A stretch of 46,499 nucleotides of DNA from contig JAFGPC010000088.1 in assembly GCA_016926155.1 (NCBI GenBank), forward strand, positions 1-46,499, given 5' to 3'. The translations under genes were made by a program, and so were the position numbers. The stretch comes from Sedimentisphaerales bacterium (lineage in GTDB: Bacteria > Planctomycetota > Phycisphaerae > Sedimentisphaerales > Anaerohalosphaeraceae). Under the pieces are notes generated by a model that saw only the letters and a list, made by a program, of their open reading frames with translations, did no database searches and had not been told where the DNA came from. Of the stretch, positions 1 through 46,499 are shown in pieces (the first letter of the stretch is position 1; each line of letters opens with the position of its first letter).

Positions 1-1
1 A

Positions 2-799
2 TCCCAGGCTCCTGATGCAGGTGCGGTTGCCTACGATAAACTCACAGGTACTGTTAAATGGAAAACGCCCAATCTTGGCAATGAATCATACGCCAGTCCT
101 TCCGTTGCAAAAATAGACGGAAAAGACCATATTGTAATGGTCATTTCATCGACGAATCCGATTGGACATCGAGAGTTGCCGCAGACTCTGGGTAAGATTG
201 TTGGAATAGAACCCCATACGGGAAAAATTTTATGGGAATATGACAAGTGGGAATGTCACATTTCCGTGCCGAGTGCTTTTGATGCCGGTAACAATAAAGT
301 GCTTGTTGCAGGTGGATATGAACACGGTGCAGTTATGCTACAAATCAAAAAACAATCAGACGGGGGCTACCGTATTGCGGAGCTTTTTAAACATAACAAT
401 TTTGGCGATCAAACCAAACCGCCATTATTATATAAAGGATATTTTTATGCTCAGTTCACAACCAATAGCACTCGTGACGGACTGGTATGTATGAACATGG
501 ACGGCGAGATCATGTGGAAGACAAATCGTGATCCAGCCTTCAATAAGGGAAGCATGATACTGGCTGACGAGCTGATTCTGGCGACCGACGGCAGCAAGTC
601 TTTGTATCTGATAGAGCCTGATCCATCCGGATTTAAACCTCTTGCATCGGCAGAGGTACTCGGAGAAGGAGGAGCAGACACGGAAGGCCTGTCACGATTT
701 GGAGGCCCAACCCAAAACTGGGCGCCACTTGCACTTTCCGATGGAAAGCTCCTGGTTCGAGACCAGACGCGGATGAGATGTGTCAAAGTCGCTCAATGA
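2..799 (+). CDS. PQQ-like beta-propeller protein, 5'-truncated by window edge
   Basis: The frame is open from base 2 to the TGA at 797-799, so the gene starts outside the window; about 265 residues are visible. Repeats of the type 'D-x-x-T-G-x-x-x-W' are seen (DKLTGTVKWKTP, PHTGKILWEYDKW, MDGEIMWKTN), the signature of PQQ-like/BamB-type propeller blades, plus YASPSVAKIDGKD and FGGPTQNWAPLAL segments. Such proteins are usually exported in Planctomycetota and resemble quinoprotein dehydrogenases, but most lack proven cofactor or activity. It lies 41 bp before another propeller gene on the same strand, so the two may share a transcript. The family call is firm; substrate and function are unknown. 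Confidence 0.8.
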   Translation, partial: SQAPDAGAVAYDKLTGTVKWKTPNLGNESYASPSVAKIDGKDHIVMVISSTNPIGHRELPQTLGKIVGIEPHTGKILWEYDKWECHISVPSAFDAGNNKVLVAGGYEHGAVMLQIKKQSDGGYRIAELFKHNNFGDQTKPPLLYKGYFYAQFTTNSTRDGLVCMNMDGEIMWKTNRDPAFNKGSMILADELILATDGSKSLYLIEPDPSGFKPLASAEVLGEGGADTEGLSRFGGPTQNWAPLALSDGKLLVRDQTRMRCVKVAQ

Positions 800-840
800 T
801 TCTAAAGAATGTTCAAAACAATTAATTCAAGGAGTAGATA

Positions 841-2205
<1,365 letters not shown>

Positions 2206-2215
2206 TGTATGAATC

Positions 2216-3730
2216 TTATTGGTTCATAAATGCGAACAGTGTCCGCATCGTAGCGACATAGAGCACGCCATTGGCGGCGACGGGCGTACTGGGGATGGGG
2301 CTGTCCAGCTTGACGGTATGGAGCAGATTCTTTTCCTTTGCAGCGGCAAAGACCCAGAAGGTGCCCTTTCGAGTACCCACATAGACCTTGTCGTCGGCAA
2401 CCAGATTCGAGCCCCAGATCTCATCTCCGGTTTCATGAGACCAGTATCCCTTGCCCGTTTTGGCATCGACGCAATGGACCGAGCCGTCGCAGTCGCCGAT
2501 AAAGACCAGCCCATCCCGCACCGAAGGCGTCGAACAGCAGTGTGGATCAGCCGAGTAGGACCACAGGTGTCCGGTCTCAGTGATATCGCCTGTACTGGTC
2601 GCATCGACGCATTTGAGCCAGGCCTGGTTTTTGCCCCACCAGATATCCCCCCCGCCGGTAATATAGACACGACCGTCATGGAAGACAGGCATGCTCTTGA
2701 TATTGCTGGGACTGGTTTCACGGTTGCGAATATATTGATGTACATTCTCCTTGGGAGCGGTCGGATCGAAGTCATACATCCAGACACGCTTAAGCGTAAG
2801 AATCTGCCCGGGCGGAGGCACTTCAGCAACCGGCTCAAAGGCATAACAGACTCCGTTGCCGCCGCAGAAGATGATCCGTTCCTTGCCATTGATCACACCC
2901 AGCGCCGGCGATGACCAGGTGGAATGGAATATGCGTGGGCCGATACCTTCGTTTTCGATGGCTACCAGCTTCCCGGTTTTTTTATGCACAACGATGAGGC
3001 TGGGCTGGTCCGGCACACGAACGGCGTCGTGCCTTTCGTTAAGACCGCTGCTGGTGTTGATGTAGAGGAAGTCACCATGGATCAGGATCGAGCAGTGGGC
3101 CCCATCGTGCGGATAGATGCCCCGCTCGGCAACAATATCATACAGCCAGAGGATATCGGCATCGGTTTTCGTTACTTCAACAGGATCGTTCCCTTCCGGC
3201 ACCATGTGCCGACCTTCATCGGTATACGGGCCGTCATTGCCATCGGCCTGACCATCCAGATCCAGACAGACGACCTCATTACGGTTGGTGACGACATAAG
3301 CAAGATCACCCTCGATCGTCGCCGTAGAGCATAAACCAATCCGGGGCCAGTCTTTGAAGGGATCGCCGTCGATTTTGGGCACGACAAGCTGCCAGCAGAA
3401 ACTGCCATCGCTCTCGTTGAAACAATACAGATTCGCCCGGTCCCCTCTGAGACGCGGATCGCGGGGCTTGGCGTTATTGGTGCCGATCAGGATCTTGCCG
3501 GATCCGACAACCGGCGTCGACCAGGTCTCAGTCCCCAGAGGAACGGACCATTTAAAGTTCTGTCCCGTGTCCGGATCAAAGGTAGTCGGAAGTGAGGTCT
3601 CAGCCGAAATCATATTGCGCGTATACTGCTGTCCCCACTGCGGCCGGTCCGCGGCAAGGCCGGGAAGACAGAGACAAACAACAAAAAGAAAGACCTGGAA
3701 ACAGCATAGCTTCATATGACGGGTATCCAT
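2216..3730 (-). CDS. Secreted PQQ-like beta-propeller protein
   Basis: This protein of about 504 residues reads leftward and converges on the preceding propeller gene. I chose ATG 3730 because AGGG lies about 7 bases upstream; ATG 3748 and ATG 3715 are alternatives in the same frame. The N-terminus has a hydrophobic signal core (CFQVFLFVVCLCLPGLAA) followed by DRPQWGQQYTRNM, again the usual start of exported planctomycete propellers. Blade motifs include FNESDGSFCWQL, KTGKLVAIEN, DAKTGKGYWSHETGDEIWGSN and GTRKGTFWVF. A candidate promoter lies at 3833-3860. Substrate and cofactor are unknown; a third propeller gene in 3.7 kb suggests local duplication followed by strong divergence. Confidence 0.83.
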   Translation of the reverse strand: MDTRHMKLCCFQVFLFVVCLCLPGLAADRPQWGQQYTRNMISAETSLPTTFDPDTGQNFKWSVPLGTETWSTPVVGSGKILIGTNNAKPRDPRLRGDRANLYCFNESDGSFCWQLVVPKIDGDPFKDWPRIGLCSTATIEGDLAYVVTNRNEVVCLDLDGQADGNDGPYTDEGRHMVPEGNDPVEVTKTDADILWLYDIVAERGIYPHDGAHCSILIHGDFLYINTSSGLNERHDAVRVPDQPSLIVVHKKTGKLVAIENEGIGPRIFHSTWSSPALGVINGKERIIFCGGNGVCYAFEPVAEVPPPGQILTLKRVWMYDFDPTAPKENVHQYIRNRETSPSNIKSMPVFHDGRVYITGGGDIWWGKNQAWLKCVDATSTGDITETGHLWSYSADPHCCSTPSVRDGLVFIGDCDGSVHCVDAKTGKGYWSHETGDEIWGSNLVADDKVYVGTRKGTFWVFAAAKEKNLLHTVKLDSPIPSTPVAANGVLYVATMRTLFAFMNQ

Positions 3731-3832
3731 AATATGCCCTGTCTTCATTCACGAAGGTTTTGGCCCGTTACTTATGTAACGTGTCAGCCATACGGGAAGG
3801 ACTCTGCCCTTACCTCATATCTATTATACCGA

Positions 3833-3860
3833 ATTGCACTCCAATCGCAAGTCTCTTGGA
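3833..3860 (-). promoter_or_regulatory. Sigma70-type promoter for the leftward propeller gene
   Basis: On the minus strand TTGCGA (3860-3855), a 16-bp spacer, then a perfect TATAAT (3838-3833). The 5' leader to ATG 3730 would be about 95 bases. Only the -10 is a full match, so confidence is moderate. Confidence 0.4.
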
Positions 3861-3942
3861 ATGGTTCAAAACTATACGAAGGAGGGCAAATCTGGTATCA
3901 TAAAGTCAAAATATTACTTCCATTGTGTTGGAGGTGTTCTGA

Positions 3943-6039
3943 ATGCGATCGATTACAGTCGTTGCCGGTTTTGTCGTTGTCCTCTTGTTTTCCGTCTGGA
4001 GTTTGGGAACTGTTTCTTTGTCAATTAATACAGACCGTGTTCCACAATATGATCGAATTGATATGGAAATTGACATAAATCAGATCTACGATAATCCTTT
4101 TGATCCGGAGGAGGTGGAATTGTCGATCCTGATAGATACTCCGGATGGCACGAGGATAACATTGCCGGGATTCTGGGCACAGGAGTATGAGACAAAATCG
4201 GTCACTGATGGCAACCGTAGAGTGTGGTGGTATCCCCTAGGAACAGGGAAATGGAAGGCCCGATTTGCACCGATGCAGGTCGGGACCTATCAGGTGCGGG
4301 CCAGATTTAGAGACTGCTCCGGAAGCCATGATTCAAACGGGAGATCTTTCCAAAGCACTTTGTCCGTAAACAAGGGTTTTGTGAGAGTCAACGAGACGGA
4401 TCCTCATTTTTTCACCTTAAGTAATGGTGATTTCTTTTTCCCCATCGGTCAAAACCTGGCCTTTATCGGTGAAGGGCAGTATGTAACCGTATCCAAAGCC
4501 CAAGCCATCTTTGAAAAATTGCAGGAAAACGGAGCCAATTTTGTACGGATCTGGACCTGCTGTGAGGATTGGGCTATGGCGATTGAAGCACGTAAGAGCG
4601 CCTGGGATCGATCCTGGAGCAGGCGAAAGGATCTGATCGTCAAGCATCCTGACGATCTGGATCGAAAGTGTATCCGGCTGACAACCCAATCGATCAATGT
4701 CGATCCTTCTCATCCAGTCGCCCTTCAACCAAATACAAGTTACAAGCTAGCAGGACGATTTCAAGGGAATCAATCGGGATTACATATCAGCCTGGATAAA
4801 AACACATGGCAGATTGAGTTGGAGAAACAAGGGGAACGGACTTCTTTTGAGAAGATTTACACGACCGATTCAAATCAATATTGGTTAGGTCGAATGAGTT
4901 TGAGAACTCAAGAGGGCGAAATTCTGCTGGATGAATTGACACTGACGGAAACCGGCGACGGGCCGAATCTGCTCTGGGAAGCTGACGTCAACCGCCCGGA
5001 CCGAGGTGTGTATAACCAGATTGATTGCTGGATGCTTGATGAAGTATTGGAGGCGGCCCGGGAAAATGATATTTATATAATGCTGTGTCTTTTAACACGC
5101 GATCTGTATATGGATTCGTTGAAAGATCCCCAAAGCGAAGAATATGCGCAGGCAATCAAGGATGCGAAGAATTTTCTTCGATATGCTGTCGCACGCTGGG
5201 GATACTCGACAAACGTGGCGGCCTGGGAATATTTTAATGAACAGAATCCGAGTCTTCCCACGGATCGCTTTTATACGGAAATGGGAGAATATCTGACAAA
5301 GATCGATCCCTATAAGCACTTAAGGACCACCAGTACGTGGCACCCTTCGCCTCGGGATTGCCGCCTTGATCAGATCGATGTTGCACAGCTTCACCATTAT
5401 ATGCGGCCGAGCGATAAGGATGGCTTTCAGGACGAAATAACGGTCTTGTTGGATCGGGGAAACTGGTTGAGAACCATCGGGCCGGGTAAGCCGGGATTGA
5501 TTGGAGAATTCGGCCTGGCAACGGACAAGTGGGGATTAAGCGACTTTATGAAAAAGGATATGGATGGCGTTCATTTTCATAATACGTTGTGGGCTTCGGT
5601 GTTTTCCGGCGCTGGGGGAACGGCAATGCTGTGGTGGTGGGATCAGTTGGACCGACAGGATTTATATCGACACTATTATCCTTTATCCGAGTTCCTGAAA
5701 AACGTGTCTTTTATCGGCATGAAACCGTTGCAGACTAGCATCTCCGGTACATCATTACGTGTGCTCGGATACCAAAACAAAACTTCCGCCGTTCTTTGGA
5801 TAGTTGATTCACAAGCGAACTGGTGGAATCAGGTTGTAAACAGGAAAAAGCCAACCACGATCGCATCCGCGACGCTCGAAATCCGCAATCTGGATTCGGA
5901 TGTCTATCAAATCCAATGGTTTGACACACATGAGGGAGACAATTTTCTCGAACAAACAGGACAAGCCACAAAGGCTGTTTTGCGTATCTCGATCCCCACT
6001 TTTATGGGTGATACCGCCTGCAAGATAATCAGACAGTAA
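3943..6039 (+). CDS. Secreted GH5-like glycoside hydrolase with DUF5060-type N-terminal domain
   Basis: A 698-residue protein starting at ATG 3943 behind GGAGGT. Residues 1-30 are a signal peptide. Residues about 35-140 look like the DUF5060 beta-sandwich seen before (beta/alpha)8 hydrolases (FWAQEYE, GTGKWKARFAPMQVGTYQVRA). The barrel begins near FFFPIGQNLAF and GANFVRIWTCCEDWAM. The putative acid/base is E433 in YFNEQN; the putative nucleophile is E522 in LIGEFGLA, as in clan GH-A. Between about residues 240 and 340 a beta-rich segment is inserted (NTSYKLAGRF to EILLDELTLTETGDGP), resembling a carbohydrate-binding jelly roll placed within the barrel. The C-terminal ~100 residues look like another beta domain. 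Likely an exported glycanase; substrate not assignable. Neighbouring sulfatases fit a polysaccharide-degrading lifestyle. Confidence 0.78.
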   Translation: MRSITVVAGFVVVLLFSVWSLGTVSLSINTDRVPQYDRIDMEIDINQIYDNPFDPEEVELSILIDTPDGTRITLPGFWAQEYETKSVTDGNRRVWWYPLGTGKWKARFAPMQVGTYQVRARFRDCSGSHDSNGRSFQSTLSVNKGFVRVNETDPHFFTLSNGDFFFPIGQNLAFIGEGQYVTVSKAQAIFEKLQENGANFVRIWTCCEDWAMAIEARKSAWDRSWSRRKDLIVKHPDDLDRKCIRLTTQSINVDPSHPVALQPNTSYKLAGRFQGNQSGLHISLDKNTWQIELEKQGERTSFEKIYTTDSNQYWLGRMSLRTQEGEILLDELTLTETGDGPNLLWEADVNRPDRGVYNQIDCWMLDEVLEAARENDIYIMLCLLTRDLYMDSLKDPQSEEYAQAIKDAKNFLRYAVARWGYSTNVAAWEYFNEQNPSLPTDRFYTEMGEYLTKIDPYKHLRTTSTWHPSPRDCRLDQIDVAQLHHYMRPSDKDGFQDEITVLLDRGNWLRTIGPGKPGLIGEFGLATDKWGLSDFMKKDMDGVHFHNTLWASVFSGAGGTAMLWWWDQLDRQDLYRHYYPLSEFLKNVSFIGMKPLQTSISGTSLRVLGYQNKTSAVLWIVDSQANWWNQVVNRKKPTTIASATLEIRNLDSDVYQIQWFDTHEGDNFLEQTGQATKAVLRISIPTFMGDTACKIIRQ

Positions 6040-6055
6040 TCGTAAAAGGAAATCG

Positions 6056-6328
6056 CTATGGTGAAGGAGACGTTGATCCTTTTGTTTCTGTTTGCACGTT
6101 CGAATCAATCTGCTTTCGAGGAGGATATTTTACAAGGAGCCGGGCGAGAATTTCCTCGTCACTCCAAAAGTCGGCTTGTTGCCTTTTGAGCAGATCGAAT
6201 TCAACGAGCATCTGCTGCCAGGCATTAGGATAGAGTTCTTTGAGTTTGTCAAGTACGGTTTCTCTTCGATGCTGCTGAACCGTACATCCTGTCGCTACAA
6301 GCAGTATTAAGATCAGTACAATCCGCAT
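6056..6328 (-). CDS. Small putative lipoprotein
   Basis: A 90-residue product read from ATG 6328, preceded by GAAAGGA at 8 bases; ATG 6349 seven codons upstream has AGGAG directly abutting it and is less likely. The N-terminus MRIVLILILLVATGC is a lipoprotein-type signal, with Cys at about residue 15. The mature part (LKELYPNAWQQMLVEFDLLKRQQADFWSDEEILARLLVKYP) is likely helical and charged. It is tail-to-tail with the glycoside hydrolase (16 bases between stops). I do not recognise the family. Presumed to be anchored at the membrane on the periplasmic side. Confidence 0.55.
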   Translation of the reverse strand: MRIVLILILLVATGCTVQQHRRETVLDKLKELYPNAWQQMLVEFDLLKRQQADFWSDEEILARLLVKYPPRKQIDSNVQTETKGSTSPSP

Positions 6329-6601
6329 TGTTTGAATCCTTTCAGGCATCTCCTATTTTGTAGGTAGACAACATTTTACCTTCGCAAAACAAATGTGTCT
6401 TGTGAAAAAAACCGGCAGAGGGTACCCATAAATGATAGCCCTTCTTTCCAGAGAGATATTTGCATTTTTCATAAGAGTCTGGTACTTTATCAGGTGAGCA
6501 ACGAACCAGAATGGAAAGTCGGAGTACAGTTAACGAGGCATCTTGTTTGATACGATACTGGATGGACAAATTATTTGTTAAAAAAACTCAGGAGGTCAGA
6601 T

Positions 6602-7381
6602 ATGAAGGAAGTCGGTCAGGGATTAAGTCGAAGATCTATTCTCAAGGGATCGATGGCCGGAGCGGCGGCTATAGCGGCATCGGGTGGATGTAGTATAATG
6701 CAAGGGAACAGCTTCAAGAATCCAGGTAATGCGGCTTTTTACGCAGAAAACGGAGCTTTTACACCTCAATCCGCAAAAGAGGCCTATTTTGCCATGATGA
6801 AGGCTTTAAACTATCCGATTCCTGATGTCTTGAAAACCGACGAATTCTGGGTATGTGATTTTCTGCAGAAGGATTTTGAACACCTGGGGATGGGCGGCAT
6901 CTTCTGGATCAACGCCAAAGGGAAATACGGTCAGACCGGAACCCAGGTTTATACAGGTCCTTTTGCAGGTGGGAATTTCGGTTACCTGGGACATGAGATA
7001 TTCCTGCTTCCGGGACAGGTTCTACCGGAGCATCGCCATGTCGGGGGCAATGAAGGATATGGACCAAAGATGGAGTCCTGGCATGTCAGATACGGCAGTG
7101 TCGAGTTTTTTGGCGAGTATAAAGGCGCCGGGGATGAAACGCTGATCAGTGAGATGTCGGAAAAAGAGCGTCCCTGGGGATTTGGCCAGGATTGGTTCAA
7201 ATCGAAATATGTAGCAAAACGGACAGCTCAATCCGGTAAACTCTATTCGCTCGAAGATCCGGAATCATGGCATTTCCAGCGGGCCGGAGCGCAAGGCGCC
7301 ATTGTCAGCGAATACGCGACCTACCATAACCAAGTGGAATTCAGCAAGCCGGGTATGGAGTTTGACAGCACAAAAGCATGA
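6602..7381 (+). CDS. Tat-exported cupin-like lipoprotein, distantly sugar-isomerase-like
   Basis: I start at ATG 6602, behind AGGAGGT; an ATG-in-frame extension to 6575 lacks this site. The 259-residue protein begins LSRRSILKGSMAGAAAIAASGGC: a twin-arginine signal ending in a lipobox Cys, so folded export and lipid anchoring are expected. The body has a cupin-like run: GGNFGYLGHEIFLLPGQVLPEHRHVGGNEGYGPKMESWHVRYGSVEFFGEY, where EHRH plus the downstream Glu and His could bind a metal. The layout (helical lead-in, then HxH and long WHVxxG strand) recalls the D-lyxose isomerase cupin family, but those are cytoplasmic, so this is only a weak guess. It stands alone, with a 220-base AT-rich leader. 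Confidence 0.6.
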   Translation: MKEVGQGLSRRSILKGSMAGAAAIAASGGCSIMQGNSFKNPGNAAFYAENGAFTPQSAKEAYFAMMKALNYPIPDVLKTDEFWVCDFLQKDFEHLGMGGIFWINAKGKYGQTGTQVYTGPFAGGNFGYLGHEIFLLPGQVLPEHRHVGGNEGYGPKMESWHVRYGSVEFFGEYKGAGDETLISEMSEKERPWGFGQDWFKSKYVAKRTAQSGKLYSLEDPESWHFQRAGAQGAIVSEYATYHNQVEFSKPGMEFDSTKA

Positions 7382-7441
7382 TCTTGGCCCTGAAAAGTGA
7401 GCGGATTCCGTATTAAAATAAGGATCTGATCGAAGTGGATA

Positions 7442-7834
7442 TCACTCTGAGGGTGGTTCGTCTCCAATTAGGGGACGGATTCGATCTACTTTGAAAATGA
7501 CAACATATTTGTTCGAATCATCTGCTTTGGGGTAAATGGCCGGCTGTTTTTCTCGAATCGCCGCCGCCAGGGAGGCATTGATTTCCTCCCGTAGTTTAGT
7601 CAAATACAGTCGGTATCCATTGTAGCCCGCTCCGTCTTCAATAAACAGGTATGCCGCATGCATTGTGGATTTGAGATTCTGATGGCTGAGACGCTGCCGC
7701 ATGACAAAGGCGACCGTTGTCGAATCCACAACATGCGGCTTGGCGTAAATAGCAAGATCGACATGTCCTTCCGGATCGGTTGTCCCAAGTACGCCGGTTC
7801 CCCTGGCATTCTCAAAATAACTCGCTAAATCCAT
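7442..7834 (-). CDS. Pyridoxamine 5'-phosphate oxidase-like flavin-binding protein
   Basis: The 130-residue protein is read from ATG 7834 with AAGGAA upstream; the open frame continues to 7933 but that extension has no good start and runs into the neighbouring gene. The split-barrel pattern is clear: DLASYFENARGTGVLGTTDPEGHVDLAIYAKPHVVDSTTVAFVMRQRLSHQNLKSTMHAAYLFIEDG, with the usual 'gtlaTvd..G.p..a....v.....i.f......h..nl..nP.v.l' layout. Family members bind FMN or F420/heme and act as small reductases or sensors. It follows the ferritin-like gene by 25 bases on the same strand, suggesting an oxidative-stress or iron/redox pair. Substrate unknown. Confidence 0.75.
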   Translation of the reverse strand: MDLASYFENARGTGVLGTTDPEGHVDLAIYAKPHVVDSTTVAFVMRQRLSHQNLKSTMHAAYLFIEDGAGYNGYRLYLTKLREEINASLAAAIREKQPAIYPKADDSNKYVVIFKVDRIRPLIGDEPPSE

Positions 7835-7859
7835 GACATATATTTCCTTATGAAAAAAC

Positions 7860-8351
7860 TCATTGTTTGTCTGAAGGATCGAGTCGTTCCAATGCTTCAT
7901 TGAGCGTTTCGATATGCTGCTTTTCTTCATCAATGATTTTACTGATCTGCTCGTCCGCGAATCGATCCATCACAAAATTTCCCAGGGCTTCAAAGTAGCG
8001 GATGCTGTCACGTTCTTTCTTGAGGGCTTCTTGAAGCACTTCGACCGGTGTGGTTCGCGAGCTGAATTCCCGGACCGGTTTGGATTCCATCGTAAAAATG
8101 CTCATGCCGGCAAGGGCTTTGTACTCTTCCGAGTCGGAAGGCTTCAAGTTCAGTCTCTGCTCATGAACAGCCTTTTTCATCTGATCATAACGCTGTTCGT
8201 GACGGAGTTCCCAGGCTGCCAGTCGCCGCAGCAGATCACATACTTCAGAATGTTCCAGGGTGTTGGCCGCTTCCTGATAAAATCGAGCTGCATCCCGCTC
8301 GATCTGCATGGCCACTTCGAATACCTCGACCGCATTTAACTCCTCGGTCAT
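7860..8351 (-). CDS. Ferritin-like (rubrerythrin-type) diiron protein
   Basis: I set the start at ATG 8351 (GGAAAGGGA upstream), giving 163 residues; the open frame upstream to 8726 is non-coding in character. Two four-helix-bundle metal motifs are visible: EVAMQIERDAARFYQEAAN with ELRHEQRY, and EALKKERDSIRYFEALGNF with IIDEEKQHIETL, i.e. two E...ExxH-type pairs as in ferritin-like/rubrerythrin domains. No rubredoxin CxxC segment is present. Likely role: iron binding, peroxide reduction or iron storage in the cytoplasm. A good promoter lies at 8404-8432, and the PNPOx-like gene follows 25 bases downstream in the same direction. Confidence 0.8.
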   Translation of the reverse strand: MTEELNAVEVFEVAMQIERDAARFYQEAANTLEHSEVCDLLRRLAAWELRHEQRYDQMKKAVHEQRLNLKPSDSEEYKALAGMSIFTMESKPVREFSSRTTPVEVLQEALKKERDSIRYFEALGNFVMDRFADEQISKIIDEEKQHIETLNEALERLDPSDKQ

Positions 8352-8403
8352 TTCTGTCCCTTTCCGACTCTTACCATTTATCTGGCGTTCGGATTTGATG
8401 AAG

Positions 8404-8432
8404 ATTATAGCGCTATTGTTCCTGAATAACAA
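8404..8432 (-). promoter_or_regulatory. Sigma70-type promoter for the ferritin-like/PNPOx pair
   Basis: On the minus strand TTGTTA (8432-8427), 17-bp spacer, perfect TATAAT (8409-8404). Predicted transcript start is about 46 bases before ATG 8351. The 256-base gap 8352-8607 separates this gene from the divergent sulfatase; no clear promoter was found for the latter. Confidence 0.6.
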
Positions 8433-8607
8433 GGAAAGAACCGAGGCCGGGAGATTCTCCTCCTTTTCACTTCGGATTGTTCCATGAGCTTGCCTGCCGG
8501 AAGGAACTTTGATAGGATAATACAAGACAGAAAACAGATATTGAATTCGACCTGAAAATGCTGTGTACAAGGCATTGGACAATCTTTTTTTTAGAATCGG
8601 AGGAAAC

Positions 8608-10149
8608 ATGGAATCCCATATTCTCACGCGTCGTACGTTTATGAGAATTGTCGGTTGTTCCGCAGCGACTGCTTTTTGTCCCTCGCTGCTCAAAGCGGGC
8701 CAAACTCGAAAGCCCAATGTTGTCATTATCTATGCCGATGATCTCGGATATGGGGATGTGGGTTGCTATGGAGCAACCGAGGTCAAAACGCCGAATATCG
8801 ACCGGCTGGCCTCGCAGGGACTGCGATTTACCAATGCTCATTCCTCCTCGGCCACCTGCACCCCCTCCCGCTACGCCATGCTGACCGGCGAATATCCCTG
8901 GCGCAAGAGGGGAACCGGCGTGCTGCCGGGTAGTGCCGCGATGATTATCTCGCCCGGGCGGACGACCTTGCCCTCGATCATGCAAAGGGCCGGCTATACG
9001 ACCGGTGTCGTGGGCAAATGGCACCTGGGGCTCGGCGATGGGAATGTGGACTGGAACGGCCAGATCAAACCAGGGCCGTTGGAGATTGGCTTCGATTATT
9101 GTTTCCTGATCCCGGCAACTGGAGATCGGGTGCCCTGTGTCTATGTGGAAAACCGGCATGTCGTAGGGCTCGATTCGTCCGATCCGATCCAGGTCAGTTA
9201 CGGCAAGTCGATTGGAAACGAGCCGACGGGCAAGGACCATCCGGAACTGCTGAAAATGCACCCCAGCCACGGGCACAACCAGACGATTGTCAACGGCATC
9301 AGCCGGATCGGCTATATGAGCGGAGGCAAAGCCGCCCGCTGGGTCGATGAGGACATGGCCGATACGATTACCGACAAGGCCAAGGCTTTTATCGAAAAAC
9401 ACAAACAGGAACCGTTCTTCCTCTATTTCTCCACGCATGATATTCATGTCCCGCGCGTGCCGCATCCCCGTTTTGTCGGCGAGAGCGGCCTCGGGCCCCG
9501 CGGCGATGCCATCGTTCAGTTTGACTGGTGTGTAGGCCAGATTCTCGAAACCCTGGAACGGCTCGGTCTTGTTGAAGACACACTGGTTATCTTCACCAGC
9601 GACAACGGTCCGGTCGTCGATGACGGGTACAAGGATCAGGCGGTCGAAAAACTCAATGGACACACGCCTTCCGGCCCCTTACGCGGCGGCAAATACAGCG
9701 CCTTCGATGCCGGAACCCGCATCCCCTTTGTTGTCCGCTGGCCTGGAAGGGTCAAAAAGGGCACTTCCGATGCCCTGGCCTGTCAGATCGATTTTCTGTC
9801 GTCCATGGCCTCCCTGACCGGTCAGAAACTTGCCGCTGAAGATGCCCCCGACAGCATTAACATCCTTGACGCCTTGCTCGGCGATTCGCCTGCCGGACGC
9901 GATCATCTCGTGGAACATGCCGGCACTCTGTCTTTGATCCGGGGTAACTGGAAATATATCGCCCCCAGCAGAGGAGCAAAGATGAGCAGGATGACCAATA
10001 TCGAACTGGGAAACGATCCCCAACCCCAGCTTTACGATTTGAAAAATGACCTGGGTGAAAAACACAACGTTGCGGAAGATCATCCGGACATCGTCGCCGA
10101 GATGGCAGCCATGCTCCAGAAGATCAGACAACAGGACCGCAGCCGATAA
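8608..10149 (+). CDS. Tat-exported type I sulfatase (arylsulfatase family)
   Basis: A 513-residue protein; start at ATG 8608 behind CGGAGGA (upstream in-frame ATG 8563 lacks a site). N-terminus: twin-arginine signal (LTRRTFMRIVGCSAATAFCPS). The alkaline-phosphatase-fold sulfatase domain begins RKPNVVIIYADDLGYGDVGCYG (metal-binding DD), followed by the formylglycine motif CTPSR with Cys84, which needs conversion by a sulfatase-maturing enzyme. VVGKWHLG, FFLYFSTHDIHVPRVPH and VIFTSDNGP supply the other conserved active-site segments. Expected to hydrolyse sulfate esters on a glycan or aryl substrate outside the cytoplasm; exact substrate unknown. The C-terminal subdomain (GNWKYIAP...PQPQLYDLKNDLGEKHNVA) is intact. 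No terminator was seen after it. Confidence 0.93.
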   Translation: MESHILTRRTFMRIVGCSAATAFCPSLLKAGQTRKPNVVIIYADDLGYGDVGCYGATEVKTPNIDRLASQGLRFTNAHSSSATCTPSRYAMLTGEYPWRKRGTGVLPGSAAMIISPGRTTLPSIMQRAGYTTGVVGKWHLGLGDGNVDWNGQIKPGPLEIGFDYCFLIPATGDRVPCVYVENRHVVGLDSSDPIQVSYGKSIGNEPTGKDHPELLKMHPSHGHNQTIVNGISRIGYMSGGKAARWVDEDMADTITDKAKAFIEKHKQEPFFLYFSTHDIHVPRVPHPRFVGESGLGPRGDAIVQFDWCVGQILETLERLGLVEDTLVIFTSDNGPVVDDGYKDQAVEKLNGHTPSGPLRGGKYSAFDAGTRIPFVVRWPGRVKKGTSDALACQIDFLSSMASLTGQKLAAEDAPDSINILDALLGDSPAGRDHLVEHAGTLSLIRGNWKYIAPSRGAKMSRMTNIELGNDPQPQLYDLKNDLGEKHNVAEDHPDIVAEMAAMLQKIRQQDRSR

Positions 10150-10260
10150 AAGATCTGTTTCCTTATGGTTTTCGGATGAATTAGATTGGATGAATAGGAA
10201 TACAACAACTTTGAAGTGTAAAGGTTGTCATAACTTTCAAAGGTAGTAAAAGTCATTCGT

Positions 10261-11106
10261 ATGCGAAAATATAATGATGAAAATAGATATATCTTTCTTG
10301 TAATTGGAACAACATTGTTTCTTGGATTTCAAGGTTGTAATCGTACTCCGAAGCCAAACATCGACAAAGAAGCTTTCATGGAAAAAGTACAATCTGCAAT
10401 CAAAAAACCAAAAAGTCTTAATGAATCGGTTGATAGTTATTATACGCTGTTACATCTAGCTGCAATTTATAACCATATAGACGCCGCACAGGTTCTATTA
10501 GATCATGGTGCAAATGTGAATGTAAAGGATAAGATTGGAGCAACGCCATTGCATAGAGCCGTTCAGGCTCACAAACTTGAAATGATAGAACTACTGGTTG
10601 ACAATGGTGCGGAGATTGAAACAAGAGCCGAAGGAGGTGCAACGCCTTTAATCTTTGGGCTTGAACTAGAAAAGAATAGGAAGGAAGTAGTGAATTTACT
10701 GATAGAGTCGGGGGCAGATGTAAATGCAAAGGATGATTCGGGAGACACAGTACTGCATTGGATTTCATTCTATAATGCAATCGATGTTGTGGAAATACTT
10801 GTTAATGCTGGTTGCGATCTTGATTCAAAGGGATTTGGAGGGAATACACCTCTACATTCTGCAGCCAAATATGGACGTCCTGAAATTGCACTCGTGTTGT
10901 TGAAACGCGGTGCCCAAGCATCTCTTAGAAACGACGAAGGAATGACCCCCTTAGATTTTGCGAAGAAACAGGGTGATCCGAAATACGAATCGGTACAAGG
11001 AAAAAAAGAAGTAGAAGATATAATCAATAAACACATAAACGATGGTCAATCAATAAAAATTGACTCGGATACTGTGGGTAACGTTTTATGGTATACCGTC
11101 AAATAA
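10261..11106 (+). CDS. Ankyrin-repeat lipoprotein
   Basis: This 281-residue protein has a lipoprotein signal (IFLVIGTTLFLGFQGC; Cys about residue 22) and five to six ankyrin repeats between roughly residues 60 and 245, e.g. TLLHLAAIYNHIDAAQVLLDHGANVN, GATPLHRAVQAHKLEMIELLVDNGAEI, NTPLHSAAKYGRPEIALVLLKRGA and MTPLDFAKKQG. Ankyrin stacks bind other proteins; here the stack would be exposed on the periplasmic side. The gene is clearly richer in A+T than the flanking sulfatase, consistent with a separate origin. The ribosome site is poor (AAAGG about 16 bases before ATG 10261). A 7-bp inverted repeat (CTTTGAA/TTCAAAG) lies just upstream near 10211-10242. Partner unknown. Confidence 0.83.
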   Translation: MRKYNDENRYIFLVIGTTLFLGFQGCNRTPKPNIDKEAFMEKVQSAIKKPKSLNESVDSYYTLLHLAAIYNHIDAAQVLLDHGANVNVKDKIGATPLHRAVQAHKLEMIELLVDNGAEIETRAEGGATPLIFGLELEKNRKEVVNLLIESGADVNAKDDSGDTVLHWISFYNAIDVVEILVNAGCDLDSKGFGGNTPLHSAAKYGRPEIALVLLKRGAQASLRNDEGMTPLDFAKKQGDPKYESVQGKKEVEDIINKHINDGQSIKIDSDTVGNVLWYTVK

Positions 11107-11199
11107 GTAAATAAATTGAAGAGAATGATGTAAGTTCAATCCTATTCTTCCTGTCTAGAAAATTTTATCACTCTGTTACTCTTTTAAAATCGCTTCCCT

Positions 11200-11382
11200 T
11201 TAAGGACGGGCTGCTAGTTTCTTATGCAGCATGGCGGACAGTTCCCGGATCGTTTTGGCATATTCGGGCCTGTTGGCCAGGTTCTGATTTTCCTGCGGAT
11301 CGTTTCGATGATCGTACAGTTCATAGACCGTCGGTCTTCCCTCTCTGCGCCACTCCACAAAACGCCAGCGATCTGTGCGTAT
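11200..11382 (-). pseudogene. Remnant of a sulfatase gene 3' end
   Basis: Read on the minus strand, this stretch encodes IRTDRWRFVEWRREGRP, then TVYELYDHRNDPQENQNLAN, RPEYAKTIRELSAMLHKK and a TAA at 11202-11200. It matches the C-terminus of the sulfatase at 16257-17762. By eye, 11222-11382 and 16291-16451 differ at about 16 of 161 positions (about 90% identical) without gaps. Homology stops abruptly near 11383, so the first ~440 codons are absent. This is a decayed copy, not a functional gene. It is in the same orientation as the intact gene, so the two form a direct repeat around the glycan gene block. Confidence 0.85.
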
Positions 11383-11449
11383 CTGGGTGGCCTATTCGCA
11401 TATTTCGAAAATATTGTATCTCAATCAGACCGGTAGGAGATGAATTTCC

Positions 11450-11479
11450 TTGAAGGTTGTGGGAAAAGAGGAGTATAAT
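11450..11479 (+). promoter_or_regulatory. Promoter of the glycan-assembly genes
   Basis: TTGAAG (11450-11455), 18-bp spacer, perfect TATAAT (11474-11479), about 60 bases before the first glycosyltransferase start. It sits just beyond the sulfatase remnant, so expression of the following three genes likely begins here. Between 11107 and 11544 only the remnant and this promoter were recognised. Confidence 0.55.
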
Positions 11480-11544
11480 GTATTTTAATTATTTATCCAT
11501 ATACATAACGTTACAGCCAGCTTTTAACAGTTAAGGGACACGCC

Positions 11545-12549
11545 GTGATGGCAGATTCGGATGATTCGGTGGAATTGTCGGTGATCACATCTATTTACAA
11601 CGAGGAGGTAATCATTGCCCAGTCCCTGGACAATCTTCTGGCCGCCCTGAACGAATTGCCCGTGTCCTGGGAGTTGATTCTCGTTAATGATGGCAGCACC
11701 GATAACACCCTGTCCATCCTGCAGGATCTGACTCGGGACAATCCGCGGGTTGGAATTGTTTCCTACAGCCCGAACCGCGGGAGGGGTTATGCCATGCGGC
11801 AGGGCTTTACTGCGAGTCGTGGACGCTATGTCGTCACCGTGGAAGCGGACCTGAACTACGGCAACCAGATCATCCGTCGCCTCTACGATGAACTGTTGGC
11901 CTCCAATGCCGATATTGTGATCGCCTCGCCATATATGGAAGGGGGTTCTGTCCAGAATGTTCCGTTTAAGCGGGCTCTTCTGAGCCGACTTGGCAATCGT
12001 ATTCTGCGAATGGCCGTCTCGCCCCCGGTTGCGACTGTTACAGGCATGACGAGGGGGTACAGGGGCGATACTATCCGATCCTTACCTTTAGAGGAGGATG
12101 GCAAGGAAATTCACCTGGAGATTATCTCCAGGCTTTCCATGCTCGGCTGTTGCTTTCGCGAGATCCCCGCAACACTCTGTTGGTCGCCGTCCAAGAAAGG
12201 CAAACCTCAACGCAAATCGAAATTTCATGCCGGCCGGTTGATTCAAAGCCATCTCCTGTTCGGATTCCACGAAGCTCCCATCCTCCTTTTTGGCACCGTT
12301 GGCGCTGTTACCTTACTCTCAGGACTGATCCTGGGATTTTATCTGTCCTACCTGTATTGGATTCAGAACCAGACCATTGGAAATCGTATCGTTCTTATCA
12401 TGACCACGATCTTTCTCATCCTTTCAGGTTTCAGCATTTTTCTGTTCTGCTTCCTGGCCTATCAGATCAAATCCCTGAAGGCGGATATCTTTCGTCTTCA
12501 CCACAGGCTCTATACTCTTGATCGAAATCCGGTCAAGAGCAAAGACTAG
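11545..12549 (+). CDS. Family 2 glycosyltransferase with two C-terminal membrane helices
   Basis: A protein of 333-334 residues. The start is GTG 11545 or the next codon ATG 11548; AAGGGA lies 6 or 9 bases upstream, so both are possible. The GT-A domain shows LSVITSIYNEEVIIAQSL, WELILVNDGSTDNTLSIL, NRGRGYAMRQGF and VTVEADLNYG (DxD-equivalent region), as in dolichyl-phosphate-mannose/undecaprenyl-phosphate sugar transferases. Two hydrophobic helices near residues 245-268 and 278-305 anchor it. Likely role: transfer of a sugar from a nucleotide donor to a polyprenyl phosphate carrier. It is followed at once by a flippase-like gene and a GT39 enzyme, the classic trio of carrier charging, carrier turnover and periplasmic sugar transfer. 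Confidence 0.87.
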   Translation: MMADSDDSVELSVITSIYNEEVIIAQSLDNLLAALNELPVSWELILVNDGSTDNTLSILQDLTRDNPRVGIVSYSPNRGRGYAMRQGFTASRGRYVVTVEADLNYGNQIIRRLYDELLASNADIVIASPYMEGGSVQNVPFKRALLSRLGNRILRMAVSPPVATVTGMTRGYRGDTIRSLPLEEDGKEIHLEIISRLSMLGCCFREIPATLCWSPSKKGKPQRKSKFHAGRLIQSHLLFGFHEAPILLFGTVGAVTLLSGLILGFYLSYLYWIQNQTIGNRIVLIMTTIFLILSGFSIFLFCFLAYQIKSLKADIFRLHHRLYTLDRNPVKSKD

Positions 12550-12557
12550 GAGTGATT

Positions 12558-13550
12558 GTGTCCGTGAGCAAAGACCCAGTCTTGAAAAAACATAAAAGCA
12601 GACACTTTATTCAATTGATTTTTTCAGTGGCGATTGCGATTATTCTTCTGCTGAATCTAGATATCAGTGCACTTATTTCCAATGTAAAAAAAACTTCCCT
12701 CAGTACCCTCGGCCTTATCCTTGTATTATTGTCTGCAAGTCTGCTTGTCCGTGGCTATCGCTGGAAGCTGTTATTTGACAACAAATCACTCTCAGTGAGA
12801 TTTCGCGATTCCATGGTGTTGCTGTTTGTTGGACTGGGCTTGAATCTGGTGCTGCCGGCCAGTTCCGGGGATGTTGTCAAAAGCTACTTTGGTTATCGAT
12901 GGTCGGGTGTCAAAGAACGGATGTTGTCGATCAGTCTTCTTGATAAAGTAATTGCTTTGGGATCTGTCTCGTTTCTTGGCATTCCATTTGCAATTATGCT
13001 GGCTTATCCGCTCTATATTGTACTGGGCTTGCTGGTGATGTTGCCTATGGTGCTCTTTTTTCTCTTGCCGCACCTCAACAGCCGATTTTCGTCGCTCTCT
13101 CGTTTCTTGAATTTCAGTACACGACTGTTCCGAGGTAAGCTTGATCTTCACCAGGTGATTACCGAAGTGAATATTGGTCCTCTGAAGCTTACGCAGGCCA
13201 TAGTCTTATCTATATTGGGCTGGAGCTTGACGTACACCCAGATGTATTTATGTTTTCGTGCTATTCACGTCGATCCAGGATTGGCCTATGTCTTCTCGAT
13301 GGCTCCGTTACTCACATTGGTTCGTTTATTTCCATTTACTCTCAGTGGAATTGGGTCGGATGAAGCCGCCCTGTGCTTTTTCTTTTCGCGTGTTGGACTT
13401 TCCATGGAAGAGACGATAAGCATGGCCATTATATATCGAATGCTGACTTTTATTCTGCCAGGTGTATTCGGACTTGTCCTCATGTCCCTGACAACTCGCA
13501 TTAGAACAAACCAGGATAACGTAAGCAACGGGAGAAAGCTGGAACCATGA
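12558..13550 (+). CDS. Flippase-like membrane protein (LPG synthase TM / UPF0104 family)
   Basis: About 330 residues, mostly membrane helices. I prefer GTG 12558 because AGGAG sits about 6 bases upstream; GTG 12552 abuts that site. Family features: an N-terminal helix (FIQLIFSVAIAIILLLNLDISALI), RGYRWKLLF, the segment LFVGLGLNLVLPASSGDVVKSYFGYRWSGVKERMLSISLLDKVI, and the C-terminal PFTLSGIGSDEAALCFFFSRVGLSMEETISMAIIYRML. These match the lysylphosphatidylglycerol-synthase transmembrane (AglD-like) family, often called flippase-like and frequently paired with GT2 enzymes. It overlaps the next gene by four bases (ATGA), so translation is probably coupled. Function as a lipid-linked sugar transporter is inferred from context. 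Confidence 0.82.
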   Translation: MSVSKDPVLKKHKSRHFIQLIFSVAIAIILLLNLDISALISNVKKTSLSTLGLILVLLSASLLVRGYRWKLLFDNKSLSVRFRDSMVLLFVGLGLNLVLPASSGDVVKSYFGYRWSGVKERMLSISLLDKVIALGSVSFLGIPFAIMLAYPLYIVLGLLVMLPMVLFFLLPHLNSRFSSLSRFLNFSTRLFRGKLDLHQVITEVNIGPLKLTQAIVLSILGWSLTYTQMYLCFRAIHVDPGLAYVFSMAPLLTLVRLFPFTLSGIGSDEAALCFFFSRVGLSMEETISMAIIYRMLTFILPGVFGLVLMSLTTRIRTNQDNVSNGRKLEP

Positions 13551-15073
13551 TTTTCGGAAGAATTATTCAATCCATATCCAAGAGCCGTTGGGCTATTCTT
13601 GCAATTGTTCTTCTTGGCTTATGTTTTCGTCTGTATGGCTTAGCTTCAGAAAGTCTCTGGCTGGATGAAGGCCTCTCGGTTCAGACGGCTCGACACCATG
13701 ATATCGCGACTGTTCTGGACCATGTATATGAAATGAGCGCTAATCCCCCCGGCCATTATATCGCCCTCCACTACTGGATTCGGCTCTTTGGTACATCGGA
13801 ATTCTCTGTTCGGCTATTGTCAGCGATATGCAGTACGATATGCATTGGATTAACATATCTCATCGGTCGCCGTCTGCTTGGCCATCGTTCGGCCCTGCTG
13901 GCGGCTCTGCTTGTATCTCTATCCAAATACGAACTGTATTTCGCCCAGGAAGCGCGCACCTATGCTCTTTGGTCGATGTTCACATTGTTAAGCATGTACT
14001 TTTTCCTCCGCCTTCTCGAAAAGCGGTCTCTCTGGTTCTATCTTGCCTATCTTCTATCCAGCGCAGTAATGCTCTATTGTCATCCCTATGCTCCCCTGAT
14101 CATTGTCGCCCAGAATGTCTTTGTCCTGCTCTGGTGGATTCTTGTACCCGGCCCCAAGTTCCTGTTGCCGATCCATTGGATTCCTTTGCAGCTCCTTGTT
14201 GTTGCCTCCTATTCTTTTTGGATGCGACAAATCCTGCATCGTATTAACCAAATCCAACAGACTGGTTTGGTTTTGCTGACTCCGTCCATATGGGACTTGC
14301 CCGGTGTCGCCAAGGCATTCGCCGGTGATAGTACTGTCTTTGGACTACTTTTTCTCCTTCTGGCCATCTTCGCCCTGTTCTGGGCTCGTCAGAAAGGAAG
14401 CTACGAATCCGCTGTTTCTTTACGCTTTCTTGGAAGGCTTGGGGAGCCACTGAATGTGCAACGAACCTTTGCTCTGATGTTCCTGGCGGTATGGATCTTA
14501 GTCCTGATCCTGATCCCTTGGTTTGTTTCTCAGGTCTCCACACCAATCTTTTCCAGTCGATATATGATCGCATGCTCAATCGCATTCTTCCTGCTCGTAA
14601 GCCACGGTATTCTTATGATACCCTGGCCCAAGCTGAGGGTAACAATTGCCGCCGTCAGCATTGCCTCCTGCCTTATAACCACGCTCCCGACCTACTGGCA
14701 AGTCAACAAAGAACAATGGCGTCAAGTTGCCACATATATCGAAACCAATGCTCAATCCGGTGATCTTCTACTTTTCTATGCTTACTACTGTCGCCCAAAC
14801 ATATACGCGTATTACTCGACCCGTACAGACCTGAATATGGCGGGATTTCTCGAACAAGCGAATCATCACGATGTCAACGACCAGAGCCTTCAACAGTTGC
14901 AAGAGATAACCGCAGGCTATGAACGAGTCTGGTTGATACTCTCCCATGCACGAAACACGGAAGGGCCCATCCTGGAAACCCTCCTGAACTGGTTCACTGT
15001 GGTCGATCATCAACCCTACTACGATGTCGAGATCTACGAATTCAAACGCCTTCCTCCCAAGGCATCACAATAG
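13547..15073 (+). CDS. GT39-type (ArnT/PMT-like) membrane glycosyltransferase
   Basis: 508 residues with roughly 10-12 membrane helices. The catalytic first periplasmic loop carries ESLWLDEGLSVQTARHHD; the acidic DE after the first helix is the hallmark of GT39/GT83-type enzymes using polyprenyl-phosphate sugars. NPPGHYIALHYWIRLFGTSEFSVRLLSAI and YELYFAQEARTYALWSMFTLLSMYF are further family-typical stretches. The C-terminal part (EQWRQVATYIETNAQSGDLLLFY) is a soluble periplasmic domain. It would transfer a sugar from a lipid carrier to a glycan, lipid or protein acceptor on the outer face of the membrane. It starts inside the previous gene's stop (ATGA). No terminator was seen in the 92 bases before the convergent wecB. 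Confidence 0.85.
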   Translation: MIFGRIIQSISKSRWAILAIVLLGLCFRLYGLASESLWLDEGLSVQTARHHDIATVLDHVYEMSANPPGHYIALHYWIRLFGTSEFSVRLLSAICSTICIGLTYLIGRRLLGHRSALLAALLVSLSKYELYFAQEARTYALWSMFTLLSMYFFLRLLEKRSLWFYLAYLLSSAVMLYCHPYAPLIIVAQNVFVLLWWILVPGPKFLLPIHWIPLQLLVVASYSFWMRQILHRINQIQQTGLVLLTPSIWDLPGVAKAFAGDSTVFGLLFLLLAIFALFWARQKGSYESAVSLRFLGRLGEPLNVQRTFALMFLAVWILVLILIPWFVSQVSTPIFSSRYMIACSIAFFLLVSHGILMIPWPKLRVTIAAVSIASCLITTLPTYWQVNKEQWRQVATYIETNAQSGDLLLFYAYYCRPNIYAYYSTRTDLNMAGFLEQANHHDVNDQSLQQLQEITAGYERVWLILSHARNTEGPILETLLNWFTVVDHQPYYDVEIYEFKRLPPKASQ

Positions 15074-15165
15074 TGCTGTCAGAGACTTTTGGTTCTTTGG
15101 CTAAATCCACACCATCGCTTGATTACTGAATGTAAAATACTATGTACCGGCAACCGAGTAAGTGT

Positions 15166-16260
15166 TTACTTTATTTCATGCTGTTTGAGAATCGTATGTA
15201 CGATCCGCTCGGCCGCTTTACCATCCCACAACGCAGGCATTGAAGCCTTTTTATGTATCGATCTGTACACGTCCAGAATACTCTCGCATGTCACCTCCGG
15301 CAGGATGTGATTGGTTCCTTCGCTGATTGTCACAGGTTGCTCTGTTACAGTCCGCAATGTAAGACATGGCACCCCCAGAATTGTTGTCTCAGCTTGGATG
15401 CCCCCTGAATCAGTCAGCACTACTTCTGCATGATCCAACAGATGCAGGAAATCTAAATACCCTAACGGATCAATAAGACGCAGGTTTTCCATGACCTCAA
15501 TCTGTCTTTGCATTCCCATCTGCATAATGTTCTTTTTTGTGCGTGGGTGGATCGGAAACAACAGCGGTATTTCTTTCTGAATCTCAGCAAACGCTCGTAG
15601 TATTTCACCAAATTGCTCGCGGTTATCCACATTCGCCGGTCGATGCAGTGTTACCACTCCATACGACCTTTCCTCTACTCCCAGCCGGACCAGGATATCA
15701 GATGTTGCAGCCTTTTGACGATTGGTCAGCAGCGTATCGACCATTAAGTTGCCCACGAGATGTACCCGATCCGGATCTACGCCTTCGCGGAGTAAATTCT
15801 CCACTCCGACTGGTTCAGTCACAAAGAACATGTCACTGATTCGATCGGTTAAAATCCGATTCACTTCCTCTGGCATGGACAGATCGAAACTGCGAAGACC
15901 TGCTTCAACATGCAGCAACCGAATCTCCAGCTTCACCGCCACTAATCCACATGCAATCGTGCTGTTGACATCTCCGACAACCAATACGTAATCGGGACCG
16001 AAATGCTCGACAACCGGCTCAAACTGCTTCATGATCTCAGCCGTTTGTACAGCATGGCTTCCCGAACCCACCTCCAGGTTAACATCCGGTGCCGGCAGAG
16101 ATAAGTCCTCGAAAAACAGTTTACTCATATTCTCGTCATAGTGTTGCCCCGTGTGCACCAGCAACACCTCGAATTGGCCGCTTGCGGCAAATTCCCGTAG
16201 CAGAGGCGCAATTTTCATGAAGTTCGGCCGGGCTCCACAGACACAGATGACTCGGATCAT
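15166..16260 (-). CDS. wecB: UDP-N-acetylglucosamine 2-epimerase (non-hydrolysing)
   Basis: 364 residues, full length for the family. It interconverts UDP-GlcNAc and UDP-ManNAc, feeding ManNAc or ManNAcA into surface polysaccharides. Diagnostic segments: CGARPNFMKIAPLLREF, VHTGQHYDENMSKLFFEDL, HVEAGLRSFDLSMPEEVNRILTDRISD, TLHRPANVDN and LTDSGGIQAE, covering the UDP-binding and catalytic Asp/Glu/His residues. The ATG overlaps the stop of the upstream sulfatase gene by four bases (ATGA), with GGAGAGAG as ribosome site inside the sulfatase end, so the two are co-translated. It converges on the GT39 gene. Cytoplasmic enzyme; high certainty. Confidence 0.95.
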   Translation of the reverse strand: MIRVICVCGARPNFMKIAPLLREFAASGQFEVLLVHTGQHYDENMSKLFFEDLSLPAPDVNLEVGSGSHAVQTAEIMKQFEPVVEHFGPDYVLVVGDVNSTIACGLVAVKLEIRLLHVEAGLRSFDLSMPEEVNRILTDRISDMFFVTEPVGVENLLREGVDPDRVHLVGNLMVDTLLTNRQKAATSDILVRLGVEERSYGVVTLHRPANVDNREQFGEILRAFAEIQKEIPLLFPIHPRTKKNIMQMGMQRQIEVMENLRLIDPLGYLDFLHLLDHAEVVLTDSGGIQAETTILGVPCLTLRTVTEQPVTISEGTNHILPEVTCESILDVYRSIHKKASMPALWDGKAAERIVHTILKQHEIK

Positions 16261-17762
16261 AGTCTCTCTCCAGACCGGGATGTCAGTTTTTTATGCAACA
16301 TGGCGGATAGTACCCGTATCGTTTCGGCATATTCGGACCTGTTGGCCAGATTCTGATTTTCCTGCGGATCGCTTCGATGATCGTACAGTTCATAGACCGT
16401 CGGTCTTCCATCTCTACGCCATTCCACAAACCGCCAGCGGTCAGTCCGCATCGCTACGCCCTGGTATCCTCCCTTGGGGTACCAGCTGCAGCCGGAGTCC
16501 TTGATCGCCGCCTTGGGATCGTTGATCAGCCGCCTGAAGCTCGTCCCTTCCGTACCCACAGGCTCCGGCAGGCCGCAAATCTCGACCAGTGATGGGTAGA
16601 TATCCACGAATTCCACAAGGGCATCGCTCTTGCCGCCCTTGTTCTTCTGGCCCGGCACCGCCACGATCAAGGGTGCCCGCGTGGCTCCTTCGTAATTATT
16701 ATGCTTGCCGCCCCACCATCCATGCTCGCCCATGTAATACCCATGATCACCCCAGAGAATGACCAGTGTATTCTTTTCCAGGCCGGTTTCCGCGAGTGTA
16801 TCCAGCAGATGGCCTACCTGGGCATCGATATAGCTGACCGCGGCCAGGTACCCATGCAGGCATTGCCTCCCGAATTCCTGCGTGATTTTGCGATCCTTCG
16901 GCATATTCCCATACCAGTAAAAATCGGCCCCGGTCCTGGCGGCAAAATCGGGCGCATCCTTAGGCGAGTAGGTATTCTCGGCCATGGGAATTGTCTCGGG
17001 ATCGTACAGGTCCCAGTACTTTTTCGGTGCGATCCAGGGAACATGCGGATTGTGGAAGCCGACCGCCAGGAAAAACGGCTGTTCGGGCTTACAGGCCAGG
17101 TCTTTTAAGGTCTGTACCGCTTCGCGTCCGATATCGCCATCGGACAGCTCATCATCCGGAACATTGGGCGCTTCGAAGGCCGGGCCTGCATAAAAGGCGG
17201 CTCCTTCGCCTCTTGCGGGAATGGGCTTTCCGGCTTTTTTCATCTCTTCTCTATATTTCCGTGCCATGGATTGACCCATGGGGCCGTAACGCGGTTTCCT
17301 GGATTGCCATGACGGAATGCTCCATGAAGGCGGATCGTCGATGCCCACATGGTAGACCTTACCGAGGCTGCGGGCATAATATCCATTATTCTTAAAATGC
17401 TGCGGCAATGTCACGATTTCCGGCATCGTTTCCCGCAGGGCCGGACCGATGTTGAAGATACGTGTAGTCGCCGGATAGCGGCCGCTCAACAGGGAAATCC
17501 GCGATGGGCTGCACAGGGCCTGCTGACAATAGGCACGAGTAAAGACGGTGCCCCGTGCAGCCAGTCGGTCGATATGGGGGGATTTGACGGTCGGATCGCC
17601 GTAGCAGCCCAGTTGTGGACGCAGATCATCGACGGCGATAAACAGCACATTCATTTTTTTATTCTGAGCTGTCGCCGCAAGAACAGGATTAAAAAAGCTG
17701 ACTCCCATTACCCCTGCCGCTACACCAGCCATCTGACGCATGAATACTCGCCTGCTGGTCAT
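16257..17762 (-). CDS. Tat-exported sulfatase, iduronate-2-sulfatase-like
   Basis: 501 residues starting at ATG 17762 behind AGAGGAG. N-terminus SRRVFMRQMAGVAAGVMGVSFF is a twin-arginine signal. The sulfatase domain starts MNVLFIAVDDLRPQLGCYGD and carries the formylglycine motif CSPSR at Cys84. YARSLGKVYHVG, FFLAVGFHNPHVPWIAPKKYWDLYD, VILWGDHGYYMGEHGWWGGKHNNYEGATRAPLIV and the C-terminal YELYDHRSDPQENQNLA are as in iduronate-2-sulfatase-like S1 enzymes. It would remove sulfate from glycans outside the cytoplasm; the true substrate is not known. Its last ~60 codons are duplicated in a remnant at 11200-11382. wecB follows with an ATGA overlap, an unusual pairing of sulfatase and sugar-nucleotide epimerase. 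Confidence 0.93.
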   Translation of the reverse strand: MTSRRVFMRQMAGVAAGVMGVSFFNPVLAATAQNKKMNVLFIAVDDLRPQLGCYGDPTVKSPHIDRLAARGTVFTRAYCQQALCSPSRISLLSGRYPATTRIFNIGPALRETMPEIVTLPQHFKNNGYYARSLGKVYHVGIDDPPSWSIPSWQSRKPRYGPMGQSMARKYREEMKKAGKPIPARGEGAAFYAGPAFEAPNVPDDELSDGDIGREAVQTLKDLACKPEQPFFLAVGFHNPHVPWIAPKKYWDLYDPETIPMAENTYSPKDAPDFAARTGADFYWYGNMPKDRKITQEFGRQCLHGYLAAVSYIDAQVGHLLDTLAETGLEKNTLVILWGDHGYYMGEHGWWGGKHNNYEGATRAPLIVAVPGQKNKGGKSDALVEFVDIYPSLVEICGLPEPVGTEGTSFRRLINDPKAAIKDSGCSWYPKGGYQGVAMRTDRWRFVEWRRDGRPTVYELYDHRSDPQENQNLANRSEYAETIRVLSAMLHKKLTSRSGERL

Positions 17763-17815
17763 GATTACTCCTCTTGCTATTGACTCACTCTCTATTGTAG
17801 TCTTCTATTATACTC

Positions 17816-17845
17816 ATTATACTCGCAATAAAAAGCCCGGGGCAA
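17816..17845 (-). promoter_or_regulatory. Promoter for the sulfatase-wecB pair
   Basis: On the minus strand TTGCCC (17845-17840), 18-bp spacer, perfect TATAAT (17821-17816); a second TATAAT lies at 17812-17807. The leader to ATG 17762 would be about 47 bases. The -35 lies within the left arm of the hairpin described at 17838-17880. Confidence 0.45.
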
Positions 17846-17880
17846 GACCGCATCGAAACGGATGTTTTGCCCGTTTTTTT
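17838..17880 (+). terminator. Strong intrinsic terminator on the plus strand between divergent genes
   Basis: A nine-pair stem, GGGCAAGAC (17840-17848) with GTTTTGCCC (17864-17872), one G-T pair, is followed by seven T residues (17874-17880). It faces rightward, yet no plus-strand gene precedes it: the sulfatase gene starts at 17762 and runs left. A weak plus-strand promoter (TTGTAG 17795-17800, 17 bp, TATACT 17818-17823) lies just before it. It could end a very short RNA or act as a leader attenuator for the TPR gene. Confidence 0.6.
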
Positions 17881-17940
17881 AAGAAAATACAGCCTTTTCC
17901 TCAACCCATACCAAAACAGGGAACCGTAAAAACGGGCTTG

Positions 17941-17969
17941 TTGACATGCCAGGAGCAGACCCGTATAAT
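17941..17969 (+). promoter_or_regulatory. Perfect-consensus sigma70 promoter
   Basis: TTGACA (17941-17946), 17-bp spacer, TATAAT (17964-17969): a 12 of 12 match. It drives the TPR lipoprotein and probably lspA; the leader to ATG 18033 is about 57 bases. A consensus promoter suggests strong constitutive transcription. Confidence 0.85.
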
Positions 17970-18032
17970 TACGAAATTCGTTGGATCGACAATGCCACAG
18001 AATTGCGAAGTGGATCACTGAAGGAGTAAACT

Positions 18033-19022
18033 ATGTTTGGACAGACCAGACCGGCTCGGATCGCGGCAACCGTGCTGATCGGAATTATCCTGATTCTATC
18101 CGGATGCGGACAACAGATCCGTTTCACCCCCCAGCAGGAGCAGGCAGTCAGTTTTTATGTGGACGCCATGATGCTCAACGACCTCAACGACTATGACAAG
18201 GCCATCGACAAGCTGAATGCCGCTATCCTGCTGGATCCGGAATTTGCCCTGGCTTATTCGATGAAGGGGGATATTTACCAGCAAACGCAGCAGTACGAAA
18301 AAAGCGCTGAGGCATATGAAGCCGCCACAGGGCTGGATCCATGGTCATTTAAAGACTTCTTTAATCTGGGTAAAGTGACCCAGATCATGAAGGAGTGGTC
18401 CCGTGCAATTCACGCTTATGTCCGAGCCTGTGAACTGGAACCACAGCACTATCAGGTCCATATGAATACGGCCCAGTGTTACTATCAGGTGGAGGAGTAT
18501 GACAAGGCAGTGGAATATTCCCGCCGGGCCAAGGAACTGGACCCGAAGATGGCCGATCCGGAACTTCTTCTGGGTGATATCCACGAGGCCCGGAAAGATC
18601 ATACTGAGGCGATCAGCGCCTACCGGCGTGCCCTGGAACTGGAGGGTAATAATCCCAAAATCATGGTGCCTCTGGCGGTGGCCTACCTTCGGACCAACCG
18701 GTTCGATGCGGCTAGGGAACTTTTGGAAAACGCGATCACGATTGACCCTAAAAATGGAATGGCCCACCAATACATGGGATTTACCCTGCTGAAACTCAAG
18801 GACATCGATCAGGCCATCACCAGTTACCAGACAGCGGTGGAACTGGATGAATTTGACTGGATGGCCCAGAAAGGCCTCGGCGTGGCATATATCATGAAAA
18901 GCATCAATACCGGTAGCGATCCGCAAAACAAGGCCAAAGGTCTTGCCGCGTGGAACAACTCGCTGGAAATCAAGCCGGATCAACCGGAATTGCGGAAACT
19001 ACTCGAAAAATACTCCAATTAG
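18033..19022 (+). CDS. TPR-repeat lipoprotein
   Basis: 329 residues, ATG 18033 with AAGGAG 7 bases upstream. The signal IAATVLIGIILILSGC ends in a lipobox, so the mature protein begins at Cys about residue 27 and is membrane-anchored in the periplasm. Six or seven tetratricopeptide repeats fill the remainder, e.g. NDYDKAIDKLNAAILLDPEFALAYSMKGDIY, QQYEKSAEAYEAATGLDP, EEYDKAVEYSRRAKELDPKM and DIDQAITSYQTAVELDEFDW. TPR stacks serve as protein-binding scaffolds, here possibly for envelope assembly. lspA, the peptidase that matures lipoproteins, begins 8 bases after its stop, so the two form an operon under a consensus promoter. Confidence 0.87.
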   Translation: MFGQTRPARIAATVLIGIILILSGCGQQIRFTPQQEQAVSFYVDAMMLNDLNDYDKAIDKLNAAILLDPEFALAYSMKGDIYQQTQQYEKSAEAYEAATGLDPWSFKDFFNLGKVTQIMKEWSRAIHAYVRACELEPQHYQVHMNTAQCYYQVEEYDKAVEYSRRAKELDPKMADPELLLGDIHEARKDHTEAISAYRRALELEGNNPKIMVPLAVAYLRTNRFDAARELLENAITIDPKNGMAHQYMGFTLLKLKDIDQAITSYQTAVELDEFDWMAQKGLGVAYIMKSINTGSDPQNKAKGLAAWNNSLEIKPDQPELRKLLEKYSN

Positions 19023-19030
19023 GCGATTTC

Positions 19031-19615
19031 ATGTCGGAGATAGCAAACCAAAAAAACGTTTCTACAAACCCGGTTAACAATACAAAACCCAAAGGAAGTT
19101 TTACCTTCCCATCGTTATCGGCCCATATCGTTTACTGGCCGATTGTAGTTATCGGTGTGGTTGCCGATCTATGGAGCAAGGCAACGGTGCATGATTGGCT
19201 GAGTACTTTACCCGATCAAGCCCATGTTTTCATCAATGGCTATTTTCGGTTTGTTCTGCGCACTAATGACGGAGCGGCTTTCAGCATGTTTAAGGGGCAG
19301 ACTGCGATTTTAATTACCATTTCCGCAGTGGCGCTGCTGGTGGTGCTGGGGCTTTTTTTCTTTGGGCAGGTACGGACTCGTCTGTTACAGGTGGCCCTGG
19401 CTTTGTTTACGGCGGGAATTATCGGAAATCTCTATGATCGTGCATTCAACGAAGGATTTGTGCGAGACTTTATCGATGTGGTTATTCCACTCATCAACTA
19501 TCGCTGGCCGGCGTTCAATGTGGCCGATAGCATGCTTTGCGTGGCCGTGGGATTGATCCTGATCCACAGCTTTACATCATCATCTTCTCAAACACCTGTT
19601 CATCCACAAAAATAG
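19031..19615 (+). CDS. lspA: Lipoprotein signal peptidase (signal peptidase II)
   Basis: 194 residues from ATG 19031; AGGCGA is a weak ribosome site, and coupling to the TPR gene 8 bases upstream may compensate. It is longer than the usual ~160 because of about 35 hydrophilic residues at the N-terminus and a Ser-rich tail. Core motifs: FRFVLRTNDGAAFSMF (matching the NxGAAF family motif), AGIIGNLYDRAFNEGFVRDFIDV (GNxxDR with the first catalytic Asp) and RWPAFNVADSMLCVAVG (second catalytic Asp). Four membrane helices are apparent. It cleaves prolipoprotein signal peptides in the inner membrane after diacylglyceryl addition. Its last 44 bases overlap the end of the convergent DUF151 gene. Confidence 0.9.
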   Translation: MSEIANQKNVSTNPVNNTKPKGSFTFPSLSAHIVYWPIVVIGVVADLWSKATVHDWLSTLPDQAHVFINGYFRFVLRTNDGAAFSMFKGQTAILITISAVALLVVLGLFFFGQVRTRLLQVALALFTAGIIGNLYDRAFNEGFVRDFIDVVIPLINYRWPAFNVADSMLCVAVGLILIHSFTSSSSQTPVHPQK

Positions 19616-19970
19616 GAACATCCAGCCCGGCACTCAGGGCAAGGGCATCACTGGGTCGGCTGTCGATGTGGATTGTGCGGCCATTTTGAATGACCTCCAG
19701 AATCGCATAGAAAACATGCTCCCGCAGGTCGTTAACGACAACACGCTTAAGTTCTCCTCCCATCTCCAGAATCGTGTTGGCCAGCAAATCGTGGGTCATG
19801 GGACGCGGCAGATCAATCCCCTTGAGCCGACGATCAATGGCGAGGATTTCAGGCATGCCGATAACAACGGGAAAGCTGCGCTCGCCGTCGATTTCCTTGA
19901 GAACGATAATCTGCCGGTCATCGGCTTCGTTGATCAGAATTCGGGATAGTTCTACAGGTACTTCCATCAT
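19572..19970 (-). CDS. DUF151 (bifunctional nuclease) family protein
   Basis: I take ATG 19970 (or ATG 19967) as start, giving about 132 residues; the frame is open to 20018 but ribosome sites are weak throughout. Conserved segments: VELSRILINEADDRQIIVLKEIDGERSFPVVIGMPEILAIDRRLKGI, RPMTHDLLANTILEMGGELKRVVVNDLREHVFYAILE and IDSRPSDALALSAGLDVPIFVDEQVFEK. This is the DUF151 fold; some members were reported as bifunctional nucleases, but the activity of this one is unproven. The frame's extra leading part contains a CCCDRCGR stretch that could be a zinc site if translation starts at 20018. It overlaps lspA tail-to-tail by 44 bases and follows valS in the same direction. Confidence 0.85.
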   Translation of the reverse strand: MMEVPVELSRILINEADDRQIIVLKEIDGERSFPVVIGMPEILAIDRRLKGIDLPRPMTHDLLANTILEMGGELKRVVVNDLREHVFYAILEVIQNGRTIHIDSRPSDALALSAGLDVPIFVDEQVFEKMMM

Positions 19971-20038
19971 TCGTCCACATCTATCACAACAGCAAAGGAT
20001 TTCAATCGCATGGGCCAAACATCGCCCCTCTTACGACG

Positions 20039-22972
20039 TTACGATTCCAACTCGGCAAGGTGCGTTTCGACTGCCTGCAATTGTTCACTCAGTTCTTTAA
20101 ATTTTTCCCGGGCCTGCTCAACGACTTCAGGCTTGGCCCGGTTAACAAAGTTTTCATTACGCAGTTTTCCCTGGACAGGTATAAGGGCGCTTTCGATCTG
20201 CTGCTTTCGTTTTTCCAGCCGCTCCCGCTCGGCCTGGGGATCGATCACATCGTGCACAAAGACCTGAACATCCTCGACAACGGCGGCGGCGGCGTTCTTC
20301 GGCTTATCCAGACCGGGAGCAGCCGTACACTGATCGAGACCGGCCAGTTGACAGATCAGATCCATATCGGCTTGCAGAACAGTACAGGACTGCTCCGATC
20401 CGGTAACCGAAGCGGTCAGTTGATTTTTCGGCGAAATCGTATACTGATTGCGGATCTCGCGAATCTGACGGATCACGCCCTGGACCAGTTCCATTTCCTT
20501 TTCGATCTGCGGATTGATCCGTTCCTCGATTCGGATCGGCCAGGGAGCAATGATCAGGGCTTCGGTGGATGCTGGTTCGCAGACTCCGCGAAGCGTACGA
20601 ACCGGCGCGATTTCGTTCAACTTCGAGAAAATCCCTTCGGTGATAAACGGGATGAACGGATGCAGCATCCGCAGGGTCTGGTCGAGGACAAAGGCCAGGA
20701 TATTCTGGGCGATGGGTTTGTCTTTTTCATCTCGCATCCGGGGTTTGGCCCATTCCAGGTACCAGTCACAGAAATCGTTCCAGAAGAAGCGATACAGGGC
20801 ATTGATCGGTTCGTTGAATTTATACTGCTCGATGGCATCGGTCACTTCACGGATCGTGGCTGCCAACCGGGACAAAATCCAATGATCGACGGTCTTCATC
20901 CGATCCGGATCGAACTGGTCGGGATCCGTTCCCTCCAGGTTCATCATGGCAAAACGGGAAGCGTTCCACAGCTTGTTACAGAAGTTACGGCCGTTATCAA
21001 ACTTGGGTGAGGTATTCACCGTGCGACCGTCCGGCAGCTCCATTGGCTCGACGGGCATACGGACATCCTGTGTATCGGTAGTCATGGCCGCCAGGGTAAA
21101 CCGCATGGCATCGGCGCCGTGGCTGTCAATGGCAACCAGCGGATCGATGCCGTTGCCCAGGCTCTTGCTCATCTTGCGGCCCTGTCCATCCTGGATCATC
21201 GCATGGATGTACACATCCCGGAAGGGAATATCACCGATACAATACTGCCCCATCATAACCATGCGGGAAACCCAGAGCGTAATAATCTCCCGAGCCGTGC
21301 AAAGCACATCACCTGGATAAAAGGCCTTTAATTCCGATGAATCTGGCCAGCCTAATGTACTGAACGGCCACAACGCTGAACTGAACCATGTATCCAACAC
21401 ATCAGGGTCGCGTTTATAACCTTCATCCTCAAGGCGACGCTCAATTATTTCACAGTTTGGGTGAACACAAATATAGTAAATGGTTTCACCTTTCTCATTG
21501 GATCCCTCCTGCCAAGAGATTTGCGGAATACCCTTGGGTTTATTTGACCCCGACCATATTGGTATCTGATGTCCCCACCAGAGTTGTCGACTGATGGGCC
21601 AGTCACGGAGGTTTTCCAGCCAGGTCTGGTAGGTCTTGCTGTAGCGTTCCGGTGTGAATTTAAGCCTGCCGTCTACGAGCGGCTTCAACGCCAGACCCGC
21701 CAGCGAGTTGACGGGAACATCCGTCCCTTCGATAAGCCCGGAGCCGAACTTGTCGACAAGATACTTATTCAATTTTTTGACGGCGATGTACCACTGATCG
21801 GACAGATATGGCTCGATCGGCACATGGCTGCGGTAGCTGTGCCCCACTTCATGAGTATATTCCCGAATTTCGGCAAGCAACCTTTCGGTACGGAACCATT
21901 CGACAATGGCCTCACGGGCTTCGAATCGGTCCATTCCGAGCAGATTTTCCACATCGGGATTTGCAATCTCGTCCCAGTCCTCCCAGCCATATCGTTCGCT
22001 GATCGAACCATCCGGGGCCATGACATTGATCACAGGCAGGTTATGTCGCTGTCCGATCTCCCAGTCATACGGATCGTGAGCAGGAGTGACCTTCAAAAAG
22101 CCCGTACCATAGCGAGCCTTCTCGTCTTCACTATTCGGATCGGGCAGCACCACATGCTCATCGGCAATGATAGGAATCAGCCTGCCGACGATGGGCAGAC
22201 GGACCATCTTGCCCACCAACGATATGGCCCTCGGATCAGCAGGATTCATGGCAACGGCAGTATCGCCCAGCATCGTCTCCGGCCGGGTAGTGGCAACTGT
22301 GACGTGTTCGATAGTCTGCCCATTGATATCGACCGGCTGAACAAGCGGATAGCGCAAATACCAAAAATGCCCCTGCACTGTTTCGTGCTCGACTTCATCA
22401 TCCGCCAGTACCGTTTGCGTAGCCGGGTCCCAGTTGACCAGCCGCTTGCCCCGGTAGATTAGCCCATCCCGAAACAGACGAAAAAACGTTTCCCGCACCG
22501 CACGGACACAAACCTCATCCATCGTGAATCGCGTCCGCGGCCAGTCGCAGGAACAACCCATCGTCTTGAGTTGGCGTATAATCCTGGCCTCATACTCATC
22601 CTTCCAGGCCTGGACATGGGCAACAAACTCGTCCCGCTTAAAATCGGTACGTCGCTTGCCCTGCTCGGCCAATAACCGTTTTTCCACGACGGTCTGCGTG
22701 GCGATACCGGCGTGATCGGTGCCGGGCATCCAGAGGGTATTGAAGCCCTGCATTCGATGATACCGGATGAGGATATCCTGCAGGGTATTGTTCAGAGCAT
22801 GGCCTAAATGCAGCGGCGCGGTGACATTGGGGGGAGGGATGACGATGGTATAAGCCCCTTTTTCCGTGGGAGCATCTGGTTCGGCGTGAAAATACCGGCC
22901 CCGGTTCCAGATTTCATCAGCCTGTTTCTCGATCGCCCTGGGATCATATACTGTCGAAAGCTGTTCGGTCAT
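20039..22972 (-). CDS. valS: Valyl-tRNA synthetase
   Basis: 977 residues from ATG 22972 (AGGA very close upstream; a TTG 8 codons earlier is the alternative). Class I signatures: PPNVTAPLHLGHAL (HIGH box, near residue 50) and GRKMSKSLGNG (KMSKS box, near residue 598). The editing (CP1) domain is present (VATTRPETMLGDTAVAMNPADPRA), followed by the anticodon-binding domain and a C-terminal coiled-coil arm (ERLEKRKQQIESALIPVQGKL...EKFKELSEQLQAVETHLAELES). It charges tRNA-Val with valine in the cytoplasm. The upstream rho gene ends with an intrinsic terminator at 22995-23028, so valS needs its own promoter or read-through; no T-box leader was recognised. Confidence 0.97.
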   Translation of the reverse strand: MTEQLSTVYDPRAIEKQADEIWNRGRYFHAEPDAPTEKGAYTIVIPPPNVTAPLHLGHALNNTLQDILIRYHRMQGFNTLWMPGTDHAGIATQTVVEKRLLAEQGKRRTDFKRDEFVAHVQAWKDEYEARIIRQLKTMGCSCDWPRTRFTMDEVCVRAVRETFFRLFRDGLIYRGKRLVNWDPATQTVLADDEVEHETVQGHFWYLRYPLVQPVDINGQTIEHVTVATTRPETMLGDTAVAMNPADPRAISLVGKMVRLPIVGRLIPIIADEHVVLPDPNSEDEKARYGTGFLKVTPAHDPYDWEIGQRHNLPVINVMAPDGSISERYGWEDWDEIANPDVENLLGMDRFEAREAIVEWFRTERLLAEIREYTHEVGHSYRSHVPIEPYLSDQWYIAVKKLNKYLVDKFGSGLIEGTDVPVNSLAGLALKPLVDGRLKFTPERYSKTYQTWLENLRDWPISRQLWWGHQIPIWSGSNKPKGIPQISWQEGSNEKGETIYYICVHPNCEIIERRLEDEGYKRDPDVLDTWFSSALWPFSTLGWPDSSELKAFYPGDVLCTAREIITLWVSRMVMMGQYCIGDIPFRDVYIHAMIQDGQGRKMSKSLGNGIDPLVAIDSHGADAMRFTLAAMTTDTQDVRMPVEPMELPDGRTVNTSPKFDNGRNFCNKLWNASRFAMMNLEGTDPDQFDPDRMKTVDHWILSRLAATIREVTDAIEQYKFNEPINALYRFFWNDFCDWYLEWAKPRMRDEKDKPIAQNILAFVLDQTLRMLHPFIPFITEGIFSKLNEIAPVRTLRGVCEPASTEALIIAPWPIRIEERINPQIEKEMELVQGVIRQIREIRNQYTISPKNQLTASVTGSEQSCTVLQADMDLICQLAGLDQCTAAPGLDKPKNAAAAVVEDVQVFVHDVIDPQAERERLEKRKQQIESALIPVQGKLRNENFVNRAKPEVVEQAREKFKELSEQLQAVETHLAELES

Positions 22973-22994
22973 TTTCCTGATCCATTCTGTGAAC

Positions 22995-23028
22995 AAAAAA
23001 GTCCCGGCTGGGAAGACCCGGCCGGGAC
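22995..23028 (-). terminator. Intrinsic terminator after rho
   Basis: A 12-pair stem with one G-T pair (23001-23012 with 23017-23028) and the loop AAGA, followed on the minus strand by six T residues (23000-22995). It sits 64 bases after the rho stop and just before valS. The rho gene itself therefore ends at a Rho-independent site. Confidence 0.88.
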
Positions 23029-23091
23029 TGAAATCTTACTACAAACGACGCGGCCTGTAAAGGCGGCATTTTCGCCGGTTTTGCCCGGCTG

Positions 23092-24612
23092 TCAGTCGAT
23101 ACTCATACTCATGAGGAATTCGGCGTTGGTCTTGAACTTGGCCAGTCGGCTCTTCAAAAGCTCTACCGACTCGACCAGGTTCATCTCGCTGAGCACTTTC
23201 CGCAGGCGATAGACCAGTTCCAGTTCCTTCTTATCCAGCAGCAATTCCTCACGTCGGGTACCGCTCTTGGAGATATCGATGGCCGGGAAGGTCCTTCGCT
23301 CGACCAGACGACGGTCCAGATGCAGTTCCATGTTACCGGTGGCCTTGAATTCTTCGAAGATCACTTCATCCATCTTGGAACCGGTGTCGATCAGAGCCGT
23401 GGCGATAATCGTCAATGAACCGCCCTCTTCGATGTTTCGGGCGGCCCCGAAGAACCGTTTGGGCATGTGCATCGCATTGGCATCGACACCACCGGTCAGG
23501 ATCTTGCCGGAATGGGGCATTTCGGTATTGTAGGCCCGTGCAAGCCGAGTAATTGAATCGAGCAGGATGACGACATCCTCGCCATACTCGACCATTCGCT
23601 TGGCCTTTTCGATCACCATCTCGGCAACCTGACAATGACGCGAGGCCGGCTCGTCAAATGTCGAGCTGATGACCTCCACATCGTCGGCGGTCTTTCGCTC
23701 CATCTCGGTCACTTCTTCGGGACGCTCATCGATCAGAAGTACAATCATCCGGACTTCCGGGTGATTGGTGCTGATGGCGTTAGCGATCTTCTGTAAAAGG
23801 ATGGTCTTTCCCGTTCGTGGCGGAGCGACAATCAAGCCTCGCTGGCCCTTGCCGATGGGCGTAATCATGTCGATGATCCGCATACTCATTTCTTCGGCGG
23901 TGGTTTCCAGCATCAGACGCTCTTCCGCGTGGAGAGGTGTCAGATCGCGGAAAACGACCTTTTCGGCCAGCTTGTCGGGCTCCTGGTAGTTGATGGCTTC
24001 TACTCGAAGCAGGGCAAAATATTTTTCACTTTCCTTGGGCGGGCGAATCTGACCGGCTACAATATTACCGCTGCGAAGGCCAAATCGACGTATCTGAGAC
24101 GGGGAAACATACACATCATCGGGAGAGGATAAATAACTGTATTTGGGGCTGCGAAGGAAGCCGAAACCATCGGGCAGGACTTCCAGAACGCCTTCACCAT
24201 ACATCAGGCCGTTTTGTCGGATGCGCTCCTTAAGGATCTTGAAGACCAACTCCTGTTTGGTCAACCCCATATATTCAGTAATACCCTCATCTTTGGCAAT
24301 CTTGTGCAGTTCAACCACATCCAGGTTCTGAAGATCGGTCAGGTGCAGATTGCCCTTCTTAATCCGTTCGTACTTGGCATGGACGGATTCGTCTTCGCCC
24401 TCTTTACCTTTTTCCGGGGCTGAAGTATCCCTGGAGTCCGTGACTTGCGCATCATCCGATGGGGATTTTTTCTTTTTTTTCTTTTTGGCCTTTTTCTTTA
24501 CGGTCTTGGATGGGGAGATATCCTGCATCTCGGCGGTCTTATCTGCCGGATTGGATTGCTCCGGATCGAATTGTTGATCTTTTTCTTTGGTTTCGGTTGC
24601 TGATTTCGCCAT
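23092..24612 (-). CDS. rho: Transcription termination factor Rho with lysine-rich N-terminal extension
   Basis: 506 residues from ATG 24612, with AAGGAAG upstream. Residues ~1-85 are a low-complexity charged extension, including a long Lys run ([14 protein letters not shown]). Then come the Rho N-terminal helical domain ([22 protein letters not shown]), the RNA-binding cold-shock-like domain ([30 protein letters not shown]) and the ATPase ring domain with Walker A APPRTGKT, Walker [11 protein letters not shown] and the Q/R-loop regions ([20 protein letters not shown]). It unwinds RNA to terminate transcription. E. coli Rho is ~419 residues, so the surplus is the N-terminal extension and part of the linker. 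Position next to coaE and valS suggests a housekeeping block. Confidence 0.96.
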
Positions 24613-24778
24613 CATCACTTCCTTATTGTATGGAAACAATTAGAATCCTTTTGTTCTGACCCCACCTTTATGCCCGCTTTGTGGGAATCTAAGGATTTGT
24701 CACCAGAGCTGCCAAATCGAATCCATTCTTTTCGGCTACAATGATTCGTAGAACCCCGAAAATGTCAAGCCGCATTCC

Positions 24779-25375
24779 TTACACGTCCAAGAGAATCCTT
24801 GCGACTTGTCCAGCCAACGCTGAAAAGCCAGAATTGTTATCTATAATATAATCTGCCATTTGGCGTTTCGTGTCCAGAGAAATTTGAAATTTTTCTCTTT
24901 TTTTTATCCGGGCGTAAAAATCGTCTCCCCGACGGAGGTTTCGTTCGGACCGGATTGATTCATCGGATTCCACAAAGACCAAAATATCGCATTCTTTGTC
25001 AATACCCGTTTCCAGCAGGAGAGGTGCATCCAGTACAATTGCTCTGTAATCTATACTTTCCTGGGCTTTATATATCTGCTTTCGACATTCATCCAAAATT
25101 GGCGGATGCAGGATTTTTTCGATTCGTTCGACCGTACCACGATTTTCAAAGGCCTTTTCTCCCAGAATTCGCCGGTCGATCATTCCGGATGAATCCAGAA
25201 TATCAGAACCAAATGCTTCGATCAACAAACGACGAACAGAAGGTTCCTTTAAAAGCTCGTGACCTATAGCGTCCGCATTGATGACCGCACATCCCTGCCG
25301 GGTAAATTCGGCAGCCACAGTGCTTTTTCCCACGCCAACCCCCCCTAATAACCCGATGATTTTTTTATCTCCCAT
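24779..25375 (-). CDS. coaE: Dephospho-CoA kinase
   Basis: 198 residues, normal length. The P-loop LLGGVGVGKSTVA lies at residues ~8-20, followed by INADAIGHELL (substrate-binding Asp), GEKAFENRGTVERIEKILHPPI and VLDAPLLLETGIDKECDILVFVESDESIRSERNLRRGDDFYARIKKR. It adds the 3'-phosphate in the last step of coenzyme A synthesis. The ribosome site is poor. TTGACG (25410-25405), 17 bp and TAAAGT (25387-25382) on the minus strand would place the transcript start at or next to the ATG, so a leaderless message is possible. It precedes rho on the same strand by about 166 bases. Confidence 0.94.
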   Translation of the reverse strand: MGDKKIIGLLGGVGVGKSTVAAEFTRQGCAVINADAIGHELLKEPSVRRLLIEAFGSDILDSSGMIDRRILGEKAFENRGTVERIEKILHPPILDECRKQIYKAQESIDYRAIVLDAPLLLETGIDKECDILVFVESDESIRSERNLRRGDDFYARIKKREKFQISLDTKRQMADYIIDNNSGFSALAGQVARILLDV

Positions 25376-25435
25376 GCGGTTACTTTACTGCATATCAAAA
25401 GAAGCGTCAAGGATCTGCGTGGGAAGTATCACATT

Positions 25436-25466
25436 GAAAAAGCCCCGACGGTTTCCCCTCGGGGCT
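25436..25466 (-). terminator. Intrinsic terminator after the glycogen-synthase-like gene
   Basis: An eight-pair stem AGCCCCGA/TCGGGGCT (25441-25448 with 25459-25466) followed on the minus strand by a short T run (25440-25436). It lies about 52 bases after the stop at 25518 and separates that gene from coaE. Confidence 0.8.
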
Positions 25467-25517
25467 CTGACTTTCGAATCGGACTCCGCTCTGGATCGGC
25501 GGGGCCGATCGCCTCGG

Positions 25518-27311
25518 CTAGGCTGACTTGTTCAGACGGATCTGATGCTGCCGACGGACAGCCTTTTGCAGGCTTCGTGAAACATAGTTCTCAAACACCG
25601 TATCCCAACTCATATGTCTGGCCAGTTCACAGCCTTCTCGCAGCATGGAAGCCGCCTCGTCATCATTTTTTGGCAATCGAGCACACAATTCCAGTGCGAT
25701 TTTTTCACTGATTTTGTATTCGATGGCGTTGCGTGTGGAACGATCGATTTGCTTTAAATCTTCCACATCAAGGGAAGACAAATTTTCATCCAGTTTTGTA
25801 TAATCGGCAAATATGACGTTCCGTACATTGCTTCCCTCCGTGATATCTTTCACAAAACCGGCACAACCGCAGATGTCGGTCACAACGCAGATCCCCCCGA
25901 AAGTAAGCACCTCCAACTGAGCAATACCAAAGGGTTCATAGATACTCTGACCGAACTCGGCATCGGAACCTTTGCGAATATCCATGAATTCCATATCCGC
26001 AGGCACACGCCGACCGCAACATTCGCGATCGAAACCGAATTGATTGATGTAGATGGCCTTGACATTGCTGCTTTTAGCGTTGAATTCCTGAATGCCGGCA
26101 TAAAAAGAGGCCTCCCCGCCGGACAGATCGGGCAGACCTTCCCGATGGGCAACCGGCCAATTGTACGCCGCCTCCATGTTGTAGATGTCCCGATTACGAC
26201 GCTTTCCGATTTCCGTGCTCAGAACCAGAAGAACGGCGGTCTTGTTTTGCGTCTTGAATTCCCTGTCAACATGCTCGAGCACACGAAGATCGCGCCACAA
26301 TCCTTTACTCGGTACCATGCGAGTGACGTGAGTGAAAACAAAGTCCGGCCGAAATCCCAGTAAATTCTGACAATAGTCTTGTAAATATTCTTTCGACTGA
26401 TGCTTTTCGGCCAGGCCGATATCGTAGGAAGGAATCCCATTATAAGTCAGGTCGATATCGGCGATCTTAAACTCCGGGGCCATGAATCTGAGTTCATCAA
26501 CAACACAATCGCCCACAGCCAGAATATTATCGCAATGCCGCGCGGCATCGACCAATGCGTATTTGAAGTTGAAACTCTGATCGCTAAAGATTTCGTTGAC
26601 ATACTGATCGTTTTCACGAGCCTGCCGGATAACATTATAAAACATCGTGTCATGACCCGGATGGTTTTCGATAATATGTCGCATTGGCGCTACTTCATGG
26701 GCATAGAAGACCGTTCGGAAATCATAGGAATCTAAAATACCGGCCAGAGCCGTAGGCATCCCCATAAATTCATGAGCCACCAGAATGGTTGTCCCGTCAT
26801 GATCGGCGGCGCCGATTGACTTGAGTACGGCGATAGCCGGGGGAGCAATTCGCAGGTACTGTTCAAATTCCCAAAGATGCTCATACAGATTGGACCGAAT
26901 GCCAAACTCGTTGAAAAGACGACCCTTGAATTCATTGATCGGCCCCGGATCCATTCGTGTGATATCCAGGAGGATTACTTCCGGTGAACTCTTTACGCCG
27001 GTTCGCGCATCGGCAAAAGTGCGACGCCCATACACGATGCCTACGTTAAACACGTTTTCAATGTGTCGGAACATCGCCGTATAATTGGCAGGTGTCCTTC
27101 CATCCGGAGAAGAATACAGCACCTCTCCGCCTTCCCCTAATCGCGTAGAGACGTCTCCCTCTCTGGAAAACAACGGACTGATCAGGATGGTTCGGCTGAT
27201 CTGGTCTTGATAGCTCTGGCTGGTAAAAAGCCCTTCCAATACCGCACCGATCCCGCCAATTTTTCCGATTGCCTCATGCGTGATATGCACCGCCGTCGTC
27301 TTGCCGCTCAT
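25518..27311 (-). CDS. Glycogen-synthase-like GT-B glycosyltransferase
   Basis: 597 residues from ATG 27311, with CGAGGAT as ribosome site. The N-terminal Rossmann half begins TAVHITHEAIGKIGGIGAVLEGLF, an analogue of the ADP-glucose-binding KxGG loop of glycogen synthases. FYAHEVAPMRHIIENHPGHDTMFYNVIR and ILAVGDCVVDEL are mid-protein landmarks. The C-terminal half has THVTRMVPSKGLWRDLRVLEHVD and YEPFGIAQLEVLTFGGICVVTDICG, where E-x7-E is the GT-B donor-binding signature. It probably extends an alpha-glucan from a nucleotide sugar, but GT4 and GT5 traits are mixed, so donor and product are uncertain. It stands alone with its own terminator. The 304 bases upstream (27312-27615) hold no recognisable gene. 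Confidence 0.78.
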   Translation of the reverse strand: MSGKTTAVHITHEAIGKIGGIGAVLEGLFTSQSYQDQISRTILISPLFSREGDVSTRLGEGGEVLYSSPDGRTPANYTAMFRHIENVFNVGIVYGRRTFADARTGVKSSPEVILLDITRMDPGPINEFKGRLFNEFGIRSNLYEHLWEFEQYLRIAPPAIAVLKSIGAADHDGTTILVAHEFMGMPTALAGILDSYDFRTVFYAHEVAPMRHIIENHPGHDTMFYNVIRQARENDQYVNEIFSDQSFNFKYALVDAARHCDNILAVGDCVVDELRFMAPEFKIADIDLTYNGIPSYDIGLAEKHQSKEYLQDYCQNLLGFRPDFVFTHVTRMVPSKGLWRDLRVLEHVDREFKTQNKTAVLLVLSTEIGKRRNRDIYNMEAAYNWPVAHREGLPDLSGGEASFYAGIQEFNAKSSNVKAIYINQFGFDRECCGRRVPADMEFMDIRKGSDAEFGQSIYEPFGIAQLEVLTFGGICVVTDICGCAGFVKDITEGSNVRNVIFADYTKLDENLSSLDVEDLKQIDRSTRNAIEYKISEKIALELCARLPKNDDEAASMLREGCELARHMSWDTVFENYVSRSLQKAVRRQHQIRLNKSA

Positions 27312-27615
27312 GTTTGTATCCTCGTGTTCGCCAATGATCTATACGCCACGCCCTTCTTTGCGAAGGATATAAGCCCATCTCCGTATAAACCATACGAAAG
27401 CTTAGGACCAATGCAACGTCATAAAAATTGCGTATTTTATCTTTTAACAAGGACCGAGAAATCTTCATCATCTGTGTTGATAAAGGTAACATTTTCGGAC
27501 CAGAGACAGAAGTAGAACACAATATTTCAGAAAGTTGATCGGCTTTCCACACCTTCATGAATGACATGGTATTATCTATTGCACTGTTTTATCGAGGCGG
27601 TCTATTGTGCCTGGA

Positions 27616-30600
27616 TTACCCTGGTTTCCATTCTGGAGTATCAAGAGACCATACGGCCCGGCGGAAATCTCTTCTTCCGGGGATTCGAAACCATTGATAG
27701 AACGCCGGAATTACAAACAGGGTCAGAAATGTGGAAGAGGCTAGTCCGAATATAACTACTGCTGCCAGCGGTCGCTGTACCTCCGAACCGATACCATGCG
27801 ATAAAAGCAATGGAAGCAGACCCAATATGGTAGTCAAGGTAGTGATCACGACTGGTCGGAATCGTTGGTGGCAGCCTTGTATGATAGCCTCTTTCATCGG
27901 CAGGCCATCATACCGGAGTTGGTTAATACAACTGACCAAAACGATGCTGTCCTGCACAGCAACACCAAACAAAGCGATAAAACCCACCGCCGCCGGTACG
28001 GAGAGGTATTCTCCCAACAGATACAATCCAAAAACACCGCCAATCATGGCCAAAGGGATATTGATCATGACGAGCAGCGCACTGGCAATCGATCCGAATG
28101 CCAGGCACAACATTAAAAAAACGAGTCCGATTACAACCGGTACAATAATACTCAGACGAGCCATAGCCCGCTGCTGGTTTTCAAATTGACCGCCGAATTC
28201 CACCCGATAACCGCTGGGCAGTCGAACCTTGTCTGCAATCCGTTTTTTAATGTCGGCGATAACTCCCCCCAGATCCCTTCCCCGCACATTGCCCTGGATG
28301 ATCCATCGTCGCTGATTCTGCTCCCGCTGGATCTGAATCGGTCCGGATACATGCTTAATTTGTGCGACCTGTTTTAAAGGGATCAGTCCGTCGTCTTCGG
28401 TATGTACAAGTAGATCTCCAATCACATCGGGATTATTTCGGTACCGCTCATCATACCGCACATGGATCCCGAAACGCCGGGCATTCAAATAAATATGCTC
28501 GACGACCTGACCCCCGATCGCCGTCTCTACCAATTGAAGAATTTCACTGACATTGACTCCATATCGGGCACATAATCGGCGATCCGCCACAACCTGGACC
28601 TGAGGCTGGCCAATACTTTGCTCGATAGATAGATCCACCAAACCGGGAATATTATCGATGGAATTTTGAATCTCCATCGCTTTGGATCGCAGCACGTTCA
28701 GGTCTTCCCCAAACAGTTTGATCGCAATCTGGGCCTTGATACCCGAAAGCAATTCGTCAAAGGCATTTTGTATCGGTTGGGTGAAATTGAGCTGCACCCC
28801 CGGGAAACGGGATAACGTTTGATGCAAGGCCTCTATGAATTCCCGCTTATCAGAGTATTGGCTCCATTCCCGGAAAGGTGTAAGAGTAATATGGATTTCC
28901 GCATAATTTACGGGATGAGGATGACTTCCCGCTTCGGGTCTTCCGATGCGGGAAACAACCTCCTCCACAGGGCTGAATTGTATGATCTTTCTTTCCAGGG
29001 CTTGAATGGTTTGAGTGGCTTCCTGCAAGGAGATGGACGGAGCCATCGTAACACCGATCAGAATGGATCCCTCTTCCAGGGTAGGAACAAACTCCGTTCC
29101 CAGAATAGGTACGATAAGCACACTCATTATAAAAGCCAGACAGACGAATGCCAGAATAAACCAGCGATTTTGAATGGACCATGAAAGGCAGGGATCATGG
29201 AGCCTCTGAAGCCAAACCATGACAAAGAAATCCTTATGTCTGCCCGCCCGGAGAAGATAGGTACACAGAGCCGGTGCGGCAATAATCGCAACGAGTAACG
29301 AACCAAACAGGGCAAAACAGAGGGTATAGGCCATGGGAGAAAACATCTTGCCCTCGATCCCCTGCAAAAAAAAGATGGGAAGAAACACAATGATTACAAT
29401 CAATAAGGCAAACAGGATGGGACGGGCGACTTCTTTGGCCGCCTCTAAGATAATCTCGGTTTTTGTTTTCAGCGAATCTTCTACATCAGCATTCAGATGG
29501 CGGAAGATATTTTCCACCATGACAATCGATCCGTCGACGAGCATTCCCATCGCAATCGCAATCCCTCCCAGTGACATCAGGTTGGCCGAAAGGCCCCATA
29601 TCCGCATCAGGATAAAGGAGATAAAAGCACATAACGGAAGTGCCAGAGCGACAATGAGAGCAGTTCGGATATTCCCAAGGAAACAAACCAGCACAATCCC
29701 CGCCAGGACAGCTCCGAACAACAAAGCCTTTTTTACCGTCCAGGTAGCCTGATTGACCAGATCGGCCTGTTCATAATAGGGAACCAGATGAACGCCTTCG
29801 GGCAGCGAAGCCTGTACGTTGGGAACTTCCTCATACAAGCGTTCGATCACATGCGACGTATTTTCACCGAACAATTGAAGGACAATTCCGGAAACCACTT
29901 CCTCGGTTCCATTTCGAGAAACAACTCCCCGTCGTATCTCTCGACCGAAATCCACGATGGCAATTTCTCCAACTCGGATTGGCACCCCCCTAACCGTTCT
30001 GATATGTATATTGCGAATATCCTCCAGATTCCGGAGCAGCCCGATTCCACGCACTAGATGTTCCTCTTGATCGATCTGCATGAACTGTCCACCGGTGTTT
30101 TCATTGTTCAGCCGAATCGCCTGAACCACCTGCTCCAGGCTGATTCCATACCGGTTCAGGGCCGTTGGATCAATCCGAATCTGATACTGCAGTACATATC
30201 CGCCTATGGAGAGGATATCCGTTACTCCCTTAACAGATTGCAACTGGTACTTGACGATCCAATCATTGACTTCCCGCAGATAGGTAATCGGATCCTTTCC
30301 TTCCGTGTCTGTACCCGGATCGATGGTAAGATAGTAGATAAAGATCTGCCCCAGTCCGGTAGAGATCGGCCCCAGAGTGGGTTGTTCAGGCAGTTGCGGC
30401 AATACCGTGCGGGCATGGTTCAATCGTTCGGACACGACTTGGCGCGCAAAATAAATATCAACATCATCTTCGAAGTAGACATAGACAACCGACATGCCGA
30501 AAGCGGAGGTGGATTTGATCTGTGACACGCCTGGCAGCCCGTTCATGGTTGACTCAATGGGAAAGGTAACCATTCGCTCTACTTCTTCGGGCGCCATACC

Positions 30601-30774
30601 ATGAGCCTCGGTAAAGACCGGCACCATGATGGGAGAAATGTCCGGGAAGGCGTCCACCGGAAGCCGTCGATACTGGTGAATCCCCAACATCGTAATCCCC
30701 ACAATCCCCAGAAGGACAAAGAAACGATACCGAAGAGAAATATCAACTATTCGTCTATGCATAGCCGCCCCCAT
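27616..30774 (-). CDS. Heavy-metal RND efflux pump, CzcA/CusA type
   Basis: 1052 residues from ATG 30774; that ATG shares one base with the adaptor's stop (TGATG). Twelve membrane helices and two large periplasmic loops are evident. Family marks: VDAFPDISPIMVPVFTEAHGMAPEEVERMVTFPIE near the N-terminus, the helix-4 segment LMSLGGIAIAMGMLVDGSIVMVENIFRH, with its conserved Asp and Glu, and VGFIALFGVAVQDSIVL. HME-type pumps use proton import to export Cu+, Ag+, Zn2+, Co2+ or Cd2+ from the periplasm through an outer-membrane channel; the exact metal cannot be told. It ends the efflux operon; no terminator hairpin was seen beyond it. Confidence 0.93.
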   Translation of the reverse strand: MGAAMHRRIVDISLRYRFFVLLGIVGITMLGIHQYRRLPVDAFPDISPIMVPVFTEAHGMAPEEVERMVTFPIESTMNGLPGVSQIKSTSAFGMSVVYVYFEDDVDIYFARQVVSERLNHARTVLPQLPEQPTLGPISTGLGQIFIYYLTIDPGTDTEGKDPITYLREVNDWIVKYQLQSVKGVTDILSIGGYVLQYQIRIDPTALNRYGISLEQVVQAIRLNNENTGGQFMQIDQEEHLVRGIGLLRNLEDIRNIHIRTVRGVPIRVGEIAIVDFGREIRRGVVSRNGTEEVVSGIVLQLFGENTSHVIERLYEEVPNVQASLPEGVHLVPYYEQADLVNQATWTVKKALLFGAVLAGIVLVCFLGNIRTALIVALALPLCAFISFILMRIWGLSANLMSLGGIAIAMGMLVDGSIVMVENIFRHLNADVEDSLKTKTEIILEAAKEVARPILFALLIVIIVFLPIFFLQGIEGKMFSPMAYTLCFALFGSLLVAIIAAPALCTYLLRAGRHKDFFVMVWLQRLHDPCLSWSIQNRWFILAFVCLAFIMSVLIVPILGTEFVPTLEEGSILIGVTMAPSISLQEATQTIQALERKIIQFSPVEEVVSRIGRPEAGSHPHPVNYAEIHITLTPFREWSQYSDKREFIEALHQTLSRFPGVQLNFTQPIQNAFDELLSGIKAQIAIKLFGEDLNVLRSKAMEIQNSIDNIPGLVDLSIEQSIGQPQVQVVADRRLCARYGVNVSEILQLVETAIGGQVVEHIYLNARRFGIHVRYDERYRNNPDVIGDLLVHTEDDGLIPLKQVAQIKHVSGPIQIQREQNQRRWIIQGNVRGRDLGGVIADIKKRIADKVRLPSGYRVEFGGQFENQQRAMARLSIIVPVVIGLVFLMLCLAFGSIASALLVMINIPLAMIGGVFGLYLLGEYLSVPAAVGFIALFGVAVQDSIVLVSCINQLRYDGLPMKEAIIQGCHQRFRPVVITTLTTILGLLPLLLSHGIGSEVQRPLAAVVIFGLASSTFLTLFVIPAFYQWFRIPGRRDFRRAVWSLDTPEWKPG

Positions 30775-32027
30775 CAATGTCCATGCCCGGCATGGTTGTT
30801 CAGGGTTCCTGTGAGAATTTTGGCCTTGAGCTGAAAAGAGCCTTTGGAAACGTATTCCATGCCGGATTCCAATCCCGAAATCACTTCGATATAGTCCCGG
30901 TCCGACCGCCCCGCCCGGATCTCTACAGGTTCAAAACCATGCTCATCTTTGACAAATACGACCGACCGGCCTTCGTACATCTGAACCGCCTCAGACAAGA
31001 CCCGAACCGTCGCCTCGATGATGGTGGACTGAACTCGTGCCGTTACATACAAACCAGGACGAAAAGTACCGTTCGAGTTATCCAGCAGTATTCTGGCTAC
31101 GGAGGTGCGTGTTTCGGATTCGATAAGGGGCAACACTCTGGTAATGATCCCTTCCGCATCCGGCAGGTTCGAGCCGGGGGAAATCACAACTTTCTGCCCG
31201 GGCCGTATCGTTTCAAGATCGTTTTGGTATACATGCAAATCCACCCAGAGCGAATCTAGATTGGCAATGATAAACACATCCGACTTATCATCGACAACCT
31301 CCCCCAGAACGATATGCTTTTGTATGATAGTCCCGTCAAATGGAGCAACAATCGAATAACGGATAAAGGATTTCGGAGACTGCCGTGAAATCTCCTGCAA
31401 CTCTACGCTGCTGAATCCCAGAGCATAAAGCTTTTGCGAGGCAGTCAATACTTGAATCCGCGTCTCGGCCAGTGCTTGTTGAGCGGCAAGATACTCCTGT
31501 TCGGATGTCACTTTCTTTTCAAATAATTCCTTTTCTCTTACAAATGCGGCCTCATCCAGCTTCTTTTTCTCCACGGCCGCCAGGTAAGCCGCCTTGGCGT
31601 CAGCCAGATCACGACTCTCGATCAACGCCAGTATTTGCCCCTGTCGGACCTGGTCGCCTTCCGTCACAAAAACCTCATGAACGACACCAGAGACACGGGG
31701 AACGATATGGGCCATCTGGTCACGGTTCAATCCGATTTGACCGGAAAGAACGGCTTCAACTTGGATCTGACCCGGTCCGGCAATAGCCGTCTTGATTCCC
31801 ATCTGTTGGATTTCATCCTGGGTTAACACAATCCCCTCTTCCGAATTCACACCCTCCAGAGTGTCATGGGTAAAATCCTGCTCCTCTATTCCGGAGATAT
31901 GGTCGTGGTCATAAGTGTCTTCCTCAGAATGCCATTCAATGCCATAATGAGGGAGGATTTTGGAAACAGTAAAAACGCCTGCCCCAATACATAAAATCAA
32001 AATAAGTATCCATTTACTATGTTTCAT
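30774..32027 (-). CDS. RND efflux periplasmic adaptor (membrane fusion protein, CzcB/CusB type)
   Basis: 417 residues. One N-terminal membrane helix (WILILILCIGAGVFTVSKIL) is followed by an acidic/His stretch (HSEEDTYDHDH) and the barrel-sandwich (lipoyl-like) halves: IVPRVSGVVHEVFVTEGDQVRQGQILALIESRDL and YSIVAPFDGTIIQKHIVLGEVVDDKSDVFIIANLDSLWVDLHVYQ, with a helical hairpin between. The C-terminus ends NNHAGHGH, a likely metal-binding tail. It joins the inner-membrane pump to the outer-membrane channel. The start overlaps the stop of the channel gene by four bases (ATGA), and its own stop overlaps the pump's start, so all three are tightly coupled. Confidence 0.92.
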   Translation of the reverse strand: MKHSKWILILILCIGAGVFTVSKILPHYGIEWHSEEDTYDHDHISGIEEQDFTHDTLEGVNSEEGIVLTQDEIQQMGIKTAIAGPGQIQVEAVLSGQIGLNRDQMAHIVPRVSGVVHEVFVTEGDQVRQGQILALIESRDLADAKAAYLAAVEKKKLDEAAFVREKELFEKKVTSEQEYLAAQQALAETRIQVLTASQKLYALGFSSVELQEISRQSPKSFIRYSIVAPFDGTIIQKHIVLGEVVDDKSDVFIIANLDSLWVDLHVYQNDLETIRPGQKVVISPGSNLPDAEGIITRVLPLIESETRTSVARILLDNSNGTFRPGLYVTARVQSTIIEATVRVLSEAVQMYEGRSVVFVKDEHGFEPVEIRAGRSDRDYIEVISGLESGMEYVSKGSFQLKAKILTGTLNNHAGHGH

Positions 32028-33397
32028 GGTTTTTCCTCAGCAAGCAAGTCTCTTCCAAGGAGACGTTCCATCTGTGTTCTGGCCTTATGATAAGAAGCCT
32101 GTGCTTCAAGACGCTCCATCTGTGCATCAAGATAAGTGCGATGCGCGTCCAAGACAGTGAGATAATCAAACTTTCCCTGTTCATACCCGATTCGGGAAGC
32201 TTCAAACGCCGACCGGGCATTGGGAAGCACTTCTTTATCCAGGGATTGAATATGTATATATTCAGTAGACGCCTTTTGATACGCGCGGATCAGGTGTTCC
32301 CGGATGGAAGCCAGAACAGCTTGTTTCTGTTCTCTGGCCCTGGCCAGGTTATAGATTGCCTCTAGTCGGGCCCCCTGATTCCGATCCGAAATACCCAGGG
32401 GAATGGAAAGACTCAGCACAACCGCGTTTTCATCCTCCTGCTCAAATCGTTGTATTCCTGCTCCCACTCGGATATCCGGAACGCCACGGGCTTTTTCCAG
32501 CTCGACTGCGGCTCGCCGTTGTTTCATTTCAATCGCCCATCGGGCAAGGTCTGGATTGCGGTCAAGCCGACCGACAAGAGAGGTCATATCACCAATGGGA
32601 TCGATTTGGTCAAAGTCCCCTTCGGCTCGATCAAAGGAAGCATCCGTACTGTTCCATAATGAGGTGAGTTGCAATCGGGCAAAATGCAAGGTCTTTTCCG
32701 CCAGTTCATACTGAGTTTTGATTTTCGCATGACTGACCAGAGCCTTGGATCGTTCCACAGGGGAATCCTTACCCGCCTCCACCCGCTTGGTTACACCGGC
32801 AAGCATTTCCGAGGACGTCTCCAGAATCTGACGCATGATATCAAGGCGGCGCTGGGCCACCAGCACATCGATAAAAGATTCTGCCGCTTCGGTTAAGACA
32901 TCCAGCCGAACAGACTCATAGTCCCACTGGATCAATTGATTCTTAAGGGAACTTAGAGCAATCCTCTTTTGCCTTTTATCTCCAAGTTCGATGATTTGAC
33001 TGAGCAGAAGAGTCGCCTGAGCCCCCTCGAAACGGTGTCTTGGGCTGCTTCCACCGATCTCCTCCACTTCCACCTCCAACTCCGGATTAGGACTCAGCCC
33101 GGCTTGAATCTGCCTTGCTTCGGCGATTCGGACATGCCATGATTGGGCCCGGAACCGTGGATTGTATATCAACGCAAGCTGCAGAGCATCGCGCAATATG
33201 ATCGAGCCTGTGGGAAGGTCGGACAAAGACAATTCCTGCTCAAGTCCGGTTTTTTCACGGATCTCAACGAGTAATGATTCGTCTGATGGTTGTTTTTCTA
33301 TGGCTCTCAGCTTGGTATCCGAAATGGATTCCGAGAACAAGCACCCTGACGTAAGAAAGATGCCCGTCAAGGCGGAAAAATAGATAATGATTTTCAT
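32024..33397 (-). CDS. Outer-membrane efflux lipoprotein (CzcC/CusC/TolC type)
   Basis: About 457 residues from ATG 33397, with AGGGA 9 bases upstream; ATG 33403 two codons earlier is equally in frame. The signal IIIYFSALTGIFLTSGC ends in a lipobox, so the channel is lipid-anchored, as CusC is. The body consists of the two OEP repeats: LRDALQLALIYNPRFRAQSWHVRIAEARQIQAGLSPNPELEVEVEEIGG and the C-terminal repeat LEKARGVPDIRVGAGIQRFEQEDENAVVLSLSIPLGISDRNQGARLEAIYNLARAREQKQAVLASIREHLIRAYQKA. It forms the trimeric outer-membrane duct for the pump. It lies between a small His-rich gene and the adaptor gene. Confidence 0.9.
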   Translation of the reverse strand: MKIIIYFSALTGIFLTSGCLFSESISDTKLRAIEKQPSDESLLVEIREKTGLEQELSLSDLPTGSIILRDALQLALIYNPRFRAQSWHVRIAEARQIQAGLSPNPELEVEVEEIGGSSPRHRFEGAQATLLLSQIIELGDKRQKRIALSSLKNQLIQWDYESVRLDVLTEAAESFIDVLVAQRRLDIMRQILETSSEMLAGVTKRVEAGKDSPVERSKALVSHAKIKTQYELAEKTLHFARLQLTSLWNSTDASFDRAEGDFDQIDPIGDMTSLVGRLDRNPDLARWAIEMKQRRAAVELEKARGVPDIRVGAGIQRFEQEDENAVVLSLSIPLGISDRNQGARLEAIYNLARAREQKQAVLASIREHLIRAYQKASTEYIHIQSLDKEVLPNARSAFEASRIGYEQGKFDYLTVLDAHRTYLDAQMERLEAQASYHKARTQMERLLGRDLLAEEKP

Positions 33398-33506
33398 ATT
33401 CATGATCCCTGTTTGAACCGATTGCCGGTTTCTTCCGAATGCAGCAATCCGGGCAAGGAAAGATCGATTGCCCATTCAGAACTATAGTCCGGAAATCAAA
33501 CAGAAA

Positions 33507-33929
33507 TCACACCAGCAGTACGATGGTTCGTAAAACCGGCAAATGAGGCGGCAAAAAAGATGGATGATTTGAAAAAGAGCCGGAAGGATCGTTTACGACT
33601 AGTTCGGAATCCAAAACCATGGGAACGGCAGAAAAGAGGCTTTGTCCCGATCCCGCCCGCAGGTTCAAAACGACCGCGACCCGAACACAATTCTGCCGAT
33701 CGGAATCCCGGCAAAGGCTGTGACTTTTCAGATGATGACCCTCAATGCCGTTCACACAAGCATCTTCAATACTCGAATGGCTGGAATATAGGTGACCATG
33801 AGTATCATGCGGAAAGTGGCGATGAGGGGAAAAACAATACCCCCCTGCCTGCGGAGGGCTGAAAACAAAGATCATCCCGACTAATAAAACGCTCCATCGA
33901 AACAGATTTTGACTTTCCCGTTTTTTCAT
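33507..33929 (-). CDS. Small secreted His-rich protein heading the metal-efflux operon
   Basis: 140 residues from ATG 33929 (GCGAAAG upstream, weak). Residues 1-30 look like a signal peptide (FRWSVLLVGMIFVFSPPQAGG). The mature part opens with a His cluster, SPHRHFPHDTHGHLYSSHSS, and later has Cys and His residues (DACVNGIEGHHLKSHSLCRDSDRQNC), suggesting metal binding. The C-terminus is PPHLPVLRTIVLLV. Position, 110 bases before the channel gene and under the likely operon promoter, suggests a periplasmic metal chaperone or sensor, as small His/Met/Cys-rich proteins often accompany Cus/Czc systems. I cannot name a family. Its coding nature is supported by the signal peptide and gene order. Confidence 0.62.
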   Translation of the reverse strand: MKKRESQNLFRWSVLLVGMIFVFSPPQAGGYCFSPHRHFPHDTHGHLYSSHSSIEDACVNGIEGHHLKSHSLCRDSDRQNCVRVAVVLNLRAGSGQSLFSAVPMVLDSELVVNDPSGSFSNHPSFLPPHLPVLRTIVLLV

Positions 33930-33967
33930 CTTTCGCCAGTTATACTGTAATTAGGGCAACTCCTTAT

Positions 33968-33997
33968 ACTATACCAAAACAATAGGATTCAGTTCAA
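33968..33997 (-). promoter_or_regulatory. Probable promoter of the metal-efflux operon
   Basis: On the minus strand TTGAAC (33997-33992), 18-bp spacer, TATAGT (33973-33968). The long spacer could suit an activator, but no clear MerR- or CsoR-type dyad was seen. The leader to ATG 33929 would be about 32 bases. Confidence 0.4.
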
Positions 33998-34134
33998 CTG
34001 TATTTTTCAAAGACAATTGTATGGAGTGAAATCCTCAATAATTGACAACAAGAAAGCCGTTTTTCAGTTATCATAATTCCTTTATTGAAAAGGACCTGTC
34101 ATAATTGGAATGGTTCGAGATCGTCATTTTCCGC

Positions 34135-34163
34135 TTTACCGGACACACCCTAGTTGTTATAAT
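34135..34163 (+). promoter_or_regulatory. Promoter of the broken beta-helix gene
   Basis: TTTACC (34135-34140), 17-bp spacer, perfect TATAAT (34158-34163), about 37 bases before ATG 34208. The promoter looks intact although the gene behind it is disrupted. Confidence 0.5.
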
Positions 34164-34207
34164 TAGTTCTAATGATCTGAAATGGTGTACAGGAGAGAGC
34201 TTACGAC

Positions 34208-34824
34208 ATGCTCCGGTTCGCTCTGGGAATATTACTATCATTGGCATCGCTAAGCCTGGCTCGCACAATCACCGTACAACCCGACGGTTCCGGGGACAAT
34301 ACGACAATCCATGAAGCGATCGACGCTGCCGTCGATGGCGATGTCATCCTTGTCGCCGATGGAGTATACGACCGCGGCGGCAACCTGGCCGGCAAGGCCA
34401 TCACCGTCCGCAGTAAAAATGGACCGGCCAACTGTATTATCCACTTAGATAGCCATGAGGTATACTCAGGGTATTTCATCTTCTATGCTTTCTATTTTAA
34501 CAGTGGAGAAGATCACAATACTGTTCTGGAAGGTTTTACTGTTGAGAATGGCCTTCTCTGGATGGATAGACCTGGCTGGACTACCAGCCGCGGATTCGCT
34601 ATGGCCGGATCGATATGGGAGCCTATGAAACCTATCCCATCGCCGCCGATTTCGAGCCCAACGAAAAAGTCAACATGCATGATCTCTCTCAGTGGCTGTC
34701 CCATTGGATACTGGGTTCTTCTGCCCCGGAGTGCCCCTATTCTGACTTCAATAACGATGGGAATATAGATATCGAAGACTTCGCCGTCTTCTCCGCCCAA
34801 TGGCTCGCCGGTGTGGAGCCATAA
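34208..34824 (+). pseudogene. Secreted beta-helix protein with dockerin-like tail, disrupted by deletion/frameshift
   Basis: From ATG 34208 (AGGAG upstream) one frame encodes a signal peptide (FALGILLSLASLSLA) and the start of a right-handed beta-helix: TITVQPDGSGDNTTIHEAID, AAVDGDVILVADGVYDRGGN and HNTVLEGFTVENGL. After about 34560 this frame becomes nonsense (ending at 34768), while the +1-shifted frame picks up LDYQPRIRYGRIDMGAYE, then ADFEPNEKVNMHDLSQWLSHWI and DFNNDGNIDIEDFAVFSAQWL to the TAA at 34824: the standard C-terminus of such planctomycete proteins, with an EF-hand-like calcium site. The middle of the helix, normally several hundred residues, is missing. I read it as one gene with an internal deletion that broke the frame. 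A sequencing error alone would not explain the missing middle. Confidence 0.75.
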
Positions 34825-34921
34825 TCAAGGCTTCACGCCATACGCAAGAGTCAATACTTACCCATCTTGCCCCCAAATAAGGCGTTCATAACAATTGGAT
34901 CATGACTAAACGTGCTTCCAA

Positions 34922-34951
34922 ATCCGGAAACATATATCATGTATCCGGAAA
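34922..34951. repeat. Pair of 9-bp direct repeats ATCCGGAAA
   Basis: ATCCGGAAA occurs at 34922-34930 and 34943-34951, 21 bp apart start to start (two helical turns), each containing the palindrome TCCGGA. The pair ends 31 bases before the -35 of the promoter at 34983, a normal location for an activator site. Nothing else was recognised in 34825-35071. Confidence 0.45.
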
Positions 34952-34982
34952 AATACGGGAATTTTCACCTTTGAACTTAGGA

Positions 34983-35011
34983 TTGACACGTTTCGTATGT
35001 ATGAATAGGAT
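34983..35011 (+). promoter_or_regulatory. Promoter of the glycogen-binding-domain gene
   Basis: TTGACA (34983-34988, full match), 17-bp spacer, TAGGAT (35006-35011, 4 of 6). The leader to ATG 35072 would be about 54 bases. The imperfect -10 and the upstream repeats suggest activator dependence. Confidence 0.5.
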
Positions 35012-35071
35012 AGTGTTTCCATGGTTTGTACCGAGATGGAGCTTTATAAAACATGGCAAAAGGAGTTGACG

Positions 35072-35347
35072 ATGATTCGGAAAGGTCGAAAACAAGGAAC
35101 CATCCAGTTCTTGCTTCAGCCCAATACGGGCGTATCCAAGGTTGGGCTGGCCGGCAGTTTTAACAAATGGCAACCAGAAACCATGCGGAAACAGAAAGAC
35201 GGAGCCTATGCTGTCACAAAGCCATTGTCCAAAGGCACTTATGAATACAAATTCCTGATTGACGGACAGTGGCAACAAGATCCTGACAATCCTTCCACTG
35301 CATGGAATCAGATGGGATCTGTCAATTCGGTCCTCGTAGTGGATTAA
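35072..35347 (+). CDS. Free-standing glycogen-binding domain protein (AMPK-type CBM48)
   Basis: 91 residues from ATG 35072 behind AAGGAG; the frame is open upstream to 35021, but the internal ATG has the ribosome site. The whole protein is one early-set/CBM48 domain: IQFLLQPNTGVSKVGLAGSFNKWQPETMRKQKDGAYAVTKPLSKGTYEYKFLIDGQWQQDPDNP. The motif GSFNxW with YxYKFxIDGxW and DP is that of the AMPK beta-subunit glycogen-binding module, including the aromatic residues that stack on alpha-glucan. No catalytic domain or signal peptide is attached, so it should be a small cytoplasmic glucan-binding protein. A glycogen-synthase-like gene lies about 8 kb away on the other strand. Confidence 0.85.
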   Translation: MIRKGRKQGTIQFLLQPNTGVSKVGLAGSFNKWQPETMRKQKDGAYAVTKPLSKGTYEYKFLIDGQWQQDPDNPSTAWNQMGSVNSVLVVD

Positions 35348-35597
35348 CTACCAATACCAGAGACCCCTTCAACAAATTATCAGAGCGAGGGAATTCTTGT
35401 CTTTGTTGGCATTTGTCAACTTCAGACAAGACCTATACCCTGCTCAGTTCCATCTTTATCTCACACAAGAATGCTACATCTTCAATCATGAGAAAATATG
35501 AAAAATTCGAATAGAGTTAGAGGTAAGCAGTTCCCATTCCCATAAATGTACAGATGAATCGAACGGAGGAAGGATACCAGAATCATCGGTTCGAGGG

Positions 35598-35626
35598 TTG
35601 AATGTTGCGATTCCAGTTTGTAGTAT
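35598..35626 (+). promoter_or_regulatory. Possible promoter of cardiolipin synthase gene
   Basis: TTGAAT (35598-35603), 17-bp spacer, TAGTAT (35621-35626), each 4 of 6. It is the best candidate in the 342-base gap 35348-35689; no gene, hairpin or repeat was otherwise seen there. Confidence 0.28.
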
Positions 35627-35689
35627 GATTTTTGGATTCCATAGGATCTGCATTCGAATCATAGCCAGGCAGGACAAGGGAGGACAGAT

Positions 35690-37111
35690 TTGTCGTTCTA
35701 TAGCGTCTTGTATATAGCCGAATGGATTGCCCGAATTGCCATGCTTTTCGTCGTGGTCCGAAAGCGGCAACCCGCCGCCGCTCTGGCATGGCTTGCTATC
35801 ATCTTTTTTCAACCCTGGATCGGGATCTTTCTCTATTTAATCATTGGACGTCATCGTCTTCCGCGTCGAAGAGCCCGGCAGCATGGGCAGTTGTTAAAGC
35901 GTTTGAAGCACCTGAAGCATCAATTGGATCAACACCCGAATATCGCCCACCCAGAACTGGGACCCCAGTGCAAAGGGGCGATTACTTTAGCCGAACGGTT
36001 TGGGCTTATGCCGATTTTGAACGGGAATGAAGTGGAATGGATTTCGGACTCGGAGCAGGGTATTCATAGGATGATCGAGGACATCGCACAGGCCCGGGAA
36101 CATGTCCACATGTTATTTTTCATTTTCCGAAACGACGAGACCGGAAAGCGGGTTGCGGATTCACTTAAAATGGCCGCTCAGCGAGGAGTGAAATGTCGAT
36201 TGCTTGTTGATAGTGTCGGTTCATGGCGGATGTTGCACTCATTACGCCATGATTTACAATTGGCCGGGATCGAAGTAGTTGACGCTTTGCCCGTAGGTTT
36301 TCTTCGACGGCAGGCATCAAGGATTGACCTGCGGAACCATCGAAAAATCGTCATTATCGACGGGCGGATTGGGTATACCGGCTCGCAGAATATTGCCGAT
36401 GCGGATTACGGGCATAAAACCCTGGTATGGCGCGACCTGACTGTTCGCCTGAAAGGCCCTATCGTGCAGGAGCTCCAGATGGTTTTTCTGGAGGATTGGA
36501 ATTTCCGAACCGAACAATTACTCCAGGGAGAAGGTATTTTCCCCCCACCCCAGTCCCGTGGAACAATCCCCTGTCAAACTCTTCCCAGCGGTCCCAATTA
36601 TCCGGTGGAGAACTACCAGCGATGGGTTGTTGCCGCCATGCATTCGGCTCGGGATCGTGTCTATCTGACAACACCGTATTTTATCCCGGATGCCCCGCTT
36701 CTGGAAGCAATGCAGGTAATTGCACAAAGAGGCGTGGCTGTTCATCTGGTCGTACCGGGCAAGACGGATCATCCGATAGTAGACATGGCGGGTCGAGCGT
36801 ACTTTTCCGATCTTTTGGAGGCGGGAGTGCGAATCTTCATCTATAATGCCGGGCTTCTTCACGCCAAAACATTAAGCATTGATGATTCTATTGCATTCAT
36901 TGGTTCGAGCAATTTTGATATCCGGTCCTTTGCGTTGAATTTTGAGATCAATCTGCTGTTGTATGGTTCTGAAGTCACACAGGACCTTCGTCGATGTCAA
37001 TTGGAATACCTGCACAAAAGTCGTCGTCTGGATCCGGCTTATTGGAAAAGTCAGAATGCGCTAAAGAATACGATATACAACGTCGCCAAGCTATTTAGTC
37101 CATTGCTATAG
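35690..37111 (+). CDS. cls: Cardiolipin synthase, phospholipase D superfamily
   Basis: 473 residues. The start is TTG 35690, supported by GGGAGGA six bases upstream; no ATG fits. Two N-terminal membrane helices (LYIAEWIARIAMLFVVV and ALAWLAIIFFQPWIGIFLYLIIG) match bacterial Cls. Two HKD catalytic motifs follow: HRKIVIIDGRIGYTGSQN and HAKTLSIDDSIAFIGSSN. It condenses two phosphatidylglycerols, or PG with another lipid, to cardiolipin at the membrane. Length is usual (~480). It converges on the response-regulator gene; no terminator hairpin was seen in the 80 bases between. Confidence 0.92.
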   Translation: MSFYSVLYIAEWIARIAMLFVVVRKRQPAAALAWLAIIFFQPWIGIFLYLIIGRHRLPRRRARQHGQLLKRLKHLKHQLDQHPNIAHPELGPQCKGAITLAERFGLMPILNGNEVEWISDSEQGIHRMIEDIAQAREHVHMLFFIFRNDETGKRVADSLKMAAQRGVKCRLLVDSVGSWRMLHSLRHDLQLAGIEVVDALPVGFLRRQASRIDLRNHRKIVIIDGRIGYTGSQNIADADYGHKTLVWRDLTVRLKGPIVQELQMVFLEDWNFRTEQLLQGEGIFPPPQSRGTIPCQTLPSGPNYPVENYQRWVVAAMHSARDRVYLTTPYFIPDAPLLEAMQVIAQRGVAVHLVVPGKTDHPIVDMAGRAYFSDLLEAGVRIFIYNAGLLHAKTLSIDDSIAFIGSSNFDIRSFALNFEINLLLYGSEVTQDLRRCQLEYLHKSRRLDPAYWKSQNALKNTIYNVAKLFSPLL

Positions 37112-37191
37112 ACAACACGACTGACCGTCATTTCTTCGCAAGTTAAAGCACTGTCTTGAAATCCGAACAATCCTCATACATTCCACAGCCT

Positions 37192-37878
37192 TCATAGATT
37201 GATTCGATACCCCAGACCATGGATGGTTTTAACGACCCGGCGGCCCAGAGGCCCCAATTTTTTACGGAGTGCGGCGACATGTACATCAATAATCCTCTCC
37301 TTCTGACCGGTCGCTGTTTCTCCCAAAGCGTCTTTCAGGTCTTTACGTGATAGAATCTTTCCTCCCGCCTTAATCAGTGCAACCAGGATATTGTATTCTC
37401 CCCCGGTCAGGTCTATATTCCGTCCTTCCACCGTTACTCGCCTCGAAGTCTTATGCACACGCACGGCCCCTGCGGTCATTATATTACTAACATCATCCTG
37501 AGCCAGTTTGCTTCGTCGAAGAACCGCCTCGATTCTCGCTGCCAGCACCTGTGTACTAAATGGCTTGGTCACATAATCATCCGCCCCAACGCGCAGTCCG
37601 ACTACCATATCCGTTTCTGTGTCCTTTGCCGTCAGCAAAATAATAGGAATGCCCGCCATTTCAGGAGTATGTTTGATTTGACCGGTCAACTCCAGTCCGC
37701 TGCTGTCCTCCAGCATGATATCGAGCAGGATCAGGTCCGGCCGGCTTTGACGAATCATTTCCATTGCCGCTGTTCCACTGGCCGCCGTCACAACCTCGTA
37801 TCCCTCGGTTGTCAGACTCATTTCCAGCAGTTCCAACAGATCCGGCTCATCATCCACAACCAGAATCTTCTCTTGCAT
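37192..37878 (-). CDS. OmpR/PhoB-family response regulator (orphan)
   Basis: 228 residues. Receiver domain: ILVVDDEPDLLELLEMSL (acidic pocket), phospho-acceptor Asp in LILLDIMLEDSSG (about residue 53), switch residues in ILLTAKD and the Lys in VTKPF. The C-terminal winged helix (RVHKTSRRVTVEGRNIDLTGGEYNILVALIKAGGKILSRKDLKDAL...IDVHVAALRKKLG...VKTIHGLGYRI) binds DNA. No histidine kinase gene is adjacent, so its partner must lie elsewhere. It follows the CapD-like gene by 142 bases on the same strand and could be co-transcribed. Regulon unknown; similarity to PhoB-like proteins is general. Confidence 0.93.
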   Translation of the reverse strand: MQEKILVVDDEPDLLELLEMSLTTEGYEVVTAASGTAAMEMIRQSRPDLILLDIMLEDSSGLELTGQIKHTPEMAGIPIILLTAKDTETDMVVGLRVGADDYVTKPFSTQVLAARIEAVLRRSKLAQDDVSNIMTAGAVRVHKTSRRVTVEGRNIDLTGGEYNILVALIKAGGKILSRKDLKDALGETATGQKERIIDVHVAALRKKLGPLGRRVVKTIHGLGYRINL

Positions 37879-38020
37879 GACAGTATCCTAACAACGCCAA
37901 CATCCGGCAGCAAGAGATTAACTACAAAAACTTAACAATACCTTGATATAACCTCAATGGATTTATTCCACCACTGGCCGATTGCCTTGATGTCAGTTTA
38001 TAAGGTATTCGTATCTGTCG

Positions 38021-40402
38021 TCATTTGGCGGTGCCGGTATCCTCGTAGCCAAGGTACTCAGGCACCAGACGTTTGATCCCGGCAATGATGGCCTGGTAAT
38101 CCTGCGAAGTTGAGATGGTTACCAGATGGTCAATTTCTGATCGTAGTGTGTGTCTGTCTTTGGGTATATTCTTCCAAATGCCGATCTTCGGATGTCGAGT
38201 GGGCACCATATCTTCGCCTTCGATAGAAAGCTCTTCAAAGAGTTTTTCCCCCGGTCTCATACCGGTATAGACGATCTCGATATCTTCGTGCGGCCGAAAA
38301 CCACTGAGCGTAATTAATTCCCGCGCCAGATTCACGATAGGAACCGGTTCCCCCATATCAAGCACAAATATTTCTCCGCCATTGCCCATCGTGGCGGCCT
38401 GCAGGACTAGCTGGCTGGCTTCAGGAATCGTCATAAAGTACCGTTTCATTTCCGGATGTGTAACGGTAATAGGACCTCCGGCAGCAATCTGTTTTTTGAA
38501 GATCGGCACCACTGAACCATTGGATCCCAGCACATTGCCAAAGCGTACAGTTACAAAGTGCGTCTTACTGGTGTTGTTCAGATCCTGAATGTACATCTCA
38601 GCAATCCGTTTGGAAGAACCCATAATGCTGGTGGGATTGACGGCTTTGTCGGTGCTGATCATAACGAAATTTTCCACGGCATACCGGTCGGCCGTTTCGG
38701 CGATGATCTTTGTGCCGTAAATATTATTCTTGATCGCCTCGCCAGGATTGATTTCCATTAAAGGCACATGTTTATGGGCGGCGGCATGGATGACGACATG
38801 GATTTTATATTGTTCAAAAAGCTGTTCCATCCGATCCTTATCCGTTATATTTCGCACAATCGCCTCAACGGGAACCTCCGGATAGGATTGGCGCAACTCA
38901 CGTTCTATCTCGAATAGCGGATTTTCCGCTTGCTCCACTAACAATAATTGCTGTGGTTTGAACTGGCAAACCTGTCGACACATCTCCGAACCGATCGATC
39001 CGCCGGCTCCGGTCACCAGGATCGTCTTGTCTCTTAAAAATTTTTCTATTTTATCCAGATCGAGTTCGACCACATCTCGTCCAAGCAGATCATTGATGTC
39101 TACATCGCGAATCTGTGAGACACGTAACTTTCCCGTTGCAATGTCGGTAATGGAAGGAACGGTCTGAAACCGCAGTTTGGTACCCTGACAAATTTGAACG
39201 ACATGGCGCAGTTGTTTGCGGCTGGCGCTGGGCATGGCGATGGCGATTTCGTCTATATTATGCTTTTTGCATAAATAGGGAAGATCCTGTACCTTCCCGA
39301 GAACCGTCACCCCGTGAATGTTCATTCCCTGTTTGGCGGGATCGTCGTCGATAAAACCAACCACATTAAAACGGTTGACTTTGTCCCGCATGATTTCACG
39401 CAACAGGCCTTCGCCCGCATTGCCGGCGCCAATGATCAACAATCGCTTGAGAATCTCGGTCGAACTGGTGAAGAATTCTTCGTGATACATCCGAATCAAC
39501 ATCCGGATACCGGCAAGAATCATTATCGTGCAGACCAGATCCAGCATGATTACGCCTTCGATGGCTCGCTGACGACTCTTAATGGCGAGAAAAGCCCTTT
39601 CACGAACATCGACCTCATCGGGGGGGGCCTGTTCGGCTTGTCTGGAAAACCAAAGAATGCGGTTCACATTCAAAATATCCATCAGACCCTGAAGGTTGGC
39701 CCGCTCCTCACGTAGTTTCTTTAATTCCGCTTGTAACAATTCGGCGCCGGGGGAATCATTGGTTTGAAGGAGTGCTTCATTCAGAAGTTCCAGCCGTTTC
39801 GTCATTTCCTTGTATGACAACTTGGATTGGGATCTTTCATTCGACGATTCAGGATTGTTTTGCCACTCCGTAAGTTGCGCCTCTAGAGCCTGAGCCTGAT
39901 TCTTGAGTTTCTGACGAAACTCCTCATTTCCTACACTTCGAAGCACCTCCTGGTAAATAATCACCTTATCATCCAAATCAGCCAGGTGCTTCTCCACTTC
40001 AGGACCACGGAAGGTATTATAGAGGTCAGGAACACCTAAACTGTAACCATACCACAAAACGATCAGGACAATGGCTCCGGCAACAGACGCTTTGGTTATC
40101 TCGATCAGATCGGAAATACCGACATATCTCCACCAGCCACGGAATTGTCGGAACCAGCCGAAAATACCCAGCTTGATTGGAATCGCGATCATTAGAAAAA
40201 TCGGAAATGGATATACAAACCAGCGCCGCAGCAGTTCCATGTGGACCAGCCGGAAGGCAAAAAACATGGAAACTATAAAAACAAAACTATGCGCCAGAAT
40301 GATGACCGGACGTCGGTATCGTAAAAGCCATTCGACGAACAACCCTCCTTGGCGGTATCGCACCTCTTGGGTATCATTTTTATTTGTTTTTTTGTCTGTC
40401 AT
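38021..40402 (-). CDS. CapD/FlaA1-type membrane nucleotide-sugar dehydratase with coiled-coil insert
   Basis: 793 residues, well above the usual 600-650. Residues ~25-125 hold four membrane helices. Residues ~130-275 are an extra charged helical segment (ADLDDKVIIYQEVLRSVGNEEFRQKL, AELKKLREERANLQGLMDIL) predicted as coiled coil, then a fifth helix. A CoA-binding-like Rossmann domain (RLLIIGAGNAGEGLLREI) and the SDR catalytic domain (ILVTGAGGSIGSEMCRQV, MISTDKAVNPTSIMGSSKR) follow; the Met-x3-Lys arrangement is as in WbpM/PglF-type 4,6-dehydratases that lack the usual Tyr. Likely it converts UDP-GlcNAc to a 4-keto-6-deoxy sugar for surface glycan or glycoprotein synthesis. It begins 23 bases after the membrane-protein gene. 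Confidence 0.9.
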   Translation of the reverse strand: MTDKKTNKNDTQEVRYRQGGLFVEWLLRYRRPVIILAHSFVFIVSMFFAFRLVHMELLRRWFVYPFPIFLMIAIPIKLGIFGWFRQFRGWWRYVGISDLIEITKASVAGAIVLIVLWYGYSLGVPDLYNTFRGPEVEKHLADLDDKVIIYQEVLRSVGNEEFRQKLKNQAQALEAQLTEWQNNPESSNERSQSKLSYKEMTKRLELLNEALLQTNDSPGAELLQAELKKLREERANLQGLMDILNVNRILWFSRQAEQAPPDEVDVRERAFLAIKSRQRAIEGVIMLDLVCTIMILAGIRMLIRMYHEEFFTSSTEILKRLLIIGAGNAGEGLLREIMRDKVNRFNVVGFIDDDPAKQGMNIHGVTVLGKVQDLPYLCKKHNIDEIAIAMPSASRKQLRHVVQICQGTKLRFQTVPSITDIATGKLRVSQIRDVDINDLLGRDVVELDLDKIEKFLRDKTILVTGAGGSIGSEMCRQVCQFKPQQLLLVEQAENPLFEIERELRQSYPEVPVEAIVRNITDKDRMEQLFEQYKIHVVIHAAAHKHVPLMEINPGEAIKNNIYGTKIIAETADRYAVENFVMISTDKAVNPTSIMGSSKRIAEMYIQDLNNTSKTHFVTVRFGNVLGSNGSVVPIFKKQIAAGGPITVTHPEMKRYFMTIPEASQLVLQAATMGNGGEIFVLDMGEPVPIVNLARELITLSGFRPHEDIEIVYTGMRPGEKLFEELSIEGEDMVPTRHPKIGIWKNIPKDRHTLRSEIDHLVTISTSQDYQAIIAGIKRLVPEYLGYEDTGTAK

Positions 40403-40425
40403 ATAACAACACCTGTCTTTTCTTA

Positions 40426-41796
40426 CTACAGGGTCTCGGCAGTGTCATCCTTTGGCGCGTCGACCGAATCAAACACTCCTTCCAGCTTGATATAGACATG
40501 ATCCAGACCCGTCCCGTCGATCTTTCGCCGCATGAGGGAATAGATCACAGTACTCGCACTAAAATAAAAACTGATTACAAAAGAAGCAAGCAATCCAATT
40601 ACAAACAATACTGTGATCCGCACCACAACCGCGGATACCATTTCGGTCCAGCCTATGGGGGCCGGACCGCTGCTCAGAAAATTGTAGAAGGAAGGCTGCG
40701 GCCAGATCCGATTCAACTTACTTAAGGATTGGGGTTCACCAACTACCCCTAAATAGACCATTCCATACGTAATAATCAGCAGAAGGTACAATAGAAATCG
40801 AGCCACAAGGTACGATATTGTACCACACAATCCGGCAATTAAGGTATAAAACAACATCCACCAGGGCTGTGAAAATACATATCGAAGAGATCGGCTAACA
40901 GCATCAAATCCATCCGATCCTTCACAGGCGATGACCGGCAACATCAAACTGCCGCCGGCCGTCGTGCCGACCAACATCAAAACACACAGTACCCCAAAAA
41001 ATAAAGCCAAACCCAAGCCCAGGCCCAGCAGCAATTCGCCGGCTTTGGGAATGTTTAATAACAACCCCAGAAGATAAATCATGAAGGCAAAAAATAACAA
41101 TGTCAATGCCGACAGAACCGGGCCGGAAATCAGACTGCCAAATCGACAGCCGCTGAAATCAAGGACCTCAATCAGACCGGGCTTTTCATGACGCGAATGT
41201 TGCAAAGCCACACTTCGACAAATGGCTCCTCCAAGAAAACAAAACGTAACGGCCCATATAGAGAAAAAAAACAGACTATACAGTGTGTGGAATCGGATCG
41301 CCCAGAATATCGCGAGAATGCACATCCACAGATTACCCCAAACATTGGATAGACGGGTAAGGATACCTCCTCGCCCAGGCGCCAGCAGAGAAAAGGTCGC
41401 CTCATTAAACCGCGCGGCCCCAAACGCCCAAAGAGTCGTAAAGACTCCCTGTCGGCTTACATGTTCGGATTCGTCTCTTCGGCTGTCTATAAAATATCGG
41501 AGTAAACGACGATCTGCAACAAACGCATCCAGTTCCGTATGATGCTCGGTCCCGTTAAAATCAGACAATTGAAGTTTGGCAGGATATCGGGTATCAATAA
41601 CAACGCTTTGTGAAACCAGATCCAACAACGTCCCCGTCAATGAAACAATTAAGACCGCCGTAAGTGACAAAAGCAATCGGCTGGGGGCCGCGGCCAGACG
41701 ACAGGTGCGCAACAGCCGTGCGAAGGCCATATTGTCCCAAAGCGTCTGGATTTGTTCTTCCAGGGTCATTCTGTTTCTATCCGACAAACTATGCAT
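40426..41796 (-). CDS. Multi-pass membrane protein of unknown function
   Basis: 456 residues from ATG 41796 or 447 from ATG 41769 (GGATAG upstream of the latter; neither site is strong). About six or seven membrane helices: LLLSLTAVLIVSLTGTLLDLV, WMCILAIFWAIRFHTLYSLFFF, LSALTLLFFAFMIYLLGLLL, LGLGLALFFGVLCVLMLVG, YLVARFLLYLLLIITYGMVYLG and VVRITVLFVIGLLASFVISFYFSAS. An extracytoplasmic loop of about 80 residues follows helix one. The C-terminal ~35 residues are soluble (YSLMRRKIDGTGLDHVYIKLEG). I recognise no named family. It is probably in an operon with the CapD-like gene 23 bases downstream, hinting at an envelope or glycan role, but that is inference only. Confidence 0.75.
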   Translation of the reverse strand: MHSLSDRNRMTLEEQIQTLWDNMAFARLLRTCRLAAAPSRLLLSLTAVLIVSLTGTLLDLVSQSVVIDTRYPAKLQLSDFNGTEHHTELDAFVADRRLLRYFIDSRRDESEHVSRQGVFTTLWAFGAARFNEATFSLLAPGRGGILTRLSNVWGNLWMCILAIFWAIRFHTLYSLFFFSIWAVTFCFLGGAICRSVALQHSRHEKPGLIEVLDFSGCRFGSLISGPVLSALTLLFFAFMIYLLGLLLNIPKAGELLLGLGLGLALFFGVLCVLMLVGTTAGGSLMLPVIACEGSDGFDAVSRSLRYVFSQPWWMLFYTLIAGLCGTISYLVARFLLYLLLIITYGMVYLGVVGEPQSLSKLNRIWPQPSFYNFLSSGPAPIGWTEMVSAVVVRITVLFVIGLLASFVISFYFSASTVIYSLMRRKIDGTGLDHVYIKLEGVFDSVDAPKDDTAETL

Positions 41797-41810
41797 TTGG
41801 CATATGCCAA
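41797..41810. repeat. 14-bp perfect palindrome at the membrane-protein start
   Basis: TTGGCATATGCCAA is a perfect inverted repeat directly abutting ATG 41796. If translation starts at 41796 it covers the ribosome site; if at 41769 it lies in the leader or promoter. It may be an operator or a chance palindrome. Confidence 0.35.
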
Positions 41811-41867
41811 GCCGAATATATTATCGGCCAATGAGGAAAGACCTTCCAGCAAAAACACCGGCGGCTT

Positions 41868-42092
41868 TTATTGTATGAAGGTATTTTCTGACTGTCCCGA
41901 GATTGTCGGATCCGATGGCGTTGAGAGGATCCGATAATCACTATCCAGCCAGGCATTTAAATCAACCAAACGACAACGTTGTGAACAAAAAGGGAAAAAT
42001 CCGCCCTGATCTTCCGGAGAGAGGGAATCAGGGGAATCGACCGACCGATTAACGTCCTTACCGCATATCGGACATTTTTCTTTATTGTGCAT
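41868..42092 (-). CDS. yacG: YacG-type zinc-finger protein (DNA gyrase inhibitor family)
   Basis: 74 residues from ATG 42092, with GAGAAAG close upstream; the frame is open to 42128, but the extension resembles leader sequence. The conserved zinc site is complete: CPICGKDV and FCSQRCRLVDLNAWLDSDYRI, i.e. CxxC then CxxxC followed by the family's RLxDLxxWL. In E. coli YacG binds gyrase B and inhibits it; whether this role extends to planctomycetes is not known. In many bacteria yacG adjoins coaE, but here the two are 17 kb apart. It follows the DksA-like gene on the same strand, with a terminator between. Confidence 0.85.
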   Translation of the reverse strand: MHNKEKCPICGKDVNRSVDSPDSLSPEDQGGFFPFCSQRCRLVDLNAWLDSDYRILSTPSDPTISGQSENTFIQ

Positions 42093-42129
42093 ATCTTTCT
42101 CTGTCACTGACGTCAAAAGAAATATCATT

Positions 42130-42161
42130 AAAAAAAGCCCGTCTTCATAGAAAGGCCGGGC
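42130..42161 (-). terminator. Intrinsic terminator after the DksA-like gene
   Basis: Stem GCCCG/CGGGC (42137-42141 with 42157-42161), extended by further pairs after one mismatch, followed on the minus strand by seven T residues (42136-42130). It sits 24 bases after the DksA-like stop and before yacG. Confidence 0.65.
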
Positions 42162-42184
42162 CGGATATTCCTATCATATTGTGA

Positions 42185-43042
42185 TTAATCACTTTCGTCG
42201 TCATCGTCTATAAAGTCAAATCCGTCATCCTCCTCTTCAACTGGTTCCTCTTCTTCCTCCTCCTCCTCTTCTTCCTCTTCTTCTTCGTGTTCTTCCTCGT
42301 TGTCGTGTTCGGGTCCCTCTTCCTCAATATCTCCGGTATGGATAAACTCTAGATCCTCATCATACTCCTCGTCGTCTTCCTCATCGCTGTGCCATTTCAG
42401 ATAACCGGGCGCCTTTTCCCCTTCCATCACAATACCCTGTTCCACCATACGGGCATAGTCCAGACAATAACGAGCCCATGGAATCGCCTCCAGACGGGCT
42501 TTGCCGATCTGTTGTCCGGTACCTTCACAAACTCCATAGGTCCCGGCATCAATACGCTGCAAGGCAACATGGATCTCAAGGAGGATTTTCCGTTCGCTGC
42601 TCATTAAGCCCAAGGCGAATTCCTGCTCGAAATTATCGGTCCCGATATCGGCCATGTGGATCGGCATACTGGACAGATCTCCAGCCGCATCCAGACGAGA
42701 GGTTTTTAAAGCTTCGGATTCAATTGAACTGACATCCCCGATCAACTCAATGCGTTTTTCAAGCAAGAGTTGACGAAAATGTTCGATCTCTGCCGGAGTT
42801 AATGGATTGTGGACTGTTTTGCATGAACGGCGTTTAACATTGCTCTTTTGCGCCGGGTTGTGTACCGTTTTTTTTCTGGTGCTCTTCTTGTTGCTCATCT
42901 TCTTTTTTGTCCGCTTGACGGTCTTCTTGGTCTTCTTGGTTTTTTTGACCGTCGTTTTTTTAGCAGCTTTTTTGGTAGTCTTTTTAGCTGCCTTTTTTAC
43001 GGTTTTTCTCTTCTTAGTTGTTTTTTTCGTCTTTTTTGCCAC
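42185..43042 (-). CDS. DksA/TraR-like protein with histone-H1-like N-terminus and polyacidic tail
   Basis: 285 residues starting at GTG 43042 (AAAGGG 8-9 bases upstream). Residues 1-75 are Lys/Thr/Arg-rich (KKTTKKAAKKTTVKK), like histone H1 tails. Residues ~80-200 form the DksA/TraR-type region: LTPAEIEHFRQLLLEKRIELIGDV, a coiled-coil half, then IDAGTYGVCEGTGQQIGKARLEAIPWARYCLDYAR. The normal CxxC...CxxC zinc finger keeps only one Cys of each pair (CEGT, CLDY), so zinc binding is doubtful. Residues ~215-285 are almost entirely Glu/Asp. It may bind RNA polymerase or DNA through the basic arm while the acidic tail tunes binding. Strand slippage in the two repeats could vary its length. Confidence 0.88.
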   Translation of the reverse strand: MAKKTKKTTKKRKTVKKAAKKTTKKAAKKTTVKKTKKTKKTVKRTKKKMSNKKSTRKKTVHNPAQKSNVKRRSCKTVHNPLTPAEIEHFRQLLLEKRIELIGDVSSIESEALKTSRLDAAGDLSSMPIHMADIGTDNFEQEFALGLMSSERKILLEIHVALQRIDAGTYGVCEGTGQQIGKARLEAIPWARYCLDYARMVEQGIVMEGEKAPGYLKWHSDEEDDEEYDEDLEFIHTGDIEEEGPEHDNEEEHEEEEEEEEEEEEEEPVEEEDDGFDFIDDDDESD

Positions 43043-43088
43043 TACTTGTGCCCTTTTTGGTCTCTGTCATGACCCACTGGAGTTCCAG

Positions 43089-43100
43089 CACCGTACGGTG
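43089..43100. repeat. 12-bp palindrome in the leader of the DksA-like gene
   Basis: CACCGTACGGTG is a perfect inverted repeat lying about 12-23 bases after the predicted transcript start (promoter at 43119-43146) and 47 bases before GTG 43042. It could be a repressor site or a short RNA hairpin. Confidence 0.4.
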
Positions 43101-43118
43101 GTACCAATAGAATCGTGT

Positions 43119-43146
43119 AGTATACCGTTTTCGGCAAAATTGCAAA
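43119..43146 (-). promoter_or_regulatory. Promoter of the DksA-like gene
   Basis: On the minus strand TTTGCA (43146-43141), 16-bp spacer, TATACT (43124-43119, 5 of 6). The leader to GTG 43042 would be about 70 bases. A hairpin (TTTTCGGC 43128-43135 with GCCGAAAA 43147-43154) overlaps it. Confidence 0.4.
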
Positions 43147-43228
43147 GCCGAAAAAGCCCGTTTGTTAAAAAAAGTCACTGGGGCGCGAATTACACATAAG
43201 TCATTTCAATACAAAGACTTACATCGTC

Positions 43229-44026
43229 TCACCTGCCCGTATCGCAGTTCGGTCGGCCGACCGGAAGGAGGAAATTGACATCTCCAATGTGACCTTGCAG
43301 AATCTTGACGTGAAAGAAACGTTCCATGGTTGCAGCCGTCAGGATATTCCGAACAGGGCCGATTGTATATTGTCCGGGGGGGCCCAGAAGGAGCATTTCT
43401 TCGCAATACTGACCGGCCAGGTTAAGATTGTGCGTAATCGCAATAATTGTGATCCCACGCTGCTTCTGGAGGCCTTTAAGCAGGTCAAAAACAGCCACCT
43501 GGTGTCGCATGTCCAGAAAGCTGGTTGGTTCATCTAGAAGAAGGATCGGCGTGTCCTGCGCAAGGGCCCGGGCGATATAGACCCGCTGGCGCTCGCCTCC
43601 GCTGAGCTGGGTGAGTCTGCGTGAGGCGAATTGTGTGGTTTCAGTCGCTTCCATCGCCGCCTGTACGGCCTGCTGATCCGCCTCGCTCTCGAATCCCATC
43701 GGTCCAAAGTGACAGGTCCGCCCCATTATGATTGTTTCATATACCGAATAGGCAAAGCTGGGCAATACATCCTGTCGAACGACGGCAATCTTATGGGCGA
43801 GCCGGCGCGGATTGTATCGGCTCATCGGTTCCCCGTCTATGGTAATACCGCCTTTGGTCGGCTTTAACATCCCGTTCAACAACCGAAGTAGCGTGGTTTT
43901 ACCGGCCCCGTTGGGCCCGGCAATCGCAAGGAATCGGCCCGGAGCAATTCGAAATGTTATATCGCGAAGCACTTCCTGCTGCGGATACCGGAACGAGACA
44001 TTTTTGACTTCGATCATATCCATCAA
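43229..44026 (-). CDS. ABC importer ATPase, BtuD/FecE/HmuV type
   Basis: 265 residues. Walker A GPNGAGKTT, Q-loop VVRQDVLP, signature LSGGERQR, Walker B ILLLDEP and the switch His in AITHNLNLA are all intact. The subfamily (iron-siderophore, heme or cobalamin import) follows from the sequence after the Q-loop (FAYSVYETIIMGR) and from the partner permease. The gene ends with an unusual tail (LPVGRPNCDTGR). It overlaps the permease stop by four bases (ATGA), so translation is coupled. It powers uptake of a metal chelate, with cobalamin favoured by the binding protein but not proven. Confidence 0.93.
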   Translation of the reverse strand: MMDMIEVKNVSFRYPQQEVLRDITFRIAPGRFLAIAGPNGAGKTTLLRLLNGMLKPTKGGITIDGEPMSRYNPRRLAHKIAVVRQDVLPSFAYSVYETIIMGRTCHFGPMGFESEADQQAVQAAMEATETTQFASRRLTQLSGGERQRVYIARALAQDTPILLLDEPTSFLDMRHQVAVFDLLKGLQKQRGITIIAITHNLNLAGQYCEEMLLLGPPGQYTIGPVRNILTAATMERFFHVKILQGHIGDVNFLLPVGRPNCDTGR

Positions 44027-45063
44027 TCACCCCAATGGCCGCGACGGGCGTATCGAACCAGAAGAACCAAAAAAAACGGACCGCCGACCAGAGCCGTCAC
44101 CACACCGACGGGAAGCTCGGCCGGAGCGACAACAATCCGTGCGAATGTATCGGAAATCATCAGAAAGATTCCGCCGAAAATTGCACTCAGCGGTATAAGC
44201 CGACGGTGGTCGGCCCCTAGCAAAAGACGGACCGCGTGCGGCACGATCAGGCCGACAAAACCGATCAATCCGCTGAAGCTGACCGCCACAGCCGTAATCA
44301 GCCCGGCAACAATAAAAGCAATCCGCTGTACGATAACAACAGATACTCCGACACTGTGCGCATCGCTGTCTCCGAAGCTGATGATGTTCAGTCTGGCCCC
44401 GAGCAGGAACAAGACAAAGACGCCGGCCATTGTCAGCCCCAGCGTCAACCAGATGACGCGCACATCCTCCAGTGCCGCGGCGTTGAGGTTGCCCATCAGC
44501 CAGAAGATGGTTGTCTGCAGATGTTCGCTGCCTGCGACCGAGATCAGGAACATGATGACTGCACTGAGAAAGGCATTGACGACCACCCCGGCCAGCAGCA
44601 GCGAGGTCATATTGCCCCGTCCGGCAGCCCTGCCGATCATCCAGACCAGCCAGATTGCCGCCATGGCTCCTCCAAAGGCGAATAAGGCCACCGGAGAGCC
44701 CCACCACACGGCCCACTGGATTCCGCTCATCACAGCGATAATCGCTCCCAGACCGGCCCCGCTGGAAACGCCCAGAATATACGGATCGGCCAACGGATTT
44801 CGCAGCAAAGCCTGAAACACCGCCCCCGAAGCGGCAAGAGCCAGACCGATCGCCGACGCCAGAAGCACGCGGGGCAGACGAATGCGAACAATGATCTCAT
44901 AATCGAGATTGGGCTTTTCGGTCGTTCCGGGGCCTTTCAACACATCCCGGAGCGAAACCTCCTGCGTACCCACCAGGCAACACAACACCATCACCCCAAC
45001 CAGAAGGACAACACCCAGGGCCACCTGCAGGATCAGCTTTGTTGGGGTCAGCGGTGTTGTCAC
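44023..45063 (-). CDS. ABC importer permease, BtuC/FecCD family
   Basis: About 346 residues if translation begins at GTG 45063, which overlaps the binding-protein stop as GTGA and has AAAGGGGA about 10 bases upstream; GTG 45096 (357 residues, 37-base overlap) is the alternative. Ten membrane helices are expected. Typical segments: RIRLPRVLLASAIGLALAASGAVFQALLRNPLADPYILGVSSGAGLGAI, MGNLNAAALEDVRVIW, LGVSVVIVQRIAF-type region and FSGLIGFVGLIVPHAVRLLLGADHRRLIPLSAIFGG, all hallmarks of the FecCD family. It forms the transmembrane channel dimer with the ATPase below. Confidence 0.93.
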   Translation of the reverse strand: MTTPLTPTKLILQVALGVVLLVGVMVLCCLVGTQEVSLRDVLKGPGTTEKPNLDYEIIVRIRLPRVLLASAIGLALAASGAVFQALLRNPLADPYILGVSSGAGLGAIIAVMSGIQWAVWWGSPVALFAFGGAMAAIWLVWMIGRAAGRGNMTSLLLAGVVVNAFLSAVIMFLISVAGSEHLQTTIFWLMGNLNAAALEDVRVIWLTLGLTMAGVFVLFLLGARLNIISFGDSDAHSVGVSVVIVQRIAFIVAGLITAVAVSFSGLIGFVGLIVPHAVRLLLGADHRRLIPLSAIFGGIFLMISDTFARIVVAPAELPVGVVTALVGGPFFLVLLVRYARRGHWGD

Positions 45064-45983
45064 GGCTCGGTTTTCCCCTTTTTTTTCGACAGACACGAGG
45101 CCACAACCTGCACCCCTTCGGCCAGACGAGGTCCCAGCCGGCTGACTAGATCTCCGTCAATCACATAAACCCGCCCATCCCGCACGGCGGGCAACGCCGG
45201 ATACTGCTTCCAATATTGTTCCGCATCGCCCTGCTGCTTTACCAGATCGACCTTGGTCATAGCCGGCTCAAGGATCACATCGGCCCCGGTGGCGATCAGC
45301 TCCTCCATCCCAATCGGCGGATACACCTGGATCGTATCGCTGATGGAATTTTGCCCCCCCGCCAGTCGAATGATCTCATCGGCAAAGGTCTTCGTCCCGG
45401 CAACCCGCAGCGGCTGACGCTGCACCACCCACAGCACCTTAGGCACGGTAGCCTGTCGAGCCGCCTGCATCGCCGCAAGCTCCCCTCGAATCGTTCCAAT
45501 CAACGCAGTAGCTTTGTCGGATGTCTCTGTCACAGCCCCAATCTGCTCTATAGCTGCATATAACTCCTCGACATGGTCGATATTGACCGTCAGGCATCGG
45601 CAGCCAACCTGTTTGAGCCGCTCGGCGAACTGCTTCTGCTGCGGAAAGGCCAGCGTCACCACCAGGTCCGGCCGGGCCGCGATTACCGCCTCCAGATTGG
45701 GCTGCCAGAACGTGCCGACCTTCGGTTTGTCGACGGCTTCGACAGGCCAGTCGCTATCCTGGGTGACCGCCACGACCTTGTCCCCCAATCCCAAGGCGAA
45801 CAGGATCTCGGTCAGGTTCGGCGCCAGAGAGACAATCCGCCCGACCTCGTCGGGCGCATCCGGAGTGTCCTTCGGGGCACAGCCCCAAAGCCCAAGGAGC
45901 AATCCTGATGTAAGAATGCATTTCCACACAAGCAGGAATTCCGTACTACGACCGACCGACAGAGATCGTTTTGCACGATGCAA
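45060..45983 (-). CDS. ABC importer substrate-binding lipoprotein, BtuF-like
   Basis: 307 residues from TTG 45983; the start is uncertain because no good ribosome site is seen (GTG 45929 is an alternative). The signal ILTSGLLLGLWGC ends in a lipobox. The two-lobed type III fold shows VGRIVSLAPNLTEILFALGLGDKVVAVTQDSDWP, KVGTFWQPNLEAVIAARPDLVV, a long linking helix, and VRDGRVYVIDGDLVSRLGPRLAEGVQ. These resemble cobalamin-binding BtuF and related helical-backbone proteins; heme or siderophore are other options. No cobalamin riboswitch was found upstream. A candidate promoter lies at 46045-46073. It heads a three-gene operon with overlapping ends. Confidence 0.9.
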   Translation of the reverse strand: MHRAKRSLSVGRSTEFLLVWKCILTSGLLLGLWGCAPKDTPDAPDEVGRIVSLAPNLTEILFALGLGDKVVAVTQDSDWPVEAVDKPKVGTFWQPNLEAVIAARPDLVVTLAFPQQKQFAERLKQVGCRCLTVNIDHVEELYAAIEQIGAVTETSDKATALIGTIRGELAAMQAARQATVPKVLWVVQRQPLRVAGTKTFADEIIRLAGGQNSISDTIQVYPPIGMEELIATGADVILEPAMTKVDLVKQQGDAEQYWKQYPALPAVRDGRVYVIDGDLVSRLGPRLAEGVQVVASCLSKKKGKTEP

Positions 45984-46044
45984 TACGAAGGTGATATCCT
46001 ATCAGAGATACCGCCTTTTGCACGGATTTTCTGATTCGCAGGAT

Positions 46045-46073
46045 AGTCTAAGGAAGCATCAATATTATTTCAA
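46045..46073 (-). promoter_or_regulatory. Possible promoter of the ABC importer operon
   Basis: On the minus strand TTGAAA (46073-46068), 17-bp spacer, TAGACT (46050-46045). It would give a leader of about 55 bases to TTG 45983. Both boxes are imperfect. Confidence 0.35.
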
Positions 46074-46258
46074 AAAGGTATCCGATTACCCAATTTATTG
46101 GTTTTCGTTTGTGTTATACCCTCATTACCCGTTATTATGAATTCAGGTTCAGGAATCTTAAATACAAACCAACGTCGGAGGTTTATTCGGATGTATTCAA
46201 GGAGGTAAAATTAAAAGTTGTCACGCTACAGGATGTCAAATTGGTGAAAGTTAAATGA
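46052..46258 (+). pseudogene. Possible gene tail lacking a normal start
   Basis: An open frame follows the stop TAA at 46049-46051 and runs to TGA 46256-46258. It encodes protein-like sequence rich in Lys, Val and aromatic residues (YEFRFRNLKYKPTS, VYSDVFKEVKLKVVTL, QDVKLVKVK) but has no ATG or GTG near its beginning; TTG 46109 would give 49 residues. Its stop overlaps the start of the next gene as ATGA, which suggests a real former gene coupled to it. It may be the remnant of a longer protein; function unknown. Confidence 0.3.
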
Positions 46259-46499
46259 AAGTCCTTTATGTAATAGCTTGGACAGGTTTAGTGCTCAGTG
46301 TCCTCGTCCATGCTCTATCTATTATTAGCCCTGAGGATATCCTTTCAGATATAGATGCATTTGTATGGATTCTTCATGGAGGAGCAATATTATTGGGATT
46401 TCCCCTAGTTCTATGCTCACAAAAAATAACCATAGGAACAAAGGAGAAAGATTTTTGGAGGGCTGCTTTAAAGTATTGTCCGTCATGGATGAAGAAGAT
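46255..46499 (+). CDS. Small membrane protein, 3'-truncated by window edge
   Basis: ATG 46255 opens a frame that stays open to the window end; 81 residues are visible. GGTGAAAG lies close upstream. Residues ~3-22 (VLYVIAWTGLVLSVLVHALSII) and ~36-52 (FVWILHGGAILLGFPLVLC) are hydrophobic and probably cross the membrane; the sequence then becomes charged (SQKITIGTKEKDFWRAALKYCPSWM). A+T content is higher than in the ABC operon. The ATG overlaps the preceding stop (ATGA). I do not recognise the family. Confidence 0.6.
   Translation, partial: MKVLYVIAWTGLVLSVLVHALSIISPEDILSDIDAFVWILHGGAILLGFPLVLCSQKITIGTKEKDFWRAALKYCPSWMKK

Follow-up and report, generated by a model that had tools for sequence, protein, structure and literature searches.

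The window, by which we mean the whole stretch of 46,499 nucleotides analysed here, carries on its minus strand a gene for a DksA-like protein, flanked by a yacG-like gene and by three genes of an ABC importer (Table 1). The coordinates, strand and frame of this gene are exact, from the GTG start at 43042 to the stop at 42185, and an in-frame stop stands 9 codons 5' of the start. Its product matches the DksA/TraR family profile PF01258 with 39.7 bits (cut-off 24.9). All six of its NCBIfam matches stay below the cut-off, the best being that to the YteA family (TIGR02890; 91.6 against 134.4 bits), and the two DksA equivalogs are not reached either, with 55.2 of the required 115.5 bits for TIGR02420 and 58.9 of 105 for NF033459. 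The protein is a member of the DksA/TraR superfamily without the zinc finger that gives PF01258 its name. It is also the only DksA-family protein found in its own genome (95.9% complete), being the sole PF01258 match at E <= 0.001, and the core used as a query returned nothing there except itself.

Table 1. Features of the DksA-like gene and its neighbours in the window.
Feature	Position	Strand	Remarks
DksA-like gene	42185..43042	-	285 aa, GTG start; open reading frame and PF01258 match
N-terminal Lys-rich H1-like arm	42803..43042	-	residues 1-80, net +37
DksA/TraR core	42437..42802	-	residues 81-202; coiled-coil helices 83-119 and 130-166, then globular domain
Coiled-coil tip HMADIGTDNFEQEF	42617..42658	-	residues 129-142; conserved motif
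Former zinc site C172-x2-T175-x17-C193-x2-Y196	42455..42529	-	from alignment with relatives
Polyacidic tail	42188..42436	-	residues 203-285, net -46
yacG-like gene	41868..42128	-	downstream of the DksA-like gene; PF03884, 52.4 bits
FecCD/BtuCDF-type ABC importer genes	43229-44026, 44023-45096, 45060-45983 (span 43229..45983)	-	upstream of the DksA-like gene

The original prediction, namely that a basic arm, a DksA/TraR core and a Glu/Asp tail are joined in one protein, is borne out by the sequence in all three parts, and the charge separation that it pointed to is real (arm +37 against tail -46). The arm contains 32 Lys and 5 Arg with no Asp or Glu at all; the tail contains 48 Asp/Glu, 46 of them within the 66 residues 220-285, and a run of 14 Glu. 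With -8 for the core, the protein as a whole is net acidic (-17). Since the Lys codons of the arm (AAA 17, AAG 15) and the Glu codons of the tail (GAA 17, GAG 16) are both mixed, the charged ends are not a simple nucleotide repeat. No second copy of the arm was found in the window's own genome, by a search in which low-complexity matches may be missed.

Scanning of positions 41700-43400 for promoter-like and terminator-like signals gave seven promoter-like sites, one of which (43146-43119, minus strand, 9 of 12) lies just 5' of the DksA-like gene. Among the importer genes, the middle one is FecCD (PF01032), and the other two were named from reading the sequence. The surroundings are shared by the window's own group of 16 loci (L032-L047), where a yacG match follows the DksA-like gene in 14 and an importer ATPase gene is matched in 11, the upstream room for the latter being missing at some loci. 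The yacG-like neighbour, of a gyrase inhibitor family, has kept its own four Cys.

In the AlphaFold2 model, computed from an alignment of 48 of 71 proteins, the core forms a coiled coil followed by a globular end, which is the fold of DksA. Confidence is high here (pLDDT blocks mostly 89-98, falling to 59-77 round the tip) and low elsewhere, with blocks of 40-70 in the arm and 48-65 in the tail from residue 211 on, mostly below 60 in both; from this low confidence we read the arm and the tail as probably disordered. The best structural match is DksA2 of Pseudomonas aeruginosa (4ijj; Z 13.0, rmsd 2.8, 120 residues aligned, 30% identity), followed by structures of E. coli DksA with and without RNA polymerase (Z 11.5-12.6, with 12.6 to 1tjl) and by C. 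trachomatis DksA (Z 10.6), although Z values up to about 13 may be generic for helical models. The kinship with DksA is nevertheless sure, given the PF01258 match and the sequence matches to solved structures. The other fold matches (Z <= 9.6), mostly further coiled coils, were set aside.

The tip of the coiled coil, which in DksA reads DxxDxA, is HMADIG in the window protein; when aligned via DksA2, D74 is kept, D71 has become His and A76 has become Gly, the MAFFT alignment placing the tip one column off relative to this DksA2-guided one. Among rows lacking the full set of four Cys, 108 of 113 carry the motif H.AD.[GA][TS][DE].[FY][ED]Q, as do 19 of the 21 four-Cys rows; the tip, presumed to face RNA polymerase, has thus been kept within the lineage.

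The zinc site has fared differently. At the four ligand positions the window protein has C172, T175, C193 and Y196, so that each CxxC pair is without one Cys, precisely as had been predicted, and the C4 zinc-binding site of PF01258 is replaced by C-T-C-Y. The comparison of Cys positions in planctomycete homologues, which the prediction had called for, was made on 135 distinct homologues from 150 loci, counting the protein of the window, chosen by their similarity to the window core and therefore leaning to its kin. In this sample C-T-C-Y is the commonest pattern (68), followed by four Cys (21), C-L-S-Y (15) and C-T-S-Y (10); the remaining 21 have rarer patterns, one of them being a fragment without the site. 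The rows that are complete and without four Cys number 110, again with the window's protein among them. Besides the ligand positions, only two Cys/His columns are filled in at least 20% of these rows, H129 at the tip (108) and H88 (44). Both lie a long way from the site in the sequence, and hence no replacement ligand set is visible among the 110 rows at this threshold, in agreement with the predicted loss of the classic DksA zinc site.

A zinc site might still persist if it were shared by two subunits or completed by other residues, as would fit the presence of C172 in all 110 rows and of Cys at the C193 position in 75 of them. We hold this to be very improbable: C193 gives way to Ser in 30 of the other 35 rows and to Thr, Gly or Arg in the remaining 5, the surroundings of the site have no Cys/His column that reaches 20% of rows, and the similarly patterned DksA2 is reported not to coordinate zinc. 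Indeed, according to the published accounts, P. aeruginosa DksA2 is a functional two-Cys DksA, made under zinc starvation alongside the four-Cys DksA1, and homologues of R. sphaeroides and S. meliloti are likewise named as lacking the C4 finger. DksA2 shares with the window protein the fold, the same two Cys and a Thr at the second ligand position (CQET / CIEA), and differs in having Ala at the fourth (C..T..C..A), where the window protein has Tyr, in being without the added arm and tail, and in being a second copy beside DksA1, whereas the window protein is the only copy found in its genome. C. trachomatis DksA (6ptg), which of all solved structures matches best by sequence (E 1.9e-16), likewise has an incomplete set of zinc Cys (CDVS / TVKS) and a similar tip (HQADQGTD), but its chain of 132 residues has neither a long arm nor an acidic tail. 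By sequence and predicted fold, the core thus appears to fit the zinc-independent DksA2 type.

We reconstructed the history of the site on a tree of 131 rows and 120 columns, from which the four ligand columns, three of the 135 rows (core below 100 aa) and the distant protein L149 were excluded and in which 54 of 127 forks are open. Twenty four-Cys rows form one side of the tree (SH-aLRT 85), and a single change accounts for the loss of the four-Cys site. After this loss the third ligand position changed 12 times, and the fourth requires two changes because of a small paralogue group reading C-x-C-C. On the tree, therefore, the zinc-site change is a shared one with a single origin and not the decay of one gene; its direction, which would be loss and not gain of zinc, depends on the rooting on the four-Cys rows. 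The description of the finger as half lost accordingly holds in that two Cys are gone, and has to be amended in that the change belongs to a whole group and that zinc-independent precedents have been published. As for the C-x-C-C paralogues (L124, L130, L133 and L148), which lie inside the Cys-poor clade, their fourth Cys was either regained or retained.

The neighbourhood speaks to the same history. For lspA, 69 of 70 loci gave enough room to look downstream. A match starts less than 1 kb away in 20 of the 21 four-Cys loci and in 22 of the 29 Cys-poor loci not belonging to L032-L047; the window's own group (16 loci) and the three C-L-S-Y loci counted have none. Because this neighbour is common to the four-Cys genes and to many of the Cys-poor ones, it was probably one and the same gene that shed its zinc ligands while staying at its locus.

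It is mostly as a partner of ppGpp that DksA is known. Here it occurs in a lineage that seldom has the ppGpp synthetase family and in which the residues contacting ppGpp have not been retained. The RelA/SpoT family (PF04607) has no match in the window's own genome (95.9% complete), and is matched in only 11 of 198 genomes of the class, two of them (G007 and G012) belonging to the window's own family, and in 11 of 149 in the phylum sample. This rarity agrees with published work that describes PVC bacteria as having no Rel. At the positions of E. coli DksA residues K98, R129 and K139 the window protein has E, I and A, so that K98 and R129 of ppGpp site 2 are missing. We take K139 to be a further ppGpp contact of E. 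coli DksA. K98 and R129 have been published as such contacts. The window's residues are typical of its kin, the K98 position being E in 82 and the K139 position A in 87 of the 95 rows of the C2T group, counted after the three rows with a core below 100 aa had been dropped. Since the four-Cys planctomycete homologues lack the contacts as well (Ala at the K139 position in 20 of 21, never Arg at the R129 position), their loss is not tied to that of zinc. On the side of the polymerase, the N-terminus of omega reads MIEELKST and differs from the motif at that end of E. coli omega. The trigger-loop region has 181 residues between the two conserved motifs on either side of its insertion. This insertion of about 180 residues is SI3-like, an SI3-type insertion having been described as a companion of DksA. 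A DksA-family protein is present in 58 of the 59 genomes of the window's order, its own included. Together with the rare synthetases and the lost contacts, this near-universal presence makes a role of DksA without ppGpp testable.

As for the cleavage factors GreA/GreB, there is no match in the window's own genome, and they look patchy, with a match in 31 of the 59 genomes of the order and none in 28, including the window's. For this patchiness we rejected a link between their absence and the window protein.

The charged ends vary among the relatives. We scored an arm as present at a net charge of at least +15, arm lengths being measured from the first possible start codon and hence perhaps overlong, and a tail at -15 or below. 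By this measure neither end is present in any of the 21 four-Cys homologues, while the 90 complete Cys-poor proteins (partial, four-Cys, C-L-S-Y paralogue and the four C-x-C-C rows excluded) have an arm in 63, a tail in 31, both in 28 and neither in 24. The C-L-S-Y paralogue group, of which there is no such copy in the window's own genome, has no arm and a tail in 15 of its 16 complete rows. Each end changed state 12 times on the tree. The arm and the tail, which come and go separately, do not depend on each other.

From the charge separation, the original prediction had suggested self-inhibition or a condensate-like behaviour with nucleic acids. Arm and tail net charge give a raw Spearman rho of -0.27 (p 0.009) over the 90 complete rows, which are related to one another; only six independent pairs are available on starred branches, on average 5.2 of them without a tail difference, so that power is low. 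No coupling of charge across relatives is shown at this power, and, the two ends varying separately, the comparison of relatives does not support self-inhibition.

Against its nearest relative (L003), the window protein has 86% identity in the core but only 34% in the arm and 29% in the tail, with net charges of +37 and +39 for the two arms and -46 and -25 for the two tails. That charge is kept while sequence is not is what one would expect of disordered regions selected for charge, though drift of both ends under weak constraint may produce the same picture. Poor conservation and the 12 state changes each also mean that the ends may be dispensable. One could go further and regard them as disordered additions under loose constraint and with no particular function, attached to an ordinary zinc-free DksA, as the frequent changes, the lack of a detected coupling and the low identity between near relatives might indicate. 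In our view this is rather unlikely, for the charge has been kept in L003 while the sequence has not, and extensions of this kind are confined to proteins other than the 21 four-Cys homologues.

We consider it probable, from the sequence and the predicted fold, that the protein is a zinc-free, ppGpp-independent factor acting in the secondary channel of RNA polymerase, held to DNA by its arm and tuned in its binding by its tail. In such a factor the coiled coil would enter the secondary channel and modulate initiation, and the core would act regardless of zinc, ppGpp or thiol state. By binding DNA, the Lys-rich arm would keep the factor close both to the nucleoid and to transcribing polymerase, and the acidic tail would tune binding by competing with nucleic acid, whether for the arm or for basic patches on the polymerase. 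Affinity for DNA and for RNA polymerase we infer from the same two sources.

Two known systems invite other readings. Streptomyces DdbA (SCO2075) consists of an H1-like arm joined to a DksA-like domain, and we know of no acidic tail or zinc loss in it. The likeness lies in the architecture only, both proteins joining an H1-like arm at the N-terminus, Lys-rich in the window protein, to a DksA-like core. According to a review, DdbA modulates RNA polymerase together with ppGpp and also organises DNA; the window genome, by contrast, has no RelA/SpoT-family match. By analogy, the window protein could be mainly nucleoid-associated, the arm condensing DNA and the DksA core being secondary, and both the double role given to DdbA in the review and the 63 armed proteins among the 90 speak for this. 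We find it doubtful, however, because the 24 proteins without a strong arm or tail still conserve the core and the tip, so that the polymerase looks like the chief target, and because the whole protein is net acidic.

The second system is the delta subunit of B. subtilis, whose C-terminal region (residues 91-173) is described as displacing nucleic acids from RNA polymerase. Delta is also described as cooperating with HelD, the coiled coil of which enters the secondary channel. Like the tail of the window protein (83 residues, net -46, low AlphaFold2 confidence), this region is a disordered polyanion of 83 residues (net -47); we treat the likeness as an analogy and claim no homology. The folded domain of delta is described as resembling sigma region 1.1. 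It is conceivable, though unlikely, that the window protein acts as a one-protein polymerase recycler, in which the DksA core anchors on the polymerase and a delta-like tail strips off DNA and RNA, and the tailed C-L-S-Y paralogues without arms illustrate that a tail can stand without an arm. Delta, however, is reported to anchor at the rim of the main channel, while DksA sits in the secondary channel, and the length of the tail ranges widely among relatives, from 85 residues to a few. Bolder still would be the idea, a long shot in our opinion, that an alarmone-poor lineage has rebuilt DksA into a zinc-free channel core with a DNA-bound H1-like arm and a delta-like stripping tail; if true, one protein would join nucleoid organisation, initiation control and polymerase recycling.

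Zinc-free DksA, the H1-DksA fusion of DdbA and Rel-free PVC bacteria are each already known singly, and it is their combination that appears to be new; in a search of one literature library, over titles and the beginnings of abstracts, this combination was not reported among the matches listed. With the secondary-channel reading preferred here, the locus also opens to test why zinc became dispensable and what charged, putatively disordered ends add to a secondary-channel factor.

Several relatives deserve a mention of their own. In the nearest relative, the genome (G008) encodes in addition L149, a distant DksA/TraR-like protein with four Cys and a length of 116 aa (E 4e-6, 36% identity), which is without arm or tail. 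Paralogues reading C-L-S-Y or nearly so, and free of an arm, are found at L072, L073, L075, L129, L131, L132, L134-L139, L141, L143-L145 and L147. Finally, a clade of five proteins (L083, L094, L095, L098 and L099) has strongly basic arms (+44 to +56) and no acidic tail; four of these proteins retain a single zinc Cys.
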